A stretch of 34,667 nt of DNA, taken from positions 1 to 34,667 of the forward strand of contig CALZPA010000006.1 of the NCBI GenBank assembly GCA_945827525.1. Direction: 5' to 3'. Positions 1 through 34,667 of this stretch are shown here, piece by piece. The notes below the pieces were generated by a model, which was not told the DNA's origin, did not search any database, and saw nothing but the letters and a program-made list of their open reading frames with translations. This stretch comes from an uncultured Lentisphaeria bacterium. GTDB taxonomy: Bacteria > Verrucomicrobiota > Lentisphaeria > Oligosphaerales > Oligosphaeraceae. The number at the start of each line of letters is the position of its first letter. The stretch's first letter is position 1. A program made the translations under genes and the position numbers.

Positions 1-276
1 GGCAAATACTGGATTGGAGCCAATGTCCTTGCAAATGCTACTGGAGTTCCACAGGGCTTCATCAAGTCTTGCTAGGCAATAGGGAGGAATAGGAAGGCTG
101 AGGAGTTCAGCAATGTTTGCGGCAATAAACTCATGTATGACACTGGCTTTACCAGCATATTGCCCTTTTACATAGTATTTGTTCCCATCGGAACATTCAC
201 AAAGAATGGGTCGTGTTATTCCCGCTTCCTCTGGAAGCTGCTTGATGATTCTCGTTATGGTGATTGTTTCCGCCAT
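1..276 (-). CDS. HipA-like kinase N-terminal region (HipA_2-like), 3' end truncated by the window edge
   Basis: Own translation of the reverse strand from cat at 274-276: MAETITITRIIKQLPEEAGITRPILCECSDGNKYYVKGQYAGKASVIHEFIAANIAELLSLPIPPYCLARLDEALWNSSSICKDIGSNPVFA, open to the window edge. It matches the 'DG..Y.VKG......hE..aa.ia.lL.LP.P' pattern of HipA-like kinases. It is not in the ORF track because it has no stop inside the window. Confidence 0.7.
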   Translation of the reverse strand, partial: MAETITITRIIKQLPEEAGITRPILCECSDGNKYYVKGQYAGKASVIHEFIAANIAELLSLPIPPYCLARLDEALWNSSSICKDIGSNPVFA

Positions 277-298
277 CAGTCCTTTTTTTGCCAATAAG

Positions 299-325
299 CC
301 CAATGTGCCCTATGGGTGGCTATGA
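299..325 (+). repeat. Short 9-nt periodic tract (cccaatgtg/ccctatggg/tggctatga)
   Basis: Three consecutive nonamers sharing a central (c)(c/t)atg core, lying between the HipA-like start and the stop of the downstream-listed gene at 334. Confidence 0.5.
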
Positions 326-333
326 GCAGCTGG

Positions 334-2088
334 CTATTTGATTTCGGATTCCTTGATGTCCTCGGCGGGTGGGATGAAGAGTTGCTTCATGGCGAGTTCG
401 CTGTTGAAGCGTTCGCGGAGGATGACGGCGCGGGGGGACTTGAGGTTGTTGAGGATGGCCTGGAATTCCTCTGGTGTCTTGGGGATGGTGGCGGGTCTCT
501 CGAGGAGGAGGAGGGTTTCGGTGAGGGTGTTGAGGACGACCTGCTGCCAGGGGGCGATGTCGCGGCGCAGCTCGGTGCCCTTGATGAAGGTTCGGTAGTT
601 GAAGTAGGCGCGCTTGGCTTCGAGGAGGTAGTTGTCGCCGACGGTGTTCTGCTCGTCGCTGCCGAGGGAGTATTCGAGGAAGGCCTGGAAGAGGAGTGCT
701 CGGACGATGGCGCTGGCGTCCTTGTTGGAGGGCGCGACGAGGGTGTCGGCGAGTTCGCGTCGTGCGAAGTCCTTGAGGTCGGCCTCGAATTTGGTGCCGT
801 AGCGTTTGGAGCCGTCGGGGTTCTTGACCTCGTTTCCGAGGGCCATGAAGCGTCTGGCCTCCTTGAGTCGTCCGTTGATGTAGAGCTGGGTGATGGCTCG
901 GGAGAGGAAATTCATGTAGGCGCCGCCGATGGTCTCGACGCCGAACTGGTCGAGGGCCTCGCGGTAGACCTTGTTGGCGGCCTCGGCGAGTTCGAGGTTG
1001 GGCTTGATCTCGATGTGCTGGATGTTCTCGTACATGAGGTCGTCGTCCTTGTTGGCGATGTAGACGAGCTTTCCGGAGACGAAGGCGTTCTGGAGTGACT
1101 GGAAGACCATGCGCTCGCACTGGAGCTGCTTGAATTTGGCGTCGTTATCGCGTGAGCTGGTCCAGCGGTCCTTGCCGCGTTCGGCCCAGTAGATGGCATG
1201 GGCCTCTGGGAGTCTCCAGTCGAATTCGCCGTGCTTGCGGTTGAGCTTCATGATCCAGATGGGGTCGAGTCGGTACTTGCGGACGATCCAGCGGGTGCGG
1301 AGGCAGAGCTCGACCATTTCGGCGATGCCGGCGTCGCGCATGTCCTGCCGGAGCTCGCGCGGCATGATGGCGGCGTGGGTGCGGAAGGCGTCCTCGAGGG
1401 CGTCGAAGGACTCGACGGCGTGTTTGGCGAGGAGGGCGTTGTAGGTCTTGAATTTGGCTTCGCCGAGGGAGGCCTTGAGCTTGGCTTCGTTGTCGGGGGC
1501 CTTGGCGATGAGCTCCCACTGTCCGTAGTAGGGTCCGAAGAGGCGGATCATCTCCTTGGCGAATTCGTCCTTGTAGAATTTGTTGGCGTCGTCGAGGTCC
1601 TGTCCCATCTTGTGCTGGTAGATCCAGCCGAGCTGCTGGAAGAGGGCGGGGTCTGCGGGGTTGCGCTCGAGGGCCTCGTCGCGGATGAGCTCGATGCCTC
1701 TCTTGACCCAGCGCCAGCGGTCCTCGAAGCGGGTGAAGGTGACGGAGACGTTGTAGGCCATGTTCCAGGCGAGGAAGGCGGTGGAGGGGGTGTAGCGAGG
1801 CTGGAGCTTGACGATCCAGCTGGCGAGCTGGACCATCTCGAAGTAGTTGCCCTCCTCCTGCATCTTGGTGGAGCGGAGCCAGAGGTAGTCGGCGAGGAGT
1901 CCGCGGAAGCCGCCGAGGGCGACGGTGGTGAAGGCGAGCATGGGCGGGGCGTTCTCGAGCGGCTCGGTGTCGGTGAGCTCCTTCTCGTAGCGGATGGAGT
2001 TGAGCCGTGACTGGATGCCCGAGAGGCCGAGGCCCATCACGAAGAGGACGGCGATGGCCAGGAGAATGCTGCTGTACTTGTTTTTCAT
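334..2088 (-). CDS. Membrane-anchored TPR-like protein of unknown function
   Basis: Re-started at MKNKYSSILLAIAVLFVMGLGLSGIQ (cat 2086-2088): N-terminal TM helix and helical repeat-like body. Start overlaps the stop of the permease gene by 4 nt (ATGA). Confidence 0.8.
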   Translation of the reverse strand: MKNKYSSILLAIAVLFVMGLGLSGIQSRLNSIRYEKELTDTEPLENAPPMLAFTTVALGGFRGLLADYLWLRSTKMQEEGNYFEMVQLASWIVKLQPRYTPSTAFLAWNMAYNVSVTFTRFEDRWRWVKRGIELIRDEALERNPADPALFQQLGWIYQHKMGQDLDDANKFYKDEFAKEMIRLFGPYYGQWELIAKAPDNEAKLKASLGEAKFKTYNALLAKHAVESFDALEDAFRTHAAIMPRELRQDMRDAGIAEMVELCLRTRWIVRKYRLDPIWIMKLNRKHGEFDWRLPEAHAIYWAERGKDRWTSSRDNDAKFKQLQCERMVFQSLQNAFVSGKLVYIANKDDDLMYENIQHIEIKPNLELAEAANKVYREALDQFGVETIGGAYMNFLSRAITQLYINGRLKEARRFMALGNEVKNPDGSKRYGTKFEADLKDFARRELADTLVAPSNKDASAIVRALLFQAFLEYSLGSDEQNTVGDNYLLEAKRAYFNYRTFIKGTELRRDIAPWQQVVLNTLTETLLLLERPATIPKTPEEFQAILNNLKSPRAVILRERFNSELAMKQLFIPPAEDIKESEIK

Positions 2089-3632
2089 TTTCTGATCACC
2101 GATCCGAGTTCGCGTTTTTGGAAGATCCAGATGCCGAGTCCGAAGATGAGGACCCAGCGGATGAGAAGGACGGCGGTGCCGAGGGTGACGGCGACGGCCG
2201 GGGTGTCGAAGCTGCGCTCCATGGTTCGCATGACCTTGGCGATGCGGCGGTTGGTGACGAGGCGCCCGTTGGCGAGGCTGGCGGTGGCGTCGAAGTCGTC
2301 GACGGAGACGACGACGACGTCGACGGCCCTTGCGAGGAGGTGCGCGCCGTGGTCGAGGGCGCTGTTGTACTTGTAGGAGCCGTCGTCGTTGAGGAGCGGC
2401 GCGTCGATGGCGGCCTGGACGGTGAGTCCGATGACGAGGTAGGAGACGGCGACGAAGGCGGCGACGGGGGTTGAGAAGGCGGCGGAGACGGCGCATCCGA
2501 GCGCGGCGAGGAAGGCGATCTGGAGGAGTGCCTGGACGATGGCCATGACGTAGTTGGCGGCGAAGGAGGCCTCGGCGACGAGGAGGAGGGGGCCGTCGGC
2601 CTGCTGGAGGATGGCGATCTTGGCGCGGTCGGCCTTTTCCTGGTCTTCCTTCTCGCGCTGGAGCTTCTGCTCGGGTGTCTCGTTGTCGGGGGCCTGGCTT
2701 CTGAAGGTGGCGTCGAAGTTCTCGACCTGGTGGTTCATGTTGTAGAAACGGAGGGTGACGGTTCGGGTGGCGGGGTCGATGTACTTGCCGCTGACGTGCC
2801 ACTCATGGAAGGAGCCGCCCTTTGCGGAGTGGAATTTCTGGTCGTCGCCCTTTCCCTCGGGGTAGAGTTCGACGAAGGGGTCGGCGGCTGGGGAGGTTGG
2901 GTCCTTGACTTTCCAAGTGAAGTACATCATCTGCTGGTCGGTGGAGGTGGTGGAGCCGGAGAAGAGGCGGAAGCGGAGGAAGATGTCGTCCTGCTGGGGC
3001 TTGAGTCCGGAGAAGGTCCATTCCTTGACGGCACCGGCGCGGATTTCGCCGTCGCGGGCGACGAGCTGGCGTCTGATTTCGGCCTTGAGCGCGTCCTCGG
3101 GGAGGTTCTCTCCCTTTCTCTTCTCGTATTCGGCGCTGATCTGGGCGGTGTAGTCTCGGGGGTTGGGCGGGAAGGCGGTTCGTCCGACCCGGACTTCGGC
3201 GTCGAGCTGCCGGAGTTCGCCCTTGGAGAAGCCGCCGAGCGAGACGCGGAGCTGGATGAGGGCGAAGATGACGGCGGCGGAGACGATGAGGATGGCGGCG
3301 TGCATGAGGAAGATGCCGGTCCACTTGCCGAGCCAGATGAGGGGCTTGGGGCAGGGCTTGGCGACGACGAGGTGGATGCTGTAGCGCTCGATTTCGGTGG
3401 AGAGCTGCGAGCAGGAGAGCCAGAGGGCGGTGGTGGAGATGAGGGCGACGACGACGCCGAGGGAGAAGGTGACGGAAATCTGCACGAGGGAGATGGCGGT
3501 GCCGTCGCCCTCGACGGTGAGGGGAAGGAGGACGACGGCGAGGAGGATGAGGACGGCAAGGACATGGAAGACCTTGGAGCGCAGCGCGGAGCGCATGGTC
3601 TGGAGGATGATGGCCAGATAGGGTTTCAACAT
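2085..3632 (-). CDS. ABC-2-type permease-like multi-span membrane protein with a large extracytoplasmic insert
   Basis: Start re-assigned to MLKPYLAIILQTMRSALRSKVFHVLAVLILLAVVLLPLTVEGDG. Several hydrophobic segments at both ends with a long soluble insert between. Confidence 0.7.
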   Translation of the reverse strand: MLKPYLAIILQTMRSALRSKVFHVLAVLILLAVVLLPLTVEGDGTAISLVQISVTFSLGVVVALISTTALWLSCSQLSTEIERYSIHLVVAKPCPKPLIWLGKWTGIFLMHAAILIVSAAVIFALIQLRVSLGGFSKGELRQLDAEVRVGRTAFPPNPRDYTAQISAEYEKRKGENLPEDALKAEIRRQLVARDGEIRAGAVKEWTFSGLKPQQDDIFLRFRLFSGSTTSTDQQMMYFTWKVKDPTSPAADPFVELYPEGKGDDQKFHSAKGGSFHEWHVSGKYIDPATRTVTLRFYNMNHQVENFDATFRSQAPDNETPEQKLQREKEDQEKADRAKIAILQQADGPLLLVAEASFAANYVMAIVQALLQIAFLAALGCAVSAAFSTPVAAFVAVSYLVIGLTVQAAIDAPLLNDDGSYKYNSALDHGAHLLARAVDVVVVSVDDFDATASLANGRLVTNRRIAKVMRTMERSFDTPAVAVTLGTAVLLIRWVLIFGLGIWIFQKRELGSVIRK

Positions 3633-3723
3633 GATGGTGCTGGTGCCTCGCGGTTGTCTTGGATGGCTGGGAGGGGCGCGCGCCGGCGGCCTGCGGACGC
3701 TGACGGAGAAGGGGATTTGGGTT

Positions 3724-3752
3724 ATTATAGCGGATGACGGGGCTTTTTTCAA
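3724..3752 (-). promoter_or_regulatory. Sigma70-type promoter TTGAAA-N17-TATAAT for the permease/TPR pair
   Basis: Reverse strand reads TTGAAA AAAGCCCCGTCATCCGC TATAAT: consensus -10, near-consensus -35, 17-nt spacer, upstream of the start at 3632. Confidence 0.75.
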
Positions 3753-3926
3753 TCGCCGTCGTGCAAAAAGGGCGCCTTGTGGTGCGCCAAAAATACGTGC
3801 CGTGCCTTCTCGCAATCGGTGGGGAGAGGCTTATATTACGCGGGAGAGTACGGTCTCCGCCCGGGAGGCCCCAAGCGAGCAACCAGCGGCGGCCGTGCGG
3901 CCGCCCCCCTTCCCCAGCGAGACCCC

Positions 3927-5189
3927 ATGGCATCGACAAGCAACTGCAGGCAGGACAGCGAGCGCATCGTCATCACCGGCGTCGGCCTGACCGCCCCGAA
4001 CGGAAACACCCCCGCCGAGTTCCGGCGGGCGTTGCTGGAGGGCGTCTCCGGCGTCCGCGACTACAGCATCCGGTATGTGGGCGACACGTTCGCGGGGCTG
4101 TGCGACTACGACGCGCTGCGTCATCAGAAGCGGAAGGAGGTGCGTGTGGGGACGCGCGCGGGCTCGATAGCCATCTACTGTGCGCACGAGGCGCTGTCGG
4201 ACGCGGGGCTGTCGGTGGGCGAGTCGCTGGAGCCGTCGCGGACGGGTGTGTTCATCGGTCTGACGGAGCACGGCAACGTGGAGACGGAGAACGAGATCCA
4301 CGAGCTGGGCAAGTACGATTACCAGACGCGGTACTGGTCCCACTACCACAACCCTCGGACGGTGGCGAACAATCCGGCTGGCGAGGTGACGGTGAACCTG
4401 GGTCTGACAGGGCCGCACTTCACGGTGGGCGCGGCGTGCGCCGCGGGGAACCTAGGTCTGGTGACGGGCGCGCAGCAGCTGCTGCTGGGCGAGGTGGACG
4501 TGGCGCTGTGCGGCGGCGTGTCGGAGAGTCCGCGGACGTTTGGGATTTTCGCGGCGTTCGCGAGCCAGAATGCGCTGGCGCATGGAGGGGAGGCGTCGCG
4601 CGCGAGCCGTCCGTTTGACCGGAGCCGCAACGGCATTGTGATCAGCGAGGGCGGCGCGGTGTATGTGCTGGAGCGTCTGGACCGCGCCCGCCGGCGCGGG
4701 GCGCGCATCCTGGGCGAGCTGGCGGGCTGGTGCTACAACTCGGACGGGACGGACTTTGTGCTGCCGAACTCGGAGCGGCAGGCGGAGTGCATGTCGTCGG
4801 CGCTGCGTCGTGCGGGTCTGCGTCCGGAGGACGTGGACATCGTGAACACGCACGCGACGGGGACGCCGGCGGGGGACGTGAAGGAGTGCGACGCGCTGCG
4901 GAGCGTGTTCGGCGGGGGCTGTCCGCACACCTACTTCAACAACACGAAGAGCTACATCGGGCACTGCATGGGCGCGGCGGCGGCGCTGGAGCTGGCGGGG
5001 AACCTGGCGGCGTTCGAGGACCGTGTGGTTCACCCGACGATCAACGTCGAGGAGCTGGATCCGGCCTGCGCGCTGCCGAACCTGGTGCTGAACGAGCCGC
5101 GCGAGGTGGATGGCGTCGAGGTCATCCTGAACAACTCGTTTGGGATGGTCGGCATCAACTGCGTGCTGATCGTCAGGAAATTCCGCTAG
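3927..5189 (+). CDS. Beta-ketoacyl-ACP synthase (KAS II/FabF-like)
   Basis: Start MASTSNCRQDSERIVITGVGLTAPNG. Complete C-H-H triad: GAACAAGN (Cys), NTHATGTPAGD (His), SYIGHCMGAAAALEL (His). Confidence 0.9.
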   Translation: MASTSNCRQDSERIVITGVGLTAPNGNTPAEFRRALLEGVSGVRDYSIRYVGDTFAGLCDYDALRHQKRKEVRVGTRAGSIAIYCAHEALSDAGLSVGESLEPSRTGVFIGLTEHGNVETENEIHELGKYDYQTRYWSHYHNPRTVANNPAGEVTVNLGLTGPHFTVGAACAAGNLGLVTGAQQLLLGEVDVALCGGVSESPRTFGIFAAFASQNALAHGGEASRASRPFDRSRNGIVISEGGAVYVLERLDRARRRGARILGELAGWCYNSDGTDFVLPNSERQAECMSSALRRAGLRPEDVDIVNTHATGTPAGDVKECDALRSVFGGGCPHTYFNNTKSYIGHCMGAAAALELAGNLAAFEDRVVHPTINVEELDPACALPNLVLNEPREVDGVEVILNNSFGMVGINCVLIVRKFR

Positions 5190-5313
5190 GCGAGCGGGGG
5201 CGCGCCGGCGCCTCGGGGTGGCCACCCCGAGGGGACAGGCCCCCTCATTTCGGACAACAGGCAAAGAAAGAAGACCACAGAAGACTAAGGGAAGCAACAG
5301 GAGAAACCGAAGC

Positions 5314-5559
5314 ATGAGCCGAGAGGACATTTTTGCCGCGCTGCTGGAGATTGTGAGCGAGATTGCGCCGGACGAGGACTGGAGCACGCTGGGGCGTGAC
5401 GAGAGTCTGCGCGGCAAGCTGGAGTCGATGGACTTTCTGGACGTGGTGATGGAGCTGCGCAAGCGGTATGGGGTTGAGGTTCCGGAGTCGGACTACGGCA
5501 AGCTGGGCACGCTGACGAGCTGCGTGGACTACCTTGAGCCGAAGCTGAAGGACCGCTGA
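5314..5559 (+). CDS. Acyl carrier protein
   Basis: MSREDIFAALLEIVSEIAPDEDWSTLGRDESLRGKLESMDFLDVVMELRKRYGVEVPESDYGKLGTLTSCVDYL: ACP fold pattern with phosphopantetheine Ser in ESMDF. Confidence 0.85.
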   Translation: MSREDIFAALLEIVSEIAPDEDWSTLGRDESLRGKLESMDFLDVVMELRKRYGVEVPESDYGKLGTLTSCVDYLEPKLKDR

Positions 5560-5575
5560 GGCTGGAGGTGCGGCG

Positions 5576-6268
5576 ATGACGAGCGAGGCAGGCAGCGTGA
5601 ATGTCCCGCCGGAGCGGCATGTGCGTGTTCTGGGCGGCCAGGGCTGGATAGGCCTGGTGGACATGATGGGTTCGGAGACGAGCATTGTGAATGCGGCGCG
5701 GGTGTCCTTCGGGAAGCGTCGCGAGACGATGGACGAGCGTGACGCGGCTTTGGTGCGGTATCTGGTGTCGCATCACCACACGAGTCCGCTGGAGCACGTG
5801 GTGTTCACGTTTCTGGTTCACTGTCCGCTGTTTGTCCGTTCGCAGTGGCATCGTCACCGGACGTGGAGCTACAATGAGATTTCGCGCCGGTACACGGAGG
5901 TGGATCTGGAGCTGTATGTGCCTCCGGCGCTGCGCGAGCAGTCGGAGAGCGACCGTCAGGCGTCGCGGGAGTCGGAGTCTCTGGACCAGTCGGCGTGCCT
6001 GGCGAAGATCCGCGCATTCCACGAGCAGTCGCTGCGGCTGTACCAGGAGCTGCTGGACGCGGGTGTGTGCCGCGAGCAGGCCCGCGGCGTGCTGCCGCAG
6101 AATCTGATGACGACGTTCTGGGCGACGGTGGACCTGAACAATCTGCTGAAGTTCCTGGAGCTTCGTGACAGTCCGCATGCGCAGTGGGAGATCCGCGAGT
6201 ATGCGTCGGCGATCAAGTCGCTGATACGCGACGACTTTCCGCACATTGCGGCCATCCAGGGCTGGTAG
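5576..6268 (+). CDS. thyX: FAD-dependent thymidylate synthase ThyX
   Basis: ThyX signature RHRX7S present in SQWHRHRTWSYNEISRRYTEV. Confidence 0.93.
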   Translation: MTSEAGSVNVPPERHVRVLGGQGWIGLVDMMGSETSIVNAARVSFGKRRETMDERDAALVRYLVSHHHTSPLEHVVFTFLVHCPLFVRSQWHRHRTWSYNEISRRYTEVDLELYVPPALREQSESDRQASRESESLDQSACLAKIRAFHEQSLRLYQELLDAGVCREQARGVLPQNLMTTFWATVDLNNLLKFLELRDSPHAQWEIREYASAIKSLIRDDFPHIAAIQGW

Positions 6269-6359
6269 GCTGTCCGAGGGGAGGGGGCCGGAGCGGCTTC
6301 GGGTTTCCGGGGGCGCTCCGGGAGCGGTTCATCCGGGCAAGTGAGCAAAGGGAGCGCAA

Positions 6360-6908
6360 GTGTCTATGGAACAGGTGATTGGCTTTCTTCAGAACAGCTA
6401 TGTGTACTGTGCGGTGGCGGGCACGGCGGTGTTCGCGGTGCTGTTCGTGATGCAGCTGATGGGGGGAGAAGCCGACGGCGCGGACGGCGCGGACGGTGCG
6501 GACAGCGTGCTGGAGGGGATGAACATCTTCTCCATCCGGAGCGTCATGGCGTTTCTGGCGACCTATGGGTGGGCGGGGCTGTGCTTCCGCCACCAGGGCT
6601 GGAGCGGCGTGGCGATAGCGCTGGGCTGCGGCGTGTTCATGATGCTGGTCATCTCGTTTCTGATGTCGTTTCTGATGCGGATGCAGTCGAGCGGCAATCT
6701 GAGCGTGGAGGACTATGTGGGGAGCAGTGGCCGGGTGTATCTGTCGATACCTGGCGGCCGTGCGTCCGGGGGGCGTGTCATTGTGACGCTCAAGGGCTGC
6801 ACGCGCGAGGTGGCGGCCTGTGCGGACGAGCCCATCGCGCAGGGCGTCGAGGTGACGATTGTGGCGGCGCTGTCGGCGAGCGTCTATCTGGTCAGGCCGC
6901 TTGCCTGA
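6360..6908 (+). CDS. NfeD-like membrane protein with C-terminal OB-fold-like domain
   Basis: N-terminal TM segments, then GSSGRVYLSIPGGRASGGRVIVTLKGCTREVAACADEPIAQGVEVTIVAAL, which resembles the NfeD C-terminal domain. Start GTG 6360 or ATG 6366. Confidence 0.6.
   Translation: MSMEQVIGFLQNSYVYCAVAGTAVFAVLFVMQLMGGEADGADGADGADSVLEGMNIFSIRSVMAFLATYGWAGLCFRHQGWSGVAIALGCGVFMMLVISFLMSFLMRMQSSGNLSVEDYVGSSGRVYLSIPGGRASGGRVIVTLKGCTREVAACADEPIAQGVEVTIVAALSASVYLVRPLA
6471..6506 (+). repeat. In-frame 9-nt tandem repeat (gcggacggc)x4 encoding ADGADGADGADS
   Basis: gccgacggc gcggacggc gcggacggt gcggacagc. Confidence 0.85.
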
Positions 6909-6924
6909 GCGGGAGGGCGGCAAG

Positions 6925-7512
6925 ATGGCGCAGGTGATGCAGGGCTTTGAGCAGACGGCGACGGCGCTGCTGGTGATAGACATGCAGCGCGACTTTGTGG
7001 AGCCGTCGGGAGCGCTGTGTGTGGCGGGGGCGGCGGCGACGGTGCCGCAGTTGGCCCGCCTGCTGTCGTGGTTCCGCGAGCCTGGCCGTGGCGCGGTCTT
7101 TCATGTGGTTCGCGCGTATCGGGCGGATGGCTTGGATGTGGAGCTGGCGCGTCGTCCGGCGTTTTGGCGTCGTCCGGCGGTGGTGGCGGGGACGCGGGGC
7201 GCGGAGATTGTGCCGGAGCTGTGTCCGGTGGCGGGGGAGCGGGTCATCGTGAAGCCGCGCTACAGCGCGTTTTTCCGGACGGAGCTGGAGCTGTGCCTGC
7301 GGGCGCTGGGCGTGCGTCGGGTGGTGGTTTCCGGCACGCAGTACCCGAACTGCATCCGGGCGACGGTGACGGACGCGCTGTCGCTGGACTTCGAGGTGAC
7401 GGTGGTGACGGACTGCTGCAGCGCGGCGTCGGCGGCCGTCGCCGCCGCGAACGTGCGCGACATGGCGAGGCTGGGCGCGTCGTGCGTCACGCTGAACGAA
7501 CTCGTCTCCTGA
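6925..7512 (+). CDS. Cysteine hydrolase, isochorismatase/nicotinamidase family
   Basis: Start MAQVMQGFEQTATALLVIDMQRDFVEP. Catalytic Asp (DMQRDF), Lys (IVKPRYSAF) and Cys (GTQYPNCIRATV) motifs. Confidence 0.88.
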   Translation: MAQVMQGFEQTATALLVIDMQRDFVEPSGALCVAGAAATVPQLARLLSWFREPGRGAVFHVVRAYRADGLDVELARRPAFWRRPAVVAGTRGAEIVPELCPVAGERVIVKPRYSAFFRTELELCLRALGVRRVVVSGTQYPNCIRATVTDALSLDFEVTVVTDCCSAASAAVAAANVRDMARLGASCVTLNELVS

Positions 7513-7517
7513 TTTTG

Positions 7518-7625
7518 TCCACAAAAGACACAAAGGAAGAGTCCACAAAAGACACAAAAGACTCAAAAGAAGAGTCCACAAAAGACGCAAAAGACTCAAA
7601 AGAAGAGTCCACAAAAGACAAAAAA
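7518..7625 (+). repeat. Tandem array: 9-nt units (tccacaaaa/gacacaaaa/gactcaaaa) + gaagag hexamer, forming a 33-nt higher-order repeat
   Basis: Manual phasing: copy 1 (24 nt) 7518-7541, copy 2 (33 nt) 7542-7574, copy 3 (33 nt) 7575-7607, partial copy 4 7608-7625. Confidence 0.92.
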
Positions 7626-7658
7626 GGAGCCGCCACGGGGGGAACCGTGGCGGCTCTT
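7621..7658 (-). terminator. Rho-independent terminator for the GH2-like gene
   Basis: Perfect 12-bp stem GAGCCGCCACGG/CCGTGGCGGCTC (7627-7638 and 7645-7656). On the reverse strand it is followed by CTTTTTGTCTTTTG. Confidence 0.85.
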
Positions 7659-7685
7659 GGCGTTCAGAGAGGGGGGATGGTGCAA

Positions 7686-10600
7686 CTACCAGCGGTAGTA
7701 GCGGTAGGGGTCATCGTCCTTCTCGGGGGTCTGGAGGTAGAAGGAGTCGAGCCAGCGTCCGCGGACACGGAAGTGTGGCGTCTGGAGGATGCCGCCGGAC
7801 TGGAAGTTGTCGTTGATGCGGATGACGAGGACGTTCTTGGCGCCGTCGTGGCGGAGGAGCTGTTTGGGGATGGTGTAGGCTCTGGGGGCGACCCAGTAGT
7901 TGTCGGGGTTGGTCTTGGTGGTGATTTCGCCGAGGAACTGGCCGTTGAGCCAGGTCCAGGACTCGTCGTCGACGGGGCCGATATGGATGATGACGGGCTG
8001 GTCGTCGGGGAGGTGGGCGGGGGTGTCGAATTCGAGGCGGTACCAGAAGAGTCCGTTGTAGTCGGCGAGATCGGGGCGTTCGCTTTCGAAGGTGGCGGCG
8101 ACTCGGATGGGCTTCCAGGTGTCGTCGGGGGTGAAGGTGGGCTCGAACCACTTGAGGCTGCGTCCCTGGTCGTTGGGGTCGGGCTTGCCGAGCCAGCCGC
8201 GGTTGAGCTGGAGCTCAGTGGTGGCGGTGGGGGTGGCGGCGTTGTGGGCGAGCGGGTCGTCGAGGAAGCGGACGTTGAGCTTGTCGAGGAGACGAGCGGT
8301 GAGTCCGAGGGCGCGTCGCTGTGAGATGCGGAGATAGGGCTTGGCCTTGATGTCGAAGAGGGTGGCTGGGGCCTGCTGGAAGAGCTCGATGGTCTTGGGT
8401 GAGCGTCTTTCGGCGAGGGCGGGGTGCTGTGCAAAGTCAGCGGGCGGGAGCGGGGTGTAGCGCAGATGGGTGTGCCAGTAGAGGTCGGAGCTGGTGAGTC
8501 CGCGGGTGAGCCAGGGCTGGTTGTCGGGGAGTGGCTGTGGCATGGCGGTGGTCTCGGCGGCGTTGGGGATGCCGATGGCGTTGAGGTCCTTGGCGTCGAG
8601 ACCGAGGTTGAGGATGGCGGCGGGGGTGCCGGTGGGCTTGGGGGTTGCGTTGGCGAAGCCCTTTCCGCGGATGAGGATGCGTCCGTCGAGGGGTGAGCCG
8701 TCATAGGGGGTGACGTCGGCGTGGAGCTGTCGGAGCAGCTCGAGGGTTTCGGGGGCGCCGAGGTAGACGGCGGGCTGTGGGATGGGTTCGGAGCGTTCGG
8801 CTAGGAGACGGATGAGCTGGTGGACGGTCTCCTGTGCGCAGGGGTCGTCCTGGGTTCTGGCGGTGACGTCGAGCTGGCAGAAGAGGGTCTGTCCGCGTTC
8901 GGGGGAGAGGTGGAGGAGGAGGGGTGCGTACTGGAGGTCGAAGCCGCCGACGAGGAGGGGCAGCCAGGTTCCCCAGGTGGGCTTCTCGATGAGGACGCTG
9001 GCGACGTTGCCGCGGTTTCCGGCTCTCCAGACGCGCGTGTTGCGGAAGCCGAGCCAGTTCCAGGTGGGGTCGGAGTGCTCCTTTTCGGGGAGGTCGTCAA
9101 GGAAGGGTGGGGTGAGGGTGGCGTCGCCGCGCCAGTTGGCATAGCGGGCGGCGGGGAGGAGCTGCTCGAAGCCTCGGGTGGGGAAGAGCTCACGGAGTCC
9201 GTGGACATTGGTTCGGAAGCCGAGTCGGGCGGAGAGGGTGGGTTCGTCCTGCTCGAAGACGAGGACGCGTCCGCGGCGGATGGCCTGGTCGAGCCAGGGG
9301 AGTGCGGGCGCGTCGGCGAGGGCCTCGCGTCCGATGACGATGAGCTGGTCGAGGTTGGGGTTGTCGTCGGGCGCGAGGGTGGTGAGGTGGGAGTAGCCGA
9401 GCTTCCGGAGGAGGGCGGTGGTGAGTCCCTTGGGGTCGTAGAGCTGGAGTGGCCGGTCGGCGAAGGAGTGGCTGGTGAAGACCTCGATGTCGAGGGAGTC
9501 GGTCTGTCGGTCGCCGTTGGAGAAGGCGATGTCGGCGTGGATGGAGAAGGTCTGCGAGGCGGCGCCGTCGGCGGGCTGCGGGGCCTGGAAGACGAAGGGG
9601 ATGAAGAGGATGTCGCCGATGTCGGCGTGGGCGTTCAGGGTTTGGGTCTGTCCGTTGAGGGAGACGGTGGCGGTGACGTCGAGGGGGTGTCGGGTGTCGT
9701 TGATGGCGGCGATGGTCTTGCGGATGGTCTCGCCGGGTCGGAAGATGCGTGTCTTGGCGGTGAAGGTCTGCTGCTGGTCGGCGATGTAGGCGCAGGTGGG
9801 CATGTTCCAGCGGAGGAAGGCCTTGCCGACGGCGGTGGGCTGGATGTTGTCGCGGTGGAAGGCGTAGATGTAGTCGCCCCAGCCGATGAGGCGGTCGGGC
9901 GCGATGCCGGGTCGCTTGAGGTGTGTGAGGTCACGGTAGACGGGCAGGTCCTTTCTGGGGGTTCCCTTTTGCCAGAGGATGCCCTGGTCCCAGGGGAGCA
10001 TGGCGGAGACGCCGTAGGTGCGGTGGGCGCGCCAGTTGTCGACGGTGTACTTGCTGGTGAGCTGCTGGTAGAAGGGATAGGCTCCGAGGCCCCAGTTGAG
10101 CTGGTACCAGGGGAAGGGCTTGCCGGCGGCCCAGAGCCTCTCCTCGTTGGCGATGGCGTGGGTGCCGTGCGCGGCGGCCTGGCGGTAGACGTCCTCGCCG
10201 AATTCGGCGGCGGCGTTCTCGGCGGCCCAGAGTGACTGGAAGGCGGGTGTGGACCAGATGAAGGCGGGGCCGCGGTAGCTGGACCAGGTGGAGATGTGGG
10301 GGAGTCCCCATTCGACGAAGAAGACGGGCTTGACGCCGTTGGCGGCCCAGTGCGCCATCCAGTCGGAGCGCTCCTGCATGGGGGACCAGTTGAGGTAGAT
10401 GTTGATGCAGTGGAGGTCGCCGAGGTTTCCGGACTCGTGGTGGTAGACGGGGCGGGTGGGGTCGATGTCCTTGGCGATCCATTCGGAGTGCTTGGCCTGG
10501 ACGCGGCGGTTGGTCTTGCCGTAGGTGGCGAGGTCCTTCCAGTCGGGGCAGTCGGTGAACTGGTACTTGCCGTCGATCTTGAGTGGGTTCTGGTCGCCGA

Positions 10601-12473
10601 AGTAGCCGGTGGAGTTGTGGTTCATGGCGTACATGACGACGGCTGGGTTGTTGATGACCTTGCGGATGACGAAGCGGGTGAGGTCGGCGTAGCGTTTGCG
10701 GACGGCGGGGTCGAAGAGCTGCCAGCGGAAGTCGCCGAGGTGCGGGAGGGACCAGGACATGAGCATGCCGGTCTGCTGTCCGGCCTGGAGGAGTCCGTCG
10801 AGGTAGGACATCTGTCCGTAGCGGAAGTTGTAGTGGGCGTTGATGAGGAAGTTGAAGCCGTATTCGCGGGCGCGTCGGATGGTTTCGGTTGCGGCCTCGG
10901 TGGTGTTGAGCGCGGCGTCGGGGGCGGTTCCGGTGTAGCAGTGGAGGGCGCGGAGTCGGATGACGGAGCCGTTGAGGGTGAGGTCTTTGCCTCGGGTGGC
11001 GAATTCGCGGAAGCCGAAGGTGAAGGGCGTGAGCTGGTCGAGGAGGCTGCCGGTGGCACCGTCAGAGAGCTGGACGTCGGCGGTGAGGAGGGTTGGGGCG
11101 TCGATGTCCCAGCGTGGGGCGTCGGGCCAGGGGGCGGTGAAGGCGATGGTGCGGGTGTCGGTGTCTGGCTTCAGGTTCTGTGCCTGGAAGGTTTTGGTGG
11201 AGCCGTCGGGGAGGGTGACGGTGGCCTTGAGTCCGTAGGTCTGGCGGCTGTCGGGCGAGGTGTTGTCGAGTTCGGCCTTGAAGGTGATGGTTCCGTTGGC
11301 GACGGAGGTGATGACGGTGACGAAGGCGAGTCGCTGGGTCTTGGGTCGGGCGTGGAGGTAGAGGTCGCCGCAGAGTCCCCTTGACTTGACGGTGGCCTTG
11401 GACTTGATGATGCGTCCGGGGGCCATGAAGGTCTGTGTCTCGGCGTCGAGGGGGACGGCCTTGACGAGGATGGCGAGCTCCTGCTGGGAGCCGGGTCGGG
11501 CGAGCGGGGTGAGGTCGACCTCGCCGCCGGGGAAGTAGAGTTCGCCGGCGGGCTTGCCGTCGAGGAAGACTTTGGCGTAGGTGTTGAGGAGGGTGAATTC
11601 GACGGCGATGGCGCGGTTGGCCCATTCGTGGGGGAGGGTGATGGTGCGGCGGAACCAGGCCTGCGAGACGTCGCGGAGCTGGTCGGCGTGGTTGTCCTCA
11701 AGCCATTGGGCGACGAGCGGGACTTGGTTGGCGGTGGTGGAGAGCCAGTTGGCGGGCCAGGCATGGGGGACCTTGTACCAGCCCCAGCCGGTGCCGGAGG
11801 CGGGGATGGCGCTGTCCTCGCCGTCGGCGACGACGGGGCGAGCCTGCCAGAGGCCGTTGAGGGAGAGTCGGCTGCGGGTGGGGGTGTCCTGTCTCCAGGC
11901 GTCGTTGAGGGACTGTGCCTGGCTGGGGTCGATGGGGCAGGATGCGTCCTGGGGGCCGTTGAGCCGGCGGCGGGTCACGGTGAAGGTGACGTCCTGGAAG
12001 TCGACGGTGCCGGCGGAGCCGAAGTGTGAGCAGGAGAATTCGAGCCGGACGGCGTCCTTGGGGACGATGTACTCGCGCTGGCAGTCCTGCCAGTCGGTGG
12101 TTCCGGCGAAGCCGAAGACGTCGGGCCAGCCGCCGACCTGCTTGTTCTGGGCGTTGAAGAAGGCCATGGCGAGTCGTCCGTTCTGCCAGTCCTGCTTGCC
12201 GGTGACGAGTCCGGCGGTGCGGATGCGCGCCTTGAGGGCGAGACGGGCGACGTCGGGCTGGAGGCGGAGGCTCTGGGAGAGTCCCTGTCCGGGCTTGAGG
12301 GTGACGTGGACGGTGGCGTCGGGGGCGGTGACGGGGCGGATGTTGTCGTAGTTGCGCCAGCCGGTGACGGCGCCCTGGGCGTTGGTCTGCGAGAAGTCGG
12401 GATTGACGACGAGCTGCTGCGCGGCGAGGCAGAGGGGTAGGAGGAGCGTGGCAAGAAGGCGAAGGCGTTTCAT
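7686..12473 (-). CDS. Large secreted GH2-like glycoside hydrolase (beta-galactosidase/glucuronidase-type architecture)
   Basis: Signal peptide MKRLRLLATLLLPLCLAAQQ; jelly-roll sugar-binding region (AWFRRTITLPHEW...VEFTLLNTYAKVFLDGKPAGEL); TIM-barrel region with FFVEWGLPHIS; further C-terminal sugar-binding-like domain (LFWYRLEFDTPAHLP...WTWLNGQFLG). Confidence 0.8.
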   Translation of the reverse strand: MKRLRLLATLLLPLCLAAQQLVVNPDFSQTNAQGAVTGWRNYDNIRPVTAPDATVHVTLKPGQGLSQSLRLQPDVARLALKARIRTAGLVTGKQDWQNGRLAMAFFNAQNKQVGGWPDVFGFAGTTDWQDCQREYIVPKDAVRLEFSCSHFGSAGTVDFQDVTFTVTRRRLNGPQDASCPIDPSQAQSLNDAWRQDTPTRSRLSLNGLWQARPVVADGEDSAIPASGTGWGWYKVPHAWPANWLSTTANQVPLVAQWLEDNHADQLRDVSQAWFRRTITLPHEWANRAIAVEFTLLNTYAKVFLDGKPAGELYFPGGEVDLTPLARPGSQQELAILVKAVPLDAETQTFMAPGRIIKSKATVKSRGLCGDLYLHARPKTQRLAFVTVITSVANGTITFKAELDNTSPDSRQTYGLKATVTLPDGSTKTFQAQNLKPDTDTRTIAFTAPWPDAPRWDIDAPTLLTADVQLSDGATGSLLDQLTPFTFGFREFATRGKDLTLNGSVIRLRALHCYTGTAPDAALNTTEAATETIRRAREYGFNFLINAHYNFRYGQMSYLDGLLQAGQQTGMLMSWSLPHLGDFRWQLFDPAVRKRYADLTRFVIRKVINNPAVVMYAMNHNSTGYFGDQNPLKIDGKYQFTDCPDWKDLATYGKTNRRVQAKHSEWIAKDIDPTRPVYHHESGNLGDLHCINIYLNWSPMQERSDWMAHWAANGVKPVFFVEWGLPHISTWSSYRGPAFIWSTPAFQSLWAAENAAAEFGEDVYRQAAAHGTHAIANEERLWAAGKPFPWYQLNWGLGAYPFYQQLTSKYTVDNWRAHRTYGVSAMLPWDQGILWQKGTPRKDLPVYRDLTHLKRPGIAPDRLIGWGDYIYAFHRDNIQPTAVGKAFLRWNMPTCAYIADQQQTFTAKTRIFRPGETIRKTIAAINDTRHPLDVTATVSLNGQTQTLNAHADIGDILFIPFVFQAPQPADGAASQTFSIHADIAFSNGDRQTDSLDIEVFTSHSFADRPLQLYDPKGLTTALLRKLGYSHLTTLAPDDNPNLDQLIVIGREALADAPALPWLDQAIRRGRVLVFEQDEPTLSARLGFRTNVHGLRELFPTRGFEQLLPAARYANWRGDATLTPPFLDDLPEKEHSDPTWNWLGFRNTRVWRAGNRGNVASVLIEKPTWGTWLPLLVGGFDLQYAPLLLHLSPERGQTLFCQLDVTARTQDDPCAQETVHQLIRLLAERSEPIPQPAVYLGAPETLELLRQLHADVTPYDGSPLDGRILIRGKGFANATPKPTGTPAAILNLGLDAKDLNAIGIPNAAETTAMPQPLPDNQPWLTRGLTSSDLYWHTHLRYTPLPPADFAQHPALAERRSPKTIELFQQAPATLFDIKAKPYLRISQRRALGLTARLLDKLNVRFLDDPLAHNAATPTATTELQLNRGWLGKPDPNDQGRSLKWFEPTFTPDDTWKPIRVAATFESERPDLADYNGLFWYRLEFDTPAHLPDDQPVIIHIGPVDDESWTWLNGQFLGEITTKTNPDNYWVAPRAYTIPKQLLRHDGAKNVLVIRINDNFQSGGILQTPHFRVRGRWLDSFYLQTPEKDDDPYRYYRW

Positions 12474-12533
12474 GGTGTCTCCGGGGTATGGGCGAGGTGT
12501 ATGGGATGGATTGTGTGGGGGGAGGGGCGGCGG

Positions 12534-14453
12534 TCAGGGCTCGAGGGTGCGGAGCCATTCGGCGTTGGAGGCGTCGGAGGGCATTCTCCAGTCGCCTCTG
12601 GGGGAGAGGGCGATGGTTCCGACCTTGGGGCCGTCGGGGAGGCAGGAGCGCTTGAACTGCTGTGAGAAGAAGCGTCTGAGGAAGCCGTTGAGGAAGCGCT
12701 TGAGCTGTTCGGGGGAGAAGTCGGGCTCGAAGGCGCGGGTGGCGAGGAAGAGGAGCTTGTCGGGGGAGGCGCCGTATTTGAGGAAATGGTAGAGGAAGAA
12801 GTCGTGGACCTCGTAGGGGCCGATGATGTCCTCGGTCTTCTGCTGGATGTTGCCGTGTTCGTCGGGTGGGATGAGTTCGGGGGAGACGGGGGTGTCGATG
12901 ATGTCCTGGAGGATGCGCCGTGTCTCGTCGCCGGCGAGGTCTCCGTACCAGGCGATGAGGTAGCGGATGAGTGTCTTGGGGATGGTGCAGTTGACGCTGT
13001 ACATGGAGATGTGGTCGCCGTTGTAGGTGCACCAGCCCATGGCGGACTCGGAGAGGTCTCCGGTGCCGATGGCGAGTCCGCCGAGCTGGTTGGCGAGGTC
13101 GAGGAGGATTTGGGTGCGCTCGCGGGCCTGGGAGTTCTCGTAGACGACGTCATGGCAGGCGGGGTCGTGTCCGATGTCCTGGAAATGGACGGTGCAGGCG
13201 TTGGCGATGGGGATTTCGCGGAGGTCGGCGTTGAGCTGTCGGCAGAGTCCGACGGCGTTGTTGTAGGTTCGTCCGGTGGTTCCGAAGCCGGGCATGGTGA
13301 CGGCGACGAGGTCGTGTGGGGGTCTGCCGAGGAGCTGGAGGGTGCGGGCGCAGACGAGGAGCGCGAGGGTGGAGTCGAGTCCGCCGGAGATGCCGAGGAC
13401 GAGCTTCTTGGCGTGGGTGTGCTCGATGCGCCGTGCGAGTCCGGCGGTCTGGATGGCGAAGATTTCCTCGCAGCGTTCGGTTCGGTCGCCGTGGTCGTCG
13501 GGGACGAAGGGGTGTCGGGGGAAGGAGCGGAGGCAGTCGGCGGGGTCGGGGACGGGGGCGGCGGGGATGCGTCGGCAGGTCATGGCGGGGAGCATTTCGG
13601 CGGAGTCGCGGAAGGGCGAGTCGGAGAGCCGTGCGTAGGCGATGCGCTGGAGGTCGACGTCGGCGAAGTGGATGGAGTCGGAGCGGCAGAAGCGTCCGGC
13701 GTCGAGGAGGAGGGAGCCGTTCTCGGCGACGAGCTGGTGTCCGCCGTTGACGATGTCGGTGGTGGACTCATGGACTCCGGAGGAGGTGTAGGCGTAGGCG
13801 CAGACGCAGCGTGCGGACTGGTTGCAGACGAGGCTGGTGCGGTAGGCGGCCTTGCCGACGAGCTCGTTGGAGGCGGAGGGGTTGACGATGAGGGTGGCGC
13901 CGTTGAGGGCGAGGATGGAGCTGGGGGGGATGGTCGTCCACATGTCCTCGCAGATTTCGACTCCGAGGGCGAGGAGGTCGCTGGCGGTGACGATGAGGTC
14001 GGTGCCGAAGGGGATGCCGGTCTGTCCGGCGAAGGCGATGGTGGCGCCCTTGAGGTTATGGCCGCTGGCGAACCAGCGCTTCTCGTAGAATTCGCGGTAG
14101 TTGGGGAGGTTGGACTTGGGGACGGCGGCGAGGATGCGTCCGTTCTGGATGACGAGGGCGGCGTTGAAGAGCCGGTCGAAGGCGCGGACGGGGGCGCCGA
14201 TGACGAAGAGCGTGTCCTGGGGGAGGCGTTCCAGGAGGGTTTGGACGCCGCGCTCGGCGGCGTTCAGGAGGGCGGCGGAGTGGAAGAGGTCGCCGCAGGA
14301 GTAGGCGGTGACGGCGAGTTCGGGGAAGAGGGCGACGGCGGCGTCGCGTCGCCGCGCCTCGGTGGCCAGCTCCAGGATGTGCTCGCAGTTGAAGGTGACG
14401 TCGGCGACGCGGACGATGGGCGTGCAGGTGGCTAGGCGATGGAAACCGTGCAT
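12534..14453 (-). CDS. nadE: Glutamine-dependent NAD+ synthetase
   Basis: Nitrilase-type glutaminase residues (FPELAVTAYSCGD, GVEICEDMW) plus ATP-pyrophosphatase motif SGGLDSTLALL and GTGDLSESAMGWCTYNGDHISMY. Confidence 0.95.
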   Translation of the reverse strand: MHGFHRLATCTPIVRVADVTFNCEHILELATEARRRDAAVALFPELAVTAYSCGDLFHSAALLNAAERGVQTLLERLPQDTLFVIGAPVRAFDRLFNAALVIQNGRILAAVPKSNLPNYREFYEKRWFASGHNLKGATIAFAGQTGIPFGTDLIVTASDLLALGVEICEDMWTTIPPSSILALNGATLIVNPSASNELVGKAAYRTSLVCNQSARCVCAYAYTSSGVHESTTDIVNGGHQLVAENGSLLLDAGRFCRSDSIHFADVDLQRIAYARLSDSPFRDSAEMLPAMTCRRIPAAPVPDPADCLRSFPRHPFVPDDHGDRTERCEEIFAIQTAGLARRIEHTHAKKLVLGISGGLDSTLALLVCARTLQLLGRPPHDLVAVTMPGFGTTGRTYNNAVGLCRQLNADLREIPIANACTVHFQDIGHDPACHDVVYENSQARERTQILLDLANQLGGLAIGTGDLSESAMGWCTYNGDHISMYSVNCTIPKTLIRYLIAWYGDLAGDETRRILQDIIDTPVSPELIPPDEHGNIQQKTEDIIGPYEVHDFFLYHFLKYGASPDKLLFLATRAFEPDFSPEQLKRFLNGFLRRFFSQQFKRSCLPDGPKVGTIALSPRGDWRMPSDASNAEWLRTLEP

Positions 14454-14489
14454 ATGGCAGATGGTGGCTGTGGGTGGGGGAGGTTGTCT

Positions 14490-15272
14490 TCAGGCGAGGG
14501 CCTGGCGGATGGCGTCGTTGACGAAATCGGACTCGTAGTAGTCGAGCTGTCCCCAGAAGGGCTTGTCGGTGACGATGGCGGTGTGGTCGCCGAAGATGGC
14601 CCAGGCTGGGGGGAGGCGCTTGGCGGGCGAGACGCGGATGGCGTGGGTGACGGTGTGGGGCTGGAGCTGCGGGAGGAGGGCGTCGAGGCTGACGGCCCGG
14701 AGCTGGCTGGCGAGCGTGGCGCTGAACTCGTAGCCGCCGAAGTCGACGGTCTGTCCCTGTTGCCAGCGCTGCTCGGCGGAGGGCGCGTTGGCGTTTCCGC
14801 CGGACATCATGTCCTTGATGGACTGTCGGCGCTCGAGGTCGTTGAGGACGTCGGCGCCGCTGAGGATGGGTTCGGCGAGGACGAGGCGTTCGGGGCGGAG
14901 GCGGAGGGCGGCCTTGGCGGCGACGAGCGCGCCGGCCCGGGCGGCGACAAGCGCGAGACGGTGGGCTCCGGTCTGGGCGAGGAGGTCTTCGGCGGCGGCG
15001 CAGGTGTCCTCGACCCAGGTGTCGAGGGTGGCCTCGGCGTGTGGGAGGGAGCTGTCGCCGGTTCCGGAGAGGTCGAGTCGGATGGCGGCGAGGCCGTCGG
15101 CGGCGAGGGCTCGGGCGAGGCGGACGAGCATGCGGTAGGCGGCGCGCTTCTCCTCGGCGAGCGGCTCGACGAGGACGACGGCCATGTCGGCGGCGGTTGT
15201 GGCGGCGGGCAGGAAGGCGGTGGCGTAGACGGCGCGTGTGCCGATGGCGATGTATCCGCTGGGTTCGTTCAT
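14490..15272 (-). CDS. Alpha/beta hydrolase-like protein with a degenerate nucleophile elbow (resembles exosortase A-associated hydrolases)
   Basis: Start MNEPSGYIAIGTRAVYATAF. PLAEEKRAAYRMLVRLARALAADGLAAIRLDLSGTGDSS pattern; LVAARAGALVA where GxSxG is expected. Start overlaps the lnt stop (ATGA). Confidence 0.65.
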   Translation of the reverse strand: MNEPSGYIAIGTRAVYATAFLPAATTAADMAVVLVEPLAEEKRAAYRMLVRLARALAADGLAAIRLDLSGTGDSSLPHAEATLDTWVEDTCAAAEDLLAQTGAHRLALVAARAGALVAAKAALRLRPERLVLAEPILSGADVLNDLERRQSIKDMMSGGNANAPSAEQRWQQGQTVDFGGYEFSATLASQLRAVSLDALLPQLQPHTVTHAIRVSPAKRLPPAWAIFGDHTAIVTDKPFWGQLDYYESDFVNDAIRQALA

Positions 15273-17086
15273 GGGCGTTTCGTCTGGGAGGGAGTGGGCT
15301 GTCTGGTGGTGGGGTGCGCGTCGCCGTTCTGTGCGTTGCGGCAGGCCTCCTTGAGGGTCAGGAGGTTCTGTCGTCTGCGGTCGAGGCCGGATTTGAGGAG
15401 CCAGGCGCAGCAGATGAGGGTGACGAGGAGGGCGGCGCGGGCGAAGACGTCGCCGTGTCGGGTGTAGAAGGTGGTGCCGAGCTCGGCGGGGGTGTGGATG
15501 GGGAGCTCGTAGACCTGGGCGGCGGCGATGAAGTCGGAGTCGCCCCTGTTGTCCCGGAGGAACGGCGAGATGACGCCGTTGGGGGTGATGTAGCAGGTGT
15601 GGCTGTTGGAGCCGGCGCGGAGGAAGGGGCGGCGGTTCTCGACGGCGCGGAAGACGACGTGGGACATGTGCTGGAAGGCGCCGGCGCTCTGGTTGTACCA
15701 GGAGTCGTTGGTGATGGTGGAGAGGAGCTGCGCGCCGTTGAGGGTGAGCTGGCGTGAGATGTCGGGGAAGACGTCCTCGAAGCAGATGTTGACGCCGAGC
15801 CGGAGTCCGTTGCGGAGGGCGAGCGGATGGTAGCTTTTGCCTGGGGTGAGGTCGCGTCCCATGCCGATGAGGTCGCGGAGCCAGGGGAAGAGGTGTCCGA
15901 GGGGGGTGTATTCGCCGAAGGGCACGCAGTGGATCTTGTCGTAGTAGTCGGCGATGTGGTCGGCGGGGTTGAAGAGTCTGTCGGCGGCGGGGAGGGCGGG
16001 GTCGAGGAGGAAGGCGGTGTTGAAGACGCGGACGTCGTCGGGTGGGCCGTCGGGGTTGAGCCGGTGGTGGATGGCGCCGACGAGGAACTGCGTCTGCGGG
16101 GGGAAGGTCCGCATGAAGGCGTTGCGTGGGAGTCGGTAGCGCTCGTAGTTGAGGGGTGCGGGGATGGCGGCCTCGGGCCAGACGACGAGGGTTGGCTTGG
16201 GGTCGGGCGCGGCGTCGAACGCCTCGCGGGTGAGTCGGGTGTAGGTGTCGAGGGAGGTGTCGAGGATGTCGTCGGACCAGAGGCGCTGCTGGGGGAGGTT
16301 TCCCTGGACGACGAGCGCGTCGAAGGAGGGTGTGTCCGGTCGCGGGAGGGTGTGTGGGAGGTTGGCGGCGATGGCGACGGGCACGAGGAGGGCGGCGAGG
16401 ATGGCGAAGTGCCAGGGGCAGGGGTGGCGTCGTCGGGCGAGGAGCATCCAGGCGATGTGGGTGGCCTCGACGGCGAGGGCGAGGTTGGTGAAGGCGACGA
16501 TGAAGGAGACGCCGTAGACGCCGGTCCAGGCGGCGAGCTGGATGAGTCCGGTTCGCTGGAACTGGCTGATGCCGAGCTGGTTCCAGGGGAAGCCGGTGAG
16601 GAGTGTGGCGCGGAGCCATTCGAGGGCTGTCCAGGCGGCGGCTCCGGCGGTGGCGACGAGGGCGAGTCGGACGGGCGAGGCGATGTAGAGGAGGCTGGCG
16701 CCGGGGAGATGGTCGGCGCGGAGGTCCTTGAGGCGGTCAAGGAGGGCGCAGAGGAGGGCGTACCAGAGCATGGGGTAGAGGGCGCAGTAGGCGGCGAGGA
16801 GCCAGCCGGCGCCGAAGCCGACCTCATTGAGCCAGAGGAGGGAGCTGGCGCAGTGGGTGTAGCCGAAGAGGTAGCCGGTGAAGAGGCGCTGACGCCAGGC
16901 GCGTGGCTGCGGCGCGAAGATGAGCGGCGTCAGGGCGACCCAGGCCAGCAGGTCCCAGCACAGGGGCGGGTAGGCCGCGCTGAGGAGCAGGCCGGACAGG
17001 ACGGCGGCGGCGTTGCGCCAGAACACGAGCGAGGACACCGTGTCGACCAGGGTGAAGGCGATGGGTGAGGAGGGCTTCTTCTCCAT
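15269..17086 (-). CDS. lnt: Apolipoprotein N-acyltransferase
   Basis: N-terminal multi-TM region, then nitrilase domain motifs VVWPEAAIP, CVPFGEYTPLG, GVNICFEDVFPD. Confidence 0.92.
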   Translation of the reverse strand: MEKKPSSPIAFTLVDTVSSLVFWRNAAAVLSGLLLSAAYPPLCWDLLAWVALTPLIFAPQPRAWRQRLFTGYLFGYTHCASSLLWLNEVGFGAGWLLAAYCALYPMLWYALLCALLDRLKDLRADHLPGASLLYIASPVRLALVATAGAAAWTALEWLRATLLTGFPWNQLGISQFQRTGLIQLAAWTGVYGVSFIVAFTNLALAVEATHIAWMLLARRRHPCPWHFAILAALLVPVAIAANLPHTLPRPDTPSFDALVVQGNLPQQRLWSDDILDTSLDTYTRLTREAFDAAPDPKPTLVVWPEAAIPAPLNYERYRLPRNAFMRTFPPQTQFLVGAIHHRLNPDGPPDDVRVFNTAFLLDPALPAADRLFNPADHIADYYDKIHCVPFGEYTPLGHLFPWLRDLIGMGRDLTPGKSYHPLALRNGLRLGVNICFEDVFPDISRQLTLNGAQLLSTITNDSWYNQSAGAFQHMSHVVFRAVENRRPFLRAGSNSHTCYITPNGVISPFLRDNRGDSDFIAAAQVYELPIHTPAELGTTFYTRHGDVFARAALLVTLICCAWLLKSGLDRRRQNLLTLKEACRNAQNGDAHPTTRQPTPSQTKRP

Positions 17087-17125
17087 GCGTGCCGCGCGTC
17101 CGTCGTCGCTGTCGTGGGCTGAGGG

Positions 17126-18883
17126 TCACATGCTCTCGAGGGTTCCGATGGTGAGGGCGGCGAGTCCGGCCTTGAGGATGTCCCGGACTCTGGCGGAGAG
17201 CTGGAGTCGGGTGGCCCGGAGGGCGTCGGAGTCGGCGTTGAGGACGGAGCAGGCGCGGTAGAAGGCGGAGAAGTCCTTGGCGAGGTCGAGGAGATAGGCG
17301 GCGATGACGGAGGAGTCGAGTTCGCGGGCGGCCTTGCGGAGGGCGTCGCCGTAGGCGGCGCAGCGGATGGCGAGCCGGTGTTCGGCGGGGGTTTCGAGGA
17401 GGCTCCAGTCGGGCTGTGCCTGGGGGGTCTCCTCGGCCTTGCGGAGCATGGAGGCGATGCGGGCGTAGGCGTAGAGGACATAGGGGCCGGTGTCGCCCTC
17501 GAATTTGATGGAGGCCTGGGGGTCGAATTTGATGGTGGTCTTGGGGTTGACCTTGAGGAGCATGAACTTGAGCGCGGCGATGGAGATGACGGCGGCGCGC
17601 TCGTCGAGGTTGTCGGGGAGGCTGTCGCCGGCGCGTTCGACGGTGGCCTCGCGGGCGAGGGCTTGCATCTCGTCCATGAGGTCGTCGGCGTCGACGACGG
17701 TTCCCTCGCGTGACTTCATCTTTCCGGAGGGGAGGTTGACCATGCCGTAGGCCATGTGGGTGAGCTTGTCGGCCCAGCCGTAGCCGAGGGCGCGGAGGAT
17801 GTCGAAGAGGACCTTGAAGTGTCGGATCTGCTCGTCGGCGACGACCCAGATCTGCTGGTCGGGGTTGAAGTCGCGCTGCTTGAGGAGGGTGGTGCCGATG
17901 TCCTGGGTGACGTAGACGGAGGTGCCGTCCTTGCGGAGGACGACCTTGGAGCCCTGTGTGGCGTCGTCGAAGTCGAAGACGACGGCGCCGTCCTCGCGGC
18001 GGCGGAAGACGCCGCGCTCGAGTCCGTCGGCGACGATGTCCTTGCCGAGCATGTAGGTCTGAGACTCGAGGTAGAGCTTGTCGAAGCGGACGCCCATGCG
18101 GGCGTAGGTTTCGGCGAAGCCGTCGAAGACCCACTGGTTCATGGTCTGCCAGAGCTGTCGGACCTGCGGGTCGTTGTCCTCCCAGGCCTTGAGCATGGCC
18201 TGGGTGGCCTGTCCGATCTCGGTCTCAAGGAAGAGCTCGTCGTCGGTCTTGTCGGCGAGTTCGGGCTTCTGCTGGCGCAGTTCGGTGACCTGCCGCTTGA
18301 ATTCGCGGTCGTAGGTGACGTAGAAGTCGCCGACGAGGTGGTCTCCCTTCTTGCCGGCGGTCTGTGGGGTGACGCCGTTGCCGAAGCGCTGGTAGGCGAG
18401 CATGGACTTGCAGATGTGGATGCCGCGGTCGTTGACGAGGTTGACGCGGATGACGTCGTGTCCGGCGGCCTCGAGGATGGAGGCGGTGGCCATGCCGATG
18501 CAGTTGTTGCGGACGTGTCCGAGGTGCTGCGGCTTGTTGGTGTTGGGGGCGGAGAATTCGATGAGGATGCGCCGGCGCTCGTCCTGGGGGAGCCTGGCGC
18601 CGTCGAGGATGGCGGTGGGGCTGGCGACGGTGTCGCGCATGAGGGCGTCGGTCTTGAGGGTGACGTTGACGAAGGCCTTGACGACGTCGGCGCTCTGGAC
18701 ATCGGGGTGCTGGAGGAGCCTGTCGCGGACCTGCTGTGCGACCTGCATGGGGTTCTGCCGGAGGGCCTTGGCGAAGGTGAAGCAGTTGACGGTGAGGTCG
18801 GCGCTGAAGTTGGGCGGGCAGATGTCGGCGGTGACGGGGATGCCGAAGTGCTGGGACAGATCCTGGAGGAAGGTGAAGTTCAT
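17126..18883 (-). CDS. argS: Arginyl-tRNA synthetase
   Basis: APNTNKPQHLGHVRNNCIGMATASILEAAGHDV (HIGH-type motif) and GKMKSREGTVVDADDLMDE (KMSK region); C-terminal DALR-type anticodon domain. Confidence 0.95.
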   Translation of the reverse strand: MNFTFLQDLSQHFGIPVTADICPPNFSADLTVNCFTFAKALRQNPMQVAQQVRDRLLQHPDVQSADVVKAFVNVTLKTDALMRDTVASPTAILDGARLPQDERRRILIEFSAPNTNKPQHLGHVRNNCIGMATASILEAAGHDVIRVNLVNDRGIHICKSMLAYQRFGNGVTPQTAGKKGDHLVGDFYVTYDREFKRQVTELRQQKPELADKTDDELFLETEIGQATQAMLKAWEDNDPQVRQLWQTMNQWVFDGFAETYARMGVRFDKLYLESQTYMLGKDIVADGLERGVFRRREDGAVVFDFDDATQGSKVVLRKDGTSVYVTQDIGTTLLKQRDFNPDQQIWVVADEQIRHFKVLFDILRALGYGWADKLTHMAYGMVNLPSGKMKSREGTVVDADDLMDEMQALAREATVERAGDSLPDNLDERAAVISIAALKFMLLKVNPKTTIKFDPQASIKFEGDTGPYVLYAYARIASMLRKAEETPQAQPDWSLLETPAEHRLAIRCAAYGDALRKAARELDSSVIAAYLLDLAKDFSAFYRACSVLNADSDALRATRLQLSARVRDILKAGLAALTIGTLESM

Positions 18884-18962
18884 GTTGCGGTTGTGTGTGG
18901 TGGGGGAGGGGCAGGTGGGTGGTGGTGGTGTGGGCGTGGGCGCGGCGGCGGTGTGGCCTGGT

Positions 18963-20264
18963 TCAGCGGAGCGGGCGGTCGCGTCGGATGGCGGCGGAGT
19001 TGCCGTGTCCGTCGAGTCCCTCGCGTCGGGCGAAGGTCTCGATGAGGGGGAGTTCTCGGAGGAGTGCGTCCTGGCCGTACTCGACCATGCTCATGCGGCG
19101 GAAGAAGAGCTCGACGGTGAGTCCGGAGAAGTAGCGTCCGGCGCCGCCGGTGGGGAGGACGTGGGAGGGGCCGGCGACGAAGTCGCCGACGGGCTCGGGA
19201 GTCCAGGGGCCGAGGAAGATGGCGCCGCAGGCCTGGACGCCCTCGGCGGTCTGCCGCGGGTTCTCGGTCATGATCTCGAGGTGCTCGGGGGCATAGTCGG
19301 TGGCGAGGCGGGTGGCCTGCTCGAGGGAGTCGACGGCGATGAGGAAGACGCCGTTGGAGAGGACTTTGCGGACGCATTCGCTGCGTGAGAGGCGCGCGCT
19401 CTGGGCGTCGAGCTCGTCGCGGACCTGGGCGATGAGTTCCTGGGAGGTGGCGACGAGGACGGCCTGCTCGCGTCCGGAGCCGTGTTCGGCCTGCGAGAGG
19501 AGGTCGGCGGCGATGTAGGCGGGGCTGGCGGTGTGGTCGGCGATGATCATGATCTCGGAGGGTCCGGCGACGAGGTCGAGGGCGACCTCGCCGTACATGA
19601 GTCGCTTGGCGGCGGTGACGTAGGCGTTGCCGGGGCCGACGATCTTCTCGGCCTTGCGGATGGTCTGGGTGCCGTAGCCCATGGCGGCGATGCCGTAGAC
19701 GCCGCCGAGCCGGTAGACCTCGGTGACGCCGGCGGCGCGGCAGGCGAAGAGGATGGCGGGGTTGACGCGTCCGCCGGGGCCGGGCGGGGTGATGACGCAG
19801 ATTTCGCGGACGCCGGCGGCGGCGGCGATGGCGGCGGTGTGGACGGTGGTGGAGACGAGTGGGGCGGTGCCTCCGGGGATGTAGCAGGCGACGCGGTCGA
19901 GGGGGGCGAACTTCTCGCCGAGGGTCACGCCTGGACGCGGCGAGAAGGACCAGGGCTGGGGGAGGCGCTGTCGCGAGAACTGGCCGACGTGTTCGACGGC
20001 GGCGCGGATGGCGGTCTTCGTCTCCTCGTCCATCTGGGCCTCGGCCTGGTCGAGCTCCGCGTCGGGGACGCGGAACTGGTCGGGGGTCAGGTCGGCGTGG
20101 TCGAACTTGGCGGCGTAGCGGGCGACGGCGGCGTCGCCCTCGCGGCGGATGTCGGCGAGGATGGGGGCGACGGCGGCGTCGATGGCGGGGTCGAACGCGG
20201 AGCGCTGGAGCAGGGGCTTGAGGTCGTCGCGGAAGGAGGGCGAGCTGGAGAGGAGGATTTTCAT
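18963..20264 (-). CDS. hisD: Histidinol dehydrogenase
   Basis: GEKFAPLDRVACYIPGGTAPLVSTTVHTAAIAAAAGV, IVGPGNAYVTAAKRLMYG, AGPSEIMIIAD, LSQAEHGSGREQAVLV, GPSHVLPTGGAGRYFSGL. Confidence 0.96.
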   Translation of the reverse strand: MKILLSSSPSFRDDLKPLLQRSAFDPAIDAAVAPILADIRREGDAAVARYAAKFDHADLTPDQFRVPDAELDQAEAQMDEETKTAIRAAVEHVGQFSRQRLPQPWSFSPRPGVTLGEKFAPLDRVACYIPGGTAPLVSTTVHTAAIAAAAGVREICVITPPGPGGRVNPAILFACRAAGVTEVYRLGGVYGIAAMGYGTQTIRKAEKIVGPGNAYVTAAKRLMYGEVALDLVAGPSEIMIIADHTASPAYIAADLLSQAEHGSGREQAVLVATSQELIAQVRDELDAQSARLSRSECVRKVLSNGVFLIAVDSLEQATRLATDYAPEHLEIMTENPRQTAEGVQACGAIFLGPWTPEPVGDFVAGPSHVLPTGGAGRYFSGLTVELFFRRMSMVEYGQDALLRELPLIETFARREGLDGHGNSAAIRRDRPLR

Positions 20265-20357
20265 GGTGTCGGCGGGCAGAGGGGAGGCGGTTTCTATCGT
20301 GGGGGTGGCGCGCAGGCGCCGGATGGGGGGCGGGGACGGGGAGGCCGTCGCCGCCCG

Positions 20358-20720
20358 TCAGGAATGGTGGTGGTGGCCGCAGCCGCAGTCGCAGTCGTCG
20401 TCGTCGTCTGGGAGGTCATGTATTTCGAGGTCGTCGTCGCCCTTGGAGACGAGTTTGATGGAGGGGTCGACCTTGACGAGGACGAAGTAGTCGGCGTCCT
20501 TGAGGAGGGGCGTGCCGTCGGAGGGGAGGATGTTGCGGGCGGCGCTGGAGGGGATCTGGAAGAGGGTGCCGTCGTCGGCGACGCAGGCGATGCGTCCGTT
20601 GGTGACGGAGGCCCGTCCTCGGAGGCACTGGAGGCTGACCTTCTGGCTCTGCGGGTCGGTGACCTTGACGAAGACGACGCAGAGCTTGCGTCCCTCGAGC
20701 TGCTGTGGGGAGACCGTCAT
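20358..20720 (-). CDS. Small protein with acidic, Cys/His-rich putative metal-binding tail
   Basis: MTVSPQQLEGRKLCVVFVKVTDPQSQKVSLQCLRGRASVTNGRIACVADDGTLFQIPSSAARNILPSDGTPLLKDADYFVLVKVDPSIKLVSKGDDDLEIHDLPDDDDDCDCGCGHHHHS. Start at cat 20718-20720. Confidence 0.75.
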   Translation of the reverse strand: MTVSPQQLEGRKLCVVFVKVTDPQSQKVSLQCLRGRASVTNGRIACVADDGTLFQIPSSAARNILPSDGTPLLKDADYFVLVKVDPSIKLVSKGDDDLEIHDLPDDDDDCDCGCGHHHHS

Positions 20721-20736
20721 GGGCGTGTGGCGGGTG

Positions 20737-20826
20737 GTGGATGGGGTGGATGGGGGATGGATGGGGCGAATGGGGGGATGGATGGGGCGAAGGGGGCGGA
20801 TGGGGCGAAGGGGGCGGATGGGGCGC
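20737..20826 (+). repeat. G-rich 9-nt tandem array, ten consecutive units
   Basis: gtggatggg gtggatggg ggatggatg gggcgaatg gggggatgg atggggcga agggggcgg atggggcga agggggcgg atggggcgc. The last part has an 18-nt higher-order period. Confidence 0.92.
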
Positions 20827-20870
20827 ACGGCGTCCGCCCCCGGCTCCAGTCGTTTGGCGCACAGTCTGAC

Positions 20871-20876
20871 AATATA
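20871..20876 (-). promoter_or_regulatory. Putative -10 element (TATATT) upstream of the small Asp/Cys/His protein gene
   Basis: Reverse strand TTCAAAGGCTATATTGTCAG. A near-identical TTCACATGGTATATTGTG lies at 29566-29571 upstream of the RNB gene. No convincing -35. Confidence 0.4.
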
Positions 20877-20926
20877 GCCTTTGAACGGCAAAACTCCAGC
20901 GTGGCGGTCATCTGGGGGAGGCGTGG

Positions 20927-23044
20927 TCAGTGTGCCTCCGCGGTGTCGATGAAGGCGTCCTGGAGGTCGCGGGTGAGGTCGTTGAAGCGTGTGTTCCAGC
21001 CGCAGACGCGGACTTGGAGGTTGCGGTGGCGTTCGGGGTTTTGCTGTGCGTCGCGGAGGACGGCGGGGTCGAGGACATTGAAGTGGACGAAGAGTCCGCC
21101 GACGTTGAAGTAGGTTCGGATGAGGGAGGGGATGACCTTGTGTCCGTCGGGTCCGGCGAGTGCGGAGGGGTGGAGGGTGACGTCGAGGACGGTGCCGTCG
21201 GGGCAGTCGGCGTGGGGGATGCGCGCGGCGGAGAGGAGCATGGCGGTGACGCCCTCGGTGTCGGCCCCGAGGGTGGGGTCGATGTTTTTGGAGAGGTTGG
21301 AGTGGGCGAGGCGTCCGTCGGGGGTGGCGCCGGTCTGCCGTCCGTAGTCGATGAAGTGGTCGATGGACCAGATGCCGCACTGGAAGTGGCCGCCCTTGGC
21401 GTTGGGCTCGCGGTTGATGCGGGCGGCGATGGCGGCGGCGAGTTCGGCGAGGAGGCTGTCGGCGGCGGGGTCGTTGTGTCCGTACTTGGGCGCCTTGGCG
21501 AGGAGTCGCCGCCGGAGCTGCTCGTGTCCCTGCCAGTTGTCGCGGAGGATGCGGCGGAGCTCGTCCCAGGAGACGAGATGGTGCTGGAAGACGGCGTAGT
21601 CGATGGCGGCGAGGGAGTCGGCGAGGGTGGCGATGGCGGCGCACATGATGCCGGAGGTGGCGTAGGTGGTACCGGCCTGGGAGACGTCTCGGCGGCTGTC
21701 GATGCAGCAGGTGAAGGAGCCGGAGAGGAAGGGCGAGGGGTTGACCTGTGGCCAGGCGCGCTCCCAGTCGCGGGCGGTGCGGCAGGTGTCGGCGACGATG
21801 GTGTCGAGGAGGTCGAGGGCGCGTTTTCTGACGTCGGCGAAGGAGCTCGGTGGCGTGGGGTCGTCGAGGATGAGTTCGGCGATGCGCGCGAGGTTGATGG
21901 TGGCGCTCATGGTGCAGGAGAGTTCCTTGCCCATGATGGCGGGCTCGTAGCAGCCGATGGGGAGGAAGTCGATGACGTCCTCGGGTCGCTTGCCGTGGCG
22001 GGTGAACATGTCGTAGGCGGTGTCGTCGTTGGCGAAGACGATGGCGTTCTGGCCGTGGCGGATGGCGTCGGCGAGAAGGTCGAGGCGCGCGTCCGAGGTT
22101 CCGCGGTGGACGCGGAAGGAGAGTTTGGGGTCGATGGCGGCTCGTTTCCGCCAGCAGTCGAAGGCGAGGTCGGTGAGTTCGTTGGCGAGGTCGTGTCCGT
22201 CGGGTGTCCGTCCGCCGAAGCAGATGTTGTTGCCGGCGCCGAAGTGCTGGGAGGAGAATTTGTCGAAGAAGAAGCAGGTGAGTTCGGCGGCCTGCTCGCG
22301 GGTGAGGATGCCGGCCTGGAGGTCGTGGCGGTAGAAGGGGAGGAAGAGCTGGTCGAAGGTGCCCTGGGAGCGGACGTACTCGCCCTCGATCTCCTGTATC
22401 TGGTTGAAGAGGAAGGCGAGCTGGAGGGCCTGGTGGTAGGTCTGCGGCGGGTTGTCGGCGATGGCGTCGAGGGTGTCGATGACGCGGACGGCGTGGGCTC
22501 TGCGGGCGGTGTCGGCGAGGCGGCGGACGTAGGCGGAGGCGGCGTCGTAGACGATGGTGACGGCGGTGAGGAAGTTGCGCTCGTCGTCGGACTGGGCGAG
22601 GGGGAGGGCGTTCTGGGCGCGGTCATGGAGTCCTCGGAGCCCAAGGGCGAGGATGCTTCTCCAGTCGGGTGAGGTGTGCGAGAGGTCGAGGGTGGGCCAG
22701 GCGACGTTGCGCGCGGCCCAGGGGCAGGGTTCGATGGCGTCGCCGGCCTGTCGTCTCCAGGTGCTCTGGAGGTGCCAGAGGAGCCGTCCGGAGTCGATGT
22801 GGTCGGCGAACCAGTCTTGCGGGTCGACGCGGAGCCGCGCGTGTCGGAGGATGAGTTCGAGGGCGCGGGCGCGGATGAGGATGCGGGGGGTGCCGTCGGC
22901 CTCGCCGTCGGCGACGAGCCGTTCGAGTTGCGGGCGGAGCTGTTCTGCGCTTTGTCCGGATGCGTCGTCGAAGGGGATGTCGGGGCTGTACTGGCGGTCT
23001 AGGCTGTCCCTGACTTGGTCGTAGGTGTTCCAGAGTTGGGTCAT
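20927..23044 (-). CDS. Glycyl-radical enzyme, pyruvate formate-lyase-like
   Basis: Active-site Cys motif LPIGCYEPAIMGKE and C-terminal Gly-radical-like motif VRVCGWNTRFNDLTRDLQDAFI; GRE-like NEPNAKGG..., TPDGRLAHSNLSKNIDPTLGAD. Confidence 0.85.
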   Translation of the reverse strand: MTQLWNTYDQVRDSLDRQYSPDIPFDDASGQSAEQLRPQLERLVADGEADGTPRILIRARALELILRHARLRVDPQDWFADHIDSGRLLWHLQSTWRRQAGDAIEPCPWAARNVAWPTLDLSHTSPDWRSILALGLRGLHDRAQNALPLAQSDDERNFLTAVTIVYDAASAYVRRLADTARRAHAVRVIDTLDAIADNPPQTYHQALQLAFLFNQIQEIEGEYVRSQGTFDQLFLPFYRHDLQAGILTREQAAELTCFFFDKFSSQHFGAGNNICFGGRTPDGHDLANELTDLAFDCWRKRAAIDPKLSFRVHRGTSDARLDLLADAIRHGQNAIVFANDDTAYDMFTRHGKRPEDVIDFLPIGCYEPAIMGKELSCTMSATINLARIAELILDDPTPPSSFADVRKRALDLLDTIVADTCRTARDWERAWPQVNPSPFLSGSFTCCIDSRRDVSQAGTTYATSGIMCAAIATLADSLAAIDYAVFQHHLVSWDELRRILRDNWQGHEQLRRRLLAKAPKYGHNDPAADSLLAELAAAIAARINREPNAKGGHFQCGIWSIDHFIDYGRQTGATPDGRLAHSNLSKNIDPTLGADTEGVTAMLLSAARIPHADCPDGTVLDVTLHPSALAGPDGHKVIPSLIRTYFNVGGLFVHFNVLDPAVLRDAQQNPERHRNLQVRVCGWNTRFNDLTRDLQDAFIDTAEAH

Positions 23045-23071
23045 GGGGGTCTTCCTGGGGGTGGCGTGGGG

Positions 23072-23512
23072 TCAGTAGGCCTGTGGGATGGGGATGCCCT
23101 GGAGGTCTGGGCTCTGGGTGTCCTTGGCGAGCTCGACGGAGGCGTGCCAGAGTCGTGGGGAGCCGTCGGCGGCGCGGTGGAGGTGGCGGACGAGGTTGAG
23201 TGCGCGGACGCCGGCGTCGACGTCGAGTCCGTTCTGGGAGAAGGTGGCGTAGCAGGAGCGGAGGAAGTCGGCGTAGGCGCGACGGGCGCGCTGGAAGTCG
23301 GTGGCCATTTCCGAGGCGGAGATGCAGGCGGCGACGATGTGCGCGGCCTCCTGGGTCTGCTGGGGCGTGAACCAGAGCTTCTGTCCTTCGCGCGGGGTTC
23401 GCTCGGCGGTGAGTCGGGGCTGGCTGTTGCCGTGGGGGGCGAGTGAGGCGCAGGAGGGGGCGAGGAGGAGCGCGGCGGCGAGGGCGAGGAGGTGGGCGTG
23501 CTGGAGGCGCAT
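23072..23512 (-). CDS. Predicted lipoprotein of unknown function
   Basis: Start re-assigned to MRLQHAHLLALAAALLLAPSCASLAPHG: signal peptide with lipobox-like LAPSC. Confidence 0.65.
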   Translation of the reverse strand: MRLQHAHLLALAAALLLAPSCASLAPHGNSQPRLTAERTPREGQKLWFTPQQTQEAAHIVAACISASEMATDFQRARRAYADFLRSCYATFSQNGLDVDAGVRALNLVRHLHRAADGSPRLWHASVELAKDTQSPDLQGIPIPQAY

Positions 23513-23517
23513 GGTGG

Positions 23518-24234
23518 CTAGCTTTCGCATTTGTAGGAGATGGTGAGGAGGTCTGGGAAGCGGTCGAGGAGTTCCTGTGTGAGCTTGAGGCAGGCGTCGG
23601 GCTGGCGCAGGCTGATGGAGGTGTCGAGGAAGAAGGTGGCGCGGTAGACGGTGGCGGTCTCGGTGTTGGCGACGCTGAGGTTGAGGGAGGCGATGTCCAG
23701 CTTGTAGGCCTGCTCGAGGAAGCCCTTGACGTCCTCGAGGCGTGCGCTGCTGCGGGCCTCGACGAGGAGCTGGAAGGGGTAGAGGCGATGGAGCTTGAGC
23801 TCGAGCCACTTGCCGGAGAAGATGACGAGGAGTCCGAGGAGGGCGATGAGGACGGCGGGGAGGCAGAGTCCGATGCCGCAGGCCATGCCGAGTGCGGCGA
23901 CGAACCAGAGGCAGGCGGCGGTGGTCAGTCCCTTGACGGAGAAGCCGGTCTTGATGATGGTTCCGGCGCCGAGGAAGCCGATGCCGGAGACGACCTGCGC
24001 GGCGATGCGGCTGATGTCCTTGGAGTAGACGAGCTGCTCGGTGTCGGCGGGCATGGAGATGAGGACGGAGTTGATGGTGAAGAGCGCGGAGCCGATGGCC
24101 ACGAGGGTGTGGGTTCGCAGGCCGGCGGCACGTCCGTGGATGTCGCGTTCGAGACCGATGAGGGCGCCGCAGAGGGCGGAGACCAGGATGCGCCGGAACA
24201 GCTCCAGCAGCAGGGGAAGGCTCAGGTTGAACAT
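23518..24234 (-). CDS. MgtC/SapB family membrane protein
   Basis: FRRILVSALCGALIGLERDIHGRAAGLRTHTLVAIGSALFTI and VVSGIGFLGAGTIIK: canonical MgtC motifs, followed by an ACT-like C-terminal domain. Confidence 0.93.
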   Translation of the reverse strand: MFNLSLPLLLELFRRILVSALCGALIGLERDIHGRAAGLRTHTLVAIGSALFTINSVLISMPADTEQLVYSKDISRIAAQVVSGIGFLGAGTIIKTGFSVKGLTTAACLWFVAALGMACGIGLCLPAVLIALLGLLVIFSGKWLELKLHRLYPFQLLVEARSSARLEDVKGFLEQAYKLDIASLNLSVANTETATVYRATFFLDTSISLRQPDACLKLTQELLDRFPDLLTISYKCES

Positions 24235-24334
24235 GGGAGGGGCAGGAGTTGGGGGAAAGGGGTTGACTGGACGGCTGGCAGATTCCTGATGGGTGAAACT
24301 CTGATTCTCGTTCAGGTATGTGCCGGAAAAGGAT

Positions 24335-24362
24335 AAAATAGATGCTCTTTTGGCCGTGTCAA
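24335..24362 (-). promoter_or_regulatory. Promoter TTGACA-N16-TATTTT upstream of mgtC-like gene
   Basis: Reverse strand TTGACA CGGCCAAAAGAGCATC TATTTT, about 100 nt from the start at 24234. Confidence 0.6.
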
Positions 24363-24403
24363 GCGTGTGTCCTGGCGGCGTCCGGCTCGGGTGGGGGGCT
24401 AGG

Positions 24404-24946
24404 CTACTGGCGGTGTCCGATGGGTTGTCCGACGATGTCGTCGAGGCTGACCTGTCCGTGGAGGTGTTCGGCGAGGGGCATGGCCCGGTTGTCGCCGGCG
24501 ACGAAGGCGTGTCCGGGGCGGACGGTCTCGGGGGGGCGGTTCCAGTCGCAGGCGGCGTGTGGCGGGAGCCAGGGCTCGTGTCGTGGCTGTCCGTTGACGA
24601 GGAGCTGTCCGTTGGCGAAGGCGACGGTCTCGCCCTCGGTGGCGAGGACGCGCTTGAGGAGCATGACGTCGTGTCCGCTGTAGGCGATCATGACGATGTC
24701 TCCGGGCTTGGGCGGATGGTTTCGGAAGGCGGGTGTCCAGCAGAGGAGGAGCTGTCCGGTGCGGAAGGTTGGGAGCATGGAGTCGCCGTTGACGTAGGCG
24801 GGGATGCAGAGGGTGGAGAAGAGCCACCAGGCTCCGGCGGCGACGAGGGCGAGCCGGAGCAGGAAGGGCCAGGTGAGCCTGGGGAGGACGAACTGGCGGA
24901 GCCAGTGGGGGGCGGCGTGGCCGTGTGGGGGGTGCGGGGAGGTCAT
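24404..24946 (-). CDS. lepB: Signal peptidase I (S26)
   Basis: TM anchor, catalytic Ser in VNGDSMLPTF, Lys in LLKRVLATEGETV, GDNRAMPLAEHLHG. Start overlaps the rodA stop by 4 nt. Confidence 0.85.
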   Translation of the reverse strand: MTSPHPPHGHAAPHWLRQFVLPRLTWPFLLRLALVAAGAWWLFSTLCIPAYVNGDSMLPTFRTGQLLLCWTPAFRNHPPKPGDIVMIAYSGHDVMLLKRVLATEGETVAFANGQLLVNGQPRHEPWLPPHAACDWNRPPETVRPGHAFVAGDNRAMPLAEHLHGQVSLDDIVGQPIGHRQ

Positions 24947-26187
24947 GGGGTGGTGTCGTGCGGGTCGTCGCGGAGATGCCCGTCGCGGTGGATGTGGACG
25001 CTCTGGGCGAGGCCGGCGAGGATCATGGTTGAGAGCATGAAGGAGCCGCCGTAGGAGACGAAGGGGAGGGGGATGCCGATGATGGGGGCGGCCTGGACGG
25101 TCATGGCGATGTTGACGAAGACGTGGGTGGCGAGGATGGCGGCGACGCCGGCGGCGAGGCAGATGCCGAATTCGTCGGCTGCGAGGAGTGCGGTTCGGCA
25201 GCAGCAGAGGATGAAGCCGATGAAGGCGACCATGAGGGTGGCGGCGCCGAAGAAGCCGGTCTCCTCGGCGATGACGGAGAAGATGAAGTCGGTGGGGGCG
25301 ACGTTCTTGGGGAGGTACCCGAGGATGTGTTGGGTGCCCTTGAGGTATCCCTTTCCGGTCATGCCTCCGGAGCCGATGGCGAGGAGGCTCTGGAGGGCGT
25401 TCCAGTTGTCGCGTGGGCGGTTGGCGTCCTGGGCGAAGAACTGGTCCTGGCGGCGGCGGAGGGCGTCGAGCTGGGCATCGGGGACGAAGGGGGCGATGGC
25501 GACGATGGCGGCGTGCGCGGGCGGTTCGAGGAAGACCTTGATGCGTGTCTGCTGGTAGGGGCTGAGGCGGAGGTAGAGGACAGGGGCGAGGGTGATGGCG
25601 GTGGCGGCGGCGAGGAGGAGCCAGCGCCAGCGCAGTCCCTTGAGGAAAGCGATGGTGAGGCTGACGGGGAGGAAGACGAGTCCGGTGCCGAAGTCGGGCT
25701 GGAGGAGGACGAGGGCGAAGGGGGGGAGGGCGATGAGGCCGACGAGGAGCCAGCTGGGGACGGGGCTGCGCCGCCAGGCGGGGTGGGTGACGGCCCAGGC
25801 CATGAAGAGCAGCGTGGCGGGCTTGGCGAACTCGGCGGGCTGGATGTTGATGCCGGCGCCGAGGCGGAGCCAGCTGCGGGCGCTGTTGATTTTGAGTCCG
25901 ACGAGGAGGACGAGGATGAGGAGGAGGAGGCTGAAGGCGTAGAGGAGCCAGCTGAAGTGTCCGAGGCGGTGGTAGTCGGTGAGGGCGCAGAAGAGGTAGA
26001 GGACGGTTCCGGCGGCGAGCCAGGCCACCTGCATGTACCATTTGGTGGCCATGTCGCCGCCGATCTCGACGCCGACGCCGTAGATGAAGGCGATGCCGGT
26101 GAGGAGGAGCAGCAGATGGAAAAGGAGCGCGAGCTTGTCCAGTCGTCCGAGGCGCTGCAGGCAGTCTCTCCAGGCGGAGTCTCTCAT
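24943..26187 (-). CDS. rodA: SEDS glycosyltransferase RodA (FtsW/RodA/SpoVE)
   Basis: GSGGMTGKGYLKGTQHILGYLPKNVAPTDFIFSVIAEETGFFGA and IGIPLPFVSYGGSFMLSTMILAGL. Confidence 0.95.
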   Translation of the reverse strand: MRDSAWRDCLQRLGRLDKLALLFHLLLLLTGIAFIYGVGVEIGGDMATKWYMQVAWLAAGTVLYLFCALTDYHRLGHFSWLLYAFSLLLLILVLLVGLKINSARSWLRLGAGINIQPAEFAKPATLLFMAWAVTHPAWRRSPVPSWLLVGLIALPPFALVLLQPDFGTGLVFLPVSLTIAFLKGLRWRWLLLAAATAITLAPVLYLRLSPYQQTRIKVFLEPPAHAAIVAIAPFVPDAQLDALRRRQDQFFAQDANRPRDNWNALQSLLAIGSGGMTGKGYLKGTQHILGYLPKNVAPTDFIFSVIAEETGFFGAATLMVAFIGFILCCCRTALLAADEFGICLAAGVAAILATHVFVNIAMTVQAAPIIGIPLPFVSYGGSFMLSTMILAGLAQSVHIHRDGHLRDDPHDTTP

Positions 26188-26211
26188 GGTGTGGGTTTCT
26201 CCCTGGGTGGG

Positions 26212-26730
26212 TCAGCGGATGACCTGCCGTTCCTCGGCGGCGGCGAGTCGCCAGTCGCCGTCGCGCCTGCGGAAGGTGAGGAAGACGGGGCGCGACTCCT
26301 CGATGGCGTCGCCGTAGGTGCTGGTGGCCTTGAGGGTGGCGAAGCAGGCGAGCCGCGCGGTGTCGGGCTGGGGGAAGGTGATGTCGACGCCCCGGACGCC
26401 GATGTCGATGGTGCGGCACATTCTGCGGAGGGAGGCGTAGAGGGACAGCGCCTGGTCGGCGGGGTATTCCTGGTCGAGGTCGGGGAGTCGGTGCTGGCGG
26501 AGCGAGGCGCGGACGCGGATGGCGTCGTCGAGGCAGAGGGTGAGTGCCTGGTGCTTGGCGAGCATGGCGATGTTGCCCTCGCCGGCGGGCTTGGTGACGC
26601 TGGCGACGATGGTGTCGAGGCGCTTCTGGACGGCGCGCCGGTCGGCGTCGCGGAAGACGAGCCACCAGAGTGCGGCGGCGGCGGCGAGTGCGGCGGCGGC
26701 GAGTGCGAGCCAGCGTTGGGGTGAGGTCAT
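26212..26730 (-). CDS. Membrane-anchored small protein, possibly NTF2-like
   Basis: MTSPQRWLALAAAALAAAAALWWLVFRDADRRAVQKRLDTIV...RPVFLTFRRRDGDWRLAAAEERQVIR: N-terminal TM helix, C-terminal beta strands. Confidence 0.65.
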   Translation of the reverse strand: MTSPQRWLALAAAALAAAAALWWLVFRDADRRAVQKRLDTIVASVTKPAGEGNIAMLAKHQALTLCLDDAIRVRASLRQHRLPDLDQEYPADQALSLYASLRRMCRTIDIGVRGVDITFPQPDTARLACFATLKATSTYGDAIEESRPVFLTFRRRDGDWRLAAAEERQVIR

Positions 26731-27476
26731 GGGGTGTTCTCCGGGTCGGGGAAGAGGTGGGCGTTGAGCCAGCGGTGGAAGTCGGGGTCGGTGAGGGTGG
26801 GTGTCCAGGCGTCGTGGGCGACGCCGGGGAATTCGGTGTGGTGGAGGTCGGCGCCGAGCTGCCGGAGTGCGTCGGCCATGCGCCGTGCGCTGTCGGGGAG
26901 GACGCAGGTGTCCTGTTCGCCGTGGGTGATCCAGAGGTGGGTCTTGGCGGCCTGCGGCGCGGTGGCGGGGTCGGCGGCGCCGCAGATGGGGAAGGCGGCG
27001 CGGAAGAGTCCGGGTCGTCTGGCGAGGAGATCCCAGGTGGCGTAGCCGCCCATGGAGCCGCCGCCGACGGCGAGGCGCCGGCGGTCGACGGGGAGGTCCT
27101 CCAGGAGGGTGTCGAGCAGCTCGAGGCAGAGCGCCATGGGGGCGGTGGGCTCGGGCGAGAAGCGGAAGTCGGTTCCCTGCCAGGAGTCGCCGTGCTCGAT
27201 CCAGTGGGGTGAGACGGGGCACTGCGGGGCGACGATGAAGAGGTCGTCGAGGCGGGCCTGCGGCTGCGAGGCGTAGAGTCCGGCGAGGAAGAGCTGCTGG
27301 AGGTTGTCGGAGCCGAGGCTGCCGGCGCCGTGCATGAGGAGGAGGAGGGGATGTCGGCGGCCCCGGCGGACGGTGGTGGGCGCGTGGAGGCGGAAGGGGA
27401 GGGAGCCCCGGTCGCCGACGAAGGTGTGTGGGGCGAAGCGCTGGGCGGCCCAGTCGCGTGTCTGGTCGTTGTCCAT
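26727..27476 (-). CDS. Alpha/beta hydrolase (esterase/prolyl-oligopeptidase-like)
   Basis: Start MDNDQTRDWAAQRFAPHTF. LLLLMHGAGSLGSDN, nucleophile GGGSMGGYATWDL, acid/His region GEQDTCVLPDS...VAHDAW. Its stop overlaps the 26730 start (ATGA). Confidence 0.82.
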   Translation of the reverse strand: MDNDQTRDWAAQRFAPHTFVGDRGSLPFRLHAPTTVRRGRRHPLLLLMHGAGSLGSDNLQQLFLAGLYASQPQARLDDLFIVAPQCPVSPHWIEHGDSWQGTDFRFSPEPTAPMALCLELLDTLLEDLPVDRRRLAVGGGSMGGYATWDLLARRPGLFRAAFPICGAADPATAPQAAKTHLWITHGEQDTCVLPDSARRMADALRQLGADLHHTEFPGVAHDAWTPTLTDPDFHRWLNAHLFPDPENTP

Positions 27477-27508
27477 GGCGGTGGCCTGCGGTTGGTTGGG
27501 GGGGGGAC

Positions 27509-29479
27509 TTAGGGGAGCATTTCGAGGACGAGCCTTGCGGCGTCGGGGTGCGCCTCCTGGATGGAGACGCGGATGTGGTCGCCGGGGCGGAGGTGCTCGC
27601 GGGCGAAGACGGTTCCCCTGACGCAGAGCTCGTCGAGTTCGCCGAGGATGAAGCTGCCCTCGGTTCGGAGGATGGTGGCGGTGGCCTGGGTGCCGATGAG
27701 GTTGCGTCGGATGTACTCGAGTGTCCAGTAGGTGTTGGCCTCGCGTTCGAGGGCCTTGTTCTGCGCGGCGGTGTGGTCGACGTTGTCGAGGACGGTGAAG
27801 AGCTCCTCCTGGCGGTAGGGGAGGGGGAGTCCGCGGAGGTGGGCGGAGAGCTGGCGCTGGATGATGAGGTCGGCGTAGCGCCGGAGGGGGGAGCTGGCCT
27901 GGGTGTAGAGGTCGAGGCCGAGTCCGAAGTGGGGTGCGGGGTAGGTGGAGAGGCGCGAGCGCTGCATCTTGCGGACCTGCTGGTCGAAGACGTAGGCGTC
28001 GTAGGTGTGGACGGACTCGACGGGGTGGGCCGGCTTGTCCTGGGCGCGGTAGATGATGGGGATGTCGTTGATGAGGGCGTAGCGCGCGGCGAGGTTGTTG
28101 CAGAGGATCATGAGTTCGCTGACGAGGCAGTGGGAGGGGGTGTTGGTCTCCATGCGCTTGATGGAGATGTCGCCGTCGTGGACGCGGATCTTGAACTCGG
28201 GTCTGTTGAGGGTGACGGCGCCGTCCTCCTCGCGGTCCCGGCGGAGCTTGCGGGCGAGGCGGGCGAGGCTGCGGAGCGCGTCGGGGATGTCGCCCTTGGC
28301 GTTGAGGATGAGGTCGTCGGCCTGCTCGTAGGTGAGTCTCTGGGTGATGGTGGCCTGTGCGGGTGCGAGGGACCAGTCGACGAGCTCGAGGTCTCGGTCG
28401 AAGAGGGCGTTGAAGGCCATGCAGGGTCTCACCTGGTCCTGAACGAGCGAGGCGAAGTTGAAGGAGAGGGACTCGGGGAACATGGTGACGGTGGTGGTGG
28501 GCAGGTACATGGAGAGGGGGCGCTCGACGGCGGCCTCGTCCAGGGGGGAGTCCTTGGGGACGAAGGAGGCGGGGTCGGCGATGTAGATGCCGACCTCGAG
28601 CTCGCCCTCGTCGTTGAGGCGGCAGGAGAGGGCGTCGTCGATGTCCTTGGTCTCGATGTCGTCGATGGAGAAGATGGTTCGTCCGGCGCAGTCGAGCCGC
28701 GCGGGGTCCGGGGTGTAGGGCGTCAGGTGCTCGGCGGCCTCGAGTGTCTGGGGGGAGAAGCCGGCGTGGATGCCGTTGGCGAGGAGGAATTCGTCGGCGC
28801 CCTCGGGGTAGCGTCCGACGAGCTTGAGGAGTCGGATGGCGAGTTCGCGGAGGGGTGTCTTGCTGCCGAGGGAGTTGAGGAGGGCGACGCCGTCGGACTG
28901 GAAGCCGAGGAGGAGGTAGTCGGTGAGCTGCCGGACGAGCGTCTCCTGCTCGTCGGGGACGTCGGCGGCCTTTTCGGCGAGGACGTCGCGGAGCCACTGC
29001 GCGGAGCGCTCGCGGAGGGCGGCGCGTTCGGCGCGGGCGTTGCGGAGCCGGAGGATCTCGGCGGTCTCCTCGGGGGTTCTGGGGAGGAAGTCGAGTCCGT
29101 TGCGCCGGAAGCGGAGGGTGTCCTCGGCGAGCTTCCGCGCCATGGCGGAGAGGTGGAGCGGCGCGGTGTCGCCGAAGTAGGTCTCGGTGATGGCTCGGAG
29201 GTTCTGTCCGCCGCCCTGCTCGATGAGGTCCTGGTGGAGGAGGTCGAGGTCGATGTCGTCCATGGCGGCGCGGATGTCGGCCATGGTGCGTGAGAGGGCG
29301 GCGGTGGCGTCGGCGCCGGCGAGGCCATGGGCGGCGATGACCTGCTTGGGCGTGACCTTGTCGGTGTGCCCGGCGACGCCGGTGGTCTGGAAGCGCTCGG
29401 CTCCGGCCTTGGAGACGACGCCAAGGGCGATGTCGTTGCTGCTGAAGTAGTCGACGATGGTCTGTGCGGGGAATTCCAT
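27509..29479 (-). CDS. RNase II/RNase R family (RNB domain) exoribonuclease
   Basis: RNB motif IFSIDDIETKDIDDALSCRLNDEGELEVGIYIADPASFV, plus RSRLSTYPAPHFGLGLDLYTQASSPLRRYADLIIQRQL. Confidence 0.93.
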   Translation of the reverse strand: MEFPAQTIVDYFSSNDIALGVVSKAGAERFQTTGVAGHTDKVTPKQVIAAHGLAGADATAALSRTMADIRAAMDDIDLDLLHQDLIEQGGGQNLRAITETYFGDTAPLHLSAMARKLAEDTLRFRRNGLDFLPRTPEETAEILRLRNARAERAALRERSAQWLRDVLAEKAADVPDEQETLVRQLTDYLLLGFQSDGVALLNSLGSKTPLRELAIRLLKLVGRYPEGADEFLLANGIHAGFSPQTLEAAEHLTPYTPDPARLDCAGRTIFSIDDIETKDIDDALSCRLNDEGELEVGIYIADPASFVPKDSPLDEAAVERPLSMYLPTTTVTMFPESLSFNFASLVQDQVRPCMAFNALFDRDLELVDWSLAPAQATITQRLTYEQADDLILNAKGDIPDALRSLARLARKLRRDREEDGAVTLNRPEFKIRVHDGDISIKRMETNTPSHCLVSELMILCNNLAARYALINDIPIIYRAQDKPAHPVESVHTYDAYVFDQQVRKMQRSRLSTYPAPHFGLGLDLYTQASSPLRRYADLIIQRQLSAHLRGLPLPYRQEELFTVLDNVDHTAAQNKALEREANTYWTLEYIRRNLIGTQATATILRTEGSFILGELDELCVRGTVFAREHLRPGDHIRVSIQEAHPDAARLVLEMLP

Positions 29480-29646
29480 GGGTGCTGCGGTTCGGGGGAT
29501 CGGTGCGTGCGGGGTGCGTGGGAGGGGTGCCCCGTGGCGCGGGGCGCGGTTCAGTCATGGGGCACAATATACCATGTGAAGCGGGGGTGTGCGCATGGGG
29601 GGGCGGAAAAAAGTGCCGCGCCGCGGGGGAACATGGCGCGGGCGGG

Positions 29647-29674
29647 TTGCAGAAGGTGCTAGGCCAGCTACATT
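29647..29674 (+). promoter_or_regulatory. Putative promoter TTGCAG-N16-TACATT for the amino-acid ABC operon
   Basis: Hexamer pair with 16-nt spacing, about 90 nt upstream of the ATG at 29765. Confidence 0.4.
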
Positions 29675-29764
29675 AAGCGCCTGTTGCCGCGCGTGAGGTC
29701 ACGCGGGTTCCGGCGGACGTCCGCCGGTGGAACGAGAACGATCATCAAAGAGAAGGGATTGACC

Positions 29765-30583
29765 ATGAAGAGACTGATGAGGCTGATGGGCGTCGCGGCG
29801 GTCTGCGCGCTCGCGCTGTGTGGTTGCAACAAGGAGACGGGGAAGACCTTCACCGTCGGCTTCGACGCCGAGTTCCCCCCGTATGGCTTCAAGGACGCCA
29901 AGACGGGCGACTACCGCGGCTTTGACCTCGACCTGGCGGCCGAGGTGGCGAAGCGCAACGGCTGGACGCTCGTCAAGAAGCCCATCGTCTGGGCCGCCAA
30001 GGACAGCGAGATCAACGCCGGCACCATCGACTGCATCTGGAACGGCTTCACCATGACCGAGGAGCGCAAGGACCAGTACACCTGGACGGAGCCCTATGTC
30101 ATGAACAAGCAGCTCGTCCTCGTCCGCAAGGACAGCCCCATCAAGGGCCTGGACGACCTGAAGGGCAAGGTCATCGTCGCCCAGGACGGCTCCTCCGGCG
30201 CCGAGGCGCTCGACGGGTACCTCAAGGGACGCCAGGAGAAGGACGCCACGTTCAAGGCCAAGGAGGTCAAGCTGGTCCCCGACTACAACACCGCCGGCAC
30301 CATGCTGGAGACCGGCGCCGTCGACGCCATCGCCCTGGACAGCGCCGTCGCCGAGGAGCTCCGCTCCAAGAGCAACGGCAAGTTCGTCATCCTCGACGAG
30401 AAGCTGGCCGACGAGCTGTTCGGCATCGGCTTCAAGAAGGGCAACACCGCGCTGCGTGACCAGGTCCAGAAGACCCTGAAGGAGATGGTCAAGGACGGCA
30501 CGGCCGCCAAGATCGTCGACGCCTGGCACGCCAACAAGGCGGACAAGGGCGACGGCATCGTCTTCATCCTCAAGGCCGAATGA
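29765..30583 (+). CDS. Polar amino-acid ABC transporter substrate-binding protein (family 3 SBP)
   Basis: MKRLMRLMGVAAVCALALCGCNKETGKTFTVGFDAEFPPYGFKDAKTGDYRGFDLDLAAEVAKRNGW; lipoprotein signal (ALCGC). Confidence 0.95.
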   Translation: MKRLMRLMGVAAVCALALCGCNKETGKTFTVGFDAEFPPYGFKDAKTGDYRGFDLDLAAEVAKRNGWTLVKKPIVWAAKDSEINAGTIDCIWNGFTMTEERKDQYTWTEPYVMNKQLVLVRKDSPIKGLDDLKGKVIVAQDGSSGAEALDGYLKGRQEKDATFKAKEVKLVPDYNTAGTMLETGAVDAIALDSAVAEELRSKSNGKFVILDEKLADELFGIGFKKGNTALRDQVQKTLKEMVKDGTAAKIVDAWHANKADKGDGIVFILKAE

Positions 30584-30600
30584 GGCGTCAGACGGCCTGA

Positions 30601-30664
30601 CGGCCGGCCGGCGGCCCTCCCGTCCCCCCCGGGAGGCCGGCGGTCCGGCCGCCTTGTCTTTTTC
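30601..30664 (+). terminator. Strong GC-rich imperfect hairpin followed by T-rich tract between SBP and permease genes
   Basis: cggccggccggcggccctcccg-tcccccc-gggaggccggcggtccggcc, then gccttgtctttttcccc. Confidence 0.65.
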
Positions 30665-30828
30665 CCCGTGTCCCGCGCCGGAGCGCGGCGGTCTTCCGCC
30701 CCCGCCGCCTCCCGTCTCGGGATGGCGCGGCGGGCCGGGCAACGGCGAGGCGCGGCGAGTGTGCGACTGTGAGTGTGTAGTGTGAGTGTGTGGCGGTAGC
30801 AGCGAGCGGGAGGCGACGACCCAACCCT

Positions 30829-31491
30829 ATGCCGGACTTTTCCAATGTGGAGCTGATAGCCAGGCAACTGCTTGGCGGACTGTGGATTTCCGTACAGATC
30901 TTTGTGCTGACGCTGGTGTTCACCTTTCCGTTTGGTCTGGTGGTGGCGCTGGGTCGGATGAGCCGGAATGCGGTGCTGCGGAATGTGACGCGCATCTATG
31001 TGTCGGTGATGCGCGGGACGCCTCTGATGCTGCAGCTGCTGGTGGTCTTCTTCGGGCCGTACTACCTGTTTGGGGTCTCGCTGAGGAACTATCCGCCCTT
31101 TGTGGCGGTGATTGTGGCGTTTGTGCTGAACTACTCGGCGTACTTCGCGGAGATTTACCGTGCGGGCATCACGTCGATACCGGTGGGGCAGTACGAGGCG
31201 GCGACGGTGCTGGGCTACACGAAGGCGCAGACGTTCTTCAAGATCATCCTGCCGCAGGTCATCAAGCGGATTGTGCCGCCGGTGACGAACGAGGTCATCA
31301 CGCTGGTGAAGGACACGTCGCTGGCGCAGGTGCTGGCGGTCCAGGAGATGTTCACGATCGCGAAGCAGTTGGCGAACGCGCAGTCGTCGATGGTGGCTCT
31401 GGTGGTCGCCGGCGTCTTCTACTATGTCTTCAACTTCGTGGTGGCGCTCGTGATGGAGCGCATCGAGGCCCGCCTCGACTACTACCGCTGA
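30829..31491 (+). CDS. Polar amino-acid ABC transporter permease
   Basis: MPDFSNVELIARQLLGGLWISVQIFVLTLVFTFPFGLVVALGRMS...VSVMRGTPLMLQLLVVFFGPYY...EIYRAGITSIPVGQYEAATVLGYTKAQTFFKIILPQ (HisM/GlnP EAA loop). Confidence 0.95.
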   Translation: MPDFSNVELIARQLLGGLWISVQIFVLTLVFTFPFGLVVALGRMSRNAVLRNVTRIYVSVMRGTPLMLQLLVVFFGPYYLFGVSLRNYPPFVAVIVAFVLNYSAYFAEIYRAGITSIPVGQYEAATVLGYTKAQTFFKIILPQVIKRIVPPVTNEVITLVKDTSLAQVLAVQEMFTIAKQLANAQSSMVALVVAGVFYYVFNFVVALVMERIEARLDYYR

Positions 31492-31513
31492 GCGCGGGGG
31501 AGAGAACGCAACT

Positions 31514-32284
31514 ATGGCTGTACTGAGGATAGAGAATCTGCACAAGAGCTTCGGGACGCTGGACGTGCTGAAGGGGCTGTCGCTGTCGGTCGAGCAGGGC
31601 GAGGTGGTGGCGGTCATCGGGCCGTCGGGCTCGGGGAAGTCGACGCTGCTGCGGTGCGCGACGCTGCTGGAGACGATGGACCGCGGGACGCTGGCGTTCG
31701 GCGACAGCGTGGTCGCCCGCGAGGGCGCCGATGGGCGCAGCGTCTATGTGGGGAAGAACGAGCTGCGCCAGGTGAAGGCGCTGTTCGGGCTCGTCTTCCA
31801 GAACTTCAACCTGTTTCCGCACTACTCGGTGCTCAAGAACATCATCGACGCGCCGATCTGCGTCCAGCGCCGCCGTCCGGACGAGGTGCGCGAGGAGGCG
31901 CTGGCCCTGCTGGACAAGATGGGGCTGAAGTCAAAGGCGGACGCCTACCCGTTCCAACTGTCGGGCGGACAGCAGCAGCGCGTCTCCATCGCCCGCGCCC
32001 TCATCAACCATCCCGAAATCCTCTTCTTCGACGAGCCGACGTCGGCGCTCGACCCCGAGCTGACCGGCGAGATCCTCAAGGTCATCCGCCAACTGGCGGC
32101 CGAGCACATGACGATGGTCATCGTCACGCACGAGATCGACTTCGCGCGGAACGTGGCGGACCGCGTCGTCTTCATGGCGGGAGGCGTCATCGTCGAGCAG
32201 GGACGCCCCGCCGATGTCCTGGACCATCCGCAGCAGGAGCGCACCCGCGCGTTCCTGGCGAAGATGTCCAGCGTCAACCCGTGA
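31514..32284 (+). CDS. Polar amino-acid ABC transporter ATP-binding protein (GlnQ/HisP-like)
   Basis: Walker A GPSGSGKSTLLRC, signature LSGGQQQRVSIARAL, Walker B EILFFDEPTSALDPEL. Confidence 0.97.
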   Translation: MAVLRIENLHKSFGTLDVLKGLSLSVEQGEVVAVIGPSGSGKSTLLRCATLLETMDRGTLAFGDSVVAREGADGRSVYVGKNELRQVKALFGLVFQNFNLFPHYSVLKNIIDAPICVQRRRPDEVREEALALLDKMGLKSKADAYPFQLSGGQQQRVSIARALINHPEILFFDEPTSALDPELTGEILKVIRQLAAEHMTMVIVTHEIDFARNVADRVVFMAGGVIVEQGRPADVLDHPQQERTRAFLAKMSSVNP

Positions 32285-32323
32285 GCCGTATGCAGGAAGG
32301 AAGCAAGCAAGGAGGAATCGCCC

Positions 32324-33499
32324 ATGCGTCTGATTGCCGACGAGAAAGTCATCTGCGCCTCGCCTGACCCCGCCAACGTCTACCTCTACACGCCGGCGCT
32401 GCTGGAGGGCTTCGGCGGCCGGCTGGTGGCCGCCGTCGACTTCGGCGGGCCTGGGACGGCCATCCTGGACGGGCCGCGCTCGACGCTGGGCGACTATCCG
32501 TCGGGGAACCAGGTGCGAGTGCTGGTGAGCGACGACCGCGGCGAGACCTGGCGCGAGACGGGCGCCCGTCTGCCCATGATGCACGAGATGCTGTTCCGCG
32601 CCGGGGCGTCGCTCTATATGATAGGCCACACCGGGAAGCTGGTCATCACGCGCAGCGACGACAACGGCGAGACCTGGACGGAGCCGTCCGTCCTCTGCGA
32701 CCGGCCCCGCTGGCACCAGAGCTGCGGCACCGTCGACCATCGGCACGGCAAGGTGTACCTGACCTACGAGAAGTGGATCTACGAGGGCCATCCCTGGCCG
32801 GGCGTCGCGCCGGTGCTGCTCAGCGCCTGCGAGGACGACGACCTGACCCAGGCCCGCGCCTGGACGTTCTCGCGCCCGTACAACCCCGACGGGGCGCTGG
32901 CGGCTTCCCAGCCGTCGGGAGTCCAGCAGCTGCCGGTCTCCTACGACCGCGCGCCCGCGCCCGGCATCCTGGAGACGAGCACGCTGCGCATCTACGACCC
33001 GCGCCATCCGTTCTACGACCCGGAGGACCGCACCGTCATCCTGCTCATGCGCGCCAACACCGGCTACCCGGACATCGGGGCCATCCTCAAGGGCGTCGAG
33101 AAGCCTGACGGCTCCCTGGAGATCAGCCGCATCCGGACGCCCCACGGCAGCGAGCTGTTCCTGCTCCATGTGCCGGGCGGAGACCTCAAGTTCCATCTGG
33201 CCTATGACGAGCAGACACGGCTGTACTGGATGGTCCACTCCCAGATTGACGGGCGCATGAACGAGCGTCGCCGGCTGGGGCTGTCCTACTCGCCCGACCT
33301 CATCCGCTGGACGTGCGCCGGACTCGTCGCCGTCGGCCCCTGCGACCGCGGCTCCCGCCACTACGCCACCCTGGTCATCAGCGGCGACGACCTCTTCATC
33401 CTCAGCCGCTCCGGAGACGAGCGCGCCAAGAACCCCCACGACAACAACCTCACCACCTTCCACCGCGTGCGCGACTTCCGGCGACTGGCGGAGGACTGA
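32324..33499 (+). CDS. BNR-repeat/sialidase-like beta-propeller protein
   Basis: Asp-box motifs VSDDRGETWRE and RSDDNGETWTE; five/six-bladed propeller-like length. No obvious signal peptide. Confidence 0.75.
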   Translation: MRLIADEKVICASPDPANVYLYTPALLEGFGGRLVAAVDFGGPGTAILDGPRSTLGDYPSGNQVRVLVSDDRGETWRETGARLPMMHEMLFRAGASLYMIGHTGKLVITRSDDNGETWTEPSVLCDRPRWHQSCGTVDHRHGKVYLTYEKWIYEGHPWPGVAPVLLSACEDDDLTQARAWTFSRPYNPDGALAASQPSGVQQLPVSYDRAPAPGILETSTLRIYDPRHPFYDPEDRTVILLMRANTGYPDIGAILKGVEKPDGSLEISRIRTPHGSELFLLHVPGGDLKFHLAYDEQTRLYWMVHSQIDGRMNERRRLGLSYSPDLIRWTCAGLVAVGPCDRGSRHYATLVISGDDLFILSRSGDERAKNPHDNNLTTFHRVRDFRRLAED

Positions 33500-33504
33500 C
33501 GGCG

Positions 33505-34440
33505 ATGGGTGTCCTGCTGCGCCTGGCCATGCTCTGTATGCCGCTGGGCATCCTGGCGGCGGAGACCGTATGGTATGTGCCGGGCTGGCTACGCTGCGGC
33601 TCCCCCGACGAGAAGGTGCTGGCCGAACTGCGCCTGGCCTTCCCGCAGGCGAAGGTGGTCTTCCGTGACTGGGACGGCAACGGACTCTGGGGCGACAGCG
33701 TCCGCAACGCCGACCTCCACGCGCAGGCGCTGCTGCGCGAACTGGAGCGCCTGACGCCCGCCGAACGCGCCTCGCTGACGCTCGTGGGCCATTCGCTGGG
33801 CGGACGCACCACGGTGCGGCTGCTGGCGGCGATGGCGTCGCGCGGACTGAACGTGCGACGGGCCATCCTGCTTGGCGCGGCCATTCCCTACACGGACCGC
33901 GACCTGACGCGGATGACGGCGGCGAGCCAGGAGCCCGTGCTCAACCTGTGCAATCCCGAGGATGTGACGCTGCGCTATCTCTATACGCTCTTTGGCGGCG
34001 AGCCGGCGCCGGCGCTGGGCGCGAACGGAACCACCTATCGGCTGGAGCACTATGTTGAGCAGGTTGTGCCGCAGCGTGTGGTCGAGGACGTCTCCTTCGG
34101 CTCGCCGCTGAAGGACGTGCGGCTGGTGAAGCAACTGGCCCAGCATCACGCCCTGTTCTATGCGAATTGGCTGCGACGGGTGTGCACGGGACAGGCGGAG
34201 GCGTCATCATCGCCGCCGCTGGTGCCCCAGGGCGCCGTGAACCTGCGCCTTGGTGTGATGGACGCCAAGGTCTGGTGGGAGGTGCTTGATGCCCGCCAGG
34301 GCTGGCAACTGCAGCGCAACCGCCTCACGGGACTGTGCCGCATCCTCAGCCCCTGCGGACAGCGTGAGGCCTGGGGAGACGAGGCCACCCTGAGGCGCTC
34401 CTTCAGGAAAGTCCTGGAACAGCTCCCCGGACAGAATTGA
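33505..34440 (+). CDS. Secreted alpha/beta hydrolase (lipase-like)
   Basis: Signal peptide MGVLLRLAMLCMPLGILAAE, nucleophile elbow TLVGHSLGGRTTVRLL. Confidence 0.75.
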   Translation: MGVLLRLAMLCMPLGILAAETVWYVPGWLRCGSPDEKVLAELRLAFPQAKVVFRDWDGNGLWGDSVRNADLHAQALLRELERLTPAERASLTLVGHSLGGRTTVRLLAAMASRGLNVRRAILLGAAIPYTDRDLTRMTAASQEPVLNLCNPEDVTLRYLYTLFGGEPAPALGANGTTYRLEHYVEQVVPQRVVEDVSFGSPLKDVRLVKQLAQHHALFYANWLRRVCTGQAEASSSPPLVPQGAVNLRLGVMDAKVWWEVLDARQGWQLQRNRLTGLCRILSPCGQREAWGDEATLRRSFRKVLEQLPGQN

Positions 34441-34454
34441 GGACGCCGCATTCC

Positions 34455-34475
34455 GCCGAGCGGGGCGAGGCGGCG
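34455..34475 (+). repeat. 21-nt direct repeat, left copy (gccgagcggggcgaggcggcg)
   Basis: Matches 34597-34617 (gccgagcgaagcgaggcggcg) with two mismatches. Confidence 0.75.
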
Positions 34476-34482
34476 CCTAGAA

Positions 34483-34583
34483 CCCTATGTGCCTTTTGCG
34501 GAGGACGCCTAGGGCAATGAGCCCTATGAGCCCTATGGGAAAAAACACACAAAACACACAAGACGAGAGTGACGAGAAGAAAG
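34483..34583 (+). repeat. Composite 9-nt periodic tract switching from CCCTATGAG-type to ACACAAAAC-type units
   Basis: 34483-34500 ccctatgtg ccttttgcg; then in one phase from 34512: gggcaatga gccctatga gccctatgg gaaaaaaca cacaaaaca cacaagacg agagtgacg agaagaaag. Confidence 0.75.
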
Positions 34584-34596
34584 CAACAGGAAAAAC

Positions 34597-34617
34597 GCCG
34601 AGCGAAGCGAGGCGGCG
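34597..34617 (+). repeat. 21-nt direct repeat, right copy (gccgagcgaagcgaggcggcg)
   Basis: See 34455-34475. Confidence 0.75.
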
Positions 34618-34667
34618 GAAGATCCCCTCCACTGGGCTGGAAGTTCTCCGCGCGGAAGCGCGGGATG

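Follow-up and report, generated by a model that had tools for sequence, protein, structure and literature searches.

The G-rich tandem array at positions 20741-20826 of the window (the whole 34,667-nt stretch of DNA that was analysed) is most likely a diverged, locus-specific member of a class of 9-nt arrays in the genome of this uncultured Victivallales bacterium of the gut. In the reading that we consider probable, it is a minisatellite of 9-nt units that was grown by slippage, belongs to a genome-wide intergenic class of short tandem repeats and lacks a dedicated function. We favour slippage because the array contains long exact runs at lags 18 and 21 and two phase jumps, because the genome carries a 9-nt class including other arrays of the unit family ATRGGNCNN, the array is specific to its locus and the class has no tie to promoters, and because both the leader RNA and the G-strand DNA fold like shuffled sequences.

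Structure and proposed growth of the array

The array consists of nine units, delimited by their cores and by TRF, and is G-rich on the plus strand and C-rich on the minus strand. The cores, ATGGG or AGGGG, start at positions 20741, 20750, 20761, 20770, 20782, 20791, 20800, 20809 and 20818. The phase jumps by 11 nt from 20750 to 20761 and by 12 nt from 20770 to 20782, and strict 9-nt phase is confined to the last five units (20782-20826). The units also diverge among themselves (ATGGGGTGG, ATGGGGCGA, AGGGGGCGG). The initial annotation had described ten exact nonamers spanning 90 nt with no indel; the array itself is real and far above chance, but its units are neither identical nor in uninterrupted phase.

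TRF places the array at 20738-20825, with a score of 111 at a period of 18 nt (90% matches, 5% indels) and of 73 at a period of 9 nt (72% matches, 12% indels); dinucleotide shuffling of the local 206 nt, repeated 300 times, gives a best score of 68 and a median of 24. Identity at lag 9 is 55/81, a value equalled by 3 of 5000 shuffles when any lag from 4 to 30 is allowed. With a head-to-tail unit in the range of 5-11 nt repeated above chance, the array belongs among intergenic short tandem repeats, and the comparison of orthologue starts and of the -10 element (see below) places it outside protein-coding sequence, with the reading frames through it open.

The strictly phased half of the array is an 18-nt higher-order repeat on the plus strand (GGATGGGGCGAAGGGGGC.., 20780-20825) with a 28-nt exact run at lag 18, which bears out the 18-nt higher-order unit ATGGGGCGAAGGGGGCGG of the initial annotation. 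In addition, a 21-nt duplication of GGGGGATGGATGGGGCGAA on the plus strand (20752-20791) gives a 19-nt exact run at lag 21. The exact runs at these two lags suggest tandem duplications of more than one length. Together with the two breaks of phase, the 18- and 21-nt duplications speak against the earlier proposal that the array keeps a selected register rather than reflecting plain slippage.

In the mechanism that we propose, local tandem duplication in steps of 9, 18 and 21 nt, arising by slipped-strand replication, would build the array. Its growth inside the leader of a small gene would stretch the distance between the -10 element and the start codon from the common 45-95 nt to 156 nt, and the array would have at most a passive effect, through the length of the leader or the G-rich template strand. 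Missing mismatch repair as the cause was rejected, since MutS is present in all 21 genomes checked. The presence of MutS fits the lack of 1-3 nt repeats and the tolerance of longer units, which, according to PMC4060949, escape mismatch repair.

The probable leader of a conserved small gene

All the neighbours of the array lie on the minus strand, in the order of a gene for a PFL-like glycyl radical enzyme upstream of the leader (20927-23044; Pfam PF02901 and PF01228), the array, a gene for a conserved protein of 120 aa (20358-20720), and hisD, encoding histidinol dehydrogenase (18963-20264; Pfam PF00815), which is next downstream of the small gene and apparently adjoins it in several relatives as well. 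The small gene is present in 46 of 60 relatives; the named relatives are Victivallales/Lentisphaeria bacteria, three of four of them from animal gut or faeces. Searches of its protein against Pfam and NCBIfam gave no match, and comparison of the structure model with PDB folds gave no significant match. The model predicts a small protein of mainly beta structure whose disordered Asp/Cys/Gly/His tail looks suited to binding metal.

The minus-strand ATG at 20720 and the minus-strand TATATT at 20871-20876 that had been annotated initially are both present. The orthologue comparison fits a start at 20720, and TATATT is a probable -10 element of the small gene: in 18 of 29 relatives, TATA[TG]T precedes the gene by 35-135 nt, compared with a mean of 1.4 and a maximum of 4 in shuffles. 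A scan with a promoter consensus gave no match. From the -10-like element to the start, the usual distance in relatives is about 45-95 nt, and a few have more. The corresponding distance in the window is 156 nt, of which the array accounts for 86, so that it fills an otherwise ordinary leader. The array thus probably lies in a C-rich 5' leader, as first proposed, given that the gene is conserved, its start fits the orthologues and the -10-like element recurs in relatives. From the position of this element and the leader comparison, we infer that the array would be transcribed.

These same data bear on whether the array is translated, be it in an overlapping frame of 64 aa (20717-20911) or as a Pro-rich stretch added to the N-terminus of the small protein. 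Both reading frames are open through the array, and our home-made gene caller extended the small gene to 20891. However, the orthologues begin a few residues before LEG(R/K)K and have no extension, and the upstream starts at 20891 and 20911 both lie upstream of the conserved -10 element, which makes translation extremely improbable.

A regulatory role of the array for the small gene, through a G-quadruplex or a structured RNA, was also suggested. Two matches to the G-quadruplex (G4) consensus pattern occur on the plus strand, which is the template strand of the small gene (20743-20777 and 20784-20814), and to this extent the quadruplex potential attributed to the G strand stands as a pattern match. 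The regulatory part of the suggestion is unsupported. The leader RNA folds no better than its shuffles (z -0.47), the G-strand DNA of the array folds like its shuffles, and an Rfam search gave no match, so that neither an Rfam family nor a better-than-shuffle fold marks the leader as a structured cis-regulatory RNA. On the plus strand, TCCGCCCCC (20833-20841) is the reverse complement of part of an array unit and could pair with the adjoining unit in a 9-bp hairpin, but its fold is likewise no better than shuffles (z -0.99). Moreover, few arrays of the class to which this one belongs have a G4 motif: 4 of 20 others in this genome and 0 of 32 in G006, a complete genome of the same family (G005, with 5 of 8, is an exception). 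The leaders of relatives, too, have no array. Regulation of the small gene by a quadruplex or an RNA structure is therefore very unlikely.

Between the -10 element and the start, an array is absent from all 29 relatives, the nearest of which belong to other genera. The initial annotation had taken absence of the array from close relatives as evidence against a selected register; such absence is what we find, at the distance of genera only. Farther upstream of the small gene, arrays built from other units, of 7 or 9 nt, occur in four of the relatives (G001, G003, G022 and G035).

Nine-nucleotide arrays in this genome and its relatives

For the analysis of the wider class, we sampled 1.19 Mb of the same genome, which is about a third of it, and took intergenic regions from the home-made gene caller, which recovers the genes expected in the window. 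Among intergenic arrays of at least 3 copies in this sample, 18 have a period of 9 nt and two a period of 10 nt, and none has a period of 7, 8 or 11 nt. The array studied here is outside the 18 because the gene caller ran the small gene through it. With this array left out, the intergenic autocorrelation at lag 9 (0.311) is slightly high: it stands above the general 3-nt ripple, lags 6 and 12 giving 0.306 and lags 8 and 10 giving 0.288. Intergenic stretches of 45 nt in which 34 or more positions match are confined to lags 9 and 18. An excess at lag 9, whose absence from other intergenic regions would have counted against the initial annotation, was thus found. Of 85 contig ends, moreover, 16 carry a 9-nt array, or 14 when two poly-G ends are set aside, compared with 1-2 for other lags and with 11 of 20000 interior windows for lag 9. 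By this enrichment, the assembly appears to break at the arrays, and they are probably more numerous than the contigs show.

The 9-nt units of this genome fall into about six kinds. The unit ATGGGGCGA of the array clusters with ATGAGCCCT, TATAAGACC and TGGGGCTCA, and three units of the family ATRGGNCNN in a row occur at about 31 other places in the genome, whereas a reversed control gave 0. Several other repeats were noted alongside these. Near the contig end, the window itself contains 2.3 copies of ATGAGCCCT (34517-34537), which belongs to the unit family of the array. At 7517-7636 it has GTCCACAAAAGACACAAAAGAAGA repeats with periods of 9, 24 and 33 nt, and similar GTCCACAAAAGACACAAAA blocks are found in many other intergenic places, for example at L057 5974, L062 976, L102 13633, L103 16435, L106 8485 and L107 638. 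Intergenic REP-like blocks at L064 8240-8560, L080, L081 and L151 of the same genome are mosaics of CTCTCGTCA 9-mers with GCCTCGCTTCGCTCGGCGG palindromes, and L077 15500-15762 (contig C24) has three tRNA-Glu (TTC) genes in tandem, carried by identical repeats of 94 nt.

The abundance of the unit family leaves room for another origin, in which the array was seeded from another array of the same family by gene conversion, template switching or a mobile element. Besides the roughly 31 potential sources, this would be consistent with the composite elements in which arrays of relatives sit, namely the inverted pairs of G006 and G005 and the GC-rich inverted repeats of G039. On the other hand, the exact unit pair ATGGGGCGAAGGGGGCGG is unique to this locus in the genome, and the locus has no shared flanks, inverted partner or terminal repeats. 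We regard such a transfer as quite unlikely here, and local growth by slippage as the better account.

The class extends to related genomes. In 400 kb of G006, 26 intergenic arrays have a period of 9 nt, four a period of 10 nt and two a period of 8 nt. Other genera have both 7-nt and 9-nt arrays, and across eight genomes of the family the different kinds of unit number 10 at 7 nt, 1 at 8 nt, 14 at 9 nt and 5 at 10 nt. The array-bearing gaps of G006 comprise 9 tandem, 6 convergent and 6 divergent ones, the convergent ones being at least proportional to their length; since convergent gaps also bear arrays, the arrays are not tied to promoters.

Inverted pairs of arrays make up 10 of 32 arrays in G006, where controls gave 0, and 5 of 8 in G005. 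At L133, L127, L128, L130 and L131 of G006, an array of the reverse-complement unit follows a 9-nt array within about 120 nt, forming long inverted pairs, and L128 9704-10557 is a 95-copy array of GACGGAGCA that occupies 854 nt between two genes. In G039 (L242, L259 and L264), (GTCCCATNN)n arrays lie inside GC-rich inverted repeats GCGCCGCC...GGCGGCGC, and such arrays could be the loop of a hairpin formed by the enclosing repeats. A model with an inverted partner (hairpin) holds in relatives; none was seen in the genome studied here, in which contig ends truncate many of the arrays.

The unit core was traced through 243 genomes of the phylum. Three copies of ATGGGAC in a row occur at period 9 in 9 genomes and at periods 8 and 10 in 1 genome each, with 0 for the reversed control; a broader scan with three copies of ATGGGN4 was dropped because most of its matches appear to be coding repeats for Met-Gly-Gly (ATGGGCGGC and similar). 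In 122 units of the ATGGGACNN arrays of relatives, positions 4-7 (GGAC) depart from the consensus in 6, 2, 7 and 4 units, whereas positions 8-9 vary most (42 and 65). Note that the seeds of these arrays were picked by their core, and that the seed units are omitted from the position counts. Conservation of the GGAC core in the arrays of relatives is not what plain slippage predicts. In the array studied here, ATGGGGCGA and AGGGGGCGG differ at core position 2.

The preference for period 9 and the conserved core would both be expected if a DNA- or RNA-binding protein read the core G-G-N-C at 9-nt spacing and the arrays of this family, including the one studied here, were kept as platforms with multiple sites. 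However, the register is broken twice here, and units of AGGGGGCGG and ATGGGGCGA take turns; many arrays in this genome consist of unrelated units, convergent gaps carry arrays as well, the array is not conserved at this locus in relatives, and the candidate protein is hypothetical, none having been identified. A binding platform is thus distinctly unlikely. Growth by slippage, which we prefer, in its plain form does not explain the near-universal 9-nt unit or the rarity of 8-nt units in relatives.

Meaning of the class and comparison with known repeats

The importance lies less in this one array, which matters little, than in its class. Such arrays probably limit the assembly of these gut bacteria from short reads, as roughly one in six of the sampled contig ends of this genome is a 9-nt array. 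What is of interest is that the unit length is nearly fixed in arrays of unrelated sequence and that relatives conserve the GGAC core of the recurrent unit; plain slippage accounts for neither. Many unrelated arrays share 9 nt, and sister genera have 7-nt but hardly ever 8-nt arrays; we therefore put forward, as an unlikely and tentative proposal, that Victivallales fix the length of the unit and not its sequence, with lineage-specific machinery, either the footprint of a polymerase for replication or repair or a protein that reads GGNC at 9-nt steps, setting that length. The idea that unit length follows the polymerase footprint is quoted in PMC4692102, and a family in which unrelated repeats share a length of 9 nt (or 7, rarely 8) is a natural test of it.

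In the open literature, we found no paper on 9-nt arrays in Lentisphaerae/Victivallales and no description of a near-fixed unit length with many unrelated sequences; most subscription journals lie outside this search, and the result is not proof of absence. The short tandemly repeated repetitive (STRR) heptanucleotides of cyanobacteria are short tandem intergenic units with a preferred length. They resemble the arrays described here in having such a length, but their units are of 7 nt and they belong to another phylum. PMC4692102 mentions the heptanucleotides of Calothrix. Methanococcus voltae, M. aeolicus and Natrialba magadii, among others, have simple sequence repeats of 6-11 nt units between their genes (PMC4060949). 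In the portion of that paper considered here, they are likewise over-represented, intergenic and of the same size class, but they come from another domain, and a dominant 9-nt length does not appear in that part of their description.

Heterogeneous G-rich heptamer repeats are known from Xanthomonas (GGGAATC / GGGANTN) and Nostoc (GGGGA(C/T)T), and slippage is discussed as their origin (PMC4692102). Like the present class, they are tandem and mostly intergenic, have one dominant unit length per genome, and combine a conserved G-rich core and free positions with variation in length (PMC4692102). They differ in having 7-nt repeats of one G4-forming unit, whereas the arrays here have many unrelated 9-nt units, mostly without a G4 motif. 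The G-tracts expected of a G4-forming class are found in the array at 20741-20826 and not throughout its class, and the unit is not of 7 nt; for these two reasons, we do not file the class with the Xanthomonas and Nostoc repeats.

Follow-up and report, generated by a model that had tools for sequence, protein, structure and literature searches.

A nonamer tract in a Lentisphaeria contig is one copy of a dispersed composite repeat, in a genome whose noncoding tandem arrays prefer a 9-nt unit

The window analysed in this study, a stretch of 34,667 nucleotides from an uncultured Lentisphaeria bacterium, is a complete 34.7-kb contig of a 3.70-Mb draft genome in 355 contigs. Close to its 3' end, at 34512-34583, it carries eight consecutive nonamers (gggcaatga gccctatga gccctatgg gaaaaaaca cacaaaaca cacaagacg agagtgacg agaagaaag), which the original prediction had read exactly to the letter. 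The unit families joined there had also been described as occurring separately elsewhere in the window; the array named at 7518-7625 is real, whereas no more than about two or three CCCTATG-like units are present in the tract at 299-325. The NAD synthetase protein does not place the organism, as its matches of 46-53% identity come equally from several phyla. The repeat features are as follows:

299..325 (+): short run of CCCTATG-like units, close to the 3' end of the gene at 334-2088 (-)
7517..7636 (+): an array of its own, of CACAAAAGA type, whose higher-order unit is 33 nt long
34453..34473 (+): upstream hairpin module CCGCCGAGCGGGGCGAGGCGG, a variant of the CCGCCGAGCGAAGCGAGGCGG module (from the sequence and counts of the GAGCGAAGCGAGG core)
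34487..34511 (+): 5' part of the composite repeat (ATGTGCCTTTTGCGGAGGACGCCTA; consensus ATGAGCCTTTCGCGGAGGAAGCCTA), from BLAST and a 19-copy alignment
34512..34538 (+): GGGCAATGA and two CCCTATG-type nonamers, the number of units differing between copies
34539..34563 (+): junction and AC-rich module (GAAAAAACACACAAAACACACAAGA), from comparison of copies
34564..34583 (+): CGAGAGTGACGAGAAGAAAG, the beginning of the ACGAGAGTG nonamer family, from the sequence
34596..34615 (+): downstream hairpin module CGCCGAGCGAAGCGAGGCGG, from the sequence and copy alignment

The CACAAAAGA-type array sits between the convergent genes 6901-7512 (+) and 7686-12473 (-), and within 7517-7670 it is followed by a terminator-like hairpin. 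A further array of GGATGGGGC and GAATGGGGG, with units of 9 and about 18-20 nt, occupies 20738-20825, just upstream of the point where the gene called at 20358-20891 (-) likely begins (MTVSPQQLEGRKL); the ORF caller takes this array into the gene as an RPIRPL repeat. The sequence GCGAAGC, an unusually stable DNA mini-hairpin, is present in the hairpin module at 34596-34615 and in those of many copies of the composite repeat described below, and it might bear on slippage or dispersal. The GAGCGAAGCGAGG core of the upstream module occurs 22 times in noncoding and once in coding DNA of a 1.2-Mb sample of this genome, against an expectation of 0.00.

The 72-nt tract at 34512-34583 matches itself at lag 9 in 39 of 63 positions, a score that none of 5000 first-order resamples reached, whether lag 9 alone or all lags from 4 to 19 are considered, and it is therefore 9-periodic beyond chance. 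Successive nonamers agree at 6, 8, 2, 7, 7, 4 and 5 of 9 positions, and the 2/9 step falls exactly where the CCCTATG-type turns into the ACACAAAAC-type (units GCCCTATGG and GAAAAAACA). Agreement between these junction units is at chance level; the CCCTATG and ACACAAAAC halves are each periodic, and nothing ties their registers to one another.

Comparison with the remainder of the genome identifies the tract as one copy of a dispersed, species-specific intergenic composite repeat of about 105-145 nt, to which window positions 34485-34528 match at 93% by BLAST. The composite consists of a 5' GCCTTTCGCGGAGGAAGCC module, a CCCTATGAG nonamer array, a GGGGAAAAACACACAAAACAAC module, CGAGAG units and a hairpin; as read around the hits, the modules follow one another as GCCTTTCGCGGAGGAAGCCTA, GGGCAATGAGCCCTATGGGnnnAATGAGCCCTATG(AGCCCTATG)n, GGGGAAAAACACACAAAACAACACAA, CGAGAG and the CCGCCGAGCGAAGCGAGGCGG hairpin. 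The pattern CCCTATGRGCCCTATG occurs 39 times in the genome and its reversal not once. With a wider composite as BLAST query 65 matches were obtained in this genome, while a 145-nt query gave 23 matches here and none in any of the 59 relatives searched. Nineteen copies can be aligned through the junction, all with identical module order. The number of CCCTATG units varies among the dispersed copies, a comparison between loci of a single assembly of the species rather than between alleles, and the AC-rich module GAAAAAACACACAAAACACACAAGA of the window is one A shorter than the GGGGAAAAACACACAAAACAACACAA found in the majority of the other copies. The copies are dispersed, since their flanking DNA differs from one to the next; one of them (L152) stops after CACAAAACAAC and continues into unrelated sequence. 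No terminal inverted repeat of the kind that marks a MITE is evident by eye in the 19-copy consensus, and the ends of the element abut other repeat modules. As the window tract is one of 19 copies with constant module order, the join between CCCTATG-type and ACACAAAAC-type units was copied along with the element, and the tract itself is ordinary, a single copy of a dispersed repeat. A structured RNA family is not supported, as Rfam returned only a sub-threshold match (E 0.18) and the consensus fold of the 19 copies is very weak (-4.5 kcal/mol) and gives no supported structure.

A separate finding concerns the unit length of the noncoding arrays of this genome. Arrays were defined as runs of at least 12 matching positions in the noncoding part of 1.2 Mb sampled from the genome, noncoding being defined by a home-made, approximate gene caller that erred at least once in the window, where it called a gene antisense to that for isochorismatase at 6901-7512. 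By this definition, and with a sampling of draft genomes that favoured contig starts, where repeats collect, 29 noncoding arrays at 20 loci were found at lag 9, belonging to eight unrelated unit families that include ACGAGAGTG (the most frequent), AATCGACTC, AGCCCTATG and AGATCCCCT. Every other lag from 5 to 15 was represented by at most four noncoding loci, and simulation from first-order composition predicted 0.00 noncoding arrays at lag 9. The preference of noncoding tandem arrays for a 9-nt unit is thus genome-wide and real, whatever the unit sequence. Many contigs (C9, C19, C22, C23, C51 and C59 of G000, and others) start or end within nonamer arrays; the repeats are therefore probably a main cause of assembly fragmentation, and true array lengths are probably underestimated.

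The arrays are unevenly placed with respect to genes. In this genome they occur in 12 of 58 convergent intergenic regions, in 19 of 450 co-oriented and in 2 of 87 divergent ones, an enrichment between convergent genes over the rest (Fisher p 1.7e-5). A relative of another genus represented by a single contig (G006) shows a bias in the same direction, though weaker (p 0.02), and the heptamer arrays of a relative from the same family (G001) show no convergent enrichment. Such a bias fits tolerance of arrays at gene 3' ends together with avoidance of promoters, and demonstrates no function.

The arrays of these relatives were examined as well. G006, which was sampled at spaced positions inside its one contig and hence without contig-start bias, has 44 lag-9 arrays, spread over 17 loci and built from other units (ACGGATCGG, ACACGGTGG and ACGTAGAGG among them). 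Its 9-nt arrays (L215-L234) comprise GATC-based ACCGATCAG and TCCGATCCG as well as GTCCACCGT and CTACGTCCT, joined by A-run linkers, and it additionally has one 8-nt and one 10-nt family. G001 has 25 arrays at lag 7, with units AATTAGG, AAAAGTG and ACGGGAG; its abundant noncoding 7-nt arrays in L172-L181 are of several sequences (ATTAGGA, TTCACTT, GACGGGA), and a few 9-nt arrays contain CTAG. No such arrays were found in the controls, a genome of another family (G037) and 200 kb of E. coli K-12. Unit length thus appears to be lineage-typical while unit sequence turns over, a pattern drawn from the few points that four sampled genomes of the order provide.

When 85,462 named genomes were scanned for a pair of CCCTATGAG units, 33 stretches were obtained. 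Many of these are single matches due to chance or seem to lie in coding DNA; a cluster in rumen Bacteroidales stands out. Metagenome-assembled genomes of rumen and gut Bacteroidales carry nonamer arrays with the unit CCTATRAGN, close to that of this genome (stretches L102, L103, L107, L108, L117, L121, L122, L129 and L131). The arrays of these bacteria (Prevotella, Muribaculum) share the 9-nt period and a nearly identical unit (GAGCCCTATG) with those described here, but they belong to other organisms, have different flanks and lack the other modules of the composite.

Repeats of 6-9 nt have been little studied (PMC4692102). The closest known counterparts of the present arrays are long simple sequence repeats (LSSRs, a class with units of 5-11 nt) whose unit is 7 nt, GGGNATC in Xanthomonas and Nostoc (PMC4692102) and TAACTGA in Beggiatoaceae (PMC4679880). 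Like these, the arrays of this genome are intergenic and imperfect, have one preferred length, occupy many loci per genome and are patchy among species; they also form tandem runs longer than composition predicts and are placed in noncoding DNA independently of codon periodicity. In contrast to them, the unit is 9 nt, several unrelated unit sequences of that length coexist in one genome, and convergent gene pairs are where the arrays are enriched; most TAACTGA arrays, by contrast, lie just upstream of start codons (PMC4679880). According to the summary in PMC4679880, Mrazek et al. (2007) proposed slippage with a preferred unit length of 7 nt; heptamers are described there as the long unit that bacteria usually favour, and the cause put forward is a polymerase contact of 7 nt. 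In the openly searchable literature we found no description of a 9-nt preference or of 9-nt intergenic arrays, the heptamer papers being nearest. With eight unrelated intergenic families of one unit length, and relatives of the same or another length, comparison of closely related genomes would make it possible to test an old idea, namely that slip length is set by the replication machinery.

The reading we favour, with a probability of roughly 0.6, is slipped-strand expansion at a lineage-typical length, tolerated mainly at gene 3' ends, combined with the copying of one composite element. Nonamer arrays would grow and shrink by slipped-strand DNA synthesis, as we infer from a single assembly in which module order, unit variation, flanks and junction lengths are observed directly, and the unit length would be typical of the lineage (9 nt here and in G006, 7 nt in G001). 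Arrays would persist mainly between gene 3' ends, where they might do little harm. The composite may have arisen when different arrays and hairpins chanced to stand side by side. Recombination, gene conversion or a trans-acting transposase may then have copied it as one element. A more tentative proposal, which we regard as possible and clearly the less probable of the two, is that a lineage-specific, sequence-independent determinant fixes the unit length of noncoding arrays and leaves the unit sequence free to turn over. Candidates for such a determinant, suggested with the same reserve, would be the contact length of the DNA polymerase, a repair enzyme or a dedicated synthesis system, giving 9 nt here and in G006 and 7 nt in G001.

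The original prediction had gone further, proposing that CCCTATG-type and ACACAAAAC-type units are fused in one 9-nt register and that the families form one 9-nt system. A modular recognition system of this kind, in which arrays of every family share a register recognised by a repeat protein or an RNA-binding protein, would agree with the 9-nt preference across unrelated units. Unrelated units rotate freely, so any single junction can be cut in phase and the claim is testable only with several copies. Among the 19 copies of the composite, the last CCTATG and the first CACAAAA lie 9, 10, 11 and 12 nt apart in 4, 10, 4 and 1 cases, respectively. Twelve of them have a 10-nt step between the first CACAA and the second, and only the window copy has one of 9 nt, because one A is missing there (L156 was also scored as 9 by the script, through a GCACA match, but its true step is 10). 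In G006, whose two main array types both contain GATC, noncoding GATC-to-GATC spacing is 9 nt in 109 cases and 12 nt in 15, yet despite this shared anchor the A-run junctions between the two types measure 12 nt in six of six. Family junctions therefore do not keep a 9-nt phase, neither in the 19 copies nor in G006, which is the kind of result that the original prediction had itself named as its refutation. Moreover, the relatives G012 and G014 carry the CACAAAA family (19 and 17 matches to CACAAAAG) but yield no match to CCCTATGAG arrays, so the families are not obligately linked, and the composite itself is missing from the 59 relatives. A search with PPR_2, the only protein family tried, gave no match, but as its control was silent too this result carries no weight. 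A common-register system is accordingly improbable: the phase-locked fusion of families is not supported, while the 9-nt preference behind it stands and merits a survey.

An even slimmer chance attaches to a REP/BIME-type element dispersed by a REP-associated tyrosine transposase. The composite does resemble BIME/REP elements in combining palindromes with short modules as a mosaic, in being scattered between genes and in preferring their 3' ends, but it is centred on a tandem nonamer array and not on paired REP palindromes. The genome (95% completeness) gave 0 matches to the Y1 transposase profile PF01797, for which the control was positive in 5 of 14 genomes; membership of the REP/RAYT group therefore fails, and RAYT dispersal was rejected in spite of the dispersed intergenic copies.

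Just as doubtful is the notion that the arrays are artefacts of the assembly or coding repeats missed in annotation, to which their frequent position at contig ends and the open frame of some tracts might point. Coding arrays of this genome favour every multiple of three, with lags 6, 12, 15 and 21 dominant, whereas noncoding arrays show mainly 9 and its multiples; as the dominant coding lags do not dominate in noncoding DNA, the 9-nt period is not leaked coding periodicity. Against an artefact stands the same 9-nt preference of G006 inside its single contig.

Least probable of all is that the arrays were written by a reverse transcriptase (RT) copying a short RNA template repeatedly, as reported for the DRT10 defence system, for although an RT can make tandem-repeat DNA, as outlined in PMC12632851, and one RT gene is present, this only RT found resembles group II or diversity-generating types and would not, as a single enzyme, account for eight unit families. 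The RT has its best NCBIfam match, below cut-off, to TIGR04416 and adjoins an HRDC-like (RecQ C-terminal-like) protein. Its ORF of 383 aa (L248:699-2286, G000 contig C104) overlaps a small protein matching the C-terminal part of RecQ models, and judged by its sequence the locus looks like a candidate diversity-generating retroelement.
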